64,000 nt of DNA from Yersinia kristensenii. GTDB taxonomy: Bacteria > Pseudomonadota > Gammaproteobacteria > Enterobacterales > Enterobacteriaceae. The stretch is from positions 4,464,001-4,528,000 of the forward strand of contig NZ_UHIY01000001.1 in assembly GCF_900460525.1 (NCBI RefSeq). The letters are read 5' to 3'. Positions 1-64,000 of the stretch are shown here, in pieces. Positions within the stretch are counted from its first letter, which is position 1, and each line of letters begins with the position of its first letter. Under the pieces are notes generated by a model. It made no database searches. It was not told the origin of the DNA and saw only the letters and a program-made list of their open reading frames with translations. Made by a program: the position numbers and the translations under genes.

Positions 1-317
1 CACCAATATTTACCCTGTTTTTCTATCTTTATGCTGCAAAAAAAAGGGCCTTATTTTCTCGATACCTATTTTTTGTTAACCCCCGCAGATACCCAAATAT
101 GTCAGAAAAAGCTTCAGACAAACTCATCAATCGAACATTACCTGGCGGGTTTAACAGCAAAAAATACTCGCAAGCCCCCCAGCGCTTTTCACCCAGCGGT
201 CATTTGCAGTAAATATGTGCATAGAACTTCAAAAATCAGCGGTGTCGGAGTACATTGAACACCTTGCCGTGTTCTACGCTGAGGACACGCTTTTACCAGC
301 AAAAGGCGCAATTTTTT
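1..317. other. Intergenic region upstream of alaA
   Basis: No convincing gene is seen here. In E. coli the neighbour on this side is the divergent LysR regulator lrhA (rovM in Yersinia), so this is probably the far part of a shared divergent regulatory region. The 75-codon open frame inside has no recognisable features. A weak AAGG about 11 bases before the alaA ATG is the only visible ribosome binding signal. Confidence 0.5.
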
Positions 318-1532
318 ATGTCCCCCATTGAGAAATCCAGCAAACTGGACAACGTCTGTTATGACATTCGTGGCCCAGTGCTAAAAGAAGCTAAGCGTCT
401 TGAAGAAGAAGGTAACAAGGTTCTGAAACTGAACATCGGCAACCCGGCCCCGTTTGGTTTCGATGCGCCAGATGAAATTCTGGTGGATGTGATCCGTAAT
501 TTGCCGACTGCCCAAGGCTATTGCGACTCCAAAGGCCTATTTTCGGCACGCAAAGCCATTATGCAGCACTATCAGGCCCGCGACATGCGTGACCTGACGG
601 TAGAGGATATCTACATTGGGAACGGTGTTTCTGAGCTGATCGTGCAATCCATGCAAGCATTGCTAAACCTTGGCGATGAAATGCTGGTACCGGCCCCCGA
701 CTATCCGTTATGGACAGCGGCAGTATCGCTTTCCAGCGGTAAGGCCGTGCATTATATGTGTGATGAGGAATCAGGTTGGTTCCCTGATTTGGATGATATC
801 CGCAGTAAAATCACCCCCCGTACCCGTGGGATAGTGATTATCAACCCGAACAACCCAACTGGCGCGGTCTACAGCAAAGAGCTGCTGCTGGAGATTGTCG
901 AAATCGCCCGTCAGAATGACCTGATTATTTTCGCCGATGAAATCTACGATAAGATTTTATATGACGAAGCTCAGCATCATTCTATTGCCGCTCTGGCACC
1001 TGATTTACTGACGGTAACGTTCAATGGTTTGTCCAAAACTTATCGCGTTGCCGGTTTCCGTCAGGGCTGGATGGTGCTGAACGGGCCGAAGAAGCATGCT
1101 AAAGGTTATATTGAAGGTTTGGAAATGCTGGCATCTATGCGCTTGTGCGCCAACGTGCCAATGCAGCATGCCATCCAAACAGCACTGGGCGGATATCAAA
1201 GCATCAGCGAATTTATCCAACCGGGTGGACGTTTATATGAACAACGTGATCGCGCCTGGGAGCTCATCAACCAGATCCCCGGTGTTTCCTGCGTGAAACC
1301 TCAGGGCGCGCTGTATATGTTCCCGCGCATTGATCAGAAAAAATTCAATCTGAAAGACGATCAGAAGTTGGTATTGGATCTGCTGTTGCAGGAGAAAGTA
1401 TTGTTGGTGCAAGGCAGCGCCTTTAACTGGCCGTATCCCGATCATGTGCGGATTGTCACCTTGCCACGCGTAGATGAGTTGGAGATGGCTGTTGGGAAAC
1501 TGGGGCGGTTTTTGGAGACCTACCACCAGTAG
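318..1532 (+). CDS. alaA: Glutamate-pyruvate aminotransferase AlaA
   Basis: Pyridoxal-phosphate aminotransferase of fold type I that transfers the amino group from glutamate to pyruvate, the main alanine-forming enzyme in enterics; cytoplasmic. The 404-residue product is nearly collinear with E. coli AlaA (formerly YfbQ). The PLP lysine lies in GLSKTYRVAGFRQGW, and NPNNPTGAVYS and FADEIYDKI are the usual cofactor-binding segments. The start is taken at the ATG encoding MSPIEKSSKL because it matches the E. coli N terminus; an upstream in-frame start would add 21 residues with no counterpart. It is followed by a long structured intergenic block before yfbR, so co-transcription with yfbR is uncertain. 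Confidence 0.95.
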   Translation: MSPIEKSSKLDNVCYDIRGPVLKEAKRLEEEGNKVLKLNIGNPAPFGFDAPDEILVDVIRNLPTAQGYCDSKGLFSARKAIMQHYQARDMRDLTVEDIYIGNGVSELIVQSMQALLNLGDEMLVPAPDYPLWTAAVSLSSGKAVHYMCDEESGWFPDLDDIRSKITPRTRGIVIINPNNPTGAVYSKELLLEIVEIARQNDLIIFADEIYDKILYDEAQHHSIAALAPDLLTVTFNGLSKTYRVAGFRQGWMVLNGPKKHAKGYIEGLEMLASMRLCANVPMQHAIQTALGGYQSISEFIQPGGRLYEQRDRAWELINQIPGVSCVKPQGALYMFPRIDQKKFNLKDDQKLVLDLLLQEKVLLVQGSAFNWPYPDHVRIVTLPRVDELEMAVGKLGRFLETYHQ

Positions 1533-2167
1533 GGTTTAGTTTTTTATTTGGTTAGTAGCCTTGGTGACTGATTCGGTTGACATAAGATCAGCGATCACCT
1601 TGTCTCTGAAGCTTCAATCGCCAAAGGGGTTACAAGCGCGTAACCCCCTTGGATCCCCTGCGCTAGCGCACGTATCGCTTGCCACTTCGTGGGTGCCCTC
1701 AATCATCGTTCCGGCTGACGGACCGGGCCGATTCACTCCTGTTCAAGCGGCCCTCGCTCTTCACTCGGCAGCTCAAATGTGCTTTTAACATCAAAATCTA
1801 AAAGTGGGTTTGGTTTTGAATTGTTTTTTGACCTTGAGCGCAATCAGGAATATTACCGACAAAGATTGCAGGCCGAATGAGCCGCATGGACGCGGCGAAA
1901 GGGGCTGTCGAGCTGGGAGCGAGTCAGCCCCGGTTCGAACAGCCGGCAAGCTGCCGGAGGGCACTGCGACAGCAGTAATATTTCGCGCAAGCCGCAGGTG
2001 CAGGAGGGCCGGCCTGCCCTTCTGCTCGGTTGAGGCCGCGAAGGTAAGGTGATAACTGAACGAATATCAACCGAAACCTGATCCGATCAAATCAAACATC
2101 AACCCAAACCCAATCTGATATGCTATCCCCCAGTTCTACCTTTAAAAAGTAAAAAAGAGAGAAAACT
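1533..2167. repeat. Composite structured intergenic block between alaA and yfbR
   Basis: There is no supported gene in 635 bases. The left part holds a strong hairpin at 1621-1652 (13-base arms, one mismatch) and ends in a 24-base sequence at 1765-1788 repeated inverted just after yfbR. The right part (1849-1982) is GC-rich, is bounded by the inverted octamer AATATTAC/GTAATATT and contains stems at 1881-1896, 1901-1931 and 1943-1957. A further GC-rich palindromic stretch lies near 2003-2020. It does not look like ERIC. It is probably a fusion of two dispersed repeat families, which I cannot name. The yfbR ribosome binding site (AAAGAGAG) is at its right edge. Confidence 0.55.
1765..1788 (-). 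repeat. 24-bp inverted repeat, left copy
   Basis: This sequence is the exact reverse complement of 2771-2794, so the pair brackets yfbR. Because the sequences beyond both copies differ, the likely reading is two truncated copies of one dispersed element in opposite orientation, not transposon ends. Confidence 0.75.
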
Positions 2168-2761
2168 ATGAGTCACTTCTTCGCTCACCTATCCCGCTTA
2201 AAACTCATCAACCGCTGGCCGCTGATGCGCAATGTCCGCACTGAGAATGTTTCTGAGCACAGTTTGCAGGTGGCTTTTGTTGCTCATGCATTGGCTATCA
2301 TCAAGAACCGAAAATTTAATGGCAATCTCAATGCCGACCGTATTGCGCTGCTGGCGATGTATCACGATGCCAGTGAAGTGATAACCGGTGATTTACCCAC
2401 CCCTATCAAGTATTACAATCCTCAGATTGCCCATGAATACAAGAAGATAGAAAAAGTTGCTCAACAAAAACTGATTGAAATGCTGCCGGTCGAGTTACAA
2501 CACGATTTTCGCTGTCTGCTGGATGAGCATTATTATAGCGAAGAGGAAAAAGCATTGGTTAAACAAGCTGATGCGCTATGCGCTTATCTAAAATGCTTGG
2601 AAGAATTATCCGCCGGTAATAATGAGTTTATTCAAGCTAAAGCGCGGTTAGAGAAAACCCTCGCCATGCGCCAAAGCCCGGAAATGGATTACTTTATGGA
2701 AGTCTTCGTCCCCAGCTTTAGCTTGTCGCTGGACGAAATCAGCCTTGATTCACTGGATTGA
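2168..2761 (+). CDS. yfbR: 5'-deoxynucleotidase YfbR
   Basis: HD-domain phosphohydrolase that removes the phosphate from deoxyribonucleoside 5'-monophosphates, part of dNTP pool control in the cytoplasm. The product is 197 residues (E. coli about 199). Metal-binding residues are visible: the first histidine in [13 protein letters not shown], the HD pair in [16 protein letters not shown], and a later acidic residue in [11 protein letters not shown]. The ATG follows AAAAAGAGAGAAAACT, a good purine-rich ribosome binding site. The gene lies between structured repeats on both sides, and its stop is only nine bases before the right copy of the 24-bp inverted repeat. Confidence 0.93.
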
Positions 2762-2770
2762 AGTCGATTT

Positions 2771-2794
2771 TTAAAAGCACATTTGAGCTGCCGA
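2771..2794 (+). repeat. 24-bp inverted repeat, right copy
   Basis: Exact reverse complement of 1765-1788, directly after the yfbR stop and directly before an ERIC element. Confidence 0.75.
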
Positions 2795-2801
2795 ATAAAA
2801 T

Positions 2802-2925
2802 TATCCAAAGTCATTGCCGTTACAGGTAGGCAGCCAGCGCAAGAATCCCGAATCACTGACATTTTTGTCAGTGATTCGGGTGAGTAAGCGCAGCTAACCC
2901 CCCTGTAGCGGCAAGGCCGAAGGAT
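2802..2925. repeat. ERIC element between convergent yfbR and yfbS
   Basis: It carries the ERIC landmarks CAGGTAGGCAGC, AATCCCGA, GTGATTCGGGTGAGTAAGCGCAGC and a GGC-AAGG-CGAAGGAT end. The centre, GAATCACTGAC-ATTTTT-GTCAGTGATTC, is a perfect 11-base stem that could end transcription of both convergent genes. Confidence 0.8.
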
Positions 2926-2928
2926 AAA

Positions 2929-4764
2929 TTAGAAGGGGAATAATAATGGCACTACCATCACACTCACTATCATCACCAACAGGGTAAATGGCACCCCTAT
3001 TCGGATAAAATCACCAAATTTATAGCCACCGGGGCCTAATACCAAGGTATTCACCGGCGATGAAACTGGTGTCATAAAGGCCGCAGATGCAGCAATACCG
3101 ATAATCATCGCGAATGGATACGGGGAAACTGACATCTCACGGGCCGCCGCGATGGCAATCGGTGCCATCAACACCGCCGTCGCCGTATTAGAGATAAATA
3201 GTCCGATAGTGGCGCACAGCACAAATAAGCACAACAACATCACCCTTGGCCCCATCCCACCGGCAACATCCATCAAACCTCGGACAATCAAATCTACCCC
3301 GCCGGTTTTTTGTAACGCTTGTGCAAACGGCATCATCCCGATAATCAGAATCAAACTCGGCCAATGGATTGAGCGGTAAGCACTTTCCATATCAATACAG
3401 CGGAACTGCCCCATCAGCAAACACGCCACCAGCGCCGCAATCACATTTGGCACTTCGTCGGTCAGCATCATCGCCACCATCAGCGCCAGACAGAACAAAG
3501 CATGGGGGGCTTGTGAGATAGCCGGTGCCACTTCATCAACTTCAGCAGGTAAATTTAGCACGATAAAATCACGCGTTTTTTGCTGCAATTGTCGGATAAG
3601 TTTCCAGTCGCCGATCACTAATAAGATGTCGCCAAACTGCAATTTGTCATCAACCAGTTTACCTTCCAATGTCTTACCGTTGCGGCGTATACCCACCACA
3701 TTCAAACCATAGCGGGTACGGAAGGTCACTTCGCGCAAACTTTTTCCCAGCAGAGAGGAATCTGGAATAAGAGAAACTTCGGCCATCCCGACGTTACGCG
3801 CTTGTTCAGAGAAATATTCGCCGCGCAGCACCATCGGCTCTAACATCTGCTCGGTGCAAAACTCGCGTAAATCTATGTCGCAATCAGACATATCAATCAA
3901 CAAAACATCATTTTCGCGCAGTTCAGACGAGCCGGTCGCACTGACCATAACCCGCCGAAAACGTTTCCAGCGCTCAATCCCGACCACATTGGCTCCATAG
4001 CGGGCGCGAAGATGTAGCTCATCGAGAGAACGGCCAATTAAAGGGGAATCGTGGCGGATTGCCAGACGGCGGGCGCGGCCAGTGAGTTTATAATCACGGA
4101 TAAGATCACGGAAAGTACGGCGCTTCCATTGCTGCTCTTTTTCTGAACTTTCCGGTTTCCCGCCCAGCCAGTGGCGGGCGACTAACATGTAGCCGACCCC
4201 CATCAACAGAATGATAAGGCCGATTGGTGTGACACCGAAGAAACCAAAACCTTTGATGCCCTCGCGCAGTAATTCACTGTTAACCACCATGTTTGGCGGG
4301 GTCGCGACCAGTGTCATCATGCCACTGATCAACCCGGCAAAACTCAGCGGCATCATCAACCGCCCCGGCGAAATCTTCATGCGGTTAGCAACACTCAATA
4401 CCACTGGGATAAAAATCGCCACCACCCCGGTTGAGCTCATAAAAGCCCCCAAACCGGCGACAGTAACCATGAGCAATGCCAACATTTTAGTTTCACTGTG
4501 GCCAGCCACTTTCACCAACCAATCACCCACTTGATAAGCAACGCCGGTTCTGACTAACCCCTCCCCAATTACAAACAACGCCGCGATCAATATCACATTG
4601 GGGTCACTGAACCCGCTGGTGGCCTCACCCAACGACAGCGTACCGCTCATCACAAAGGCAATAATCACCAACAATGCCACGACATCCATTCGCAGTTTAT
4701 TGGTGGTAAACAGCACAATAGCTATCAGAAGTAGCGTCAACACCCACAATAGTTCGCTGTTCAA
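2929..4764 (-). CDS. yfbS: SLC13/DASS-family inner-membrane transporter YfbS
   Basis: A 611-residue polytopic protein close to E. coli YfbS. It has an N-terminal set of membrane segments (about residues 5-200), two cytoplasmic RCK_C (TrkA-C) modules in the middle (about 220-305 and 315-400, recognisable by [18 protein letters not shown] and [18 protein letters not shown]) and a second membrane half ending MVVPLLFPF. Residues [15 protein letters not shown] and [17 protein letters not shown] fit the SNT-type substrate motifs of the divalent anion:sodium symporter family. The substrate is not known; RCK_C domains suggest control by a small ligand. It is transcribed alone, convergent to yfbR, with an ERIC element beyond its stop. 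Confidence 0.88.
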
Positions 4765-4966
4765 AATGGCCTCGTTGGCAAAAAGTGCAAGGGAATATCC
4801 GGCTCTGACAGTAAAACATTAAATAAAGTCGGCACCGCTGTTTGAGATCAATAATGACTGTAAATTTATGCGCTTACCATCCTGTCACTGCATTAATAGT
4901 GAGATATTTTATAATGAAAGGTTTCAGCTTTGGCTAACTATCTACAGACTTCTATTTAGGCGGCAT

Positions 4967-4990
4967 AAAAAAGGTGCCATCAAGGCACCT
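4967..4990 (-). terminator. Rho-independent terminator after yfbT
   Basis: Read on the minus strand: AGGTGCC-TTGAT-GGCACCT followed by six T. It lies 33 bases after the yfbT stop and ends the yfbU-yfbT unit. Confidence 0.8.
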
Positions 4991-5022
4991 ATTAATCAAC
5001 TGAACCCATATCAGCAAGCTGA

Positions 5023-5679
5023 TTATTTCACCCGGCGAACGACGGCACCATTCGCTGTCTTTTCGACCTCAATTTGTTCAAGCGAACTAAGGACTAAATC
5101 GACTTGATCCAGTTTAGGTGTGTTCGCAGGTGCATTCACGGCTATCACTTGGCAACCCGCTGCCAGCCCTGACAAAATCCCCGCAGGGGCATCTTCCACC
5201 ACGATGCAATCCGCCGGTGCCAGCCCTAAACGTTCAGCGCCAAGCAAGTATGCATCCGGCATCGGTTTGCCATGTTTCACCTGTTCGGCCGTCACAAAAA
5301 CTTCCGGCACCGGCAAATGGCCCGCAGCACGGCGAGCAGAGGCAACCGGTACCGAGCCGGAAGTAACGATAGCCCACGGGATAGACAAGCTGTTCAGCCG
5401 CTCCAGCAGCGATACTGCTCCCGGTAGCGCAGTCACGCCATCAGTATCATGGGTTTCAATATGTTCCAATGCCAAATACTCTGCTTGAAGTTCGGCATCA
5501 CTTGCACCTGGCATAAAATGGCGAAGAGAGGTAATAGCTTGTTTACCATGGATAAATTCCAGCACTTCTACGGGGTCTATCCCGCGATTTTGCGCCCAGC
5601 CAATCCAGGCTCTTTCAACAGCAGGTAATGAATCAACCAGAGTCCCGTCCAAATCAAAAAGAAAACCTTTACACTCCAC
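5023..5679 (-). CDS. yfbT: HAD-family sugar phosphatase YfbT (HxpA)
   Basis: Haloacid-dehalogenase-like phosphatase; the E. coli orthologue hydrolyses hexitol and sugar phosphates in the cytoplasm. Motif I is FLFDLDGTLVDS with the nucleophile and acid aspartates, motif II is AIVTSGS, the motif III lysine is in KHGKPMPDAY and motif IV is VVEDAPAG. A small cap domain occupies about residues 15-85. I chose a GTG start that gives a product beginning MECKGFLFDLDG, matching the E. coli MRCKGFLF start and placed eight bases after GAGG. An upstream TTG start would add seven residues. It lies 62 bases after yfbU and probably shares its transcript. Confidence 0.9.
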   Translation of the reverse strand: MECKGFLFDLDGTLVDSLPAVERAWIGWAQNRGIDPVEVLEFIHGKQAITSLRHFMPGASDAELQAEYLALEHIETHDTDGVTALPGAVSLLERLNSLSIPWAIVTSGSVPVASARRAAGHLPVPEVFVTAEQVKHGKPMPDAYLLGAERLGLAPADCIVVEDAPAGILSGLAAGCQVIAVNAPANTPKLDQVDLVLSSLEQIEVEKTANGAVVRRVK

Positions 5680-5741
5680 AAGCACATCCTCGTCAGTCAA
5701 CCTCTGTCGCGATCATTACGCGCTATCAGTCATTAATAATT

Positions 5742-6236
5742 TTAGGCATTAATAATTTGCGAAATCTCAACGGCACTCAAATGATATTGGCGCGGGCATG
5801 ATTGCCAGATAGCCAGCATTCGTTGGTATTTGTCCCACATCGGGGTTTGGGAGTTAAAACCGTGTGTCCCTGAATCAAAATGGGTGTAGCGGCCCTCGGT
5901 ATTGACCATAAAGCGCACATAACTCAGGTAACGGGATTCGGTAGCCGCATCAAAACCAAGAAACGCAATACGGCGTTCATCCAAATCTTGCTGGTCTTTC
6001 AGGTTCCCCCAAGAGACTTGCAGGGCGTGATGCATCTCCATGATATTAATGATAGTACGGCAAGTATCTTCGCTCATCTCACCAAAATCGCGGTCCAGTT
6101 CACGCATCTGCAAACCAAAGCCACGTTCGACGATAGTTTGCTGACGGCGATAGCGCTCAGCATTTTCTGGATCCAGCATGGTCATCATTTTGTACTGATT
6201 CGACAGAATCAGCCGTTGGGCGTTTGTCATATCCAT
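5742..6236 (-). CDS. yfbU: YfbU family protein
   Basis: A 164-residue soluble protein, collinear with E. coli YfbU over its whole length ([16 protein letters not shown] near the start, [13 protein letters not shown] at the end). The biochemical role is not established. The family is a conserved helical protein of the enteric core; overproduction effects on E. coli survival have been reported for the orthologue, but I would not assign a function. The start is the ATG after TAGGAGTTTAGTG; a GTG one codon earlier is less likely. It is first in a short operon with yfbT. Confidence 0.9.
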
Positions 6237-6340
6237 CACTAAACTCCTAAGACATAAATAATGAGGAAATCATCGCACACAGAGTTGGGCCATACTTTGA
6301 TTTGACAAGGGATTTTGCGCTGCTGTTTAGCCTGAGCATA

Positions 6341-6369
6341 AAAAGCCCCGGCAGCGAATAAAGCCCCGG
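6341..6369 (-). other. Direct repeat AAAGCCCCGG after yfbV
   Basis: Two direct copies of AAAGCCCCGG separated by nine bases lie between the convergently placed yfbU promoter side and the yfbV 3' end. They do not form a clean hairpin with a T run, so calling this a terminator would be a guess. Confidence 0.35.
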
Positions 6370-6430
6370 TCTCTATTTCCCCGACAATGCCGCACGACAC
6401 ATCATAAAAGACAATAGCCCGTCATTCGTT

Positions 6431-6886
6431 TTACAAATCATCAAGAAACGTTTTGTCCAACTGCTTAAAAGCGCGCTTGAGCACGTCCGCCAGAGATTGA
6501 TAAGTCGGCGTTTGTTCGATCGGCGCGACAGCCTGCCCTGCTTCAGCCAGCTTGTTCCGCACTTCGTGGAACCATTGCAATAATGTTGGCGGTAGCGGTG
6601 TAATAGCACGTTTACCTAACCACCATAATCCTTGTAGGGGTAAACCGCAGGCGAATAATGCCGTGGCGATGGCAGGCCCTAATTGCCCACCCAGAGCTAT
6701 CTGCCAGGTTAGCGTAAAGATAGCCAGCGGCGGCATAAAGCGAACACCAAAGCGGGTCGCCGTCGCCACACGATTTTCTGGAAACATCGGAGCAAGGCGT
6801 TTATCGCCGGGCCAGGTCTTCATGTAGTGCTGACCGCGCTGGAGTACCTGAAACCAACTTACAGTATCAGAAGGTTTTGTTGTCAT
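6431..6886 (-). CDS. yfbV: DUF412 inner-membrane protein YfbV (UPF0208)
   Basis: A 151-residue membrane protein collinear with E. coli YfbV. Two membrane segments are visible, roughly [18 protein letters not shown] and [20 protein letters not shown], followed by a polar helical tail. In E. coli this protein has been linked to keeping the replication terminus macrodomain in place; that link is from literature on the orthologue and cannot be read from sequence. It is divergent from ackA across a 431-base regulatory region. The ATG follows GAGGTGAGCT, a good ribosome binding site. Confidence 0.9.
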
Positions 6887-7317
6887 AGCTCACCTCAACT
6901 TCACAAGCAAAGATTAAATTTTTTTTGCAATCCACAAACTAAAAATTAGTCTGTTAAATATATTTTGTTTTTAGGCGGCGCTATCGGTATCCTAGTCCGG
7001 CCTTTTGGCCGCTAGAAGATGACACTAAATATGTCAATTTTTTGCGGCATTTAAATCAATTTTGTTAAATCGCGCAGGTTTTACCACCAGGCATTAACGT
7101 TTGTACTTAACGTTTACTACGCGATTTTTCTATCATCATGCTTTTTTGCTATCGCATGATGTTAATCATTAATGTCGACACCAATATGCGCTACGCTTTT
7201 GGATAGATTGACGTTTTATTAACCATGTGTTTTTCGCTGTTTTTGTCCCCTTGATGCATTAATAGCATCAGTCATGTCAAAAACAAACATCGAACACGAC
7301 TATAAATAGGTACTTCC
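6887..7317. promoter_or_regulatory. Divergent yfbV/ackA regulatory region
   Basis: There is no gene in 431 AT-rich bases. Three dyads stand out: a hairpin CTAGTCCGGCC-TTTT-GGCCGCTAG-like at 6992-7015, the perfect CATCATGC/GCATGATG pair at 7134-7161, and TGATGC-ATTAATA-GCATCA at 7252-7270, 47 bases before the ackA start. The ackA ATG follows TAGGTACTTCC. Regulation of ackA-pta by ArcA/FNR is known in E. coli, but I did not find a strong FNR box here. Confidence 0.5.
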
Positions 7318-8520
7318 ATGTCGAGTAAGCTAGTACTGGTTCTTAACTGCGGTAGCTCTTCCCTGAAATTTGCTATCATCGATGCGACCAACGGTGAAGA
7401 GCACCTCTCTGGTTTAGCCGAATGTTTCCATTTGCCAGAAGCCCGCATCAAATGGAAACTTGATGGTGGCAAACAGGAAGCAGCATTGGGTGCTGGTGCA
7501 GCACACAGCGAAGCACTGAATTTCATTGTTAATACTATTCTGGCACAAAAACCAGAGCTTTCTGCTCAGCTGACAGCTATCGGTCACCGTATTGTACATG
7601 GTGGCGAGAAATTCACTGCTTCAGCTATCGTTACCGAAGAAGTTATTCAGGGTATCAAAGATTCCATCCCGTTTGCACCTCTGCATAACCCAGCGCACCT
7701 GATCGGTATCGCTGAAGCATTGAAATCTTTCCCGAATCTGGCTGATAAAAATGTTGCAGTCTTTGACACTGCCTTCCACCAGACTATGCCGGAAGAATCT
7801 TATCTCTACGCCCTGCCGTACAGCTTATACAAAGAAAACGGTATCCGTCGCTATGGCGCACACGGCACCAGCCACTTCTATGTGAGCCAGGAAGCAGCAA
7901 AAACTCTGAACAAACCACTGGAAGAGCTGAATGTCATTACTTGCCATTTGGGCAACGGCGGCTCTGTCACTGCGGTGCGTAACGGCAAATGTGTTGATAC
8001 TTCTATGGGCCTGACACCACTAGAAGGCCTGGTCATGGGCACCCGTAGTGGTGATATCGACCCAGCAATCATTTTCCATCTGTATGATGCCATGGGTATG
8101 AGCATGGAACAGATCAGCAAATTGTTGACCAAAGAATCTGGCCTGTTGGGTCTGACTGAAGTGACCAGTGACTGCCGTTATGTTGAAGACAACTATGACA
8201 CCAAAGCAGATGCCAAACGTGCAATGGATGTATTCTGCCACCGCTTGGCAAAATATATCGGTGCTTACACTGCGCTGATGGATGGCCGTTTGGATGCCGT
8301 TGTGTTCACTGGCGGTATCGGTGAGAACGCAGCTATGGTGCGTGAATTGACCCTGGACAAACTGGGCTTACTGGGCTTTGAAATTGACCACGAACGCAAC
8401 ATGGCAGCACGCTTTGGCAAATCTGGCACCATCACCAAAGATAGCAGCCGCCTGGCTCTGGTTATCCCAACCAACGAAGAGTTGGTCATCGCGCAAGACG
8501 CAGCCCGTCTGACCGCGTAA
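7318..8520 (+). CDS. ackA: Acetate kinase AckA
   Basis: Interconverts acetyl phosphate plus ADP and acetate plus ATP, the ATP-yielding step of acetate overflow; cytoplasmic homodimer of the ASKHA fold. At 400 residues it equals the E. coli length. The phosphate-binding segment [11 protein letters not shown] is at the N terminus, the nucleotide-site segment THLG-type appears as CHLGNGGS, and TGGIGENAA is near residue 330. It is followed by pta on the same strand, but the 315-base gap is filled with two ERIC copies, so the familiar ackA-pta readthrough must cross two stable stem-loops. Wide regulatory region upstream. Confidence 0.98.
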
Positions 8521-8534
8521 GCATTTTCGACATA

Positions 8535-8674
8535 TCCCCAAAGTTATTGGAGTTGCAGGTAGGCGGCAAGCGAATAAATCCCGATAAGCTTATTGACTGT
8601 AAGGTCAACGACTAGTCAGTGATTCGGGTGTATGAGCGTAACCAACAACCCTGCGGCTTCAAGGACGAAGGATG
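8535..8674. repeat. ERIC element, tandem copy 1 (ackA-pta)
   Basis: Begins TCCCCAAAG and ends GGCTTCAAGGACGAAGGATG, with a central arm GGTCAACGACTAGTCAGTGATTCGGG. It differs from the next copy at only a few positions (for example ATAAGC versus ATGAGC, TATGAGCGTAACC versus CATGAGCGTAGCC). Confidence 0.88.
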
Positions 8675-8813
8675 TCCCCAAAGTCATTGGAGTTGCAGGT
8701 AGGCGGCAAGCGAATAAATCCCGATGAGCTTATTGACTGTAAGGTCAACGACTAGTCAGTGATTCGGGTGCATGAGCGTAGCCAACAACCCTGCGGCTTC
8801 AAGGACGAAGGGC
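8675..8813. repeat. ERIC element, tandem copy 2 (ackA-pta)
   Basis: Directly abuts copy 1 with a 140-base period. The near identity of the two copies points to a recent tandem duplication and not to two independent insertions. It ends 23 bases before the pta start. Confidence 0.88.
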
Positions 8814-8835
8814 ATAACCGTAAAGAGGTTTAGCC

Positions 8836-10989
8836 GTGTCCCGTACAATAATGTTGATCCCTACCGGCACCAGCGTTGGTTTAACCAGCGTCAGCTTGGG
8901 TGTCATCCGTTCCATGGAACAAAAAGGTGTGCGCCTGAGCGTATTCAAGCCCATTGCGCAACCACGTGCTGGTAACGATGCACCTGACCAAACCACCACT
9001 ATCATTCGCGCGAACTCCAGCATCACTGCTGCTGAGCCGCTGAATATGAACCATGTGGAAACCTTGTTGAGTTCTAACCAGCAAGATGTGTTGATGGAAG
9101 AGATTGTTGCCCGTTACCACGAAAACACCAAAGACGCCGAAGTGGTTCTGGTTGAAGGTTTAGTGCCAACGCGCAAACATCAGTTTGCTAATGCGCTGAA
9201 CTACGAAATCGCCAAAACGCTGAACGCGGAAATCGTGTTTGTAATTGCGCTGGGTAATGATTCACCAGACCAATTGAAAGAGCGTATCGAACTGGCTCGT
9301 TCCAGCTTCGGTGGCAGCAAAAACAAAAACATCACCGGCGTTATCATCAACAAACTGAATGCACCCGTTGATGAGCAAGGCCGTACCCGCCCTGACCTGT
9401 CTGAAATCTTTGATGATTCCACCAAGGCCAGTGTGGCAAGCATCGATCCAAAACAGCTGTTTGCCAATAGCCCGCTGCCGGTTCTGGGTTGCGTGCCATG
9501 GAGCTTCGAGCTGATTGCGACCCGTGCGATTGATATGTGTAATCACCTGAATGCACGCATTATTAACGAAGGCGACATCAGAACCCGCCGCGTTAAATCG
9601 GTGACATTCTGTGCCCGTAGTATCCCGCACATGCTGGAACACTTCCGTCCGGGTTCTCTGCTGGTAACCTCAGCAGACCGCCCAGACGTGTTGGTTTCTG
9701 CTTGTTTGGCGGCGATGAATGGCGTTGAAATCGGTGCCATTCTGCTGACCGGCGGTTACGCAATTGATAAGCCAATCGAAAAACTGTGTGAGCGCGCTTT
9801 TGCAACTGGCCTGCCAGTATTTATGGTTGATACCAACACCTGGCAGACATCCCTGAGCCTGCAAAGCTTCAATCTGGAAGTTCCGGCAGATGACCATGAG
9901 CGTGTTGAGAAGCTGCAAAACTATGTTGCCAGCCATATCAGCAGTGAGTGGATCGACTCTCTGAGCGCCACGTCTGAGCGCTCACGTCGCCTGTCTCCAC
10001 CAGCATTCCGTTATGAGCTGACTGAGTTGGCGCGTAAAGCGGGCAAACGTATCGTGCTGCCAGAAGGCGATGAGCCACGTACCGTTAAAGCGGCGGCTAT
10101 CTGTGCTGAGCGCGGCATTGCGACTTGCGTGCTACTGGGTAATCCAGAAGAGATTCAACGTGTTGCTGCGGCTCAAGGTGTTGAGCTAGGTAAAGGCGTT
10201 GAAATTATCGACCCGGTTGCTGTGCGTGAGCTGTATGTTCCACGTCTGGTGGAGCTGCGTAAGAGCAAGGGCATGACCGAAGTGGTCGCTCGTGAACAAC
10301 TGGAAGACAACGTGGTTCTCGGCACCCTGATGCTAGAGAAAGGCGAAGTTGACGGTCTGGTGTCTGGTGCGGTTCATACCACCGCGAACACCATCCGCCC
10401 ACCATTACAGTTGATCAAAACCGCCCCAGGCAGTTCGCTGGTGTCTTCCGTGTTCTTCATGCTGCTGCCTGACCAAGTTCTGGTTTACGGTGACTGTGCG
10501 ATTAACCCAGATCCAACGGCTGAGCAATTGTCAGAAATTGCTATCCAATCAGCTGATTCTGCGGCGGCATTCGGTATCGAACCGCGTGTGGCGATGATCT
10601 CTTACTCCACCGGTAACTCAGGTGCAGGCAGCGATGTAGAAAAAGTTCGCGAAGCAACCCGTTTGGCACAGGAAAAACGCCCAGATTTGATCATCGATGG
10701 CCCGTTGCAGTATGACGCGGCAATCATGGCTGATGTGGCTAAATCCAAAGCGCCGAACTCACCGGTTGCAGGTAAAGCGACGGTGTTCATCTTCCCAGAC
10801 CTGAACACCGGTAACACCACCTATAAAGCGGTACAACGTTCTGCCGACCTGATCTCTATCGGGCCGATGCTGCAAGGCATGCGCAAGCCAGTTAACGACT
10901 TGTCCCGTGGTGCGCTGGTAGACGATATCGTCTATACCGTGGCATTGACCGCCATTCAATCAGCTCAGGCTGACGCGAGCGCCTCTTAA
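8836..10989 (+). CDS. pta: Phosphate acetyltransferase Pta
   Basis: Converts acetyl-CoA plus phosphate to acetyl phosphate plus CoA; with AckA it forms the acetate pathway and sets the acetyl-phosphate pool. The 717-residue product has the long enteric architecture: an N-terminal P-loop-like regulatory domain starting [17 protein letters not shown], a central DRTGG domain (about 215-330, [15 protein letters not shown]) and the catalytic PTA domain (about 390-710, with [16 protein letters not shown] and [19 protein letters not shown]). It starts at GTG after AAAGAGG, as in E. coli. Because two ERIC copies separate it from ackA, an own promoter is plausible. A strong terminator follows. Confidence 0.97.
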
Positions 10990-11013
10990 TCTTCGGGTTA
11001 AGTTGCTCAAAGT

Positions 11014-11040
11014 AAACGCCAGCCTTGTGCTGGCGTTTTT
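11014..11040 (+). terminator. Rho-independent terminator after pta
   Basis: AACGCCAGC-CTT-GTGCTGGCGTTTTT, a GC-rich stem with a T run 25 bases after the pta stop. Confidence 0.9.
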
Positions 11041-11071
11041 GTTGGGTGGCTAAAATACTGGGTTAGCTTTT

Positions 11072-12106
11072 TTAGGTACTTTGCCGCAGTTCAAATTTAT
11101 AGCTAAAACTTTGGCTTACGGGCTCTTGTGCCTCGCCATGTTCGTCATTATCCAGCAAATCAATCAACATCTTACCGGCTTCTTTCCCCATCTTTTTGTA
11201 ATCAATACGCATTGAAGTTAGAGTCGGGTAAGTTTGATCACAGCTGTCAGATCCGTCTAAACACGCCACCGCAATACCACTGGGAATTTTCAAAAGCCGC
11301 CGCTGGCATTCAAATAATACGCCGAGCGCAATATCTTCATGACTGCATATCACCGCATCCAATTCCGGCTGACGCTGGAGTATTTCGGTCAGAGCATAGC
11401 GGCCAAACTGTAAACTGGCCGTTTCGGGCGTGGTGACCGTTTGATCGGCATTTTTATAATGCTCCAGCATCGCCTTGTGCCAACCATTCAATTGCTGGCG
11501 TTGCAGACGGTTATCCATATGCGCGCCGATAAAACCAATATTATGGTAGCCGCGCGCCAATAAATGACGGCTTAATTCATAGGCCGACTCAAAAAAAGCC
11601 GCCTCAAGAGTAATTTGGGCCCCTTTGAAATAAGAACCGACGACGTTGACGGTGGGGATGTTTGCGCGCTCGAGTAATTGATAGGTTTTATCTGCCAGCT
11701 GTGAGCCAAATATCACCACCGCCGCAGGGTTACTTTGCAGCAAGGTCATCAATATTTCAGCTTCTTTGCGCTGGTTATATTCATGACAACCCAGCAATAG
11801 CTGGAACTCATTTTTATTCAGAATCTGTTGCAGCGCCTGCATAAATCGGGAACTGGCTTTATCCGTTAATGACGGAATTAAAACAGCCACAGTATCGCTA
11901 TGACCGGATGCCAATGCCCCAGCGGTACGGTTAGGAATATAGCCAAGAGTTTCAACCGCTTGTTCTATTTTTTCACGTAATTTATCTGAAACCTGCTCCG
12001 GCGTTCGCAGCGCTCTGGAAACAGTCATCGACCCCACCCCGGCGTAATTCGCCACATCGGATAGAGTGACCCGCCCGGTATTACGGCGCTTGCGCGTTTT
12101 TTCCAT
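11072..12106 (-). CDS. LacI-family transcriptional regulator (GntR/IdnR-like)
   Basis: A 344-residue repressor: an N-terminal LacI helix-turn-helix (VTLSDVANYAGVGSMTVSRA, about residues 11-30) with the hinge segment IPNRTAGALASG, then a periplasmic-binding-protein-like ligand domain. The HTH resembles gluconate-type GntR. It is divergent from the ascorbate-family PTS operon and almost certainly controls it through the AGCGCT-centred palindromes between the two. The ATG after GGCAGGAAATCAGC is chosen; a longer frame upstream lacks the conserved start. The inducer is unknown; proximity suggests the phosphorylated PTS sugar. It is not UlaR, which is a DeoR-type protein. Confidence 0.88.
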   Translation of the reverse strand: MEKTRKRRNTGRVTLSDVANYAGVGSMTVSRALRTPEQVSDKLREKIEQAVETLGYIPNRTAGALASGHSDTVAVLIPSLTDKASSRFMQALQQILNKNEFQLLLGCHEYNQRKEAEILMTLLQSNPAAVVIFGSQLADKTYQLLERANIPTVNVVGSYFKGAQITLEAAFFESAYELSRHLLARGYHNIGFIGAHMDNRLQRQQLNGWHKAMLEHYKNADQTVTTPETASLQFGRYALTEILQRQPELDAVICSHEDIALGVLFECQRRLLKIPSGIAVACLDGSDSCDQTYPTLTSMRIDYKKMGKEAGKMLIDLLDNDEHGEAQEPVSQSFSYKFELRQST

Positions 12107-12226
12107 GCTGATTTCCTGCCTAATTAAAATTCTTGCCTGAGTAAAACCTTCCCACACTGGCCCTCGACAATACATTGCATTGTATATGGCTTATTTAGAG
12201 ATAGCCAAAGCCCATGGTGTGACAAA

Positions 12227-12274
12227 TGATAGCGCTATCACAAATTTTGATAGCGCTATCAGGTAGCGCTATCA
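12227..12274. promoter_or_regulatory. Triple LacI-type operator
   Basis: TGATAGCGCTATCA occurs as a perfect 14-base palindrome at 12227-12240 and again at 12248-12261; a third partial copy (GGTAGCGCTATCA) abuts at 12262-12274. Spacing of the two perfect copies is 21 bases, two helical turns. Position between the divergent repressor and PTS genes makes these the likely operators. Confidence 0.82.
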
Positions 12275-12276
12275 AA

Positions 12277-12292
12277 TGAGATATTCATCACA
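12277..12292. promoter_or_regulatory. CRP-like site upstream of PTS operon
   Basis: TGAGA-TATTCA-TCACA matches the CRP consensus TGTGA-N6-TCACA with one mismatch, 60 bases before the EIIA start. A site of this sort fits a catabolite-controlled PTS operon. Confidence 0.5.
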
Positions 12293-12351
12293 TTAATGAC
12301 GACGATAAATATCTACTCTCACGTTAACAGTCATCGGGAGTCATATATATC

Positions 12352-12795
12352 ATGTTAAAAACACTGTTAACGCCAGACGTCATTCAGGTGGTCAGTCAGG
12401 CCAAAGATTGGCGTGATGCCATCGCGATTTCATGCCAACCATTGATTGATAATGGTTCCATTGAAGCTCGTTATGTCGAGGCAATTTATCGCTCCCATGA
12501 GGCCATTGGCCCTTATTACGTGGTTGGGCCGGGGATTGCCATGCCACATGCCCGCCCGGAAGAAGGGGCGAATAAACTCTCTCTGGCCTTAACCGTCATC
12601 ACCGAGGGCGTCACTTTCAATGCTGAAGGGAACGATCCGGTAAAACTGCTCATAGTGTTAGCGGCGACAGACAGTACTAGCCACATTGAGGCTATTTCTC
12701 AACTCGCTCAGTTGTTCGATAACGATAACGATGTACAAGCCTTACTTAATGCCAAAACGCAGCAGGATATTTTGTCCGTAATTGCGCGTTATTAA
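12352..12795 (+). CDS. PTS EIIA component, ascorbate/mannitol-type
   Basis: A 147-residue phosphocarrier of the fructose/mannitol EIIA fold, closest in look to UlaC (SgaA)-like proteins. It takes phosphate from HPr on a histidine, expected at His66 in GIAMPHARPEEG, and passes it to the EIIB encoded next. It is cytoplasmic and single-domain. First gene of a three-gene operon; ribosome binding site GGGAG about ten bases before the ATG. No catabolic enzyme follows the operon, so the substrate cannot be deduced from neighbours. The ulaC assignment would need phylogeny; the family call is solid. Confidence 0.85.
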   Translation: MLKTLLTPDVIQVVSQAKDWRDAIAISCQPLIDNGSIEARYVEAIYRSHEAIGPYYVVGPGIAMPHARPEEGANKLSLALTVITEGVTFNAEGNDPVKLLIVLAATDSTSHIEAISQLAQLFDNDNDVQALLNAKTQQDILSVIARY

Positions 12796-12837
12796 TCTCA
12801 GTATTAAGTTCGGATAATAATTTTAAGGGGAAAGAAA

Positions 12838-13125
12838 ATGAAAATTACAGTGGTTTGCGGTAACGGTTTAGGCACCAGCCTAATGATGGAAATCAGCATC
12901 AAAAATATTCTGAAAGAATTGGCGGTCACGGCAGAAGTGGATCATGTCGATTTGGGTTCCGCCAAAGGGACACCCAGTGACATTTTCATCGGTACCAAAG
13001 ATATTGCCGAACAATTAGTGGCTCAAGCCGTGGGCGGCAAAATTGTAGCGTTGGATAACATGATCGACAAAAAAGCCATGAAAGAGCGTTTGTCTGTGGC
13101 ATTAACCGAATTAGGCGCTTTATAA
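12838..13125 (+). CDS. PTS EIIB component, ascorbate (Ula/Sga) family
   Basis: A 95-residue protein with the phosphorylated cysteine at residue 7 in VVCGNGLGTSLMM, the hallmark of EIIB of the ascorbate-galactitol superfamily. It receives phosphate from EIIA and phosphorylates the sugar carried by EIIC. The size is typical (UlaB about 101). It follows EIIA by 42 bases with AAGGGGAAAGAAA as ribosome binding site and precedes EIIC by 12 bases, consistent with one transcript. Confidence 0.88.
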   Translation: MKITVVCGNGLGTSLMMEISIKNILKELAVTAEVDHVDLGSAKGTPSDIFIGTKDIAEQLVAQAVGGKIVALDNMIDKKAMKERLSVALTELGAL

Positions 13126-13137
13126 GCGGGGGCTGGC

Positions 13138-14394
13138 ATGGATTTCTTTCGTTTCTTAATGAGTGATGTGCTTTCCGAACCGGCAGTGCTGGTCGGTCTG
13201 ATTGCTTTGATCGGCCTGATTGCACAGAAAAAACCAGTTACGGAGTGCATTAAAGGCACCGTAAAAACCATTATGGGTTTTGTGATTTTAGGTGCGGGCG
13301 CAGGTTTGGTAGTGTCATCTCTGGGTGATTTCGCCAACATCTTCCAACATGCATTCGGTATTCAGGGCGTGGTGCCAAATAACGAAGCCATTGTGTCTGT
13401 AGCGCAAAAGAGCTTCGGTAAAGAAATGGCGATGATTATGTTCTTCGCTATGGTTATCAATATCCTGATTGCTCGCTTTACGCCGTGGAAATTTATCTTC
13501 CTGACTGGTCACCACACGTTGTTTATGTCGATGATGGTAGCAGTGATCCTGGCTACTGCTGGCATTAGTGGTGTGACTCTGATTGTTATCGGCTCCCTGG
13601 TCGTGGGGGTTGCGATGGTGTTCTTCCCAGCCATTGCCCACCCTTATATGAAGAAAGTCACAGGTTCAGATGACGTGGCAATTGGTCACTTCTCTACCCT
13701 GTCTTATGTCTTAGCGGGTTTTATCGGCAGTAAATTTGGTAATAAAGAACATTCGACTGAAGACATGAATGTGCCGAAAAGTCTGCTGTTCTTGCGCGAT
13801 ACGCCAGTCGCTATCTCCTTTACTATGTGTATCATTTTCGTCGTAACCTGCTTATTTGCTGGGCCGGAAGTGGTGAAAAGCCTGAGTGGCGGTAAAAACT
13901 GGTTCATGTTCTCACTGATGCAATCCATTACTTTCGCCGCAGGTGTATACATCATCTTGCAAGGTGTGCGTATGGTTATTGCTGAAATCGTACCGGCTTT
14001 CAAAGGGATTTCCGACAAACTCGTGCCCAATGCTAAACCTGCACTGGATTGCCCGGTAGTGTTCCCTTACGCACCAAATGCGGTATTGGTTGGCTTCCTG
14101 AGCAGCTTTGCCGCTGGTCTTATCGGTATGTTCGCCCTGTACTTGATGAACATGACAGTGATTATTCCCGGTGTTGTGCCGCACTTCTTCGTCGGCGCTG
14201 CCGCAGGGGTGTTTGGTAATGCTACAGGTGGGCGTCGTGGTGCTATTCTTGGTGCCTTTGCTCAAGGCTTGTTAATTACCTTCCTGCCAGTATTCCTGCT
14301 GCCAGTATTAGGTGATATCGGGTTCGCTAACACCACGTTCAGTGATGCTGACTTCGGTGCGCTGGGTATTTTGCTGGGTATTATCGTTCGTTAA
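13138..14394 (+). CDS. PTS EIIC permease, ascorbate (UlaA/SgaT) family
   Basis: A 418-residue integral membrane permease with about ten hydrophobic segments. Landmarks of the UlaA fold are GFVILGAGAGLVVSSL near residue 45, INILIARFTPWKFIFLTGHH near 120, the cytoplasmic KKVTGSDDVAIGHFSTLSY and, near the end, VGAAAGVFGNATGGRRGAILG. It moves the sugar through the membrane for phosphorylation by EIIB. E. coli UlaA is about 465 residues, so this is a shorter member. Ascorbate is only the family label: no lactonase, decarboxylase or epimerase genes sit here. The start ATG overlaps a GGGGGCTGGC ribosome binding region. Confidence 0.88.
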   Translation: MDFFRFLMSDVLSEPAVLVGLIALIGLIAQKKPVTECIKGTVKTIMGFVILGAGAGLVVSSLGDFANIFQHAFGIQGVVPNNEAIVSVAQKSFGKEMAMIMFFAMVINILIARFTPWKFIFLTGHHTLFMSMMVAVILATAGISGVTLIVIGSLVVGVAMVFFPAIAHPYMKKVTGSDDVAIGHFSTLSYVLAGFIGSKFGNKEHSTEDMNVPKSLLFLRDTPVAISFTMCIIFVVTCLFAGPEVVKSLSGGKNWFMFSLMQSITFAAGVYIILQGVRMVIAEIVPAFKGISDKLVPNAKPALDCPVVFPYAPNAVLVGFLSSFAAGLIGMFALYLMNMTVIIPGVVPHFFVGAAAGVFGNATGGRRGAILGAFAQGLLITFLPVFLLPVLGDIGFANTTFSDADFGALGILLGIIVR

Positions 14395-14431
14395 TGATTG
14401 TCCGATAAACAGTGAGATAAGCACCATAAAT

Positions 14432-14459
14432 ACGAAAGCCCCTGAAAAGGGGCTTTCGT
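14432..14459. terminator. Bidirectional terminator between EIIC and yfcD
   Basis: ACGAAAGCCCC-TGAA-GGGGCTTTCGT: perfect stem between two convergent genes. Confidence 0.85.
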
Positions 14460-14473
14460 ATGACTAAGCAAAA

Positions 14474-15022
14474 TTAATCTTCGCGCGGGGTAATTTTACC
14501 GTAATCTTGTTCATTATTACGGGTTAACCACAGAGATAAGGCTTTCAGAGAATCCGGCGTGAACTCGTCGCAACGTGCAGTGATTTCTTCTGGCTGCATC
14601 CAACGGACTTCATCTATTTCTTCCGCCTGCAATGCGAATGGGCCATGGGAAACACAGCTGAATAAGGCCCCCCACACGCGGCAGCACTCTTCTTCAAAGT
14701 AGAACTGACCATGCTCAGCAAAAGGCACTCCTGCAATCCCTAACTCCTCTTCCGCCTCGCGCCGGGCTGATTCAAGGTAGTTTTCACCACTTTGCACCAC
14801 GCCACCCGCCGTCGCATCCAGTTTTCCGGGATAGAAATCTTTGCTCTCAGTACGGCGTTGTACCAGTATTTTTCCCATTCCGTCGTGCACCACAATATAG
14901 GTAGCACGGTGGCGTAGTCGTTGAGCTCTCATTTGTTGACGACTGGATTGAGCAATGACTTCATTTTGCTCATCAACAATATCAACCCACTCGATGACTG
15001 CTGCTGGATTTTGCTCCACCAT
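14474..15022 (-). CDS. yfcD: Nudix hydrolase YfcD
   Basis: A 182-residue Nudix-family hydrolase orthologous to E. coli YfcD. The Nudix box spans [28 protein letters not shown] residues (Gly...Glu-Ala-Arg...REAEEELG, about residues 70-92), which binds Mg2+ and cleaves a nucleoside diphosphate linked to X. It is related in fold to isopentenyl-diphosphate isomerase, but the true substrate is unknown. I start at the internal ATG encoding [12 protein letters not shown], which matches the E. coli length; a longer frame adds 17 residues. Transcribed in the same direction as yfcE, 71 bases downstream. Confidence 0.9.
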
Positions 15023-15093
15023 CCTCTGAAACCTTCTATCTGGGCGCGGTGATACGCGCGCAATTGTTAACAAAGAGTTTTCAACTCATTATA

Positions 15094-15648
15094 TTATATG
15101 GTTTTTAGTGCCAACTGGGTGACTGGCTCATCATTTTGTAGGGTCAGAACCTGTAAAACCCCCTCATCCAGCATGCCATAACTCGCTGGATATCCCCCTT
15201 TCGGGATACTAACTGAGCCGGGATTAAAGCATATGACGTCATCTTGCCATTCTGCCTGTGGTAGATGTGTATGACCATAGACTAAGACATCCCCCTTACG
15301 CAATGGAGGAAGCGCCCCCGGATGATAAAGGTGACCATGCGTCAAAAATAAACGTGTTTCTGGCATTATAATCTGCTGCCAACTGGACATAATAGGAAAT
15401 TGCAATAGCATTTGATCGACTTCACTGTCGCAATTACCGCGCACAGCAATAATCTTGTTTTTATAGGGATTAAGACATTCTGCAACCGCGGCGGGTTGAT
15501 AACCCGTAGGTAACGCATTCCGGGGCCCATGGTTGAGTAAATCCCCCAATAACACCAGCCATTGCGCTTCACTCCGATCAAATATCTCCAGAACTTTTTC
15601 AGTGGCCGATAGCGACCCATGCAGATCAGAAGCAAACATTAACTTCAT
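15094..15648 (-). CDS. yfcE: Metallophosphodiesterase YfcE
   Basis: A 184-residue calcineurin-like phosphoesterase. Metal ligands are visible in order: ASDLHGS (D, H), LGDLLNHGP (D), GNCDSEVD (N), THGHLY and GHTHLPQ (H residues), the standard di-metal site. E. coli YfcE is a Mn-dependent phosphodiesterase acting on artificial substrates; its natural role is unknown. The start is placed at the ATG encoding MKLMFASD, which matches the family and has AGAGAAGA upstream. It forms a pair with yfcD as in E. coli. Confidence 0.92.
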   Translation of the reverse strand: MKLMFASDLHGSLSATEKVLEIFDRSEAQWLVLLGDLLNHGPRNALPTGYQPAAVAECLNPYKNKIIAVRGNCDSEVDQMLLQFPIMSSWQQIIMPETRLFLTHGHLYHPGALPPLRKGDVLVYGHTHLPQAEWQDDVICFNPGSVSIPKGGYPASYGMLDEGVLQVLTLQNDEPVTQLALKTI

Positions 15649-15896
15649 GATATCGTCTTCTCTTAGGTCTACTCTCAGTAAATCAGGTGGCACCGACCAC
15701 CGATATACATAGTGAGAACTGAATAAGGCTTCATTCTATCATCCAATCAGTCAGATTAATCCGAGAAAAGCCACGATCCACCATAAGAAAATTTTATCGT
15801 AAAAAACTTTTATCGTAAAAAACTGTTATTGTAAAAAACAATGCCAACATGAAAGAGTACTGTCAGCGTTGTATGGGATCAAAAGGGGGAAGATCG

Positions 15897-16589
15897 TTAT
15901 AGAGAAGGCGGCGATACCAACTCATCCAGCGTCAGCTGATTGAATAAGTACCCCTGCATTGCATCAATATTACTGCCTTTGAGTTGCTCCGCTTCATCCT
16001 CATTTTCTACGCCAACCACAATCACCCCGAGACAATATTTCTTAATATTATTGATCAAAATCGGGAAAGTATGTTTGTTGTGCTGCCAGAAGAAATGCTT
16101 ATCAATTTTCACATATTCGAAAATATTAGCAGTCACTGCATTTAAGGTGCACCCTCCGCTACCCAGGTCATCCAGCCATAGTGGATATCGCTCAGCCAAA
16201 TCGCGTAACAGTGGATTATTCATTCCATCAGATAAATTGGAGAATGTCTCCATAATTTCCAGTCGCAGAAAAGGCAGTTCATCAAGCATCCGGCGAGTCG
16301 GCTCATCAGCAACAATCACACTCGCTAAGTCAAAATCGATATTAATTGAAAGCAGGACATTATGCGTGATAAACCACTCGCTATAAGCTTTCACAGCACC
16401 TAGTTGATCCTGGAATAAGTCGGTCTTTCCATTGATATCCAATTTATTAATAAAATTTTCAACATCGATGGGTAAATCTACCGATTTGGCTGAAAATCGG
16501 CTTAATAGCTCGACTGCTAATAAGCTACCGTCTTGCTTATATATAGGTTCACATACATAAGAACAATTAACTTCAATGTTTAGCTTCAT
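15897..16589 (-). CDS. Stand-alone EAL-domain protein (putative c-di-GMP phosphodiesterase)
   Basis: A 230-residue single-domain EAL protein without membrane segments or a sensory domain. The signature is ELL (in AVELLSRF) rather than EAL, but other catalytic positions are present: Asn in LSINIDF, Glu in LEIMET, the Asp pair in LDDLGSGG, Lys in VKIDKHFF, Glu in VGVENEDEA and Gln in MQGYLF. It may therefore hydrolyse c-di-GMP, unlike the degenerate anti-FlhDC protein YdiV, which it matches in size. The ATG after CAGGTGCGC is used. It occupies the yfcE-yfcH junction, where E. coli carries other genes, so it is an accessory insertion. Confidence 0.8.
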   Translation of the reverse strand: MKLNIEVNCSYVCEPIYKQDGSLLAVELLSRFSAKSVDLPIDVENFINKLDINGKTDLFQDQLGAVKAYSEWFITHNVLLSINIDFDLASVIVADEPTRRMLDELPFLRLEIMETFSNLSDGMNNPLLRDLAERYPLWLDDLGSGGCTLNAVTANIFEYVKIDKHFFWQHNKHTFPILINNIKKYCLGVIVVGVENEDEAEQLKGSNIDAMQGYLFNQLTLDELVSPPSL

Positions 16590-16595
16590 GCGCAC

Positions 16596-17082
16596 CTGAA
16601 AAGTGTATGGACAATAATAAAGCAGCAGCCTGCCCCTCAGCCGGAGGCTTTATAAGCCACTGGCAGTTTTCATGAAATACTCAAATTTTTTTTATAAAAA
16701 CATTCAATATGACAAGACAAAAGAGACTGATGGCCTCTTTTTCATTCCGATGAGTATATTGACTCTAGCAGAAAATCGCGAACTCAGCCTTAAAGTCACC
16801 GATATGGCTTATAACCATTGTTTGCGGTCAGAAGCCATAAAGCGCATAACGCCGATGGCTTGACAGCTAACCTGGTAATAACTGTATTTATCGGATCGAT
16901 TGGGGAATTTATTTAGTTATTATTTTTTATTTTGTTAAAAATTTCACTCAAGGTGTGCTCAGTGTCGTAGGAGAAGAGTGCGAGATAACCTATGCTGAAA
17001 AGAAACCAGACTGCCGCTATCCCCAAAGAATTTGGAATTGCAGGTAGGTAACAAGTAAAAAGGGTATAAACGGAGATTAGCT
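16596..17082. other. Intergenic region with partial ERIC end before yfcH
   Basis: There are 487 AT-rich bases between the divergent EAL gene and yfcH. A 63-codon frame (16672-16863) has no family resemblance and no good ribosome binding site. At 17021-17055 lies an isolated left ERIC end (CCCCAAAG...TTGCAGGTAGG), then the yfcH ribosome binding site GGAGATTAGCT. Confidence 0.5.
17021..17055 (+). repeat. Truncated ERIC (left end only)
   Basis: CCCCAAAGAATTTGGAATTGCAGGTAGG resembles the left end of the ERIC copies elsewhere in the window; no central arm or right end follows. Confidence 0.65.
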
Positions 17083-17991
17083 ATGCGTATTTTAATCACT
17101 GGGGCTACAGGGCTCATCGGGCGCAGTCTGACCGCATTTCTTTTGTCGCAAGCTCATCAAATAACAGTGCTAACCCGCGATCCGCAACGAGCAAATAAAG
17201 TGCTTGGCTCACAAGTCACCTGCTGGTCAACGTTAAATGACCAACATGACCTTAATGATTTTGATGCCGTCATTAATCTCGCGGGCGAGCCTATTGCTGA
17301 AAAACGCTGGACGCCACAACAGAAAGAGATTTTGTGTCAAAGCCGTTGGCAGATAACCGAAAGACTGACGACATTAATTAAGGCCAGTAGTCAGCCACCC
17401 GCCGTGTTTATTTCAGGATCTGCGGTCGGATTTTATGGCGATCAGGGGCAAGCAGTGGTCACCGAAGATGAAGCACCACAGAATGAATTTACCCATATGT
17501 TATGTGAACGCTGGGAGAGCCTTGCTCGAGCAGCTGAGAGCGCACACACTCGAGTTTGCCTACTACGAACCGGCATTGTATTAGCCCCTCACGGTGGGGC
17601 GTTAGCTAAAATGGTACCATTATTGCGCCTTGGGTTAGGAGGGCCGATCGGTGATGGCCGTCAATATCTGCCATGGATACATATTGATGACATGGTTCAT
17701 GGTATTTATTATTTACTGACGACCGATGGACTTAATGGCCCATTCAATATGGTTTCCCCTTATCCGGTACATAATGAACAATTTATTGCCACTTTGGCTG
17801 ACGTGCTCGACCGCCCAGCGGTTATTCGCACCCCGGCGACAGCTATTCGCTTATTACTAGGAGAATCTGCAGCGCTGGTATTAGGTGGGCAGCGAGCGAT
17901 ACCTAAACGCTTAGAAGCAGCCGGTTTTGCTTTCCGTTATTTCGAGTTAGAAGATGCCCTGCGTAATGTACTGAATAAACCAATCGCCTAA
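17083..17991 (+). CDS. yfcH: NAD(P)-binding epimerase-family protein YfcH
   Basis: A 302-residue extended short-chain dehydrogenase of the TIGR01777 / YfcH group. The N-terminal Rossmann motif [12 protein letters not shown] binds the dinucleotide, [12 protein letters not shown] carries the active-site tyrosine region, and a DUF1731 tail ([11 protein letters not shown]) ends the protein. Its substrate is not known in any enteric. Collinear with E. coli YfcH (297). The gene points toward hisP and shares a bidirectional terminator with it. Ribosome binding site GGAGATTAGCT. Confidence 0.9.
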
Positions 17992-18001
17992 TTGAATTAA
18001 C

Positions 18002-18028
18002 GCGGGATAGATAAAATAACTATCCCGC
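18002..18028. terminator. Bidirectional terminator between yfcH and hisP
   Basis: GCGGGATAG-ATAAAATAA-CTATCCCGC, a perfect nine-base stem between convergent genes. Confidence 0.8.
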
Positions 18029-18039
18029 CTAGCCCTTAC

Positions 18040-18837
18040 TTACTTCAATGCACCAGACAGGAATTGCTGCAAACGAGGGCTTTTGGGGTTACCAAAGAGC
18101 TCGGTCGGCGGGCCTTCTTCTTCAATGACGCCTTTGTGCAGAAAGATAACATGACTGGAAACGTGACGTGCAAACTCCATTTCATGAGTCACCACCACCA
18201 TAGTTTTCCCCTCTTCTGCCAGCTTTTGCATTATCCGCAAAACCTCACCAACTAATTCAGGATCCAATGCAGAGGTTGGCTCATCAAATAAAAGTACATC
18301 AGGCTCCATCGCCAATGCCCGAGCAATGGAAACACGTTGCTGCTGACCGCCAGAAAGATGCACTGGATATTTAGCGCGCGCACGCTCATCAATCCCAACT
18401 TTATCCAAATAGCGAATCGCACGCTCTTTCGCCACGGATTTACTTAACCCCAAGACTTGTACAGGGGCTTCCATCACATTTTCCAGCACCGTCATATGGC
18501 TCCATAAGTTGAAATGCTGGAATACCATCGTCAGACGAGTGCGAAGTAATTGTAGCTCCTTCTTATCAAAAACTTTTAGTTGCCCGTCTTTATCTCTCAC
18601 CAGTCGGATATTTTGGTTATTGACGCTGATCGACCCTTCGCTGGGCTTTTCCAAGAAATTGATGCAACGTAAAAAAGTACTTTTCCCCGAACCAGAGGAA
18701 CCGATAATGGAAATAACATCTCCAGCTTTAGCCGAAAGTGAAACGCCTTTTAAGACCTCATGTTCGCCATAGTGTTTATGCAATTCCGTCACAGACAACT
18801 TGGTTTCAACTATTTTAGTTTCTAATGTATCAGTCAT
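18040..18837 (-). CDS. hisP: Histidine/basic amino acid ABC transporter ATP-binding protein HisP
   Basis: The ATPase that powers the HisQM permease for histidine, arginine, lysine and ornithine import. The 265-residue product shows Walker [11 protein letters not shown]-loop in VFQHFNLW, signature [10 protein letters not shown], Walker [13 protein letters not shown] and the switch histidine in VTHEMEF. It starts at the ATG after GTACGGAGAATTTT. An ABC signature and the C-terminal helix match Salmonella HisP almost throughout. Last gene of hisJ-hisQ-hisM-hisP, 14 bases after hisM. Confidence 0.96.
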
Positions 18838-18851
18838 AAAATTCTCCGTAC

Positions 18852-19568
18852 TTAATGCGATGCCTGAGGTTTTATATGTGCCAGCCAACGTTTTTCCGCC
18901 TGGCGGAACAGGCTAATTAGCGTAAAAGAGATAATCAGATAAAGTACGGCAGCAATACCAAAAGCATAAAATGGTTGATACGTCGCAGCATTAATATCAC
19001 GTGCTATTTTCAGTATATCTGGCACTGTGGCCGTAAAAGCCAATGCTGTAGAATGCAGCATTAAAATCACTTCATTACTGTAGGCTGGTAAAGCGATGCG
19101 TAGCGCGGAGGGTAAAATAATACAGCGATACATTTTAAAACGTGAGAAACCGTAGGCCCTGGCAGCCTCTATTTCGCCATGTGGCACAGAACGAATCGCG
19201 CCCGCGAAAATCTCCGTGGTGTAAGCACAAGTATTTAGCGTTAGTGCCAAAATAGTGCAATTCAACCCGCTGCGAAAAAATGCATTAAGTAGATCGTTAC
19301 CTCGGACTATCTCCAAGCTGTACATTCCAGAATAAAATATCAGTAATTGCACATATAACGGCGTACCACGAAAGATATAGGTGAAGATCCATACCGGCAA
19401 GCGAATCCAGCGCCGCTCGGCTACCCGCGCGACTGCCAACGGAATTGCCAGTAACCCACCCATCACGACTGAACTAATTAATAGCCACAGAGTAACAGCC
19501 ATGCCGGTAAATCGATAGCCATCGCTCCAAAGCAGGGCTTGCCAATATTGATGTAGGATTTCTATCAT
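18852..19568 (-). CDS. hisM: Histidine ABC transporter permease HisM
   Basis: A 238-residue inner-membrane permease with five predicted membrane segments; partner of HisQ. The cytoplasmic EAA loop is [21 protein letters not shown], the docking site for HisP. Equal in length to E. coli HisM. Its ATG overlaps the hisQ stop as ATGA, so the two are translationally coupled. Confidence 0.95.
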
Positions 19569-20251
19569 AGTTCGGCCCTCTTCACTCCGTGGGAATAGCG
19601 CCGTTCCAACCACAGCAAAACACCATTCGAGATGGTGGTGAAAATCAGATAAACCACACCAGCCACCAACGCGAAGAAGAATGGCTGATAAGTGCCTTTC
19701 CCTGCTAACTGAGTGGCTTTGACCACATCATTCAACCCCAGAATAGAGACCAATGCCGTGGCCTTGAGGATCACTTGCCAGTTATTACCGATACCTGGCA
19801 GCGCGTAGCGCATCATGGCAGGAAACATAATTCTGCGGAAAATCTGGCTAGAGGAGAAACCAAATGCTCTTGCGGCTTCAATTTGGCCTACAGGAACCGC
19901 CATATAAGCGCCACGGAAAGTTTCAGTGAAATAAGCTCCGTAGATAAACCCAAGAGTGATAATCCCAGCGGAAAGAGGGTCAATATTAATTTGTTCAAAA
20001 CCGAGGGATTCAGTAATGCTATTTAGGACTATTTGTAGACCGTAAAAAATCAGCAGCATTAAAACTAAATCAGGTACACCACGTATCAGCGTGGTGTAGC
20101 ATTCAAATAAGCCAGATAAAAGGCGATTTGACGATAATTTCCCACCGGCGCCTATTAAGCCGATAATCACTGACAGCAGCACAGAACACAATGCCAACTC
20201 CAGCGTCACCAGCGCACCTTCAAATATCAGTTTGGAATATCCATCCAGCAT
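19565..20251 (-). CDS. hisQ: Histidine ABC transporter permease HisQ
   Basis: A 228-residue inner-membrane permease, pseudo-symmetric partner of HisM, with the EAA loop VGQIEAARAFGFSSSQIFR and about five membrane segments. Length equals the E. coli protein. It follows hisJ by 101 bases; that gap holds a stem-loop which probably lowers permease expression relative to the binding protein, as has been described for the Salmonella operon. Coupled to hisM by an ATGA overlap. Confidence 0.95.
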   Translation of the reverse strand: MLDGYSKLIFEGALVTLELALCSVLLSVIIGLIGAGGKLSSNRLLSGLFECYTTLIRGVPDLVLMLLIFYGLQIVLNSITESLGFEQINIDPLSAGIITLGFIYGAYFTETFRGAYMAVPVGQIEAARAFGFSSSQIFRRIMFPAMMRYALPGIGNNWQVILKATALVSILGLNDVVKATQLAGKGTYQPFFFALVAGVVYLIFTTISNGVLLWLERRYSHGVKRAEL

Positions 20252-20308
20252 CTGGGTTATCCTATTTTACTGAGTAAGGAGTCTGGTCAATGATTTTGGG
20301 TTAATAAC

Positions 20309-20336
20309 AGCCCCCACCCTAATTAGGGCAAGGGCT
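20309..20336 (-). other. Stem-loop between hisJ and hisQ
   Basis: AGCCC-CC-ACCCTAATTAGGG-CA-AGGGCT forms an imperfect hairpin without a T run. Its place between the binding-protein and permease genes fits an mRNA-stabilising or attenuating stem. Confidence 0.6.
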
Positions 20337-20352
20337 ATTTCAGCCAGCGGAA

Positions 20353-21135
20353 TTAACCGCCGTAAACATCAAAATCGAAATATTTTTTCGCGAGTTTGTC
20401 GTAGGTGCCATCTTTGCGCATTTCTGCAAAGGCTTTATCCAGTGCCGCTTTCAGTTCCACATCATCTTTACGCAAACCCATACCGGTACCGATGCCAAAG
20501 AATTGATCATTTTTGACTGATGGCCCGGCGAAGGCATAATCTTTACCAGCCTCTTGTTTCAGGAAACCTTCACTGGCTGCTACTTCATCCTGGAAAGCTG
20601 CGTCAATGCGACCAGAAGCCAAATCAGAGTAGATCAGATCCTGATTTTGGTAGGCAACAACATCAATACCTTTTGGTTGCCATTCAGCATTGGCGAATGC
20701 TTCTTGAGTAGAACCTTGTAATACCCCAACACGCTTACCTTTCAAAGCAACCAAAGTGGGTTCAATTTTACTGCCTTTCGGGGCGATTAAACGGGCATTA
20801 GCCGCGAAAAGTTTGTCGGTAAAGGCAATCTCTTTTTGGCGTTTTTCAGTAATAGAGAGTGAAGAGATAATCGCATCAATTTTTTTAGCTTTCAGCGAGG
20901 GAATAAGTGCATCAAAATCACTTTCAACAAAAGTACATTTGGTATCAATACGGTTGCATAGCTCTTTTGCTATATCAATATCAAAACCTACCAATTCACC
21001 ACTGGCATTTTTCGATTCGAAAGGAGCATAAGTTGGATCTGTACCAATTTTGATATCTTTAGGAATGGCAGCAAAAGCATTGCTGGCAGCAGCCAACGCT
21101 AATATTAAAGGCAGAACCAAAATCTTCTTATTCAT
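20353..21135 (-). CDS. hisJ: Periplasmic histidine-binding protein HisJ
   Basis: A 260-residue periplasmic solute-binding protein (family 3) feeding the HisQMP importer. Signal peptide [20 protein letters not shown] with cleavage after AFA; the mature part begins [21 protein letters not shown]. Binding-site residues typical of the HisJ/ArgT pair are present ([24 protein letters not shown]), as are the two cysteines CNRIDTKC that form the lobe disulphide. C terminus FDFDVYGG equals E. coli HisJ. ArgT is the alternative; only one binding-protein gene is present here. A sigma-54-type promoter lies upstream. Confidence 0.93.
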
Positions 21136-21444
21136 ACATAATCCTCAAATTGATTTTCGATGCCCAAAGCACGTTAGTTTTCTCTACAACCCTTAGCGTT
21201 CCTAACAACGAGTTTCCATAAATCGATGTGCAGTAATCGTGCCAGTAATTATCAGGAGAGAAAGCTCATTCCATCACTGCTTTATTGGCATAAAAACCAC
21301 TCAATGTAGGCATAGGGGTTGTAGACAAAAGCTGAATACGCAATCTATGCAACAGTGCACATTCTGAAACAGCATTATTGTGGTGCATAATGCGCCCCAT
21401 TTCAGTGCGATGTTGCACAAATGTATCAATTTAGGGAGTAAATG
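21136..21444. promoter_or_regulatory. hisJ regulatory region with sigma-54-like promoter
   Basis: On the minus strand, TGGCACG-ATTA-CTGCA at 21244-21229 matches the -24/-12 consensus TGGCACG-N4-TTGCW with one mismatch, 94 bases before hisJ. Further upstream, 21355-21420 holds several NtrC-like half sites (GTGCACA, GGTGCAT, GTGCG, TTGCAC). Nitrogen control is known for Salmonella histidine/arginine uptake genes, which makes this plausible. Confidence 0.55.
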
Positions 21445-22017
21445 TTAATTATCACCTTGCCAACGAGTGAACAGATCTTTAGGTAACTCAATATCAAATT
21501 GATCAATAATCCGATTAACGGTCTGATCAATAATATCCTCGATGGTTTCCGGACGGTGATAAAACGCAGGCATCGGCGGCATAATGACCGCACCCAACTC
21601 AGCAGCCTGTACCATCAGCCGCAGATGGCCCAAGTGCAGTGGAGTCTCACGCACGCATAGCACCAATGGGCGGCGCTCTTTCAATATTACATCAGCTGCG
21701 CGAGTTAATAAGCCATCAGTATAACTATGGACAATGCCTGATAACGTTTTGATTGAACAGGGTAAAATAACCATGCCGCTGGTCTTAAATGAACCCGATG
21801 AGATACACGCGGCGATATCACGAGAATCGTGTACCACATCCGCAAGCGCCTGCACTTCCTTAACACTCAGCTCCGTTTCAAGCGCTAGTGTCTGCCGCGC
21901 CGCATTGCTGAGAATCAAGTGAGTTTCCACGCCCTCGACCTGTTGCAACACCTGTAGCAGGCGAACACCATAAATGGCGCCGCTGGCACCACTTATGCCA
22001 ATAATAAGTCGTTTCAT
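21445..22017 (-). CDS. ubiX: Flavin prenyltransferase UbiX
   Basis: Makes prenylated FMN, the cofactor of the UbiD decarboxylase in ubiquinone synthesis; cytoplasmic dodecamer. The 190-residue product carries the FMN-binding start IIGISGASGAIYGVRLL, the SSGSFKTSGMVILPCSIKTL region and the C-terminal prenyl site around RETPLHLGHLRLM. Close in length to E. coli UbiX (189). Downstream of purF in the same direction but beyond the purF terminator. Confidence 0.95.
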   Translation of the reverse strand: MKRLIIGISGASGAIYGVRLLQVLQQVEGVETHLILSNAARQTLALETELSVKEVQALADVVHDSRDIAACISSGSFKTSGMVILPCSIKTLSGIVHSYTDGLLTRAADVILKERRPLVLCVRETPLHLGHLRLMVQAAELGAVIMPPMPAFYHRPETIEDIIDQTVNRIIDQFDIELPKDLFTRWQGDN

Positions 22018-22133
22018 GGAAAACTACCTCAAACTAAAGCCGCCTAATAATTATGCGCAGCATAACGGAATAAGGCCAAACTTTGCCGCATCAGGTACGG
22101 ATTAGCAAGTCATGCCGCTAAGCTATCTTACAT

Positions 22134-22175
22134 AAAAAAAGGTGCACCGCGCTTGAACGCTGGTTGCACCTTTTT
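22134..22175 (-). terminator. Rho-independent terminator after purF
   Basis: On the minus strand: GGTGCA-ACCAGCGTTCAAGCGCGG-TGCACC followed by seven T, about 60 bases past the purF stop. Confidence 0.85.
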
Positions 22176-22234
22176 GATTCATTTTTGATTTACTTGCCTA
22201 CGCCATCTGCCGTAAACGGGCATAACATGAAAGA

Positions 22235-23752
22235 TTACCCTTCGTTATGCATTTCCAGATTCTCTGCTTCGTTATGATTACGCAATGCTTGCGCATCATC
22301 GTTGCGTAACGACTCCAGATACTCCAAATAGCTTTGATCCACATCTTTAGTGACGTAAACGCCGTTAAAGACTGAGCACTCAAATTGAGCGATATCTGGG
22401 TTATCTTCGCGCACTGCCTCAATAAGGTCAGTAAGATCTTGGAAAATCAGCGCATCAGCACCAATCAACTGGCGAATCTCGTCGACTTCACGCCCATGTG
22501 CAATTAACTCATTAGCACTTGGCATATCGATGCCATACACATTCGGGAAACGAATCTCCGGAGCGGCAGAGGCGAAATACACTTTCTTCGCCCCAGCTTC
22601 ACGCGCCATTTCGACGATTTGTTCCGATGTGGTACCGCGCACAATCGAGTCATCCACCAATAATACATTCTTATCGCGAAATTCTGCGCGGTTGGCATTC
22701 AGTTTACGGCGCACTGATTTACGGCGTTCCTGCTGGCCCGGCATGATAAAGGTACGGCCAACATAGCGGTTTTTCACAAACCCTTGGCGGTACGGTTTAT
22801 CCAGAATTCGGGCGATTTCCAGCGCGATATCACAGGAGGTTTCCGGAATAGGAATGACAACATCGATATCCAAATCTTCCCACTGTTTGGCAATTTTTGC
22901 GCCTAATTTCTGGCCCATGCGCACACGCGCACTGTAAACAGAAATTTTATCCATAAAGGAATCTGGACGGGCAAAATAAACATACTCAAACAAGCACGGA
23001 TTATATTTCGGATTCTCCGCACACTGGCGGGTGAACAGCTGGCCTTTTTCGGTGATATACACGGCTTCGCCCGGCGCCACATCACGCAGGAATTCGAAAC
23101 CAAGGGTATCCAGCGCCACACTTTCAGACGCGACCATGTATTCATTACGGCCATCAGCAAGAGTGCGCTTACCAATCACCAGCGGACGAATACCGTTAGG
23201 ATCACGGAAAGCAACCATACCGTGGCCGATAATCATCGCGACACAAGCATAGGCACCACGAATCAATTGATGCGTAGCGGCAACAGCGGCAAAAATGTTG
23301 TCAGACTCCAACGGATAGTGCTGGAAACGGTCTATTTCACTGGCAAAAATATTCAGCAGAATTTCCGAGTCAGAAGTGGTATTCACATGACGGCGAGAAA
23401 CTTCGAATAATTTCTTTCTCAGCTGGTGAGCGTTAGTCAGATTACCGTTATGAGCCAAAGTGATGCCAAACGGTGAGTTAACGTAGAAAGGCTGAGCCTC
23501 GGAAGCACTGGAACTGCCTGCCGTTGGGTAACGAACATGGCCAATCCCCATATTCCCCTGTAAGCGCAGCATATGCCGGGTTTCAAATACATCCTTCACC
23601 AAGCCGTTTGCTTTGCGCAACCGGAACCCATTATGGGCATCAATGGTAACGATGCCCGCAGCATCCTGGCCTCGGTGCTGAAGCACCGTCAGCGCATCAT
23701 AAATCGACTGGTTTACCGGTGCAAAACCGGCGATACCGACAATACCGCACAT
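22235..23752 (-). CDS. purF: Amidophosphoribosyltransferase PurF
   Basis: First committed step of purine synthesis: glutamine plus PRPP gives phosphoribosylamine. The mature N terminus CGIVGIAG exposes the catalytic cysteine of the Ntn glutaminase domain (about residues 2-240); the phosphoribosyltransferase half contains the PRPP loop [18 protein letters not shown]. It is 505 residues, like E. coli PurF. Transcribed with cvpA, whose stop is 12 bases upstream, and controlled by the PurR box before cvpA. Confidence 0.97.
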
Positions 23753-23764
23753 GTTGTCTTTTCC

Positions 23765-24274
23765 TCATAAGCCGCTCCGAATCGGTAATTGATTCGGTAA
23801 GAAACTCGACGTGCTCTGCAGGTAGTCAAAAAACCACCTGATGATATAACTGAACTGCGGGATTAATTGCGACTGCTTCCAGTCAACACTCTGTGAGAAA
23901 CCGGTAAACGTGTCCAGAAAGAACAACATGGCAGAGACAATCAGAACGCCTCGCAGCGCCCCAAAACAGATCCCTAGCACTCTGTCAGTTCCTGATAATC
24001 CCGTACGTTCAACCAGCGAACTAATCACATAGTTAACAATAGCCCCGACGATCAATGTCGCGATGAACAAAATGCCGATAGCAATTCCGTTGCGAACAAC
24101 TTCATCCTCAAAGCGGGTGAAGTAAACAGCAAGGTAAGTGTAAAAATGACTGGCAACAAAAAACGCACATCCCCATGTTACAAGTGACAATGCTTCACGG
24201 ACAAAACCCCGGATTAAGCTGACTAAAGCAGAAAATCCGATAATTCCTATAATGACGTAATCAATCCAGACCAT
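23765..24274 (-). CDS. cvpA: Colicin V production protein CvpA
   Basis: A 169-residue inner-membrane protein with four hydrophobic segments, collinear with E. coli CvpA (162) and with a few extra C-terminal residues. The name comes from a role in colicin V secretion; more recent work ties it to envelope and bile-salt tolerance in enterics. Its biochemical activity is unknown. It is the promoter-proximal gene of the cvpA-purF operon with a clear PurR operator 61 bases upstream. Confidence 0.93.
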
Positions 24275-24334
24275 GACTATTCCAATGACGAAATCGCCGC
24301 TGCATCCTGTTCGCGGCGAATTCTAACAGAAAAA

Positions 24335-24348
24335 GAAAACGTTTGCGT
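24335..24348 (-). promoter_or_regulatory. PurR operator upstream of cvpA-purF
   Basis: On the minus strand ACGCAAACGTTTTC, an essentially perfect match to the PurR box of E. coli. The same gene pair is PurR-controlled in E. coli. Confidence 0.9.
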
Positions 24349-24464
24349 AGAGGAATTATGACCGACGACAAATTAAAGTGCGGCGATTTTAAAAATAACA
24401 ATCGCCGCACAAACTTAGTGTTAAAACCCCTATAAACTCTGATGTCTTAACCCTTATTCAAACA

Positions 24465-25214
24465 TTAACGCCCGGTGCCATAGGGCTTAACTTGCCCATT
24501 CAGACCACTTAATGAGTTAAGCTCCGGCAAGGCCGATTGCAGCTTTTGTTTTGACGCGTCAGGCCCCACGAATACCCGGGTAATCTGGCCCTGAACCGGG
24601 GTTGCAGGCACGGTAAATGCCCGATGACCTGATAAGCGCAGCGTCGCAACAATTTCATTCACTTTAGCCGCATTTTTCAGCGCCCCCAGTTGGACAACAT
24701 AGGCCTGCCCCACTGGCGCTTTTTCTTCCGCAGGCTGTTTGCTTTCCGGCTGAACATCCGGTTTAACCTCAGGTTTTGGCTTAATTTCCTGTGGTTTTTT
24801 CTCGGCCGGAACTGGCTTAACCTCAGTTGGCTTGCTTTCTGCTGGTTTAACCTCAGCCGGTTTTTTCTCGACCGGTTTCACTTCAACCGGCTTACTTTGT
24901 AGCGGTGGCGGTGCCACGATAGTCGGTTCAGACGGTAAATTACCGGCATCATTAGCGGCCTGAGAGACGGAATCATCTTTAGGGACTTCCACGGCTTGCG
25001 CGGCACCTTCCGGCGGCGCAATAGGCAGAGGCTGACTGATCGGCGGAACCGCATCAATCTCTTGGCTATCACCAGGCTTTGGCACTAATGGAATGGCAGC
25101 AAACTCATCCTCATAATGCTTCTTTTTACCATCCAGCAACCCCGGCAGCACGATCACGCCCAAAGCCACCAAAATTATGGTCCCGACTAAACGGTTCTGG
25201 AACTTACTTGCCAC
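24465..25214 (-). CDS. dedD: Cell-division SPOR-domain protein DedD
   Basis: A 249-residue septal-ring protein: short cytoplasmic start, one membrane anchor (LVGTIILVALGVIVLPGLL, about residues 9-27), a long periplasmic linker rich in K-P-V-E repeats (KPVEKKPAEVKPAESKP...), and a C-terminal SPOR domain (about 168-245, QAYVVQLGALKNAAKVNEIV) that binds denuded septal peptidoglycan. Longer than E. coli DedD (220) because of the expanded KP-rich linker. It follows folC by 35 bases. Confidence 0.93.
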   Translation of the reverse strand: MASKFQNRLVGTIILVALGVIVLPGLLDGKKKHYEDEFAAIPLVPKPGDSQEIDAVPPISQPLPIAPPEGAAQAVEVPKDDSVSQAANDAGNLPSEPTIVAPPPLQSKPVEVKPVEKKPAEVKPAESKPTEVKPVPAEKKPQEIKPKPEVKPDVQPESKQPAEEKAPVGQAYVVQLGALKNAAKVNEIVATLRLSGHRAFTVPATPVQGQITRVFVGPDASKQKLQSALPELNSLSGLNGQVKPYGTGR

Positions 25215-25249
25215 TCACTCGCCCCTCAATGCTTTATCAATTCAAGCTG

Positions 25250-26500
25250 TTACAAATTCAACGCTGCCATGACATGAGCAACTGTATGGAAAGAGCCACA
25301 GACAATGACCACATCCTGTGGTTCTGCATCCTGCATAGCTTGACGCCAGGCAGTTTCGACATGACTAAACTGACGTGATTGCACCAGATGCTCGGCTAAT
25401 TGCTCCGCACTGGCCCCACGCGGCCCTTCCAGCGGCGCGCAGTACCATTCATCAACCTGCTCAGATAAGCATGCCAGCGTACCACCAATATCTTTATCCG
25501 ATAACATCCCGACTACCGCGCGCACTTTGCCCTGCTTGGGTAATTTAGCCAGTTTATCGGCCAGATAACGCGCTGCATGTGGATTATGAGCCACGTCCAA
25601 AATCAACAGTGGTTTCTCGCTAACCCTCTGAAAACGCCCAGGTAAAGTCGCCGTCTGCAACCCTTGGCGAATCACCTCTTCGCTCAATGACAACCCGGAA
25701 TAATGCAACACCGCCAGCGCCGTTGCAGCATTGGCTAGCGGCACATTCGGCAGCGGCAAATTGTTCCACTGGCGAGCATCGCATTGCCAGTCCCAGCTTT
25801 TTTCTTGCTGGCTGAACTGCCAGGCAATATCCCGCTGATACAAGTGTGCGCCGAGTTTTGCAGCCACATCTGCAATGGACTGTGGCATATCAGGCTCGCC
25901 TACCACCGCGGGCTTACCTGCACGGAATACACCTGCTTTTTCCCGGCCAATGCTTTCACGGTCAAATCCCAGCCAGTCAGTATGGTCTATTGCAATGCTG
26001 GTGATGGCGGCAACATCCGAATCAACAATATTAGTTGCATCCAAACGCCCCCCCAAGCCCACTTCCAGAATCACCACATCAAGCTTAGCCTGCTTAAACA
26101 GTTGCAATGCAGATAAGGTGCCAAATTCGAAGTAAGTCAGTGAGATATCTTTGCGCCCAGCTTCAATTTTTGCAAAAGAGTGGCTATGTTCAGCTTCAGG
26201 CAGCTCTTGCCCCTGAATACGAACTCGCTCGGTATAACGCAGAAGATGAGGCGAGCTATATACCCCGACCCGCAGGCCAGCGGCCAGTAAAATGGATTCC
26301 AAGGTGCAACAGGTAGTACCTTTGCCATTAGTACCGGCAACGGTAAATACTTTAGGAGCAGGTTTGAGCAAATCTAAACGCTCAGCAACCTGTTTAACAC
26401 GTTCCAGCCCCAACTCGATTGGCTGAGAATGCAAACGCTCAAGATAGTAAAGCCACGCGGCCAAAGGCGACGTGGCTTGGGGAATTTGATTGTTGTCCAT
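25250..26500 (-). CDS. folC: Bifunctional folylpolyglutamate/dihydrofolate synthase FolC
   Basis: Adds glutamate to dihydropteroate and polyglutamylates folates; cytoplasmic Mur-ligase-fold enzyme. The P-loop VFTVAGTNGKGTTCCTLES is near residue 50, SSPHLLRYTERVRIQG binds folate, and DVAHNPHAARYLA is the Mur-ligase C-domain motif. The start is the ATG encoding MDNNQIPQATSP after GTGGTGGGACTC; another ATG lies four codons earlier. Operon accD-folC-dedD as in E. coli. Confidence 0.95.
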   Translation of the reverse strand: MDNNQIPQATSPLAAWLYYLERLHSQPIELGLERVKQVAERLDLLKPAPKVFTVAGTNGKGTTCCTLESILLAAGLRVGVYSSPHLLRYTERVRIQGQELPEAEHSHSFAKIEAGRKDISLTYFEFGTLSALQLFKQAKLDVVILEVGLGGRLDATNIVDSDVAAITSIAIDHTDWLGFDRESIGREKAGVFRAGKPAVVGEPDMPQSIADVAAKLGAHLYQRDIAWQFSQQEKSWDWQCDARQWNNLPLPNVPLANAATALAVLHYSGLSLSEEVIRQGLQTATLPGRFQRVSEKPLLILDVAHNPHAARYLADKLAKLPKQGKVRAVVGMLSDKDIGGTLACLSEQVDEWYCAPLEGPRGASAEQLAEHLVQSRQFSHVETAWRQAMQDAEPQDVVIVCGSFHTVAHVMAALNL

Positions 26501-26519
26501 GAGTCCCACCACTGGCCTT

Positions 26520-26583
26520 TATATCCTTCATCCTAGAAGTCGCAGGGTTGTTAGCTGCAACTCCAATGACTTGAGGTATAATT
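26520..26583. repeat. Internally deleted ERIC remnant between accD and folC
   Basis: On the minus strand ACCTCAAGTCATTGGAGTTGCAG (left end) is joined directly to CTAACAACCCTGCGACTTCTAGGATGAAGGAT (right end); the central arms are missing. Confidence 0.7.
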
Positions 26584-26669
26584 TTTCTTATTGAAAGCTA
26601 CAAAGTTCAAGCTACGACAATGCACAATAATCGGGCACCACCTTATCAGGGCGATGCCCGCTCCGTTAA

Positions 26670-27581
26670 TCAGGCATCAGCCTGATTATCAGTCACCGCT
26701 GCATCTGCCTTGACTTCAACCACGCTTGGCTGCGGTTGATGAGTCAATTTCGACAAGATGCTGGCTAGCGTCTGACGCATAACCGGACGGCGTACTATCA
26801 TGTCGATAGCGCCTTTTTCAATTAAGAATTCACTGCGTTGGAAACCCGGTGGCAATTTTTCACGAACAGTTTGTTCGATAACCCGAGGGCCAGCAAAACC
26901 AATCAATGCTTTCGGTTCAGCAATATTGATATCACCCAACATCGCCAGACTGGCAGAAACACCGCCCATGGTGGGATCCGTCAGCACTGATATGTAAGGC
27001 AAACCGCGCTCTTGCATTTTCGCCAGAGCAGCACTGGTTTTTGCCATCTGCATCAGGGACATCAATGCTTCCTGCATACGGGCACCGCCACTGGAAGAGA
27101 AGCACACCAGTGGACAATTATCTTCCAGCGCCTTTTCTACTGCGCGAACAAAGCGAGCACCTACTACCGACGCCATTGAACCGCCCATAAAGGCAAATTC
27201 AAATGAAACCGCCACAATAGGCATCCCCTGCAAGGTCCCTTTCATGGCAACCAAAGCATCTTTCTCGCCGGTCTCTTTTTGTGCAGCAGAGAGGCGATCT
27301 TTATACTTTTTGGAATCCCTGAATTTCAGGATGTCCTTCGGCTCCAGTTCGCTACCCAATTCGACTTCACTGCCTGCATCCAACAGCATATGTAACCGCG
27401 CACGGGCGGACATTCGCATGTGGTGATCACACTTAGGACACACTTCCAGATTGCGCTCTAATTCGGCACGATAGAGTACCTGACCGCAACTGTCGCATTT
27501 CGTCCACACCCCTTCAGGAATACTCGCTTTACGGGTTTGTGTGATATTGCTTTTGTTAAGAATTCGTTCAATCCAGCTCAT
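26670..27581 (-). CDS. accD: Acetyl-CoA carboxylase carboxyltransferase subunit beta AccD
   Basis: Beta subunit that, with AccA, transfers the carboxyl group from biotin to acetyl-CoA to make malonyl-CoA. The 303-residue product has the N-terminal four-cysteine zinc ribbon (CDSCGQ ... CPKCDHH, about residues 27-49) and the crotonase-type core with [11 protein letters not shown] and [17 protein letters not shown]. Collinear with E. coli AccD (304). Upstream of folC; 169 bases between them contain a reduced ERIC. Confidence 0.97.
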
Positions 27582-27826
27582 CGATGACCTTTCTGTTTGA
27601 ACCTGGCTATTGCCAGTCCGCTGTGCGTGCTTTAACCATCTTCCTGAAAAAAACCAATAAAAATGCCCATGTTATAGGCCGGTACAGTGTAACTGTAACC
27701 AAGGCACTAAACTGGCACTAAACTCGGATTATCTACAGGAACAGACCATAAATGTTACTCATTAAACCATATTGGCTCGACAGTGTAGATAAAAAACTGG
27801 TCTAACCCATGGCTCAGGTAACGTTT

Positions 27827-28489
27827 TTACTGATTTTTCTGACGAGAACTCGCACGCCGATGGCGCCAAACCTCGAATACGCCGGGCAAAATTGACACCA
27901 CAATAATGGCGACAATCAGTAATTTCAGATTTTCCTGAACAAACGGCATGTTACCAAACCAGTAGCCAGCATAGGTGAATAACAGCACCCATACTAATGC
28001 CCCAATCACGTTATAAGCGGCAAAGTGACGATAGGACATTTTCCCCATACCCGCGACAAACGGCGCAAAAGTACGAATAATCGGGACAAATCGCGCCAGG
28101 ATAATGGCTTTTCCGCCATGTTTTTCATAAAACTGATGGGTTTTATCCAGATAACTGCGACGGAAAATTTTGGAGTCCGGGTTACTGAATAGTTTTTCCC
28201 CGAATACCCGGCCAATGGCGTAGTTGACAGCATCTCCCAGAATGGCCGCCGTAACCATCAAAGCAACCATAATATGGACATTGATATCATTGGAGGGCAA
28301 GGAGGCCAACGCTCCGGCCACAAACAACAGAGAATCGCCCGGTAAAAATGGCGTCACCACCAGACCGGTTTCACAGAATAAAATCAGGAATAAAATGGCA
28401 TAAACCCAAATTCCATACTGCGCCACCAACTCCGCTAAATGAACATCAATATGCAAAATAAAATCAATAACGAAACGTATAAATTCCAT
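27827..28489 (-). CDS. dedA: DedA-family inner-membrane protein DedA
   Basis: A 220-residue polytopic membrane protein of the DedA/SNARE-associated (VTT) family. Signature segments are [16 protein letters not shown] and [20 protein letters not shown], the latter with the conserved arginines needed for function in E. coli YqjA/YghB. Members are thought to act as lipid-carrier or lipid flippases and support the proton motive force. It lies upstream of accD in the same orientation as in E. coli. Confidence 0.93.
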
Positions 28490-28635
28490 AAATATTCTCG
28501 AGAGGTAAACGAGCTTAATCTTTGATTGAGCGAGTTTAGCTGAACTTCCTTAGGGATTCCTTAACCTCCGCTCCCCAGACAGTCAAACTTGCCTTATTAT
28601 CGAAAAATAAAGAGATATAAAATAAGGCTAAAACA

Positions 28636-29478
28636 TCAGTCATCAGCTAAAAAAAGGGGCCCCATCGGCGCTTTCGGTAACGCAAAGTGTTCAGGATAGT
28701 CGACGGCGACTAAGTATAATCCTTCCGCTTTCGCGGTTGCCGCCGCACGTGCCCGATCTTTAAGCGCTAGCAACTCTGCCATCCAAGTGACATCTTGATT
28801 GCCACAACCGACCTCCATCAGGCTGCCAACAATATTACGCACCATATGATGAACAAATGCGTTGGCTTTGATATCTACCACGATATACGCGCCATGTCGG
28901 GTCACTTTGACATGTTTTACATTTCGCCACGGGCTACGGGACTGGCATTGTACGGCACGGAACGAGGTAAAATCGTGCTCACCAAGCAAACTTTGCGCAG
29001 CCTGTTGCATTTTTTCGGCATCGAGCGGCAGATAGCAATGGGTCACCCCTTGCGCCAATACCGCAGGGCGGTAGCGATGATTAAAAATAATATAACGGTA
29101 GCGACGAGCCGTAGCACTGAAGCGGGCATGAAAATCATCATCAACCGTTTTTACCCAGCGCACTGCAATATCGGGGGGTAAATGGCTGTTGACGCCCATC
29201 GTCCAGGCGGCTTCTTTGCGCTCAGCCGTGGTGACAAAATGGACCACTTGCCCGGTTGCGTGCACACCCGCATCCGTCCTCCCAGCACAAAGTACGCCGA
29301 TAGGCTCATTGGCGACCTTCGAGAGCGCAGCCTCCAGGCAGGCTTGCACGCTGGTCACTTCTTGCTGGCGTTGCCAACCAAAATAGCGGCTACCATCGTA
29401 TTCAATACCCAGCGCAATTTTAATACCCACAGCCTTAGCCGCGGTACTTTCTGGCTGGGTCAACTCAAGTTCGGACAT
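28636..29478 (-). CDS. truA: tRNA pseudouridine(38-40) synthase TruA
   Basis: Isomerises U38, U39 and U40 of tRNA anticodon stems. The catalytic aspartate lies in [37 protein letters not shown] begins the fold and [17 protein letters not shown] forms the active-site floor. The 280-residue protein is about ten residues longer than E. coli TruA at the N terminus, with an acidic extension. It overlaps usg by one base (TGATG), so translation is probably coupled. Confidence 0.96.
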
Positions 29479-30488
29479 CAGTATAGTTGCTCCTGCAACA
29501 GGCGCTCCGCCGTTTCAATCGCCATCAATGCACCACCAAAACGAATGTTGTCGGCCACCGACCAGAACTGCAACACCTCGGGAATACCATAATCATTGCG
29601 GATACAACCAATACTTAAGACATCACTGCCAGAAGCATCGCTAACTTGAGTCGGGTAATCATCTTCTTCAGATAATTGGATATCTTCGCAACTTTCCAGT
29701 TCACTGCGGGCTTCATCTGAGGAGATCGGGCGTAACGCTTCCAGATGAACCACCTGAGCCTGGCCATAAAATACCGGCGACTGAATGCAGGTTACTGAAA
29801 TAGGCAAGCCATCATCTTGTAAGACTTTGCGCACCTGATCCACTAAACGGCGCTCTTCGCGCACACTGCCCTCTTCATCCGCCAGTAGCGGTAAAACGTT
29901 AAATGCCAATTGCTTGGCGAAGATGCCCGGCTCGGCTGGGATACCATTGAGTAATTTAGCACTTTGCCCGGCAAGGTCATCCACTGCGGCTTTACCATGG
30001 GCAGAAGCCGAAAGTAGCGCGGTAACATGCAGGCGGGATAAACCGGCTTGTTCCGTCAGCGGTTTAATCGCGGTCAACAGTTGGCTGGTCAAGCTATCGG
30101 CAACCGCCACAATATTGCGATTGCGATAATCAGCCAATACTTGAGGATTCACACTCGGCACCACCAACGGCACATCCGGCTCCATCGCGAATAATCCACT
30201 GCTGTCGATGACCAGACAACCCGCATTCCCCGCTTCTTCCGCATATTGTGCAGAAGCTTCACGGCCGGCGACAAAGAAAGCCAACTGCGCCTGCGACCAG
30301 TCAAATTCTGCAACGTTTTCCACCAGAACACTTTTACCATTAAAGCGCACTGTCGCACCGGCGCTGCGCTCGCTGGCCAGCGGATACAATTCACCAACCG
30401 GGAACTGGCGCTCACTTAATAGCTCCAGCAAAGCTTCACCTACTGCGCCCGTTGCTCCTAACAGAGCAATATTCCAGCCGTCAGACAT
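29478..30488 (-). CDS. usg: USG-1 protein, aspartate-semialdehyde-dehydrogenase-like
   Basis: A 336-residue paralogue of aspartate-semialdehyde dehydrogenase (Rossmann motif [17 protein letters not shown] near the start; dimerisation domain with [13 protein letters not shown]). The position of the catalytic cysteine of Asd proteins is occupied by SLTSQLL, without cysteine, so the enzyme activity is probably lost, as in E. coli Usg. The role is unknown. The start is the ATG after GGAGAAAACCAAC. It sits between pdxB and truA as in E. coli, coupled to truA. Confidence 0.92.
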
Positions 30489-30540
30489 GTTGGTTTTCTC
30501 CACTAACGTTCATTAAATTACAAGGATTTATACAAAGACA

Positions 30541-30709
30541 AAGGCGGTAAAATACCGACTCAAACTGCTGACAAAGTTAAATGAAGGGGAAACGTGCCGT
30601 TGGGGTCGTAACGGCGTAAGCCGTCGAAGCGCCCCTAGGTACGGTCACCCCTTCACTCACTAAGCGATAAATAGCTTTGTCATTAACCTCAGACAGTAAA
30701 ATACTGCCT
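30541..30709. repeat. Palindromic repeat element between pdxB and usg
   Basis: A nested dyad: TGACAAAG (30569-30576) pairs with CTTTGTCA (30674-30681), GAAGGGG (30583-30589) with CCCCTTC (30648-30654), GGGG (30602-30605) with CCCC (30632-30635), and ACGGC-GTAA-GCCGT (30611-30624) closes the centre. Flanking GGTAAAATACC and CAGTAAAATACTG are small dyads of their own and line up as outer arms. It is not ERIC. Size and shape recall the Yersinia palindromic YPAL family, from memory only. Confidence 0.6.
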
Positions 30710-30741
30710 GATATTCCATCATGATTAATCTATAGAGCGGC

Positions 30742-31869
30742 TTAGAGTAATTGAGTGCTAAAGCCTAATTTCTGCAATAACTCAGCACTGGCAGCATCAT
30801 CACACTGCACGCAAAGTGATGACCATTCGCGCCGCTCCTGATAGTGCTTGCGCAAGCGGTCAAACTCACCCGGCAGGCCAGCAACACGGCGCAGCGGCGC
30901 ATCATCGCGGCGCACATCATACACCAAGTGCATCAATCGTTTTAATTTGCCTTCGTCCAGCTCGCCATTTAGCTGTAATTGGCTGAATTCCGGTGGAGGC
31001 AGCAAGCTGGCAAGCTCGACAGACTGCGGCTGGCCCAGATATTGACTAAATGCTTCAAACACTTGGGTGGTACCGCGCGCCTTGCCCTCTAAGGTGTATC
31101 CGGCAATATGTGGGGTGCCAATATCAACGCGGGCCAATAGCGGCAAAGATAACTCCGGCTCCGGCTCCCACACATCCAACACCACACTGAGCTTTTTACC
31201 TTTCTCCAGCGCACGGAGCAAGGCGGCGTTATCGACCACCGCGCCGCGGCAAGCATTAATCAGAATGCGGCCGTCCGGTAGGGCTGCCAGCAGCTCATCA
31301 TCCGCCATGTGCAAGCTTTGATAAGGGCCGGTTTTATTCAGCGGTGTATGGAAGGTGAGAACGTCAGCTTCGCGCACCAGTTTTTCCAGTGGCCAGAACG
31401 CCTCTTTATCGCCCCGATCCGCGCGCGGTGGGTCACACAGCAGCGTTTTGACGCCCAGAGCTTGCAGGCGAGCATTCAGCCGCGACCCCACATTACCGAC
31501 ACCAATGATACCGACAGTTTTATCACGCAACTGGAAGCCATCGCGTTCGGCCATCATCAGCAGCGCGGAAAAAACATATTCAACCACGGCGATAGCATTA
31601 CAGCCGGGCGCAGCGGAGAAGCCAATGCCCTGTTGCTGTAGCCAGTTTTCATCAACATGATCCGTACCGGCGGTCGCCGTGCCGACAAAGCGAATGGACG
31701 TGCCTTGCAATAGCGCCTCATTCACTTTGGTGACCGAGCGCACCATCAGCGCATCTGCACCCGCCAGTGCATCAAGGGGGATAGGCCGCCCCGGCACCGC
31801 CTGTACATCACCTAACCGCTGAAAGAGCGCCTCGGCATACGGCATATTCTCATCAACCAGAATTTTCAC
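30742..31869 (-). CDS. pdxB: Erythronate-4-phosphate dehydrogenase PdxB
   Basis: Second step of the deoxyxylulose-5-phosphate-dependent vitamin B6 pathway: oxidises 4-phosphoerythronate with bound NAD. The 375-residue product is a D-2-hydroxyacid dehydrogenase with dinucleotide motif [17 protein letters not shown], the catalytic arginine in [10 protein letters not shown], glutamate in VWEPEPE and histidine in [11 protein letters not shown], plus the PdxB-specific C-terminal dimerisation domain. I chose GTG (product starts [13 protein letters not shown]), seven bases after GGAG and matching E. coli; an upstream TTG adds five residues. Confidence 0.96.
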
Positions 31870-31915
31870 TTTGTTCTCCGGCAAATTACTGCCCTAAAAA
31901 CAGGAGGGGGGGACA

Positions 31916-32698
31916 TTATAGGCCACTATTGTCTCGGCGGAAACGCTCCGGTGTGGTCCCTGATACTTGCTGAAACATGGCAATAAATGCTGAGGCCGAG
32001 CTATAGCCGACATCCAGTGCCACACTTTGCACCGTTAGCCCTTGTTCCAGTAGCGAAATTGCATGTAAAAAACGTAATCGTTGCCGCCATTCGCTAAACG
32101 CCATACCTAACTCTTGCTGGCAACGGCGCGATAAAGTCCGTTCAGTGGTATAAACCCGTTTAGCCCAGAGTGCCAGTGAGGTATTGTCTGATGGGCAGCG
32201 CTCTAGTGCTGTTAGAATGGGCGACAGCAACTTATCTTGTGAGGTCGGCAAATAAGTGCACTGCACCGGCGAGACTTTGAGCTGGTCAATCAGCACGCAC
32301 CCTAAGCGCATATCAGGTTCACTTTCCGGCATTAACACACCACGGGAGAAGCAATTTTCCACGATGGCATTAAAAATTGGGCTGACATTGATAAGGCAAG
32401 CAGACAGGGGTAATCCATCACAGAGTTCCAGCGCGATATCAATAGCACGAAAATGCATCGGTTTGCGGTTATAGCTGGAATGTTCGACCCCGGCGGGGAT
32501 CCAAACACTAAATTCAGGCGGAGCCAGAAAGCGCTGGCCACCGATACTCATTGCCAGCACACCCGATTTAACACATATCAATTGCCCGTAGGAATGGGTA
32601 TGCGGCAGGAATTCAGTATGGGCATTGTATATCTCGCAGCGAAAAGAGAGATTCTGCGGCGCGCTGGTGGTTACCATCGGAAAATTAGGTTTTGTCAT
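31916..32698 (-). CDS. AraC-family regulator with N-terminal cupin (NimR/YeaM-like)
   Basis: A 260-residue regulator: N-terminal cupin sensing domain (about residues 20-110, HTHSYGQLICVKSGVLAM and WIPAGVEHSSY) and a C-terminal pair of AraC helix-turn-helices (about 165-258, with YTTERTLSRRCQQELGMAFSEWRQRLRF and QSVALDVGYSSASAFIAMFQQVSG). The layout resembles E. coli NimR, which controls an adjacent exporter. Here an EamA exporter starts divergently 254 bases away, so it is the likely target. The effector is unknown. Its gene lies just upstream of pdxB in the same direction but is not part of the E. coli order. Confidence 0.85.
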   Translation of the reverse strand: MTKPNFPMVTTSAPQNLSFRCEIYNAHTEFLPHTHSYGQLICVKSGVLAMSIGGQRFLAPPEFSVWIPAGVEHSSYNRKPMHFRAIDIALELCDGLPLSACLINVSPIFNAIVENCFSRGVLMPESEPDMRLGCVLIDQLKVSPVQCTYLPTSQDKLLSPILTALERCPSDNTSLALWAKRVYTTERTLSRRCQQELGMAFSEWRQRLRFLHAISLLEQGLTVQSVALDVGYSSASAFIAMFQQVSGTTPERFRRDNSGL

Positions 32699-32768
32699 GG
32701 TTCTTTATCTCCGGGGCAATACACCGCTAGCTTGCGCTGGCCCACAGGGTAAACTTCTGAAGAGGTGC

Positions 32769-32853
32769 ATAATCCCGCTGAGTTGATGTCAGTCAATGAT
32801 TCGGGGGCGAGCACGCAGCCAACACACATGCGGCTTGAAGAGTGACGGGTAAA
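32769..32853 (+). repeat. Truncated ERIC (central and right part)
   Basis: AATCCCGCTGAG, GTCAATGATTCGGG, AGCCAACACACATGC and GGCTTGAAGAGTGACGGGTA are ERIC core and right-end landmarks; the left end is absent. It sits inside the divergent araC/eamA promoter region. Confidence 0.7.
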
Positions 32854-32952
32854 TTGTCCTAATCACAGCAAAGATTGTCTGGTTATCAGTATATGGAATA
32901 AATCAGACAAGGATACACTAGCTTAATATGAGTTAGATGAGAATTATTAAGC

Positions 32953-33837
32953 ATGAATGTGTTGTTTCCCCTCTTCGCGGTGATCATCTGGTCAATCAAT
33001 GCCGTGGTCAGCAAGATATCCGCCACGGCTATCGATCCCGCGGCCATTTCTTTCTATCGCTGGGTGCTGGCATTGCTGACTCTCACGCCATTTTTGCTGC
33101 TGGGTGTTATCCGCAACTGGCAGGCCATCCGCATCTATTGGTGGAAATTGATGATTCTGGGGCTGCTGGGCATGGTGCTATACCAAAGCCTGGCGTATTA
33201 CGCCGCCCATAGTGTCAGTGCCCTGTTTATGGGGATTCTTAGCTCGCTGATCCCCTTACTCACCGTGCTTATTAGTATTGTGGTGCTGCGTGTTGCTCCC
33301 ACGGTCGGGATTGCTCTGGGTAGCGTATTGTCATTAGGGGGGTTAGTGTGGTTAGTCAGCGCGGGTAACCCGGCGCAATTGCTGCAACAGGGTATTGGCA
33401 AAGGCGAGTTGATGATGTTCGCCGCATCGGCTTCCTATGCTCTCTATGGAGTATTAACCAAGCGCTGGGCGATTCAGTTACCCAACTGGCAATCACTTTA
33501 TATGCAAATTGTCTTTGGCGTGGTGCTGCTAATTCCCAATTTCCTGCTAGCACCGGATGTTCAATTAACCGCACAAAATATCCCGTTGGTCTTATTTGCT
33601 GGTATTCCGGCCTCTATTATTGCACCTTATTTATGGATCCACGGTGTCATGCGGCTGGGGGCAAACACCGCATCAATATTTATGAATCTGACCCCGGTGT
33701 TTACCGCCATTATCGCCGTGACTTTCCTGCATGAACAATTGCACAGTTACCATCTGATTGGGGGCGGTATCACCCTCGCAGGGGTGATATTAGCGCAACG
33801 GCTGCGCATACCATTACGCCGAAAAACGGCGCAATAA
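32953..33837 (+). CDS. EamA-family (DMT) exporter, divergent from AraC regulator
   Basis: A 294-residue drug/metabolite-type transporter with ten hydrophobic segments arranged as two five-helix EamA repeats (about residues 3-135 and 150-285; PAAISFYRWVLALLTL and MFAASASYALYGVLTKRWA start the halves). It exports an unknown metabolite or toxic compound. The conserved loop GLLGMVLYQSLAYYAAHSVSA and the second-half ANTASIFMNLTPVFTAII are typical. The divergent AraC gene is its probable regulator, similar to nimR-nimT logic, though NimT is an MFS protein. It converges on the second EamA gene. Confidence 0.85.
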   Translation: MNVLFPLFAVIIWSINAVVSKISATAIDPAAISFYRWVLALLTLTPFLLLGVIRNWQAIRIYWWKLMILGLLGMVLYQSLAYYAAHSVSALFMGILSSLIPLLTVLISIVVLRVAPTVGIALGSVLSLGGLVWLVSAGNPAQLLQQGIGKGELMMFAASASYALYGVLTKRWAIQLPNWQSLYMQIVFGVVLLIPNFLLAPDVQLTAQNIPLVLFAGIPASIIAPYLWIHGVMRLGANTASIFMNLTPVFTAIIAVTFLHEQLHSYHLIGGGITLAGVILAQRLRIPLRRKTAQ

Positions 33838-33896
33838 ATTATCAAGGTGAGATAACAGCGTTATTCTGCGCCGCTATCTCATTAGTCACATTCTCT

Positions 33897-34886
33897 TTAT
33901 CTGTGCAGCATTAATACGCCCAATAAGACCAATGCGCTGCCGAGTAATTGCGCCGCCGATAAGGTTTCTCCCAATAGAAAATAAGCAATCACCGCGGTGA
34001 AAATCAACTCCAAGGTTAATATCAAACTGGCAACCGCCAGCGGCAGCGTCTTCAAACTCAGATTAAACAGGCCAAAGCCCAGTAATGTCGGGCCTGCCGC
34101 CAGAATCAGTAATAGCCACCAGCCAGACCATTGAATACCCTCCCCCCCTCTGGACAAGAAAAACAGATTTCCGACCATCTGCTGTAATCCTTGTATTGGA
34201 AACCATAAAAGCAGTTGGTTAAATATCAGCTGATAGACAGCCGAGAAACCAAATACATACAAAATAGTATTCCACACCGGATAACGGCGATCAGTGGCAA
34301 TTCGCCCTGCCAGAGTATAAAAGCTGTAACCAATGCCCGACGCCAGCCCAATGAACAAACCAATAAAATTAAAATTTGCCGCCGTGATATTCAGCCCATC
34401 ACTGACCAGAAAACAGCCCACCAGACTGATCACGATAACGATTAACTCACGCCACCCCATATATTCGTTATAAAAAATCCAACCAAGAAAAACCGTAAAA
34501 CCCACCGAGCAATACACCAGAATAGTGGATATCGATGCCCCATTTAATGCGACGGATTCTGTCCATAAGCCATTAAATACCGCGAGCAACAGACCATAAG
34601 CCAAATAAAATTTGACCTGATCGCGGCGTAATTTAGCCCATTCAGGCCTGACCACCAATAAAATAGGTAACAGCACTGCCGCGACCAATCCTGCCCGCCA
34701 GAAAGCTAAAACTGAAGTCGGCAAATGATAATGTACGGTGAGAATGCGGATAATAATCCCAGTAAAACCCAATAACATGGCACTGATAACAGCCAGCACA
34801 TACCCTTGCCGCTTACCGGTAAAAAAACCGCTTCCCACCCTCGAGGAACGGGCCACTGATGGGGATAATCCCGCCGGCATTGCCAT
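33897..34886 (-). CDS. EamA-family (DMT) transporter, divergent from MocR regulator
   Basis: A 329-residue transporter with ten membrane helices in two EamA repeats after a polar N-terminal tail of about 25 residues. Features: ISAMLLGFTGIIIRILTVHY, FWRAGLVAAVLLPILL, ALNGASISTILVYCSVGFTVFLGW, and LPLAVASLILTLELIFTAVI in the second half. The start is the ATG after ATGAGGCTGTT; a longer open frame upstream would add 43 residues rich in basic and aromatic residues and run into the regulatory repeats. Divergent from a MocR-type regulator, so its substrate may be an amine or vitamin-B6-related compound. Confidence 0.85.
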   Translation of the reverse strand: MAMPAGLSPSVARSSRVGSGFFTGKRQGYVLAVISAMLLGFTGIIIRILTVHYHLPTSVLAFWRAGLVAAVLLPILLVVRPEWAKLRRDQVKFYLAYGLLLAVFNGLWTESVALNGASISTILVYCSVGFTVFLGWIFYNEYMGWRELIVIVISLVGCFLVSDGLNITAANFNFIGLFIGLASGIGYSFYTLAGRIATDRRYPVWNTILYVFGFSAVYQLIFNQLLLWFPIQGLQQMVGNLFFLSRGGEGIQWSGWWLLLILAAGPTLLGFGLFNLSLKTLPLAVASLILTLELIFTAVIAYFLLGETLSAAQLLGSALVLLGVLMLHR

Positions 34887-34955
34887 AACAGCCTCATTAG
34901 ATTGACAACATTGCTTGATGTAAGGTGATTTTACTCCGCCGTTTTTTTGCCACCA

Positions 34956-35055
34956 GAGCCACTTTCCTGCTGATTGATACAGGCCACTTTTTCTTGCTTG
35001 AAGCCTTGCAGGCATTGAGTATAGTGAAAGTATTATTTCTCACGCGAGCCACTTT
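34956..35055. promoter_or_regulatory. Three direct repeats RGCCACTTT in the mocR/eamA intergenic region
   Basis: GAGCCACTTT at 34956-34965, AGGCCACTTT at 34981-34990 and GAGCCACTTT at 35046-35055, all on the plus strand. MocR-type regulators usually bind direct repeats, so these are candidate operators; the third lies only 12 bases before the mocR start. Confidence 0.6.
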
Positions 35056-35067
35056 TGGCGCTATCAC

Positions 35068-36534
35068 ATGCATATTCCTTTAGATCGCCAACATGACATT
35101 CCGCTGTATCTGCAAATTGAAGAAGCGCTACGCCGAGCTATCCTCAGTGGGGTCTTTGCTGATGGAGATAAATTGCCGTCAACCCGTGCTTTGGCAGCAG
35201 AATTATCCGTCAGCCGCCTGACGGCGGATAATGCTTACGCCGAGTTGGCAGCGAAAGGCTTTTTGCAGCAACGACGCGGCAGTGGTGCTTATGTTCGCTA
35301 TCTACCGCCACCGCCGAGCCAGCCGCTACCGCTGTTACAAGGGGAATTCCCACTCGACCGTTTTACTACCGTCACCTCACGGCTAGACGGTTATGCCGAT
35401 ATTCCCCTGCCCCCAGACACCATCAATTTCGCAGCGGGTATTGGCAGCCCGAAGATTTTTCCACTGGATGAATTCCGCCAGATTCTGCAATCCATATTGC
35501 GGCGTCATGCTGAAGAAGCATTCAGTTATGGTGATTACTGCGGCTATTATCCCTTGCGCGATACCCTCAGCCGCATTCTTTCTGCGCAGGGCATCCCGAC
35601 GCGGCCAGAGCAATTACTGATAACCAATGGTTCACAACACGCCATTAGCCTCGTTAGCCAATCACTATTAGCCCCTGGTGATACTGTATTGGTGGAAGAA
35701 CCCACCTATGCTGAAGCTCTCGCCCTGTTTCGCCTGCATAAAGTGAATATTATTGCGCTGCCCAGTGACCAACAGGGCATGCAGTTGGATACCCTGCCCG
35801 CGCTGCTAGCGCTGCATCACCCCAAACTTATCTATTGCATCCCTAACTTTAATAACCCCACAGGTCGCTGTATGAGTGAAGGCCGCCGTCATCAACTATT
35901 GCATATAGCTCGAGCTGCCGGAGTCACCATCCTTGAGGATGATTATGTCGGTGACTTGCGTTACAGCGGCCAAAAATTGCCTTCACTGCGCTCACTGGCG
36001 GCACCGGGCGAGGTTATTTATGTCAGCACGTTTTCCAAAATGTTGCTGCCCAGTATGCGTATTGGTTATTTGGTTGCCGACCAACCCCACTACACGCAGT
36101 TGGCGTGCTTAAAACATGTTGATAGTTTTACCAGTTCGAATCTCATCCAGCGGGCGCTGGATGCCTTTGTGACGGTCGGGCGCTATGACAAACAGTTGCG
36201 CCGGGCTTGCCGTTTATATCGCCAGCACCGCGATGCCATGGCCGAGGCACTGACACAAACATTGCCGCTGGGTTGCCAGTTTGAAATACCGGATGGCGGG
36301 TTATTTATCTGGCTGCAACTTCCTGAAAATGCGCCTATTTCACAATTAATGCCATTGGCCTGGCAAGCGGGCGTGACCTTCGCAAAAGGCGGAGGATTTT
36401 ATACCCAAGAAGCAAGCGGAGAGTTTAGCCTACGTTTGAATTTTGCCGCCAACTCCCCGGAGCTTATCATCCAAGGAATTGCTCGGTTGAGTGCAGCCAT
36501 TCGGCAGTGTCAGGCAGAAAAAAGCCCGGCATAA
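35068..36534 (+). CDS. MocR-family (GntR plus aminotransferase) regulator, PdxR-like
   Basis: A 488-residue chimaeric regulator: N-terminal GntR winged helix (about residues 10-75, DIPLYLQIEEALRRAILSG and LPSTRALAAELSVSRLTADNAY) joined by a Pro-rich linker (LPPPPSQPLPLL) to a fold-type-I aminotransferase domain (about 110-480). The PLP lysine is in STFSKMLLPSMRIGY, with NFNNPTG and DDYVGDLRY as other cofactor contacts. Such proteins sense PLP or an amine and activate a neighbouring gene, here probably the divergent EamA exporter. PdxR is the closest familiar type, but no pdxST genes are nearby. Its stop codon lies inside the hairpin that terminates the convergent scs operon. Confidence 0.88.
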   Translation: MHIPLDRQHDIPLYLQIEEALRRAILSGVFADGDKLPSTRALAAELSVSRLTADNAYAELAAKGFLQQRRGSGAYVRYLPPPPSQPLPLLQGEFPLDRFTTVTSRLDGYADIPLPPDTINFAAGIGSPKIFPLDEFRQILQSILRRHAEEAFSYGDYCGYYPLRDTLSRILSAQGIPTRPEQLLITNGSQHAISLVSQSLLAPGDTVLVEEPTYAEALALFRLHKVNIIALPSDQQGMQLDTLPALLALHHPKLIYCIPNFNNPTGRCMSEGRRHQLLHIARAAGVTILEDDYVGDLRYSGQKLPSLRSLAAPGEVIYVSTFSKMLLPSMRIGYLVADQPHYTQLACLKHVDSFTSSNLIQRALDAFVTVGRYDKQLRRACRLYRQHRDAMAEALTQTLPLGCQFEIPDGGLFIWLQLPENAPISQLMPLAWQAGVTFAKGGGFYTQEASGEFSLRLNFAANSPELIIQGIARLSAAIRQCQAEKSPA

Positions 36535-36546
36535 TCATACCGGGCT
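36523..36546 (-). terminator. Terminator of scs operon overlapping the mocR stop
   Basis: On the minus strand AGCCCGG-TATGATTATG-CCGGGCT followed by six T. The stem includes the final codons and the TAA of the convergent MocR gene. Confidence 0.8.
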
Positions 36547-36567
36547 AGTGATGAGGAAAATATTATA

Positions 36568-37068
36568 TTAGAAGGAGGCCAACCATAGGCGCAGTTTCAT
36601 TCCCCAATAGCTGGTCCAACCGCTCGTGTGTTGCACCATTTTCCCTTGATAGAGGATAACCACTGTCGGCGTGACATTAATTTGCCACTGGGCTGATAAT
36701 TGCCCTTGTGGGTCATTTATCACCGGCAGTTGATAGCCTTTTTTGCGTAACCAAGTCTCAACTTGCGCGGGATCTCCTGACCTTAGCGCCACCGTCAGGA
36801 CATTTTCACCCTCTTGCACTAACTGATTGACACTGGGTGTGGTGAATTTGCATACACCGCACCATGTCGCCCAGAAATAGATAAGCAGCGGTTTTTCCTG
36901 ACTCATCTCCTGCAAGGAAACCGTCTTTCCCGCCAGCGTTTGCCATGGCGTATCCGGCCAGTCGGCTGGTGCTTGCGGGCTACGCAGCCAATCCATAGCA
37001 AATGAAACCACCACCGCCAGCAGCACTAAAACCAGCAATTCCTTGCTCCAGCGCTTTAAGCGATTCAT
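36568..37068 (-). CDS. scsD: ScsD, membrane-anchored TlpA-type thioredoxin
   Basis: A 166-residue protein with an N-terminal membrane anchor (LLVLVLLAVVVSFAMDWL) and a periplasmic thioredoxin domain of the TlpA/ResA type. The redox motif is WATWCGVCKFTTPS (CGVC), and the cis-proline is in INVTPTVVIL. In Salmonella, ScsD belongs to the suppressor of copper sensitivity locus and probably receives electrons from ScsB. Last gene of scsABCD, overlapping scsC as ATGA. Confidence 0.9.
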   Translation of the reverse strand: MNRLKRWSKELLVLVLLAVVVSFAMDWLRSPQAPADWPDTPWQTLAGKTVSLQEMSQEKPLLIYFWATWCGVCKFTTPSVNQLVQEGENVLTVALRSGDPAQVETWLRKKGYQLPVINDPQGQLSAQWQINVTPTVVILYQGKMVQHTSGWTSYWGMKLRLWLASF

Positions 37069-37808
37069 TTACCCGCCTGCGCCAATTGTTGTTTCACTAT
37101 TTCCTCCAGTTCTTGATAGGAAATTGCCCCCGGAATCATTTGATCACCAATCAAGGTGGCCGGTGTGCCCTGAATACCCAGTTGCTCAGCCAGCTTCAGG
37201 TTGGAACGCAGCACATTTAAGCTTTGCTCACTCGCCTCCACTGCCGTCACCCCGGTTTTTTTCTGTGCGGCGGCAATACTGCTGGCATCATGGAGGCCCT
37301 TTTTCGCCATCAAACGCTGATGAAAAGCCATCCATTGGTCAGGATGCTGTTGCCACAGCGTTAATGCCAATCGTGCACTGGTCACCGAACTTTCCCCTTT
37401 GAATGGCAATGGTTTTATCACCACCGCCACCTGTGGGTAGTCTTTGACTAACTTCTCCAGCAAGGGGTCAAATGTCTTGCAGAATGGGCAATTGTAGTCG
37501 GTGAAAGAAACCAAAGTCAGTTGCGGTGTGGTCGCGCCAAAACGCGGGCTACCGGGGTCTTGATATAGGGCTTGTTTATTCGCGGCGATAAACTGGCTCA
37601 GTTGTTGCCCCTGTGCTTCATTGGCTTGCTGCTGCCAGGCGTTGACCGATTGCTCCAGGATATCTGGATTAGATATTAATGTTTCGCGGATCAGCTCTTT
37701 AATGCGGACTTCCTGTTCTGGGGTGAAGGGGGTCGCCGCCCAGAGAGGCGTCGAAAACAGCACCAACAGTAATACAGTCAATTTTCTCATTACAATCAAC
37801 AGACTCAT
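37065..37808 (-). CDS. scsC: ScsC, periplasmic DsbA/DsbG-like thiol oxidoreductase
   Basis: A 247-residue secreted protein: signal peptide around MRKLTVLLLVLFSTPLWA, an N-terminal helical trimerisation-like stalk (TPEQEVRIKELIRETLISNPDILEQS), and a thioredoxin fold with an inserted helical domain. The active site is FTDYNCPFCKTFDPL (CPFC) and the cis-Pro loop is QGTPATLIGDQ. Relatives bind copper and, depending on oligomeric state, isomerise or reduce disulphides; ScsB keeps them reduced. Two possible ATG starts exist; the first makes an ATGA overlap with scsB and is used. Confidence 0.9.
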   Translation of the reverse strand: MSLLIVMRKLTVLLLVLFSTPLWAATPFTPEQEVRIKELIRETLISNPDILEQSVNAWQQQANEAQGQQLSQFIAANKQALYQDPGSPRFGATTPQLTLVSFTDYNCPFCKTFDPLLEKLVKDYPQVAVVIKPLPFKGESSVTSARLALTLWQQHPDQWMAFHQRLMAKKGLHDASSIAAAQKKTGVTAVEASEQSLNVLRSNLKLAEQLGIQGTPATLIGDQMIPGAISYQELEEIVKQQLAQAGK

Positions 37809-39865
37809 TTTTCATTTCCTTTAGCATCGGCCAACACTTTCAATAGAACGTCACGATCCAGCAGTGGAGAAAGCACGACTCCCTGCGGCTGCTGTGGCCC
37901 ATAAATTTGATTGAACGGAATGGCAACACTGCCGCGTTCGCGTAAAAAGGCGGTGATATTCGCAGAAGGACGTGTCCAGTCGCCGCGTAACGCCACCACG
38001 TCCGGCGCTTGCAAAGCTTGTTGCACATCATCGCGCATCAGCACGTGTATTTTGTTGACTTTGCAAGTCACACACCAATCTGCGGTGACATCAACAAACA
38101 CTCTTTTATCTTCGGCGAGTGCCTTTTGAATGGCGGATTCGGTTAACGGCTGCCACGGAATATTGTCATGCAGCGGCTTGCGCCATAAATCGGCGGTGAG
38201 CGCCCCTGCCAGTAGCAATCCTCCGACAATCAGCACCGCGATTAAACTGACTATCGCGGCGATGCGAGTGCCGTAACGCCAGCCAATCGCCAGTAGCAGC
38301 GCCAGCAAGACTATTCCGGCGATGATAATGACGGCTTGTAGGCCGATATGGCTGACCATCAAGCTCAAGAGCCACAGACTGGACACCAACATCAGCACCC
38401 CCATGGCGATGCGCAGATGGTTCATCCAACGACCGGGGCGCGGTAAGCACAATGCCAGTTTGGGCCACGCGGCCACCGCCAACCACGGCAAGCTCATCCC
38501 GACACCGAGCGCAGTTAATATCCCCCATAGCGCGGGTAACGGGGCCGCCAGTGCAAAAGCCACTGCCGTGCCGAGGAAGGGAGCAGAGCACGGTGTTGCC
38601 AGTAAAGTCGCCAGAGCACCTTGCCCAAAGTGACCAACCATGCCGCGTGCGCCCGGTTTCTCGACGCGCGGGGCGGCGATACGGGTATTTAGCGACGAAG
38701 AGAGCTGAATCTCGAACAATCCGAACAGATTGGCGGTAAAAAGTGCGGTGACGACGACCATAAAACCGATGAACCACGGATTTTGGAACTGAATCCCCCA
38801 GCCAAGCGCATGGTTGCCCAGACGCAAAGCAGTCATCAGCAAAGCCAGTAACCAAAATGAGGTGATTATTCCGGCAGATGAAGCCAAAAACTGCCACCGC
38901 ACCTGACGGCGAGTTTGCTGCTCGGTTTGCAGAATCGAACTCAGCTTCATTGCCAATACTGGCAGCACACATGGCATCAGGTTAAGGATTAATCCCCCCG
39001 CCAGCGCCATCAGAACCCAAGACCAAAATGAGGCATTGGATTGCGGTAACGTCAGCGCTTGCCCGATAGTCACCGTGGCCTCTTGCGCCAGCCCGCCATC
39101 CGTCAGCACCAGAGTCAATGGCTTGCCGCGCAGGTCTCCCACGCTCTCCCCCCAACCATCTGTGGCGGGTACCCGCACCGACAATTGATTACCCTGCACA
39201 GTGACGATAGGCTTGCCAAGATCGACATCTTCCAGAGTATCGAAGAACAACTCTGGCTTCTGCCAACCCTCATCACGCTGAGCAAGGATTTGCACTTCTC
39301 CTTGACTAAAACCGGCCTGAATATGCGGAGTCAACGCATTGGCAATCGGTACCTGCCCCATCGCTTGGGCAAAATCGTGTTCGAACTGCTGCTGATTTTC
39401 CGCGCTGACGGCAGAGGACAAATCGAGGCTAAAGGGATAGTCGGTCAAAATACAGACATTACTGCAGGTCGACAGAGTCAGTATTCCACTTAATGTGTTG
39501 GGAACCTTGCCGGAAATTACGATCGGTAGGTTGACCTGCTCATGATATCCCTGAGTAGAAATCCCAGACACATCAAAACGTTGGGGTACCGGCCAGTACC
39601 ATTTTACAGCCTCGAGCGGCGCAGACCAGGCAATGGTGGGTGCAATGCCCCCTTCTCCCGGCGAGCGCCAATAGGTTTTCCAACCTTTTGCCAACTGGAC
39701 GCTAAGTAACATGCGGGTTTCATTGCCAGCAGAAGGCTCGGCACGAACTCGAACCTTGGCATGGTCATTTTGCGCACTGACCAACCAGCCGCTATCTGCC
39801 GCCCAAAGGGTAGGCATCCAGAGCAGCAACAGACAGAACAAAGCTGTCTTGCTTAAATTGAGCAT
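37805..39865 (-). CDS. scsB: ScsB, DsbD-type membrane thiol reductase
   Basis: A 686-residue electron shuttle that moves reducing power from cytoplasmic thioredoxin to ScsC in the periplasm. Order: signal peptide (ALFCLLLLWMPTLWA), two periplasmic N-terminal domains (about 25-270; LSTCSNVCILTDYPF carries a cysteine pair), eight-helix membrane domain (about 275-560) with the paired cysteines in LNLMPCVLPVLAMKL and LLATPCSAPFLG, and a C-terminal thioredoxin domain with VTADWCVTCKVNKIHV (CVTC). Matches the Salmonella ScsB layout. Fifty bases after scsA. Confidence 0.92.
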   Translation of the reverse strand: MLNLSKTALFCLLLLWMPTLWAADSGWLVSAQNDHAKVRVRAEPSAGNETRMLLSVQLAKGWKTYWRSPGEGGIAPTIAWSAPLEAVKWYWPVPQRFDVSGISTQGYHEQVNLPIVISGKVPNTLSGILTLSTCSNVCILTDYPFSLDLSSAVSAENQQQFEHDFAQAMGQVPIANALTPHIQAGFSQGEVQILAQRDEGWQKPELFFDTLEDVDLGKPIVTVQGNQLSVRVPATDGWGESVGDLRGKPLTLVLTDGGLAQEATVTIGQALTLPQSNASFWSWVLMALAGGLILNLMPCVLPVLAMKLSSILQTEQQTRRQVRWQFLASSAGIITSFWLLALLMTALRLGNHALGWGIQFQNPWFIGFMVVVTALFTANLFGLFEIQLSSSLNTRIAAPRVEKPGARGMVGHFGQGALATLLATPCSAPFLGTAVAFALAAPLPALWGILTALGVGMSLPWLAVAAWPKLALCLPRPGRWMNHLRIAMGVLMLVSSLWLLSLMVSHIGLQAVIIIAGIVLLALLLAIGWRYGTRIAAIVSLIAVLIVGGLLLAGALTADLWRKPLHDNIPWQPLTESAIQKALAEDKRVFVDVTADWCVTCKVNKIHVLMRDDVQQALQAPDVVALRGDWTRPSANITAFLRERGSVAIPFNQIYGPQQPQGVVLSPLLDRDVLLKVLADAKGNEK

Positions 39866-39915
39866 TGTCTTTCTCCAAAAATAGATTAATTACAACAACA
39901 TAAAGAGTTGCTGCG

Positions 39916-40269
39916 CTATTCCCGGAAAATGCATAATCGCAAATGCACCCTCAAACCACTGGGTGATATGACTCTGGGCGGAGGGAACCGCATACTGGCT
40001 GGTATGATGGGAATCAACAACAGGAGCAATAAGCCCAGAGAGAAAATGGCTAATTCGAACAAAACGGGGGGGGATGCTAGCAAAGATTTAGCACTTAACT
40101 CACAAGAGGTTGGGCCGTCGTTTGCATCGGCAACAACTTGTGATGATGACGTCAAAAGAAGACTTTTTTCCAGCGCGTGCAAGCTGGCGATGCGTTGCGT
40201 CATACAAACCAGTATGACCAGGCAAGCCAGAGAAAGAAACCATTTTGCAGCGCGTTGTCTTTTAAACAT
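39916..40269 (-). CDS. scsA: ScsA-like small membrane protein
   Basis: A 117-residue protein at the head of scsABCD. Two hydrophobic segments are visible, WFLSLACLVILVCMT near the N terminus and VLFELAIFSLGLLLLLLIPIIP in the second half, with a cysteine in GPTSCELSAKS between them. Size and position match Salmonella ScsA, which is reported to help hydrogen peroxide and copper tolerance; its chemistry is unknown. The frame is called from position and size more than from clear identity. The start lies at the end of a 17-bp tandem repeat that duplicates the initiation region; the site before this ATG (ACAGAT) is weak, so coupling from upstream mini-ORFs may matter. Confidence 0.75.
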   Translation of the reverse strand: MFKRQRAAKWFLSLACLVILVCMTQRIASLHALEKSLLLTSSSQVVADANDGPTSCELSAKSLLASPPVLFELAIFSLGLLLLLLIPIIPASMRFPPPRVISPSGLRVHLRLCIFRE

Positions 40270-40331
40270 TATCTGTATTTAAACATTATCCGTATTTGAC
40301 CATTATCCATGCTTAACTATTATCAGCCACG
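40264..40331 (-). repeat. 17-bp tandem repeat carrying chained mini-ORFs upstream of scsA
   Basis: Four units of 17 bases on the plus strand: two nearly identical (AAACATTATCYGTATTT) and two more diverged. On the minus strand each of the first three units carries GATAATG. The ATG at 40303 opens MVKYG and stops at a TAA whose last base is the A of the ATG at 40286; that one opens MFKYR and stops at a TAA whose last base is the A of the scsA ATG at 40269. Confidence 0.8.
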
Positions 40332-40593
40332 AGCTGAATGAGTTATCCCTTAAATGGTTAAATCAGTTCCATTCAAGGTGAGCGCCCATCTTAGCGGCAT
40401 AATTAAGATTATCAATCTTTGAACCTAAACAATCAGTCAAAGTGACATTTAATTACAAAGGCATTTAGCCAAAAACATAATCTGAAGGTATGGGTCGCCC
40501 ACATTTACAGGTATTATACCGGCAACCTGCATCAACCCGCGGGTCACCGATAAATCTTCCACACTGTCGCCCCCACTGCGAAGGACGGGTTAT
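40332..40593. promoter_or_regulatory. Divergent scsA/flk regulatory region
   Basis: No gene here; AT-rich with a small dyad AAGATT-ATC-AATCTT near 40410. The flk ATG follows GAAGGACGGGTTAT. I did not recognise a CpxR or CueR box. Confidence 0.4.
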
Positions 40594-41631
40594 ATGCAAC
40601 CTTTGAACGGCCCAAGTGTTCCTATTGCGAGTGGCAGCAATGTCGCACCGACTAAACTACCCTCTCCGGGCCAAGTGGAAGATAGGGCACTAACCCCGGC
40701 ACAGCGCACCACGCTGGAAAAACTGATTGTGCGGATCATCGCGCTCAGCCCAATAAAATCTGCCGAGATTTGGGCGAGCTTGCGTCACGATTTATCCCTT
40801 AGCAGCACCAGCGATTTACTGGCTCGCCACTTCCAACCGGCAGAGCAATTGCTGCAAACCCGCTTGTCGCAAGCTCAGGAAAACCACGCCAATCACCAAT
40901 TGCGCCAGCAACTCACCGAATTACTGCCCCAAGGTAATAATCGCCAGGCAGTGAGTGATTTTATCCGCCAGCAATTTGGTCATACGGTGTTGAGTCAGTT
41001 AAGCCATGCGGAGCTGCAACAGGTCTTGGTATTACTGCAATCCGGCACGCTGAATATTCCACAACCTCAGTTAACAACCATAACTGACAGGCCATTGTTA
41101 CCCGCGGAGCATCAACATATTCAATCATTGGTGGCGAAACTCAGTGCGGCAACGGGCGAACAACCAGCCAAAATTTGGCAAGCACTATTTGATATGGTGG
41201 GAGTGAAAAGTCATGACCCGCTACCCGCTCGTCATTTTCAGATACTCAGCCAATTTTTACAGGCCAAAGTGGCCCTCAGCCAGCAAACGGCCCCGACATT
41301 AATTAATCTACAAACTGCACTCAAGCAACCCGCCGATGCGCAGGAGCAGCAGCTATTGATTGATTATAGTCTGAATCGCTTCCAGGCCAGCCCCACCACA
41401 CCGCTGACCCAAGCGCAGTTAAACGACATTATTAATGTTCTGTTTACCGCCCGATTAGACCGCGCTAATGCCGCCCAGCGTTTGGCCGAAGATCAAAAAA
41501 CCCTTCAGCCGTTGATTAACCCGCTGATTGCCGCCCTGCCGCAGTCCTTACAACCTTTATTACAGAAGCCATCACTGGCCTTTGTCGCGCTGATTATTGT
41601 TATGGCCTTTTTACTGGCTATCTTTATTTAA
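40594..41631 (+). CDS. flk: Flagella biosynthesis regulator Flk
   Basis: A 345-residue protein collinear with E. coli/Salmonella Flk: Pro/Gln-rich cytoplasmic N terminus, two repeated helical modules (TLEKLIVRIIALSPIKSAEIW and HIQSLVAKLSAATGEQPAKIW; LPQGNNRQAVSDFIRQQFG), and one C-terminal membrane anchor (LAFVALIIVMAFLLAIFI). It is held to the inner membrane facing the cytoplasm. In Salmonella, Flk couples flagellar ring assembly to late gene expression by preventing premature FlgM secretion. In E. coli it lies next to pdxB; here about 8.7 kb of accessory genes separates the two. Confidence 0.92.
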   Translation: MQPLNGPSVPIASGSNVAPTKLPSPGQVEDRALTPAQRTTLEKLIVRIIALSPIKSAEIWASLRHDLSLSSTSDLLARHFQPAEQLLQTRLSQAQENHANHQLRQQLTELLPQGNNRQAVSDFIRQQFGHTVLSQLSHAELQQVLVLLQSGTLNIPQPQLTTITDRPLLPAEHQHIQSLVAKLSAATGEQPAKIWQALFDMVGVKSHDPLPARHFQILSQFLQAKVALSQQTAPTLINLQTALKQPADAQEQQLLIDYSLNRFQASPTTPLTQAQLNDIINVLFTARLDRANAAQRLAEDQKTLQPLINPLIAALPQSLQPLLQKPSLAFVALIIVMAFLLAIFI

Positions 41632-41644
41632 ACGCATTGAGTTA

Positions 41645-41687
41645 CGGTTTATTGGCTCCGCTTATTTCTATCTGTGTCAATAAACCG
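41645..41687. terminator. Inverted repeat between convergent flk and ybiR
   Basis: CGGTTTATTG and CAATAAACCG, perfect ten-base arms 23 bases apart, placed between two convergent stops. No T run, so it is only a possible terminator. Confidence 0.45.
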
Positions 41688-41699
41688 ACGACAACCATT

Positions 41700-42833
41700 T
41701 CAGAGTACTAATAGCAACCAGCCAACAAACGCACTCCAGAATAAGAATGGCAGCGAATAAGCATGGAATTTTAACCAGATAGCCGGTTCACCCGCCATTC
41801 TCAGTGCAATTAAATTAGCCATAGAGCCCAATGCAAAACCAAAGCCGCCAATATTAACCGCGTAGGCTACCAGTGCACTGGAGGGCAGATAATTAAGCAA
41901 TAAAATGGTCGCAGGAACATTACTGATAACCTGGGATAAACCAATGCCCAATATATAAGCCATAGCTGCCGACAAAGTTTTGATTTCACTAAAAAGTGAC
42001 TGCAAGCCAGGTAATTCAGTCAATAAGCGCACATCAATAAACATTGCCATAAAGACCAGGATCAAGCTCCAATCTATGGCCAGTAAAACTCGCCGTGCCA
42101 GTAATAATAACCCAGCAAAAACAGCTAATAGCCCGTAACCCGCCCGGCCGAAATCCACACAGATAATAAAAATGACATATAGCGCCAAACAACTCAGTAA
42201 CAGTCGAGATTGGTAAGGATAAACGGGGCTGGAAGCTTGTTTGTTGATCTTGCGTGCAGGGAAACGCCACCAAGTCACTGCCAGTAACGTCAATAAAATA
42301 ATTGCTGCCAGCGGGGCCATCTGACGAGTAAAACCAATAAACGACAGCGCAGAACGGCTCCATAACAGAATATTTTGTGGGTTGCCGATTGGCGTTAATA
42401 GCGAGCCCGCATTCACCGCCAGCGCAGAAAAAATGATCAGGCGGGAAACCGGTAAAGAAGATATCTTTTTCAGTGTTAAAATCAGCGGGATAATAATAAA
42501 AAGAGCCACATCATTCGTTAGAAATGAGGACAATATTGCAGCTGACAAGACTAAAAACAGCGCCAGATGCCGCTCTGTCTGTAATGTGTTAATAATCTTC
42601 CGACCAATAAAATCGAAGTAACCGCTCACCTCGACGCCTTTCGTCAGTAGCATTAATCCTAATAAAGTAGCAATGGTAGTCCAGTCAATAAACTGTGGGA
42701 AGGCCGAGATCTTTGTTGGCATCAATGCAGTGAGGCCGATACCTAAAATCAATAGAACATGCAGCAGGCGGTCTTGCAAAAAAGGCCTGAATACTGTTTT
42801 TACTGCATGATGGGTGGTAGCGAATAATGTCAT
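41700..42833 (-). CDS. ybiR: YbiR-like inner-membrane anion permease
   Basis: A 377-residue polytopic protein of the ion-transporter superfamily (ArsB/NhaD/SLC13 type), closely collinear with E. coli YbiR. Family segments: WTTIATLLGLMLLTKGVEVSGYF near residue 50, SAAILSSFLTNDVALFIIIPL near 105 and NAGSLLTPIGNPQNILLWSRS near 150, and GLSQVISNVPATILLLNYLP in the second half. Its substrate is unknown. It lies head-to-tail with agp (115 bases apart); in E. coli ybiR is elsewhere, so this is a species-specific location. Confidence 0.85.
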   Translation of the reverse strand: MTLFATTHHAVKTVFRPFLQDRLLHVLLILGIGLTALMPTKISAFPQFIDWTTIATLLGLMLLTKGVEVSGYFDFIGRKIINTLQTERHLALFLVLSAAILSSFLTNDVALFIIIPLILTLKKISSLPVSRLIIFSALAVNAGSLLTPIGNPQNILLWSRSALSFIGFTRQMAPLAAIILLTLLAVTWWRFPARKINKQASSPVYPYQSRLLLSCLALYVIFIICVDFGRAGYGLLAVFAGLLLLARRVLLAIDWSLILVFMAMFIDVRLLTELPGLQSLFSEIKTLSAAMAYILGIGLSQVISNVPATILLLNYLPSSALVAYAVNIGGFGFALGSMANLIALRMAGEPAIWLKFHAYSLPFLFWSAFVGWLLLVL

Positions 42834-42948
42834 CTGGAAATCAAAAAATAGTAGGTGCTGGCAAAGAAAGCCACGTTAGCGCAGCCTGCTGTTTTATGCC
42901 AGCCCCTATTCCCTACTGGTGGCCAAACTTATGACCCATTATCTCAAA

Positions 42949-44250
42949 CTAGATTTGAGTATTTTGTTTTACTGCCTTTCTAAAATCATCCATAGAACAG
43001 AATCCTTTAGCATCAATCGGACAACCTTCAATTTCCAGTGTGACGCGTTTGGGCGGAGCTTGGAGTGACAGCGGTGTTTTATTACGGATTTGCTCGGTTG
43101 ATAAATAGATATACTCAATCTTCATCAACTCTTTGTTTTGTTTAATGTCTTTCCAGCGTTCAAATACCACCTTGCCGCTGATGGGCGTTTTCTCATACTG
43201 ATCTGGCAGTTGATATTCTTTGGTTTTGAGTGCGGCCAATAATGATGCAATATTAGAGTCATGCCCGACCAATACCGCCAATTTGGCTTTTTGTGCCGCT
43301 AATTCATTTGGCGTTTTCTCACCCACCGGATCAAGGGCTGAACTGATAAAACCGACCAACTTCTCGGCGGCATTATCTGCTATAGCCGGTGAACCAAATA
43401 AGGTTTCATGGTAGAGGTTTTTAATATCGATTAATTTGCGCCACTCTTCTGATGACTGGATACGCCCCCATGCAACATCTTTGACGGGGAAACCTTCATA
43501 ATATTGCAGCATGAAAGCATCCGATGCACCGGTACCCAATCTCAATGGGCCGGTAATGCCCGGTTCTTTATTTTGCACTAATACAATCTCTGTCGGTTGC
43601 GTGCTCCAATCACATTTCTTATCTACCAAGCACGCAGGTGAGTTTTTATAATCTAAAACTTTGGACAACAAATCATAATTAGGCTGTAAGCGCTTATTTA
43701 AGCCCTCAACTCCGCCTGGCCCGGCATGTTGATTAATAGAAGCCAGCGCTTTTTCTTTAAACTCTGGGGTAATGTCCAAGGTAATAATTGGATTAAATAC
43801 CGGGTCCATTTTACCAATTTCTTTTTGGTGAGTAACGGGAACATTACAACCGGGGAAAGCACCAAATAAGAAATGTTGTGCAGTTCCAATCGTTCTTGGC
43901 AAACTATTGGCGTAGGTAAATACCGTGGTGGGTGCTGGGCATCCGGTTGATTTTAATAATTTAGTATCTGCCAGCCACTCGCGGAAATATCCCCCCATCA
44001 TCGCCTCAAGCTCTGCGCCTTTTGGCGTCAGATAACCGCCGGGTGTCGTCCATGTGGGCCATTTATCTGGTGTTGCACTGGAAAGCATATCGCCATAATT
44101 CACCAGAGGGGCTCGTATACCATGGCGGCTCATCACCAAAATCTGTTCAAGCTTATAATTATCGCTTTTCTCTTGAGCCATAATATGGGTTGAAGCAGGT
44201 AGGAGTATTGCCAATAAGGTCAGGGTATACGCCGTTTTTACTTTTATCAT
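42949..44250 (-). CDS. agp: Periplasmic glucose-1-phosphatase Agp
   Basis: Histidine acid phosphatase that releases glucose from glucose-1-phosphate in the periplasm; relatives also act as phytases. The 433-residue precursor has a signal peptide (MIKVKTAYTLTLLAILLPASTHIMA) and the two catalytic motifs, SRHGIRAP near residue 40 and VGHDSNIAS near 325. Cysteine-containing segments (TGCPAPTT, FPGCNVP, GCPIDAKGFC) match Agp. The first motif is RHG, the general family form; E. coli Agp, as I remember it, has RHN. ATG after GGAGCTTGAG chosen. Phytase AppA is the alternative, but overall alignment favours Agp. Confidence 0.88.
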   Translation of the reverse strand: MIKVKTAYTLTLLAILLPASTHIMAQEKSDNYKLEQILVMSRHGIRAPLVNYGDMLSSATPDKWPTWTTPGGYLTPKGAELEAMMGGYFREWLADTKLLKSTGCPAPTTVFTYANSLPRTIGTAQHFLFGAFPGCNVPVTHQKEIGKMDPVFNPIITLDITPEFKEKALASINQHAGPGGVEGLNKRLQPNYDLLSKVLDYKNSPACLVDKKCDWSTQPTEIVLVQNKEPGITGPLRLGTGASDAFMLQYYEGFPVKDVAWGRIQSSEEWRKLIDIKNLYHETLFGSPAIADNAAEKLVGFISSALDPVGEKTPNELAAQKAKLAVLVGHDSNIASLLAALKTKEYQLPDQYEKTPISGKVVFERWKDIKQNKELMKIEYIYLSTEQIRNKTPLSLQAPPKRVTLEIEGCPIDAKGFCSMDDFRKAVKQNTQI

Positions 44251-44475
44251 CTCAAGCTCCGTCATCCAGTTGATGGTATAAGAATCGGTAGACTTTCAAT
44301 TGCTACAGATTTGTTACAACAGACATGATAGATACAGAAAAGAGGTAAAAGTGGAGTCACATCACAGTTCCACGAATTGTTTAGGGTATTTGGGGGTAAT
44401 CTGGATGTTAGCGTAGGGTTGCGCTTTTATCCCTGCTTAGCGCTGAGATTGACACAGCGCTATTTTAAACAGACA

Positions 44476-45432
44476 TCATTTCCTGGCAGGCATATCTGGA
44501 ATAATTAAATCCCCACGTAATGCATAGGAACCCAGCACGCTTTTGGTTTTCTCATTAAGCCATGTCACTATTTTCGCCGCCATCGCATCCATAGAATATT
44601 CAATCGCAGGAATGGTGGGAACCCCCGGATAATGTAACGATCCGGCCAGGCTAAATACCATGATGTCATCAGGAACGGATTTATTAAACGCCTGAAGCTG
44701 TGGAATAACACTTTGCGCTTCCCGCTCATCAGCGACTAATAAAGCATTAAAATTGAGTGTCGCACTGCTATTAAGCAGCACTTGTAACGCAACCGATGAA
44801 GAGGATGAATCCATAAAAATCAGGTCACGATTGAAGGGTAAAAAGTTATTTTCCAGTGCTCGTTTATAACCTAATAGCACCTCGTCTACATACCCGCTGG
44901 TATCCGGATTTATTAAGGCAATTTTTCTTCTGCCCTGTTTTATTAAATAATTACAGGCGGTTTCTGCGGCAAAAGCATGATCAAAATGGATATTATTAGT
45001 GGCATCGACATCCATACAATCGACCAGAATGATACTTTCATCCGCGAGATTAAGCGGGAAACGGGCACCAATGATCAACACGTCATCACACAAACCGCAG
45101 GTCAACTCATCCAGTGCCTGCATAACTTCAGATTTGTTATTGGCAAAACGCAACAGCAAATGCTTTTGATGCTGACTTAGATGTTTTTCAAGTGCATACA
45201 GATAACCTGTGGTTTGGTTTATGTTTTCCTGCGCACAGATAACACCAATACAGCCAGTTGACTGACTTAATAATGATTGCGCGATAACATTTGGCCGATA
45301 ATTGAGTTCATCGACCGCTTTTAAAACGGCCAGGCGGCTAGCTTCCTTAACGCCACGTGAACCACTCAACACCCGTGATACTGTGGCTTTAGAAACCCCA
45401 GCCAAACGTGATACATCGTTGATTGTAGACAT
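44476..45432 (-). CDS. LacI-family repressor of the beta-glucoside operon (AscG/CelR-like)
   Basis: A 318-residue LacI regulator with helix-turn-helix TINDVSRLAGVSKATVSRVLS at residues 2-22, hinge NYRPNVIAQSLLSQST, and a C-terminal sugar-binding domain. Similar in type to AscG. It is divergent from the EIIB-EIIC-glucosidase-EIIA operon, and three TGGAAA/TTTCCA-type palindromes lie between, which fits LacI-family operators. The ATG after GAGGAGAGAATC is used; a longer open frame upstream would cross an operator. Expected inducer: a 6-phospho-beta-glucoside, by analogy. Confidence 0.88.
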   Translation of the reverse strand: MSTINDVSRLAGVSKATVSRVLSGSRGVKEASRLAVLKAVDELNYRPNVIAQSLLSQSTGCIGVICAQENINQTTGYLYALEKHLSQHQKHLLLRFANNKSEVMQALDELTCGLCDDVLIIGARFPLNLADESIILVDCMDVDATNNIHFDHAFAAETACNYLIKQGRRKIALINPDTSGYVDEVLLGYKRALENNFLPFNRDLIFMDSSSSSVALQVLLNSSATLNFNALLVADEREAQSVIPQLQAFNKSVPDDIMVFSLAGSLHYPGVPTIPAIEYSMDAMAAKIVTWLNEKTKSVLGSYALRGDLIIPDMPARK

Positions 45433-45531
45433 GATTCTCTCCTCGGCAGACTTTAATCCTTGCCTGTCATTCCTAAATACAGCTCGGCCCAACTATTGCA
45501 GCTTCCTGAGTATAGTCGTTTCCATTTGTCA

Positions 45532-45548
45532 TGGAAACCGAATTTCCA
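45532..45548. promoter_or_regulatory. LacI-type operator O1 (regulator side)
   Basis: TGGAAACCGAATTTCCA with arms TGGAAA/TTTCCA. An overlapping dyad, GTTTCCA-TTTGTCA-TGGAAAC at 45518-45537, extends it, about 100 bases before the repressor start, suggesting autoregulation. Confidence 0.6.
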
Positions 45549-45581
45549 TCACGTTTCAAAATAGTTATCCAAACCTCAAAG

Positions 45582-45640
45582 CTGTGATAGCCATCAAATA
45601 AATAATCCCTTTATATACTGGACTTTGATGGCTATCACAG
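45582..45640. promoter_or_regulatory. Pair of mirror-image CRP-like sites
   Basis: A perfect 17-base inverted repeat, CTGTGATAGCCATCAAA at 45582-45598 and its reverse complement at 45624-45640. Each arm holds a whole CRP-like site (TGTGA-N6-TCAAA), so there are two in opposite orientation with centres 41 bases apart. Confidence 0.7.
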
Positions 45641-45657
45641 TTCTATTCACTTTTAAT

Positions 45658-45671
45658 GGAAAACGGTTTCC
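45658..45671. promoter_or_regulatory. LacI-type operator O2
   Basis: GGAAAACGGTTTCC, arms GGAAA/TTTCC; 18 bases from the nearer CRP-like site. Confidence 0.65.
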
Positions 45672-45713
45672 GTATGATATCCAATCATTCTCGAAACAGC
45701 CGCATTACCTAAT

Positions 45714-45729
45714 TGGAAAACGGTTTCCA
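45714..45729. promoter_or_regulatory. LacI-type operator O3 (PTS side)
   Basis: TGGAAAACGGTTTCCA, arms TGGAAA/TTTCCA; same core as O2, 56 bases away, 55 bases before the EIIB start. Confidence 0.7.
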
Positions 45730-45783
45730 TAGAGTGTCAAAATCGTTTTTCATCTCGTTTTTATATTTTGAGGATGGTTGTAG

Positions 45784-46098
45784 ATGTTCAAGATTATGTT
45801 GTGTTGCTCTGCCGGGATGTCCACCAGCATGTTAGTTAAGAAAATGCGGGTCGTTGCCGATGAAAGAGGGATTCCTGTCGAGATTGATGCTTTTGGCGTA
45901 TCTGAATTTGATACTCAGTTTCCGCGCTATCAGGTCGTACTCCTCGGGCCGCAAGTGAAATACATGTTAGGTATGCTCTCAGAAAAGGCCGCTGCTCACG
46001 GTATTCCTGTTCAGCCCATCGATATGATGGATTACGGAATGCAGCGTGGCGATAAAGTCCTGGACTATGCACTGTCGCTCATTAACGCGACCCACTAA
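45784..46098 (+). CDS. PTS EIIB, cellobiose/chitobiose (Lac) family
   Basis: A 104-residue EIIB with the phosphocysteine in MLCCSAGMSTSMLVKKM (second Cys, residue 8) at the start, the hallmark of ChbB/CelA proteins, and LGPQVKYML in the middle. It phosphorylates the incoming disaccharide. First of four PTS and glucosidase genes; ribosome binding site GAGGATGG. The spacing to EIIC is 12 bases. Confidence 0.93.
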   Translation: MFKIMLCCSAGMSTSMLVKKMRVVADERGIPVEIDAFGVSEFDTQFPRYQVVLLGPQVKYMLGMLSEKAAAHGIPVQPIDMMDYGMQRGDKVLDYALSLINATH

Positions 46099-46110
46099 GA
46101 AGGTGTTCAA

Positions 46111-47442
46111 ATGAGTTCTCTCTATCAATCGATGGTTGCTGTTATTGAACAATCTATTACTCCGCTAGCCGGGCGTCTCGGACAGCAAAAATATGTTATT
46201 GCTATCCGTGATGGCTTTACCGCAGCACTGCCCTTCATGATCATCGGCTCATTTATGCTGGTGTTTATTTTCCCTCCATTTTCGGCTGATACCACCATAG
46301 GATTCGCCCGGTCATGGCTGGACTTTTCTCAGACCTACCGTGCGCAGCTCATGCTGCCATTCAATCTGAGCATGGGGGTCATGACGTTTTTCATTTCGGT
46401 AGGGGTAGGTGCCAGTCTGGGACGGCAGTTTAATCTCGACCCGGTAATGACCGGTTTGCTGGCATTTATGGCATTTTTGCTTGTTGCCGCTCCCTTTGCC
46501 GATGGCAAAATCTCGACTCAGTATCTTTCTGGTCAAGGGATCTTCACTGCATTGATTACGGCTATTTACTCCACCCGTGTTTATGCCGCATTGAAGCAAC
46601 ACAATATTACTATTCGCTTGCCGAAAGAGGTGCCAACCGGTGTCGCGCGCTCTTTTGAAATATTGATCCCGGTATTGGTTATCATTGCCACACTGCACCC
46701 ACTCAATTTATTCATTGAATCGCAGACCGGCATGATCATTCCAGAAGCTATCATGCATTTACTGGCTCCATTGGTTTCCGCGTCAGACTCCTTGCCGGCA
46801 ATGTTACTGTCAGTCTTGTTGTGCCAGATCTTTTGGTTCTCTGGGATTCACGGCTCACTGATTGTTACCGGCATCATGAGCCCATTCTGGATGACTAATC
46901 TGGCGGCAAACCAAGCCGCACTGGCCGTCGGCGCAACCTTACCTCATATCTATCTGCAAGGTTTTTGGGATCACTACTTACTGATTGGTGGCGTAGGTTC
47001 TACATTGCCACTGGCTTTCCTGCTGTTACGCAGCAAAGTCACTCATTTACGTACCATTGGCAAGTTGGGCGTAGTACCAAGCTTCTTCAATATAAATGAG
47101 CCTATTTTGTTCGGTGCTCCAATCATTATGAACCCGATAATGTTCATACCATTTGTCTGCGTACCCATGATCAATGCCATTCTGGCTTATTCCGCAACCA
47201 AACTGGGATGGTTGGCTCAAGTGGTCTCTCTAACTCCGTGGACAACTCCGGCGCCGATTGGTGCATCCTGGGCGGCGAACTGGGCCTTTAGCCCTGTAGT
47301 GATGTGTGTGATATGCATGATGGTTTCCGCCCTGATCTATCTGCCATTCCTGCGTGCTTATGAACGTTCACTGCTGAAAACCGAAGTGGAAAAATCTCTG
47401 AACAACGCTCCATCCCTTGCAGATACCGTCCGTAGCAACTGA
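46111..47442 (+). CDS. PTS EIIC permease, cellobiose family
   Basis: A 443-residue CelB-type permease with about ten membrane segments. Family marks: QKYVIAIRDGFTAALPFMIIGS near the N terminus, FWFSGIHGSLIVTGIMSPFW near residue 250, and FNINEPILFGAPIIMNPIMFIPF near 330, which carries the NEP substrate loop. It brings a beta-glucoside such as cellobiose into the cell while EIIB phosphorylates it. Similar in length to ChbC (452). Confidence 0.92.
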   Translation: MSSLYQSMVAVIEQSITPLAGRLGQQKYVIAIRDGFTAALPFMIIGSFMLVFIFPPFSADTTIGFARSWLDFSQTYRAQLMLPFNLSMGVMTFFISVGVGASLGRQFNLDPVMTGLLAFMAFLLVAAPFADGKISTQYLSGQGIFTALITAIYSTRVYAALKQHNITIRLPKEVPTGVARSFEILIPVLVIIATLHPLNLFIESQTGMIIPEAIMHLLAPLVSASDSLPAMLLSVLLCQIFWFSGIHGSLIVTGIMSPFWMTNLAANQAALAVGATLPHIYLQGFWDHYLLIGGVGSTLPLAFLLLRSKVTHLRTIGKLGVVPSFFNINEPILFGAPIIMNPIMFIPFVCVPMINAILAYSATKLGWLAQVVSLTPWTTPAPIGASWAANWAFSPVVMCVICMMVSALIYLPFLRAYERSLLKTEVEKSLNNAPSLADTVRSN

Positions 47443-47472
47443 TAACGACACATTAATAAAGAGACCAAATTA

Positions 47473-48855
47473 ATGAAATACCAATTTCCAGATAACTTCT
47501 GGTGGGGCAGTGCCAGCTCAGCACTACAAACTGAAGGAGAAAGCCTGCACGGTGGCAAAAGTCCCACAACTTGGGATGCCTGGTACGCCAGCCAACCATC
47601 GCGCTTTCACCAACAAATTGGCCCAAATGATACCTCAACATTCTATCGCAACTGGCGACAAGACATTGAGTTGCTTAAACAATTGAATCACAACAGCTTT
47701 CGGACATCATTAAGTTGGGCCCGCCTGATTCCAAATGGCGTTGGTGAAGTGAACCCTGAAGCTGTTGCCTTTTATAACAATGTGATAGACGAGCTTCTGG
47801 CCCAAGGTATTACGCCCTTTATTACCCTGTTCCACTTTGATATGCCGATGGCGATGCAAGAGATAGGCGGCTGGGAAAACCGTGAAGTGATTGATGCCTG
47901 GAAGCACTATGCCGAAGTGTGTTTTGAACTGTTCGGCGATCGGGTTAAGCATTGGTTTACCTTCAATGAACCGATTGTTCCTGTTGAAGGTGGCTATCTG
48001 TACGACTTCCACTATCCCAATGTAGTGGATTTTAGACGAGCAGCGACTGTGGCATATCATACGGTGCTGGCACATGCGACAGCAGTTAAAGTTTATCGCG
48101 CTGGTCAGTATGAGGGGGAAATCGGTATCGTGCTGAACCTAACACCTTCATACCCACGCTCGCAGAATCCTGCTGATCTAAAAGCGGCCGAATATGCAGA
48201 TCTATTGTTTAACCGCAGCTTCCTTGATCCAGCATTGCGCGGTGAGTATCCACAGGAACTGATTGATTTATTGTGTGATTACGACCAGATGCCCGTACGC
48301 TTGCAAGGGGATAAAGCCCTAATTGCTGAGGGTAGAATCGATCTACTGGGTATTAATTACTATCAGCCCCGGCGTGTAAAATGCCGTGACAGTGCAGTGA
48401 ATCCACAAGCCCCTTTTATGCCTGAATGGCTATTTGATGCCTACGAAATGCCTGGCCGTAAAATGAATCCTTATCGTGGATGGGAAATTTATGAGCCTGG
48501 AATTTACGATATTTTGACCAATTTACGACTTAATTATGGTAACCCTCGCTGCTTTATTTCCGAAAATGGCATGGGTGTTGAAAATGAAGAACGTTTTTTA
48601 CAAGATGGAAAAATTAACGATCAATACCGAATAGATTTTGTTTCCGACCACCTGAAATGGCTACATCAAGGAATAAGTGAAGGCTGTAATTGTCTTGGTT
48701 ACCACATGTGGACATTTATTGATAACTGGTCTTGGTGTAATGGTTATAAAAACCGCTATGGCTTTATTCAATTAGATTTGGCTAGTCAGAAACGCACCGT
48801 CAAAAAGAGTGGCGAATGGTTTGCCACTACTGCTGTTAATAATGGTTTCGATTAA
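47473..48855 (+). CDS. 6-phospho-beta-glucosidase (GH1)
   Basis: A 460-residue glycoside hydrolase family 1 enzyme that splits the phosphorylated disaccharide after PTS uptake. The acid/base glutamate is Glu166 in WFTFNEP and the nucleophile Glu364 in FISENGMG. The N-terminal FWWGSASSALQTEG and the late WSWCNGYKNRYGFIQLDL are typical of the 6-phospho enzymes, where lysine and tyrosine near this tail contact the phosphate. Cytoplasmic. Which aglycone is preferred (cellobiose, arbutin, salicin) cannot be told. Confidence 0.92.
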   Translation: MKYQFPDNFWWGSASSALQTEGESLHGGKSPTTWDAWYASQPSRFHQQIGPNDTSTFYRNWRQDIELLKQLNHNSFRTSLSWARLIPNGVGEVNPEAVAFYNNVIDELLAQGITPFITLFHFDMPMAMQEIGGWENREVIDAWKHYAEVCFELFGDRVKHWFTFNEPIVPVEGGYLYDFHYPNVVDFRRAATVAYHTVLAHATAVKVYRAGQYEGEIGIVLNLTPSYPRSQNPADLKAAEYADLLFNRSFLDPALRGEYPQELIDLLCDYDQMPVRLQGDKALIAEGRIDLLGINYYQPRRVKCRDSAVNPQAPFMPEWLFDAYEMPGRKMNPYRGWEIYEPGIYDILTNLRLNYGNPRCFISENGMGVENEERFLQDGKINDQYRIDFVSDHLKWLHQGISEGCNCLGYHMWTFIDNWSWCNGYKNRYGFIQLDLASQKRTVKKSGEWFATTAVNNGFD

Positions 48856-48869
48856 AGTAGGAATAAATC

Positions 48870-49172
48870 ATGGTCGAATTAGAAGAAGCAGTAATGGAAA
48901 TTATTGTTAATGCGGGGCAATCACGTAGCTTGTGTTTTGAAGCATTACAGGCCGCGCGAAAAGGCGACATTGATAAAGCCAAAAGCTTGCTACAGGAGGC
49001 GGATGGCTTTGCCCGTCAGGCGCACCATATGCAAACCAAGCTGATAGAACAGGATGCGGGAGAGGCCAGACAACCAATGACGCTTATTATGGTTCACGCA
49101 CAAGACCATTTAATGACCTCTTTGCTGGCCCGTGAATTATCAGAAGAAATCATTCATCTTTATCAGCGTTAA
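48870..49172 (+). CDS. PTS EIIA, lactose/cellobiose family
   Basis: A 100-residue all-helical EIIA of the Lac family; phosphohistidine expected at His76 in IMVHAQDHLMTS, and the conserved Asp in QDH is the trimer metal ligand. It passes phosphate from HPr to the EIIB above. Fourth in the operon, 14 bases after the glucosidase. An ERIC element begins 18 bases after its stop. Confidence 0.93.
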   Translation: MVELEEAVMEIIVNAGQSRSLCFEALQAARKGDIDKAKSLLQEADGFARQAHHMQTKLIEQDAGEARQPMTLIMVHAQDHLMTSLLARELSEEIIHLYQR

Positions 49173-49190
49173 TTTTTTAAAATTAAAGAT

Positions 49191-49323
49191 ATTAGCCCCT
49201 AAATAATTCGAGTGGCAAGAAGGCAGCAAACGAGACAATCCCGATGAGCTTACTATATTGTAAGTGATTTGGGTTATTGAGCGCAGCCAACACACATGCA
49301 GTTTGAAGTATAACGAGTATATA
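49191..49323 (+). repeat. ERIC element between EIIA and porin genes
   Basis: Complete-looking copy: CCCTAAATAATTCGAG at the left, AATCCCGATGAGCTTACTATA-TTGTAAGTGATTTGGG in the middle, GCAGCCAACACACATGCAG and a GTATATA right end. Left end differs (GTGGCAAGAAGGCAG). Confidence 0.85.
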
Positions 49324-49485
49324 TTATCCATTTTAAACGGAGAGATTATTACGCCAAAAAATTAAATAATCCTTATTCTAATGACATTATAAAAAACAAC
49401 CTTACTTTGGTGATGGCAATATTATCCTGTCAAATTCAGGTGGGATAATATCGTCTAATATAATAAATTATTAAATGAGACAGCG
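49324..49485 (+). promoter_or_regulatory. Porin upstream region with inverted repeat
   Basis: ATATTATCC at 49419-49427 and GGATAATAT at 49443-49451, nine-base arms 15 apart, lie 35 bases before the porin start, where they could be a regulator site or a 5' stem-loop. The ATG follows GAGACAGCG. Confidence 0.4.
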
Positions 49486-50880
49486 ATGAAAATATATAAA
49501 CAACTTCCTTTAGCTATGGCGGTTATCGCCGCGCTTTGCCCTATTTCTGTACTGGCACAAGAAACAGTGACCACCATTACCACTGAGCAACTTAATAAAA
49601 TAGTGGCCGACGCAGTAGAAAAGGCGCTAGCGGAACGTAAGGAAAAAATAGAAGCCGCTACTATTCAAAAACCAAGCGTAGATATCGTTGAGAAAGCCTC
49701 TATTCCGCCAAGCCCGGATATGGCTATCCCTTACGGTCTAAAATTCAATGCTTATGCGCGTTATGGCGCACAGTTCCAAGCGGGTGACCAAAAATACGTG
49801 GGTGTTGATGGCTCCTATAATGGCTCTTCAGCTATTGGCCGTTTGGGTAATGAAGGCAACGGCGGAGAGTTCCAGCTTTCTAAAGCCTTTAAAGGCGATA
49901 ATGGCGCTATATGGGATGTGGTGGTCATGCTTGACCATTGGGGTGATGAAGTTAACCTGAAAAAAGCGTACGCCGGGGTGACTAATTTATTTGAATCTCA
50001 ACCAAATGCCTATTTATGGGCCGGTCGCGATTTCCATCAGCGCCCACAACAAGGTATTAACGACTATTTCTGGATGACCCATGATGGACAAGGTGCCGGG
50101 ATAAAAAACCTGGATCTCGGTGGGGTTCAACTTGATGCCGCCGCTGTCGGCTCAGTGCAATCCTGTAATCCTGAAGTTGTCGCAAACCAATCAAATCCAT
50201 CACGCATTACCTGTACCGGAGGATCAGGAACCGGTGATAACGGCCATTATGCTCTGACCTCCAAAATACATGGCGTGAAGTTGGGGCCGATCGACTTTGA
50301 GCTGTTTACCAACTATGGTTTTGATTCTAAAGCTATTGAAAGTGAAGAGAAACTAAAAGCCTGGCAAACTGCGGTGGTACTCAGTCATAAGGGCGACAAT
50401 ATCGAAAACAAGTGGGTTACCCGCTATTCCGATAATTCAGATAACAGCGTCTATAACAAAACTGACGATCTTCGCACTGTTTATACCAGCCTTGAGGGCA
50501 CCTATAAGTTCACACAGCAAACGTCTGTCACTTACCTCGCGGCATTCCATGATTATGACAGAAGCCACCATAATGAGGACAATCGTCGCAACTACGGTGT
50601 CATTATTCGCCCGATGCATTTCTGGAACGATGTCCATTCGACCTGGCTTGAAGCGGGTTATCAACGCGTAGATTATGATACCGGCGGCGATAACAAAGGC
50701 TGGAAGTTGACACTTTCTCAGAATATCTCTATCGCGATGGGTGCGGACTTCAGACCAATGCTGCGCTTCTATGTCACCGGCGGGGAAGTCGATAACAAGC
50801 ATACTGCCACCACCACTGACACCGAAGATACACGCCTTGACTCTTTCAACATCGGGGCAATGTGGGAAGCCTGGTTCTAG
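49486..50880 (+). CDS. LamB-type carbohydrate porin (BglH/ScrY-like)
   Basis: A 464-residue outer-membrane maltoporin-family protein. Signal peptide MKIYKQLPLAMAVIAALCPISVLA, then a periplasmic helical, probably coiled-coil N-terminal segment (TTEQLNKIVADAVEKALAERKEKIEAA) as in ScrY, then the 18-strand barrel starting PYGLKFNAYARYGAQ and ending with the phenylalanine WEAWF. Greasy-slide aromatic residues are expected but not placed by eye. It likely brings beta-glucosides across the outer membrane for the PTS encoded just upstream. An ERIC element separates it from the operon, so it may have its own promoter. Confidence 0.9.
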   Translation: MKIYKQLPLAMAVIAALCPISVLAQETVTTITTEQLNKIVADAVEKALAERKEKIEAATIQKPSVDIVEKASIPPSPDMAIPYGLKFNAYARYGAQFQAGDQKYVGVDGSYNGSSAIGRLGNEGNGGEFQLSKAFKGDNGAIWDVVVMLDHWGDEVNLKKAYAGVTNLFESQPNAYLWAGRDFHQRPQQGINDYFWMTHDGQGAGIKNLDLGGVQLDAAAVGSVQSCNPEVVANQSNPSRITCTGGSGTGDNGHYALTSKIHGVKLGPIDFELFTNYGFDSKAIESEEKLKAWQTAVVLSHKGDNIENKWVTRYSDNSDNSVYNKTDDLRTVYTSLEGTYKFTQQTSVTYLAAFHDYDRSHHNEDNRRNYGVIIRPMHFWNDVHSTWLEAGYQRVDYDTGGDNKGWKLTLSQNISIAMGADFRPMLRFYVTGGEVDNKHTATTTDTEDTRLDSFNIGAMWEAWF

Positions 50881-50888
50881 TCCATATT

Positions 50889-50920
50889 CAGGATAGCCGC
50901 TCCGGTGGTTATCCTGAATT
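50889..50920 (+). terminator. Stem-loop after porin gene
   Basis: CAGGATA-GCC-GCTCCGGT-GGT-TATCCTG just after the stop, with an imperfect stem and a weak T-rich tail (AATTATATATA). A likely terminator of the beta-glucoside cluster. Confidence 0.6.
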
Positions 50921-50923
50921 ATA

Positions 50924-51050
50924 TATACCCTAAATAATTCGAGTTGCAGGAAGGCGGCAAGAGAGAGAATCCCGATGAGCTTACTCTAGTAAGTGATTCG
51001 GGTGATTGAACATAGTCAACGCACATGCAGCTTGAAGTATGATAGGTATA
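50924..51050 (+). repeat. ERIC element between porin and racemase genes
   Basis: A 127-base copy nearly identical to the ERIC consensus: ATACCCTAAATAATTCGAGTTGC, AATCCCGATGAGCTTACTC-TAGTAAGTGATTCGGG, and GCACATGCAGCTTGAAGTATGATAGGTATA. Confidence 0.92.
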
Positions 51051-51173
51051 GCGTTAATAAAAATCCCATCTGACCATCATTACCTCATATTGTCTTACGG
51101 CATATCTGGCTGTTATCTTGGTATTTATGTGAATCGCACTTTCGCCTGCCATCGGCAAAGAATAGGAATAATA

Positions 51174-51872
51174 ATGATGAAAATTTTGGGCCTTATTGGC
51201 GGTATGAGTTGGGAATCAACCATTCCCTATTACCGGATGATCAACCAGCAAGTTAAAGAACAATTAGGCGGATTGCACAGCGCCAAGATTATTCTCTACA
51301 GTGTGGATTTCCATGATATTGAGCAGTTACAGGCCAAGGGAGATTGGCAAACGGCAGGCCAAGTGCTGTCTGATGCTGCGGTTTCATTAAAACTTGCTGG
51401 GGCAGATGCTATTGTCGTGTGCACCAATACCATGCACAAAGTGGCAGATGAAATTGAAGCCGCCAGTGGATTGCCTTTATTGCATATTGCCGACGCCACT
51501 GCTGCACAAATCAAACAGCAAGGGATCAGTAAAGTCGGTTTACTCGGCACCCGTTATACTATGGAGCAGGATTTCTATCGTGGTCGCTTAACCCAAAAGC
51601 ACAATATTGAGGTTATTACACCAGAAAGTAAGGATCGCGAAATTATTAACCGTATTATTTATGAAGAACTTTGTCTGGGCATTATCAGTGAAACATCGCG
51701 TCAGGAATATCGCCGTATTATCGGCCATTTAGAGGCGTTAGGGGCGCAAGGGATTATCTTTGGTTGCACAGAGATTACCCTGTTGGTTAATGCGCAAGAT
51801 GCCACTGTGCCCGTATTTGATACCACAGAAATACATGCCAAAGCAGCGGCCCAATATGCGCTCAAACTCTAG
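51174..51872 (+). CDS. Aspartate/glutamate-racemase-family protein (YgeA-like amino acid racemase)
   Basis: A 232-residue cofactor-independent racemase of the Asp/Glu family. The two catalytic cysteines are visible: VVCTNTMHK near residue 84 and IFGCTEITLL near residue 197; the N terminus ILGLIGGMSWESTIPYYRMIN is the family start. E. coli YgeA is a broad-specificity amino acid racemase and the length matches. The start is the ATG after AATAGGAATAATA; a longer frame reaching back into the ERIC element is not used. It stands alone, not with a peptidoglycan or D-amino-acid operon. Confidence 0.85.
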   Translation: MMKILGLIGGMSWESTIPYYRMINQQVKEQLGGLHSAKIILYSVDFHDIEQLQAKGDWQTAGQVLSDAAVSLKLAGADAIVVCTNTMHKVADEIEAASGLPLLHIADATAAQIKQQGISKVGLLGTRYTMEQDFYRGRLTQKHNIEVITPESKDREIINRIIYEELCLGIISETSRQEYRRIIGHLEALGAQGIIFGCTEITLLVNAQDATVPVFDTTEIHAKAAAQYALKL

Positions 51873-51909
51873 TAATACTCAAAGATATTGATATCGCGGG
51901 CCAAGGACA

Positions 51910-52917
51910 TTAGCCACTAACCCTATTCTTGCCCGCAGTTTTTGAGTTATAGAGCATTTTATCCGCCCGAATTAATAACTGTTCCTGCGATTCGTTTTGT
52001 TCCAACTCAACCACGCCCAGACTCATTGTGACATAAATATTGCCATCCACGGGCATTATCTCAATCAGGTGCCTAATTTTCTCCGCGATGTTTTTAGCCT
52101 CATTTAATTGGGTATTAGGTAACACAATCATAAATTCATCGCCTCCCCAACGGCCTAAAACGTCAACTTCTCTAATATTATTCCCAATAACATCAACAAT
52201 ATGTGTCAATGTTAAGTCTCCAACCGAATGACCATATTGGTCATTAATTGATTTAAAGTTATCTAAATCCAGCGAAAGCAATGATAGCGGCTGGCAAAAA
52301 CGCTTAGCACGGTTATATTCATGCTTCAGTACTTTTTCCAGCAAATAACGATTCGCCGCGGAAGTTAATACATCCGTTTCCGAAAGTATCTTTTCAATAT
52401 TTAATTGCTGCTGAAGTTGAAAATTACTTTCACGTAACTCGGCGGTTCGTTCTTCGACTAAGGCTTCCAATGATTTGTTTTTTAGTTCCAATTTTTCAAG
52501 ACGATGTTTTCTATCATGAATATTACGGTGCGCACCAATCATTCTTGATACTGTACCGTCAATATTACGTTCAATCACCTTACCGCGATCCTCAATCCAG
52601 ATATAGTCACCGTCATGGGTTAGGCAACGATATTCTATCTGATATTTTTCGGCCTGCTGATTAATATAGGCATCAAACTGAAACATAACCCTTTCAAAAT
52701 CTTCTGGGTGAATAATTTTTTCCCAAGTATGTACTGTATTTTCAAAAGCATGGGCTGGATACCCTAGCATTTCATACCAACCGGTATTCCGATAAACGAA
52801 TCCATTGTTTGCATTCCAATCCCAGATACCATCACTTATCACTTCGAGAATTTCATGGACAACGCGCTCGTTTAAATCGGCAATCTTAAGCTTATGATCA
52901 CTTTGATTATAGTTCAT
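51910..52917 (-). CDS. PAS-GGDEF diguanylate cyclase
   Basis: A 335-residue soluble signalling protein that should make c-di-GMP. A PAS domain with PAC tail (about residues 18-135; ISDGIWDWNANNGFVYRNTGWY, EYRCLTHDGDYIWIEDRGK) is followed by a coiled-coil linker (LEALVEERTAELRESNFQLQ) and a GGDEF domain (about 180-335). The active site GRWGGDEFMIV is intact, and REVD five residues before it is the inhibitory I-site. The ligand sensed by PAS is unknown. The ATG after AGGGTAGTTTA is used; an upstream GTG has no ribosome binding site. Convergent to the racemase gene. Confidence 0.9.
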   Translation of the reverse strand: MNYNQSDHKLKIADLNERVVHEILEVISDGIWDWNANNGFVYRNTGWYEMLGYPAHAFENTVHTWEKIIHPEDFERVMFQFDAYINQQAEKYQIEYRCLTHDGDYIWIEDRGKVIERNIDGTVSRMIGAHRNIHDRKHRLEKLELKNKSLEALVEERTAELRESNFQLQQQLNIEKILSETDVLTSAANRYLLEKVLKHEYNRAKRFCQPLSLLSLDLDNFKSINDQYGHSVGDLTLTHIVDVIGNNIREVDVLGRWGGDEFMIVLPNTQLNEAKNIAEKIRHLIEIMPVDGNIYVTMSLGVVELEQNESQEQLLIRADKMLYNSKTAGKNRVSG

Positions 52918-53334
52918 TAAACTACCCTGCTGTGTGGATAAATCAAAAGACACAAATAAATTTGTTTAATTATTGTTCTAATATTGTGAATTAACGTTTT
53001 TGAGCAAGCAAGGATTTTTTAACTCTAAATTTGACTTTAAAAGAATATAAACTTATTAAGAACCAGTAAGATTTATCTTAATACCTTATTATTCAATCAC
53101 CTACTTTCTGTAATGTTATATATATGGGATATTAGTATAAGATATTTTTATGAATAGCGAGTGAACAACCTACTTTCTTTTGTACGAAAAAGATAAAATT
53201 AACAAAAAATAGGTTTATCTGATAATGAAGGTATTTTCCAGAGGTGATTTTATTTTATAGCGAATAAAAAAGCCTGCGATCTCTCGCAGGCCTAATGACT
53301 AAGGATAAACTAGCAGAAATATCTGCGTTTAATC
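52918..53334. other. AT-rich intergenic region between the diguanylate cyclase and fabB
   Basis: These 417 bases lie between the cyclase promoter and the fabB terminator. They are strikingly AT-rich, with several runs of A or T, and hold no supported gene. Such a stretch could bind H-NS, which is inference from base composition only. The fabB terminator is at the right edge. Confidence 0.5.
53266..53292 (-). terminator. Rho-independent terminator after fabB
   Basis: On the minus strand GGCCTGCGAG-AGAT-CGCAGGCTTTTTT, about 40 bases past the fabB stop. Confidence 0.88.
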
Positions 53335-54558
53335 TTATTTCTGGTATTTACGCATAACCAATGTCGCGTTAGTCCCGCCGAAACCGAAGCTGTTAGACAT
53401 AACAGTGGTCAATTCGCGTTGAGTTGGCTCGGTGACGATATTCATCCCTACCGCTTTCTCATCCAGATTTTCAATGTTAATACTTGGTGCAATAAAGCCG
53501 TGCTCAACCATTAACAAGCTGAAGATAGCTTCATGTACACCGGCCGCACCCAGTGAGTGACCGGTCATCGCTTTGGTTGAGGAGATAGCCGGGGTGTTAT
53601 CACCAAAGACTTCACGGATCGCGCCCAGCTCTTTCACATCACCTACCGGTGTAGAAGTGCCGTGTACATTCATGTAATCAATCGGTGTATCAACACCCTC
53701 CATTGCCATCTTCATACAACGCACAGCGCCTTCACCTGATGGTGCAACCATATCTGCGCCATCTGAGGTTGCACCGTAGCCAACAATCTCAGCATAAATA
53801 TGTGCGCCACGGGCCAGAGCATGCTCCAACTCTTCAACCACAACCATGCCGCCGCCGCCAGCAATGACGAAACCATCGCGGTCTTGATCATAAGTACGGG
53901 AGGCTTTTGCCGGAGTTTCATTGTATTTGGTAGACAATGCACCCATTGCGTCGAACTCGCAGGACATCTCCCAGCACAGTTCTTCACCGCCACCGGCAAA
54001 CACCACATCCTGTTTGCCTAACTGGATCAGTTCCAGCGCATGGCCAATACAGTGAGCGGAAGTCGCACAAGCGGAACTGATAGAGTAATTTACGCCTTTG
54101 ATTTTAAAAGGTGTTGCCAGACATGCAGACACACCGGATGCCATAGCTTTCGTCACCATATAAGGGCCTACGCCACGCAAACCTTTGGCGCGCATGCCAT
54201 CAGAACCAGCAACCTGGTTACGTGGTGAACCGCCACCAGAGCCGACCACCAGCCCACTGCGGAAATTGGAGACTTGTTCTTCCGTCAGACCAGAATCTTC
54301 AATGGCCTGTTTCATGGAAAGATAAGCATAAACAGAGGCGTCGCTCATAAAGCGCAGCACTTTACGGTCGATGTTTTCTGTAATAGTCTCAGGCGCGAGC
54401 TTTACATCGCCCCATACATGGCTGCGCATACCTGCGTCTTTAAATTCCTGAGAGAAAGTAATGCCAGAGCGGCCTTCCTGTAAAGATGCCAGAACTTCCT
54501 GCTGGTTATTACCAATGCTGGATACGATACCCAAGCCAGTAATGACTGCACGCTTCAT
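53335..54558 (-). CDS. fabB: 3-oxoacyl-ACP synthase I FabB
   Basis: Condensing enzyme of fatty-acid elongation, required for unsaturated fatty acids. The 407-residue product shows the Cys-His-His triad: active cysteine in [14 protein letters not shown], histidines in [11 protein letters not shown] and [13 protein letters not shown]. Collinear with E. coli FabB (406). A FabR-type palindrome and a FadR-type site lie directly upstream, as in E. coli. Transcribed alone, divergent from mnmC. Confidence 0.97.
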
Positions 54559-54608
54559 TCAATACCTCTTCCACTTATTTTACATTCGGGATTTTGCAAC
54601 GCACTTTA

Positions 54609-54624
54609 GCGTACAGTTGTACGC
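54609..54624. promoter_or_regulatory. FabR-like site upstream of fabB
   Basis: GCGTACA-GT-TGTACGC, perfect seven-base arms, 51 bases before fabB. Resembles the FabR box that represses fabB in E. coli. Confidence 0.65.
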
Positions 54625-54626
54625 CG

Positions 54627-54642
54627 AACAAGTCCGATCAGC
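54627..54642 (-). promoter_or_regulatory. FadR-like site upstream of fabB
   Basis: On the minus strand GCTGATCGGACTTGTT fits the FadR consensus (CTGGTCCGACCTGTT-like) closely and abuts the FabR-like palindrome, on the promoter-distal side. FadR activates fabB in E. coli. Confidence 0.65.
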
Positions 54643-54729
54643 GTAATATACCCAGATAATTTTACGATTTGCACGCGGCGGGTCACATAGTTAGAATCGC
54701 CCTACCCCTTGAGATACGAGTCTTTAAAC

Positions 54730-56775
54730 GTGAGCCACTCCCCAATCCAAACGGCGACATTAAGCTGGAATGAACAGGGTACACCTGTATCGGAACAGTT
54801 TGGTGACATCTATTTTTCCAATGAAGATGGGCTGGAAGAAACTCACCATGTTTTTCTTAAGGGAAATGGCTTTCCCGAGCGCTTTGTTCAGCACCCGCGA
54901 GATAACTGTATCTTCGCTGAGACTGGTTTTGGCACAGGGTTGAATTTCCTGACATTATGGCGCGATTTCGCCCAATTTCGCCAGCAACATCCCACCGCGA
55001 AACTCCAACGTGTTCACTATATTAGTGTCGAGAAATACCCGCTTCAGGTCGCTGATTTAACCGCAGCCCATGACCATTGGCCGGAGTTGGCCCCTTTTGC
55101 CGAGCAACTGCGTGCTCAGTGGCCATTGCCCCTTGCCGGGTGCCACCGTATTTTGCTGGCAGGTGGCGCTATCACACTGGATCTATGGTTTGGTGATGTG
55201 AATACTCTGCTGCCACAGCTGGATTACAGCTTGAATAATCAGGTAGATGCCTGGTTCCTTGATGGGTTTGCGCCAGCTAAAAACCCTGATATGTGGAATG
55301 ATGCGCTATTTAGTGCCATGGCTCGTATGGCCAGGCCGGGCGGCACATTTGCCACATTTACTGCTGCCGGATTTGTTCGCCGCGGGTTGCAACAAGCAGG
55401 ATTTGACGTCGCGAAAGTCAAAGGTTTTGGCCAGAAACGTGAAATGTTGACCGGCACGTTACCACACCGCCTTCTTAATGCCCCATCCGCACCTTGGTAT
55501 CATCGGCCCTCCGCTACCCATTGTGATGATATCGCCATTATCGGTGGAGGAATTGTCAGCGCATTGACCGCATTGGCCTTGCTGCGCCGTGGTGCCAAAG
55601 TCACACTTTACTGTGCCGATGCACAACCCGCCCAAGGTGCATCAGGTAACCGGCAAGGCGCGCTCTACCCACTGCTGAACGGTAAAAATGATGCGCTGGA
55701 AACCTTCTTCACCAGCGCTTTTACTTTTGCCCGTCGTCAATATGACCAATTGCTTGATCAAGGTATTCACTTTGATCATCAGTGGTGCGGTGTCAGCCAA
55801 TTGGCCTTTGACGAAAAAAGCCGTGGCAAGATTAATAAAATGCTGCAAACCGATTGGCCGCAACAACTGGCCGAAGCGATGAGCCGTGAACAACTTAGTG
55901 CGTTGGCCGGGCTAGATTGCGCTCACGATGGTATCCACTACCCCGCCGGTGGCTGGCTTTGCCCGTCAGACCTCACCACTGCCCTCATGGCGCTGGCACA
56001 ACAACAGGGTATGGTCTGCCACTATGAGCATGAACTGTGTCAGCTAGAACCGGTTGACGGGCTATGGCAGCTTATATTCACATCACCGCAGGTGAACAAA
56101 CAACATACTACGGTGGTGCTGGCCACCGGTCACCGCTTACCCGAATGGCAACAAACCCAGCACCTGCCGCTGTCGGCTGTGCGCGGGCAAGTTTCTCACA
56201 TTCCTACCACGCCGGTACTCAGCCAGTTGCGGCAAGTACTGTGTTATGACGGGTATCTAACTCCAGTAAACCTGGCGAATCAGCATCACTGTATTGGTGC
56301 TAGTTACCAGCGCGGTGATGTGGATACTGATTTTCGTGCCGACGAACAACAAGAGAACCGGGATCGCCTGTTACGTTGCCTGCCGAATGTCAGTTGGCCG
56401 CAGCAAGTGAATATCAGTGATAATCAGGCGCGCTGCGGTGTGCGTTGTGCTATTCGTGATCATTTGCCGATGGTCGGCGCAGTGCCGGATTACAACGCAA
56501 CACTGGTGCAATACCAGGATTTGCCGCGTAAAATCCAGCATGGCGAAGACATTCCCCTCGCGCCGGTGTGGCCAGAGCTATTTATGGTGGGAGCTTTGGG
56601 GTCACGCGGTTTGTGCAGTGCGCCATTAGTAGCTGAGATTCTGGCCGCACAAATGTTTGGCGAACCACAGCCATTAGATGTAACCACGCTGGCGGCACTG
56701 AATCCTAACCGGTTTTGGATTCGAAAATTACTGAAAGGCCGGCCGGTGCAGGCGCGCCCTGCGACTTTATCTTAG
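54730..56775 (+). CDS. mnmC: Bifunctional tRNA 5-methylaminomethyl-2-thiouridine biosynthesis protein MnmC
   Basis: A 681-residue fusion that finishes the wobble-uridine modification of tRNA. The N-terminal methyltransferase domain (about 1-240, [16 protein letters not shown] and [17 protein letters not shown]) methylates; the C-terminal FAD-dependent oxidase domain (about 260-660, dinucleotide motif [18 protein letters not shown] and [14 protein letters not shown]) removes the carboxymethyl part. Start taken at GTG (product begins [13 protein letters not shown]) by comparison with other yersiniae as remembered; an upstream TTG adds seven residues. Divergent from fabB. Confidence 0.93.
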
Positions 56776-56792
56776 CCGGGGACCCGCGGGGT

Positions 56793-57189
56793 GACACCTG
56801 CGGCTTCAAGTACATACGAATCCCCAAAGTCATTGACGTCGCAGGTAGGCAGCAAATGAACAAACCCCGATGAGCTTACACCGGTAAGTGATTCGGGTGC
56901 GTGAGCGCAGCTAACACCCCCTGCGGCTTCAAGAACATGCGAATCCCCAAAGTCATTGACGTCGCAGGTAGGCAGCAAGTGAACAAACCCCGATGAGCTT
57001 ACACCGGTAAGTGATTCGGGTGCGTGAGCGCAGCTAACACCCCCTGCGGCTTCAAGAACATGCGAATCCCCAAAGCCATTGACGTCGCAGGTAGGCAGCA
57101 AGTGAACAAACCCCGATGAGCTTACACCGGTAAGTGATTCGGGTGCGTGAGCGCAGCTAACACCCCCTGCGGCTTCAAGGACGAAGGGG
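56793..57189. repeat. Tandem array of three ERIC copies plus a partial fourth
   Basis: A 123-base unit begins TCCCCAAAG at 56821, 56944 and 57067. The three units differ at very few positions. Before the first, 56793-56820 is an isolated right end (CACCTGCGGCTTCAAG). Each unit carries CGATGAGCTTACACCGGTAAGTGATTCGG as a central hairpin. The last unit runs into the 3' end of yfcL. The array lies between convergent mnmC and yfcL. Confidence 0.9.
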
Positions 57190-57462
57190 ATTTTGGGCTT
57201 GTTCTAATAAACGATCCCACAATCCCAAAACCAAAACCTGATCTGGTGGGGAAAGTTCACCGGCTTTGATGGCCTTATCCAGACTGGTTTGCACCCGGGC
57301 ATGTAGCTGCTCGGCAGTGTGCTCGCCAAACTCTTCGGATTCAGCAACAGCCAATGTCAGATGCCCGCGCAGGTAGCCGCCAGCAAATAAATCATCATCA
57401 CTGGCGTACTCTACCATGTCATCGATCTGCGCCAGGATGTGCGTTTCAAACTCTGCAATCAT
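57175..57462 (-). CDS. yfcL: YfcL family protein with C terminus supplied by ERIC
   Basis: A 95-residue helical, acidic protein collinear with E. coli YfcL (about 92) up to [13 protein letters not shown]; function unknown. The final residues PLRP and the stop codon come from the right end of the adjoining ERIC array (CCCCTTCGTCCTTGA on the coding strand), so insertion probably replaced the native tail. Forty-five bases after epmC in the same direction, as in E. coli. Confidence 0.88.
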
Positions 57463-57507
57463 TGCTTTTCCCTAAATTTTTCTTTTATATCAATGTAATA
57501 TATGACA

Positions 57508-58050
57508 CTAAACGAGATCTTCCGGGTAAGGGAAAAGTTCGGCTGCCAACGGCGGCGTATTGTAAAACGATTGTAGCGCCTGAATAAAGCCCGCAGGTCG
57601 TGGGGATATTCCGTTTTCCAGGTGCCACAGGACTTGTTCGCGGACTTTGCGCTGGAATGTGACGCGGTCTGGCTCACAATCACCCTCCAAATTGTCGCAA
57701 CTGACATTGAACGGGAAGCCCGCGGCCACACAAAACATCCACTCCAGTGCCTGAGGTTTGATTTCAACTGCTTCAAACTGACTTTGCGTTAATGCATCAC
57801 GCCCATCAGGACAGTACCAATAGCCAAAATCCACCAATTTACGGCGCTCTTCCCCAGCAATACACCAATGGGAAATTTCATGCATCCCGCTGGCGTAATA
57901 ACCATGGGCGAAAATCACCCGATGATAAGAAAACTGCTCATCGGCGGGCAGATAGATAGGTTCATCATCGCCTTTCACCAACCGGGTATTATATTTCTCG
58001 CTAAAACAGGTATTAAAAATGTCGATTAATTGTTGATAATCATGAGTCAT
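57508..58050 (-). CDS. epmC: Elongation factor P hydroxylase EpmC (YfcM)
   Basis: A 180-residue enzyme that hydroxylates the beta-lysylated lysine of EF-P, the last step after EpmB and EpmA. The metal-binding HEISHW motif (about residue 60) is intact, with SHWCIAGEERRKLVDFGYWYCPDGRD following. The start ATG gives MTHDYQQLIDIFNTCF, matching E. coli; a longer open frame of 51 codons upstream is translated ERIC sequence and is rejected. The promoter region directly upstream is an ERIC copy with an insert. Confidence 0.92.
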   Translation of the reverse strand: MTHDYQQLIDIFNTCFSEKYNTRLVKGDDEPIYLPADEQFSYHRVIFAHGYYASGMHEISHWCIAGEERRKLVDFGYWYCPDGRDALTQSQFEAVEIKPQALEWMFCVAAGFPFNVSCDNLEGDCEPDRVTFQRKVREQVLWHLENGISPRPAGFIQALQSFYNTPPLAAELFPYPEDLV

Positions 58051-58070
58051 GCTTGGGTCCGTAAGAGCAC

Positions 58071-58272
<202 letters not shown>

Positions 58273-58281
58273 AAATATGAA

Positions 58282-59088
58282 TTAGGCGAAAACGTGTAAT
58301 CCTAGCCAGGCGGAGATCTCGGCACCGTGGCTGTCGTACAGCAGCTTGCAGCTCATGACGAATGACACCACGACAATCATTGGGCGAATCAATTTCTGCC
58401 CTTGGGTCAATACCATGTGAGCACCAAGGCGTGCGCCCAGAACTTGCCCCACCAGCATCACCAACCCGATACTCCACACCACTTTGCCGCCGACAATGAA
58501 GAAAATCAGACTGCCTAGATTGGAAGTAAAATTGAGCACTTTGGCATGTGCCGTGGATTTCGCCAGATTAAAACCGCACAGAGTCACAAAAGCCAATGCA
58601 TAGAAAGAACCGGCACCGGGGCCAAAGAAACCATCATAAAAGCCCACACCGCCACCGGCAATCAAAGCAAATGGCACCGCCGACAAACGGCGTTGCTGGT
58701 CAACTTCACCGAGCTTAGGGGTCACCAGAAAATAGACCCCAATACCTATGACCAGCAGCGGCAGGATTTGGCGCAGAATATCGGCCCGCATATGCTGGAC
58801 TAAAATAGCGCCCAGCATTGATCCCACCACAGTAAGAGCAATGGTAAGCTTTTGTTCTTTCAGATTAACCGCCCCACGGCGGATAAAATAAAGGCTGGCG
58901 GAAAATGATCCACCGACCGATTGCAGCTTGTTGGTTGCCAAAACCTGTGCCGGAGGTAACCCCACCGCCAGCAGCGCCGGGACAGTCAGTAGCCCGCCGC
59001 CGCCCGCAATGGAATCAATAAATCCGGCCAATAGAGCGACTAAAAACAATATCCCCAAAACCGCAGGACCAAGGGCAAACCAATCCAT
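58282..59088 (-). CDS. yfcA: TauE/SafE-family membrane protein YfcA
   Basis: A 268-residue inner-membrane protein with about eight hydrophobic segments; E. coli YfcA is 269. The start FIDSIAGGGGLLTVPALLAVG and the mid-protein IAGGGVGFYDGFFGPGAGSF are the two repeated signature loops of the TauE/SafE family of sulphur or organic-acid exporters. Substrate unknown. It begins three bases after the mepA stop, so the two share a transcript. Confidence 0.9.
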   Translation of the reverse strand: MDWFALGPAVLGILFLVALLAGFIDSIAGGGGLLTVPALLAVGLPPAQVLATNKLQSVGGSFSASLYFIRRGAVNLKEQKLTIALTVVGSMLGAILVQHMRADILRQILPLLVIGIGVYFLVTPKLGEVDQQRRLSAVPFALIAGGGVGFYDGFFGPGAGSFYALAFVTLCGFNLAKSTAHAKVLNFTSNLGSLIFFIVGGKVVWSIGLVMLVGQVLGARLGAHMVLTQGQKLIRPMIVVVSFVMSCKLLYDSHGAEISAWLGLHVFA

Positions 59089-59091
59089 GAT

Positions 59092-59919
59092 TTATTCCGC
59101 AGCGAAATGGTTATCCAGCAAAGCCTGACAGGAAGGCGGCAATGGCGGTGGTAAGGTTTTACCCGGTTTAGCACTTGGCTGATGGGGCTGGAACCAGCTT
59201 TCTAACTCTGCACCACACCCATCCCCCGGCGGTGGTGTGTCTTGATCCAGACATTCCAAGCTATCTGCCGGGCAGCGCAAGCGCACATGCATATGGGCAC
59301 GATGGCCAAACCACGGGCGCACTTTATGCAGCCAGTTACGATCCGCACCAGCATCTAAACAAAGCTGCTTTTTAATCGCCGGATTGACGAAAATACGTGT
59401 CACTTCATTATCATTGGCGGCCAGTTTAATCAGGCTTTCAACTTGTGGCTGCCATAATGCTGGCACCACTCGCTTACCATCAACAGCTACCAAATCAATA
59501 GGTTGCGGTTTTAATAATTGCTGCTGGCTCCAACGCTGTTTCGGCAATTGTAGCCAAATATCCACATCCAGCCCCGACTGATGGCTGGCATGACCGCTAC
59601 TAAAACGCCCACCTGCGGGCATCGCCATATCACCAATCAACACTGTCCCGAGCTGACTTTTCTGGGCTTTATCACTTAGCCGATGGATAAAATTCAGCAA
59701 ATCCGGATGACCAAAATAACGGCGTTGATCTGGACGCATCACCTGATAATCTGCCGATTCAAGCGGTAACGGCATCGCGCCGATAACACAACCATTGGCA
59801 AAACCACCAATTGACTGCGGAGCCCCTGCTACCGGGTGGGTAATCTGTTGCCATGGCGTCGCGGCCATAACCGGGCTGATGGCCACCAGAGCCAATAAGC
59901 CCGTTATCCATTTTTTCAT
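59092..59919 (-). CDS. mepA: Penicillin-insensitive murein endopeptidase MepA
   Basis: Periplasmic LAS-type metallopeptidase that cuts D-Ala-mDAP cross-bridges in peptidoglycan. Precursor of 275 residues with signal peptide [20 protein letters not shown]. Zinc ligands are visible in [17 protein letters not shown] (His and Asp) and in [12 protein letters not shown] (His). Length and disulphide cysteines match E. coli MepA (274). Operon aroC-mepA-yfcA; five bases after aroC. Confidence 0.95.
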
Positions 59920-59924
59920 GGTGC

Positions 59925-61010
59925 TTACCAGCGCGGAACGTCTGAAACCACATCACCACACTGTGCACGCTGGCGCAGCAGGTGATCCATTAACACAATC
60001 GCCATCATGGCTTCGGCAATCGGAACGGCACGAATACCGACGCAAGGGTCATGGCGGCCCTTGGTGATCATCTCAACCGCTTCGCCCTGCCGGTTAATCG
60101 TCTGCCCCGGAACCGTGATACTGGAAGTTGGTTTCAATGCGATATGCGCCACAATCGGCTGCCCACTGCTGATGCCACCTAAAATGCCGCCTGCATGGTT
60201 GCTTTGGAAACCCTGCGGGGTAATTTCATCGCGGTTTTCACTGCCGCGTTTGGTTACCACCGCAAAACCATCACCAATTTCGACCCCTTTTACCGCATTG
60301 ATGCTCATCAGCGCATGAGCCAAATCTGCATCTAAACGGTCAAATACTGGCTCGCCTAAACCGACTGGGACATGTTCAGCCACTACCGTAATTTTAGCGC
60401 CAATAGAGTCACCGGCCTTTTTTAGCTCGCGCATCAGGGCATCCAGTGACTCCAATTTGCTCACATCCGGGCAGAAGAATGGGTTTTGTTCAACTTGATC
60501 CCAATCAACCACATCACAGCTGATATCACCGATTTGTGCTAAATAACCGCGTACCTGTACACCAAATTTCTGCGCCAGATATTTTTTCGCGATTGCACCC
60601 GCGGCAACGCGCATCGCCGTTTCACGAGCAGAAGAGCGACCACCGCCGCGATAATCGCGTACACCGTATTTTTGCTCATAGGTGTAATCGGCGTGGCCTG
60701 GGCGAAATACATCTTTAATCGCACTGTAATCTTGTGAGCGCTGGTCAGTATTTTCAATCATCAAGCCGATACTGGTACCGGTAGTGACTCCCTCGAACAC
60801 ACCAGACAAAATGCGCACCTGATCCGGTTCGCGGCGTTGAGTGGTATAGCGCGAGGTGCCAGGGCGACGTCGGTCGAGATCCAACTGGATATCAGCCTCG
60901 GTGATAGGAATACCCGGTGGAACACCATCGATAATACATCCCAAGGCGATGCCGTGAGACTCACCAAAAGTGGTGACGCGGAAAAACTGCCCAATACTGT
61001 TCCCAGCCAT
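59925..61010 (-). CDS. aroC: Chorismate synthase AroC
   Basis: Makes chorismate from 5-enolpyruvylshikimate-3-phosphate with reduced FMN. The 361-residue product shows the family signatures [17 protein letters not shown] at the start, [21 protein letters not shown] and [16 protein letters not shown], and [15 protein letters not shown] near the C terminus. Equal in length to E. coli AroC. The ATG after AAGGAGCCGTG is used. Downstream of prmB as in E. coli. Confidence 0.97.
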
Positions 61011-61086
61011 CACGGCTCCTTGAATTCTCTAATAAGCACTTTGTCGGGCCGGTATTCCCCGCCCTGACAGATTGATAAGTGAATGA

Positions 61087-62019
61087 TTAATCGCGATACA
61101 TACTGAAATGTGGCGCACAGTCAATCAGTTGCTGCTTAGTCAGCATAAAGACGCCGTCACCGCCATTGTCAAACTCCAGCCAAGTGAACGGCACATCCGG
61201 ATATTGATCCATTAAATGCACCATGCTATTGCCCACTTCGCAAATCAGCACACCATCATCTTGTAAAAAGTCTGGCGCACAAGCCAGAATGCGGCGGGCT
61301 AGTTTCAGACCATCGCTACCCGCAGCCAAGCCCAGCTCAGGTTCAAAGCGGAACTCATCCGGTAAATCGGCCATATCTTCGGCATCAACATACGGCGGGT
61401 TGGTGACAATCAGGTCATATTTGATCGGCGGTAAATCACGGAATAGATCGGAGCGAATTGGCGTGACCTGATGCTCCATACCATGCTGCTGAATATTGTG
61501 CTCAGTGACTGCCAACACGTCATTGGAGATATCAACGGCATCCACTTCCGCTTCTGGGAAAGCATACGCGCAAGCAATAGCAATACAGCCGCTGCCGGTA
61601 CACATATCCAAAATATGCTTAGGTTGATGACGAATCAGCCCATCAAAATTGTTATTAATCAACTCGCCAATGGGTGAGCGTGGCACCAATACGCGCTCAT
61701 CAACATAATATTCCATGCCACAGAACCAGGCTTTATTTGTCAGGTAAGCAACAGGAATACGCTCATTGACCCGGCGAATAACTCGCTCGACAATACGATG
61801 GCGCTCACTGGATGTCAGGCGCGCATTGCGCATATCTTCCGGAATATCTATCGGTAAAAATAGGCTGGGAAAAACCAATTGCACTGCTTCGTCCCACGGA
61901 TTATCAGTACCGTGACCATAAAAAATATTGGCCGCGTTAAAACGGCTGACTGCCCAACGCAGCATATCCTGAATGGTGTGCAGCTCATTTACTGCTTCGT
62001 CGACGAAAATCTTGTCCAA
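61087..62019 (-). CDS. prmB: 50S ribosomal protein L3 glutamine methyltransferase PrmB
   Basis: Methylates a glutamine of ribosomal protein L3 (Gln150 in E. coli). The 310-residue SAM-dependent enzyme has an N-terminal helical domain and a Rossmann domain with [20 protein letters not shown] and the catalytic NPPY in [14 protein letters not shown]. Same length as E. coli PrmB. First gene of prmB-aroC-mepA-yfcA; divergent from smrB. Confidence 0.95.
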
Positions 62020-62225
62020 GGTATTCTCCAGCTAGGGCGTAAAATCATTATCTATGCCCCTAGTTTGCCATGAAGCCCGCCACAAATCAGCAGCAATACA
62101 TCAGTTGAATGATAACGAAATAATGAAATAGACATTAAAGCCATCAATCCTACCGTTACATTTATTTAGACAGATGCATCTCAACAGGTAAACTGGGTAA
62201 ATTGCATAAGTACGATGAACAGAGA

Positions 62226-62756
62226 ATGAAAAATAAATATCACCTGACAACAGATGAATTAGAACTATTTAAAGAGTCAATAACCGGAACTAAGAGGCTG
62301 AAACAAGACACGATTGTCCATCGTACGCCCCCCAAACTCGGCAAAAAAATTGCGCCGGAGCGGTTGCTGCAAGAGCAAGTTGATGCCAGCTATTATTTTT
62401 CTGATGAATTCCAACCGCAATTAGATACCGATGGCCCGACACGCTATGTGCGGCCAGGTGTTGATCATTTTGAAGTCAAAAAGCTGCGGCGTGGCGATTA
62501 CTCACCCGATATGTTTTTAGATTTACACGGATTAACCCAGAAACAAGCTAAACAAGAGTTGGGGGCATTGATTGCAGCCTGCAAACGCGAGCATGTGCAT
62601 TGCGCCTGTGTTATGCATGGGCATGGCAAACATGTTTTGAAGCAGCAAACCCCACTGTGGCTGGCACAACATCCCGATGTGCTGGCATTCCATCAAGCCC
62701 CGAAAGATTGGGGTGGCACGGCGGCATTATTGGTATTAATCGAGTTAGAACAGTAG
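62226..62756 (+). CDS. smrB: Ribosome rescue endonuclease SmrB
   Basis: Smr-domain nuclease that cleaves mRNA at collided ribosomes. The product of 176 residues has an N-terminal ribosome-contacting helix region and an Smr domain (about 85-170) with [33 protein letters not shown] and the closing [14 protein letters not shown] and HGHG are the active-site motifs. I use the ATG that gives [13 protein letters not shown]; an in-frame TTG eight codons earlier is possible. Ribosome binding site weak. Divergent from prmB. Confidence 0.92.
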
Positions 62757-62787
62757 CCGAATTGGCTGGTAGGATGCATTTTTCTGC

Positions 62788-62815
62788 CACACACATGCAG
62801 TTTTAAGTATGGCGG
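62788..62815 (+). repeat. Degenerate ERIC right end after smrB
   Basis: CACACACATGCAGTTTTAAGTATGGCGGG resembles the ERIC right end (CACATGCAGCTTGAAGTATGACGGG) with several changes. Confidence 0.5.
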
Positions 62816-62867
62816 GGAGAGGCGCGACAGTGATGCCGCACCCTTTGAACATTGACTCAGATGATAC

Positions 62868-63359
62868 TTAGCCGTGACAAGCTTTCGCTAAAAGTTGTGT
62901 TGGGCTAACCTGCCAGTCAAGAGTCCCTTTGCCTGTTTCGTCATTCAAATCAACACGCGCGATAGCTGAAGTCGCAAACATTGGCGGGCATTGCCCCGGA
63001 CAAAGTTCAGCCACCAAATACCCAACCAGCGGCAGGTGCGAAATAACCAACACTGCGGCACAATCTTCTTTTGCCAGTGCTTGTAAATAGCAACAAATAA
63101 AAGCGGCATCCCCACCCGGCGTTAATTCTGGCATGACTTCCTGCTCTGCCGGAAGCGTCATTACCTCGCGCACCACTGCCAATGTTTGCCCTGCGCGTAA
63201 GTATGGGCTAACCAAAATCCTTTCAATATCGACTGACTGGTCGTTTAACCAGCTGGCCATCTGGCGTGATTCATCCTGACCACACAGAGTAAGAGGCCTT
63301 TGCGCATCACTAGGTGCGTTAAGGGCCGCGTCACCGTGACGCATAATGAAAACTTGCAT
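62868..63359 (-). CDS. sixA: Phosphohistidine phosphatase SixA
   Basis: A 163-residue histidine phosphatase with the RHG motif at the N terminus (FIMRHGDAALNAPSD) and a second catalytic histidine in VISHLPLVGYL. In E. coli SixA acts on phosphohistidine of the nitrogen-PTS carrier NPr and earlier of ArcB. Length matches (161). The ATG is followed by normal enteric sequence; located between smrB and fadJ as in E. coli. Confidence 0.93.
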   Translation of the reverse strand: MQVFIMRHGDAALNAPSDAQRPLTLCGQDESRQMASWLNDQSVDIERILVSPYLRAGQTLAVVREVMTLPAEQEVMPELTPGGDAAFICCYLQALAKEDCAAVLVISHLPLVGYLVAELCPGQCPPMFATSAIARVDLNDETGKGTLDWQVSPTQLLAKACHG

Positions 63360-63741
63360 ATTGCACCGTTTTTGTTAACAAAATAACGCTATACAGAAAC
63401 GCTTTGCGTGCTGTACCGCCGAAACCTTTGCTTGAAAGCAAAGAAACTTCATAACGATAACGCGCCGTCTCTCTATGGCGGCCGGGCATTTTGCCTGAAA
63501 CTAAAGGTAAAGAAAATGGCTGTTTTTACACCAGTAACACCGACAGCCAACCTTGATTGGTTACAGAGTAACCATATCAACAGCTTAATCTAAACTCTAT
63601 CACCTGCACAATAAATGGCTATTCATTCATTTTGGCACGAATAGTCACTTTGCGTGATTCTGATTTAAAGTAGCGCGGGTTACCCCCAGTGTACAGCCAC
63701 CTGAATGGTTAGAATTGCAGGTGGTGATCCCGTTCACACTC
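63360..63741. other. Intergenic region between sixA and fadJ
   Basis: No gene is supported in 382 bases; a 61-codon frame at 63408-63593 shows no family features. CCACCTG and CAGGTGG at 63697-63724 form a small dyad before the fadJ 3' end, without a T run on the fadJ strand, so it is not a clear terminator. Confidence 0.5.
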
Positions 63742-64000
63742 TTAATTATCGGGATTGACTGCCCGCTCAGTCATACTCTCTTCCAGGGGATAAAATCTTT
63801 GTTGCTGCTCGGCCATCGTGACTAATAATGGGCAAGGTTCAAAGCGCTCGCCATACTGCTGCGCGAGTAAATTCAGTGTTTTTACCACTTTTTCTGCACC
63901 CAGGCTGTCCATATAGCGGAAAGGCCCGCCTAAAAACGGTGGGAAGCCAATCCCGAACACCGCACCAATATCCCCATCGCGTGGGTTACGGATAATAGAT
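63742..64000 (-). CDS. fadJ: Fatty acid oxidation complex alpha subunit FadJ, C-terminal part
   Basis: The frame is open to the window edge; only the last 86 codons or so are present. The visible product [31 protein letters not shown] is the end of the 3-hydroxyacyl-CoA dehydrogenase C-terminal domain of FadJ (YfcX), the anaerobic beta-oxidation hydratase-dehydrogenase. Gene order after sixA agrees with E. coli. The rest, including hydratase and NAD domains, lies beyond the window. Confidence 0.93.

What the first reader, a model, noticed from the sequence alone, without database searches (positions are those of the whole stretch)
40264..40331. Chain of overlapping mini-ORFs made by a 17-bp tandem repeat at the start of scsA
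On the minus strand the initiation region of scsA is repeated. ATG at 40303 reads MVKYG and stops in a TAA that shares its last base with ATG at 40286, which reads MFKYR and stops in a TAA that shares its last base with the scsA ATG at 40269. So two five-codon ORFs are joined to scsA by TAATG junctions, and the repeat period (17, not a multiple of three) is what puts the stop in place. ScsA itself begins MFKR, so the mini-ORFs look like duplicated and frame-shifted copies of its start. Termination-reinitiation could set the expression of the copper/peroxide tolerance operon, or repeat number could vary between strains as a tuning switch. The sequence chain is seen directly; the function is inference.
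Basis: partly seen in the sequence, partly recalled or inferred. Interest (0 to 1): 0.75.

Follow-up and report, generated by a model that had tools for sequence, protein, structure and literature searches.

The report
Repeated scsA start makes mini-ORF chain
In a Yersinia genome the first few bases of the scsA gene have been copied in tandem just upstream of it, producing tiny overlapping reading frames that may hand ribosomes on to scsA, but related species keep, lose or break these frames freely, so they look more like a tolerated evolutionary accident than a dedicated control switch.

Summary
Two form MVKYG* and MFKYR*, joined to scsA by TAATG. The scsA start is sound and a conserved promoter lies upstream of the array.

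Comparison with 23 other Yersinia scsA loci shows a history. In 24 of 28 loci outside the genus, and three basal Yersinia, the ATG lies 23-27 nt from the -10. In most Yersinia the leader is longer, partly because the start region (-7 to +10) was duplicated in tandem; unit number is 0-3 between species, and one sister pair differs by exactly 17 nt. A mini-ORF ending on the scsA ATG survives in 8 of 14 array-bearing species; the T of the upstream ATG is among the fastest-changing columns. Three other genes in 1.26 Mb of this genome have duplicated starts, two of them without such a junction.

Best reading: a slippage-made array tolerated because 17 = 5 codons + 2, so a ribosome starting on an intact copy stops exactly at the next start. 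Coupling is plausible, above all in the window's clade, where scsA has no Shine-Dalgarno match; a dedicated or strain-variable switch is unsupported.

The parts
40388..40415 (-). predicted scsA promoter, TTGATA-16-TAAGAT; start of transcription expected near 40381 (inference)
   Evidence: TAAGAT in 22 of 24 Yersinia loci (by eye) and within 60 nt of the ATG in 24 of 28 other loci
40358..40372 (-). 4-codon ORF ATGGAACTGATTTAA, apparently lying over the remnant of the ancestral Shine-Dalgarno segment (GGGATTGA in L024)
   Evidence: remnant status is inference from the leader alignment
40304..40320 (-). unit u-3, ATAGTTAAGCATGGATA, degenerate (ATG now ATA)
40269..40310 (-). 13-codon ORF MDNGQIRIMFKYR*, same frame and stop as the second mini-ORF
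40286..40303 (-). mini-ORF 1 (MVKYG*), unit u-2 is 40287-40303
40269..40286 (-). mini-ORF 2 (MFKYR*), unit u-1 is 40270-40286; stop shares its last base with the scsA ATG
39916..40269 (-). scsA, 117 aa, no Pfam or NCBIfam model hit; no Shine-Dalgarno match in the -15..-4 window
   Evidence: named from its place before scsBCD-like genes and from homologues
37805..39865 (-). scsB-like, DsbD-type membrane protein
37065..37808 (-). scsC-like, DsbA domain with ScsC_N
36568..37068 (-). scsD-like thioredoxin-fold protein
40594..41631 (+). flk, divergent neighbour
   Evidence: NF007987

Best explanation
The feature is a short tandem array made by repeated slippage-type duplication of the scsA translation-start region (about -7 to +10: ACGGATA|ATGGTTAAAC). 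It arose inside Yersinia, in lineages whose leader had already lengthened, and has since gained and lost whole units. Because the unit is 5 codons plus TA or TG (17 = 2 mod 3), a copy that keeps its ATG is a five-codon ORF that stops on the next ATG, so a ribosome that starts too early is set down exactly at the next start and finally at scsA. This makes the duplication nearly harmless (a self-coupling duplication), and in the window's clade, where scsA has no Shine-Dalgarno match, the mini-ORFs may now supply part of scsA translation. Shown: array, promoter-like site upstream, unit differences between species, junctions, loss of Shine-Dalgarno complementarity. Inferred: slippage as the cause, translation of the mini-ORFs, reinitiation (about 0.5 for the window species), regulation through it (below 0.1). 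The odds given to the rivals overlap with this one: the 'no consequence' rival shares the origin and denies only the translation step.
For: Distance from -10 to ATG: 23-27 nt in 24 of 28 non-Yersinia loci and 27 in three basal Yersinia; 56-58, 74-75, 92, 107 or 118-119 in the 15 other Yersinia loci with the same promoter. Sister loci L008/L009 (tree support 1.0) differ by exactly 17 nt, one unit; L020 has no extra unit where L011/L012, grouped with it (support 0.73), have one. Anti-SD duplex -5.6 to -9.7 kcal/mol in L046-L069, -3.5 to -4.0 in basal Yersinia, +0.3/+0.4 in L001-L003, while ATG 40303 and 40286 score -3.1 and -3.3. 11 of 11 array units that keep ATG end in a stop overlapping the next ATG. 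Y. thracica (L003) has TGATG in both junctions: both stops changed and stayed stops. The same kind of duplication stands at rsxA (20 bp), a LysR gene (19 bp) and pldB (19 bp) in 1.264 Mb of this genome, so the mutational process is recurrent; the 17-mer itself occurs nowhere else in the genome at up to 2 mismatches. Coupling is most efficient at spacings -4 to +3 nt (PMC12548453 section 6).
Against: GGA of the upstream starts lies only 2 nt from ATG, a poor Shine-Dalgarno spacing (recalled), so the mini-ORFs may be as weakly translated as scsA. TTAAA, the G of ATG and one further A in u-1 are almost invariant, which pure neutrality does not predict. Leader length is not a simple ladder of units: L015, L019 and L021 have one unit at 56-58 nt, the same length as L020 with none, so other insertions and deletions took part. 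Coupled species have a weaker scsA Shine-Dalgarno on average than uncoupled array species, but not significantly (p = 0.15, no correction for kinship). No translation or transcript data.
Confidence: 0.62

Rival explanations
1. The mini-ORF chain is a selected ribosome-delivery leader: scsA in this clade depends on translation of the mini-ORFs and termination-reinitiation, and may be regulated through them.
For: scsA has no Shine-Dalgarno match in L001-L003; the two-ORF chain is kept in four species including the more distant Y. pekkanenii with different residues (MVKHC*, MIKYG*); the three array differences seen by eye among L001-L003 (one TAC to TAT, two TAA to TGA) all keep the ORFs; iraD ORF27 is a measured precedent (PMC5574718, passages).
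Against: Absent in 6 of 14 array species; the T of ATG is one of the two fastest columns of the unit; at rsxA the same kind of duplication shows no conserved junction. One of the three differences (TAC to TAT in L002) also creates a further ATG at -24 with a 4-codon ORF that stops before scsA.
Confidence: 0.2
2. Repeat number is a strain-variable tuning switch (contingency locus) for scs expression.
For: Unit number differs 0-3 between species, one sister pair differs by one unit.
Against: Units are imperfect (14/17, 12/17) and few; L001-L003 share the same number at about 96% identity of the region, so the number is stable over species divergence. No strain-level data were available here.
Confidence: 0.05
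3. The array works as repeated binding sites: for CsrA on RNA (GGA before each start, about 17 nt apart) or for a DNA-binding protein.
For: ACGGATA/ATGGATA precede the mini-ORF starts; CsrA bridges GGA sites 10-63 nt apart (PMC7652899 passages); CsrA acts through a coupled uORF at iraD (PMC5574718 passages).
Against: GGA columns of u-1 change 2, 2 and 1 times and GGA is lost in u-1 of 8 of 14 loci: L001-L003, L008, L009, L015, L019, L021 (by eye); the full CsrA consensus with ACA before GGA is not seen by eye; leader folding not better than shuffles (z -0.38); no Rfam match. DNA-protein binding was not tested.
Confidence: 0.06
4. Purely neutral repeat with no translational consequence: upstream starts too weak to be used, scsA initiates independently on its A-rich start region.
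For: Start-region duplications recur elsewhere; ATG is lost in several lineages; the scsA start region is about as unpaired as in 17 other species (0.50 against 0.49-0.65).
Against: The upstream ATGs sit in almost the same sequence context as the scsA start, so if that works they should too.
Confidence: 0.3

Closest known systems
Mycobacterial interspersed repetitive units (MIRUs) at gene starts
   Same: Repeat units carrying a small ORF coupled to the start of a gene by overlapping stop and start (PMC12548453 section 11)
   Different: MIRUs are dispersed, apparently mobile elements that insert at start codons with a -4 nt spacing; here the unit is 17 bp, a copy of the gene's own start, at a single locus, with -1 overlap
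iraD ORF27 leader ORF of Escherichia coli
   Same: Short upstream ORF whose stop overlaps the gene start (PMC5574718, passages)
   Different: One 27-codon ORF with its own Shine-Dalgarno and a structure hiding the iraD site; measured; not described as a repeat in the passages seen
Bicistronic design expression leaders (synthetic)
   Same: Short first cistron delivers ribosomes to the gene start (PMC5995908 and PMC10367133, starts of abstracts in a search listing)
   Different: Engineered, one leader cistron, with a Shine-Dalgarno for the second cistron inside it (recalled)
Bacterial variable-number tandem repeats
   Same: Whole units gained and lost between lineages
   Different: Few, imperfect units; within-species variation not shown

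Membership tests
Translational coupling by stop-start overlap | upstream ORF stop within -4 to +3 nt of the downstream start | tested here: met
   TAATG at 40286 and 40269
Translational coupling by stop-start overlap | upstream ORF is translated | not testable with these tools
   no profiling data
Translational coupling by stop-start overlap | downstream translation depends on upstream translation | not testable with these tools
   needs reporter fusions
Translational coupling by stop-start overlap | junction conserved in relatives | tested here: inconclusive
   8 of 14 array-bearing Yersinia loci
MIRU-like start-site repeat | dispersed repeat present at several places of the genome | tested here: not met
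   unit plus next ATG, searched in the whole own genome with up to 2 mismatches, is found only at the two scsA units; the three other duplicated starts found have different units
MIRU-like start-site repeat | unit contains an ORF overlapping the next unit or gene | tested here: met
   11 of 11 ATG-bearing array units
Phase-variable (contingency) repeat | unit number differs between strains of one species | not testable with these tools
   one genome per species held
Phase-variable (contingency) repeat | many near-identical units | tested here: not met
   2-3 upstream units in the window, 14/17 and 12/17 identical

The most novel reading that the evidence does not exclude
Tandem duplication of a gene's own start region with a period of 2 mod 3 is a self-coupling mutation: it builds a chain of ribosome hand-over ORFs in one step, allowing the gene to lose its Shine-Dalgarno and become dependent on the chain, a natural route to a multi-step reinitiation leader. 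The scsA locus would show the stages, from 0 to 3 units, in living species.
Probability: 0.15. Interest if true: 0.7.

Novelty: new variant of a known kind. Interest (0 to 1): 0.36.

Why it matters
If the chain is used, it shows how overlapping leader ORFs can arise in a single ordinary mutation and take over initiation from a Shine-Dalgarno site, and the Yersinia species series makes the steps directly comparable. If it is not used, it is a clean warning that a striking stop-start chain can be a by-product of repeat period and need not mean regulation.

Tried and rejected
RNA structure or a known RNA family in the leader: fold no better than shuffles, no Rfam match up to E = 1. The TAATG pair as a motif: at background level in the genome. 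Period 2 mod 3 as a general rule for duplicated starts: rejected; of four genes found in 1.264 Mb, scsA (17 bp) and rsxA (20 bp) have a stop-start junction, the two 19-bp cases overlap the gene by 8 and 14 nt, and among the 6 rsxA loci with the duplication the junction is special to the window genome (by eye). Start-region duplications being special to this genome: not shown. With the same screen 800 kb of a non-Yersinia genome (G040) gave 3 hits and 400 kb of another Yersinia (G014) 1; none was inspected, and one of G040 (L167:10295) is as strong as rsxA, so the rates are similar. G000 gave 6 rows in that screen: 2 are one gene (pldB) and 1 (window 38322 +, inside scsB on the other strand) I dropped. 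The wider screen listed many more rows, mostly in-frame repeats inside genes; I set aside the rows that one search's stricter screen did not return. Significance of weaker Shine-Dalgarno in coupled species: p = 0.15. A strain-level copy-number test could not be made. Literature: no title on this leader in the listings, and no paper; open-licence papers only, listings capped. The paper on CpxR control of scsABCD in Salmonella (Lopez 2018) is known only from a reference list.

Corrections made by eye or recount: the automatic -10 call misplaced L015 (15 for 58) and L070 (25 for 41; recounted); L015's MIKQR* ORF was therefore missing and is counted. L010, whose leader I do not count as array, also has an ATG at -17, and its ORF runs 28 codons into scsA, so it would be a counterexample (11 of 12) if it were counted. 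In L003 the TGATG change also makes an in-frame ATG one codon before the scsA start.

Full report
OBSERVATION. On the minus strand the bases upstream of scsA read, in 17-mers, ATAGTTAAGCATGGATA ATGGTCAAATACGGATA ATGTTTAAATACAGATA | ATGTTTAAAAGACAACG. Neighbouring units agree at 12, 14 and 10 of 17 positions. TRF reports period 17, 2.8 copies, score 75; 0 of 30 shuffled windows reach that score, though real sequence of this genome has arrays of that score at 8 places in 464 kb, this one included (periods 8-60). Among 20000 shuffled leaders, 14% have some ORF ending at the scsA start and 1.1% a two-step chain (this count tolerates one base either side of the TAATG position). So the chain is unusual but mostly follows from the repeat: a unit beginning ATG, ending TA and 17 long gives TAATG at each joint.

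GENE AND PROMOTER. The 117-aa ORF has no family model hit, but lies 50 nt before genes with DsbD, DsbA/ScsC_N and thioredoxin domains, the scsB-C-D order, and has matches in 41 of 149 family genomes searched. Of the 28 non-Yersinia loci read, 27 align from residue 1, so the start at 40269 is sound. A promoter-like TTGATA-16-TAAGAT at 40415-40388 is shared: TAAGAT stands in 22 of 24 Yersinia loci (by eye) and close to the ATG in 24 of 28 others. Transcription should therefore start near 40381, upstream of the array (inference).

HISTORY. All 25 genomes of the genus held matched the query region; 24 have scsA there and one (G022, locus L025) gave no scsA hit at that locus. In 24 of 28 non-Yersinia loci the ATG is 23-27 nt from the -10 (hexamer variants allowed), with a strong Shine-Dalgarno (duplex -5.6 to -9.7 kcal/mol in these 24, L046-L069); the exceptions are L070-L072 (41-45) and L073 (none found). 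Basal Yersinia L022-L024 also have 27 nt, with -3.5 to -4.0. In the other 15 with the same promoter the distance is 56-58 (L015, L019, L020, L021), 74-75 (L009, L011, L012), 92 (L007, L008), 107 (L004-L006) and 118-119 (L001-L003). Sister species L008 and L009 (tree) differ by exactly 17. L020 has no extra unit; L011 and L012, grouped with it at modest support (0.73), have one. The length is not a pure ladder: L015, L019 and L021 have one unit at 56-58 nt, and the 107 and 118 leaders hold other extra sequence. Six species (L010, L013, L014, L016-L018) have different leaders that I do not count as arrays. The picture is a start region, about -7 to +10, duplicated in tandem and then gained or lost in whole units, in a leader that also changed in other ways. 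Slippage is the natural cause (inference).

ARE THE MINI-ORFS KEPT? Of 14 loci with the array, 8 have an ATG ORF whose stop overlaps the scsA ATG: L001, L002, L003, L005, L007, L008, L011, L015; 6 do not: L004, L006, L009, L012, L019, L021. In L005 the ORF starts at ATGs outside the unit's own start position (-23, -65). Two-step chains are in L001-L003 and Y. pekkanenii L007 (MVKHC*, MIKYG*). All 11 array units that retain ATG end in a stop on the next ATG; L010, outside the array set, has an ATG at -17 whose ORF runs on into scsA. On the tree, the columns of unit u-1 change 1,4,0,5,1,0,0,0,0,2,0,3,2,2,1,1,1 times; the T of ATG is the second most variable and TTAAA nearly fixed. The start codon of the mini-ORF is thus not protected across the genus. 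Y. thracica changed TAATG to TGATG at both joints, keeping stops, which suggests copying between units or selection to keep a stop; I cannot separate them.

TRANSLATION CONTEXT. In L001-L003 the scsA start has no anti-Shine-Dalgarno match (+0.3 to +0.4; +1.5 in the -15 to -4 window), while the window's mini-ORF starts score -3.1 and -3.3, though with GGA too close to ATG. The array is A/T rich, 56% unpaired on average (0.42-0.59 in the others computed), with no special fold. Coupled species have a weaker scsA Shine-Dalgarno than uncoupled ones, but p = 0.15 without correction for kinship. Published work places the best coupling at spacings of -4 to +3 nt (PMC12548453, section 6), which these joints meet.

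IS IT RECURRENT? The 17-mer itself is found nowhere else in the genome at up to 2 mismatches. In 1.264 Mb of the same genome (27%), three other genes have duplicated starts: rsxA (20 bp), a LysR-type regulator (19 bp, three copies counting the gene's own; ORF cut by the end of the stretch) and pldB (19 bp, three copies). At rsxA the window genome has a 7-codon ORF meeting rsxA by ATGA, but of 24 genus loci read only 6 have the duplication, and in the other five the ORF stops early or runs on (by eye). So duplicated starts are an ordinary mutational product, and the coupling joint arises in some and not others. Two control samples (800 kb of G040, 400 kb of G014) gave 3 and 1 uninspected hits, one of them as strong as rsxA, so no excess in this genome is claimed.

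VERDICT. A real tandem duplication of a start region that makes mini-ORFs coupled by virtue of its period. I think the mini-ORFs are translated to some degree and hand ribosomes to scsA in the window's clade at about even odds, and that this is tolerance or compensation, not a regulator. Closest known kinds are MIRU repeats at mycobacterial gene starts (PMC12548453, section 11) and leader ORFs such as iraD ORF27 (PMC5574718, passages). The function of ScsA is not settled; in Salmonella loss of scsA alone raised peroxide sensitivity and scsA did not add to copper tolerance (PMC3672137, passages), so 'copper/peroxide tolerance' holds for the cluster more than for scsA.

Noticed in passing
L089:6339 (-), G000:C1:3556339: rsxA start region duplicated with a 20-bp period; 7-codon ORF MTFWAPQ* meets rsxA by ATGA; duplication in 6 of 24 genus loci, three copies in L140.
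   Followed up: partly
L105:578 (-): LysR-family (YafC-like) gene with three 19-bp copies of its start, also beginning ATGTTTAAA; the second mini-ORF MFKQLNYV* overlaps the gene start by 8 nt.
   Followed up: partly
L111:1892 (-): pldB (lysophospholipase L2) with three 19-bp copies of its start region.
   Followed up: no
window 15784-15839: 16-bp tandem repeat, 3.5 copies, TAAAAAACTTTTATCG.
   Followed up: no
window 8535-8811 and 56797-57179: Two tandem arrays of 140-bp and 123-bp units whose consensus sequences look related, 97-98% matches within each array.
   Followed up: no
L003 / L027 (Y. thracica), flk-scsA spacer: About 111 bp of extra sequence between the flk-side and scsA-side matches, with 14 query bases matched on both sides, as after an insertion with a target duplication.
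   Followed up: no
L010, L014; L013, L016-L018: scsA leaders replaced by unrelated or strongly changed sequence, not counted as arrays.
   Followed up: no
L025 (G022): flk-side sequence present but no scsA hit at this locus; the rest of that genome was not searched with the protein.
   Followed up: no
window 40296-40323 (+): Promoter-like TTGACC-16-TATTAT on the opposite strand within the array, 10 of 12 matches.
   Followed up: no
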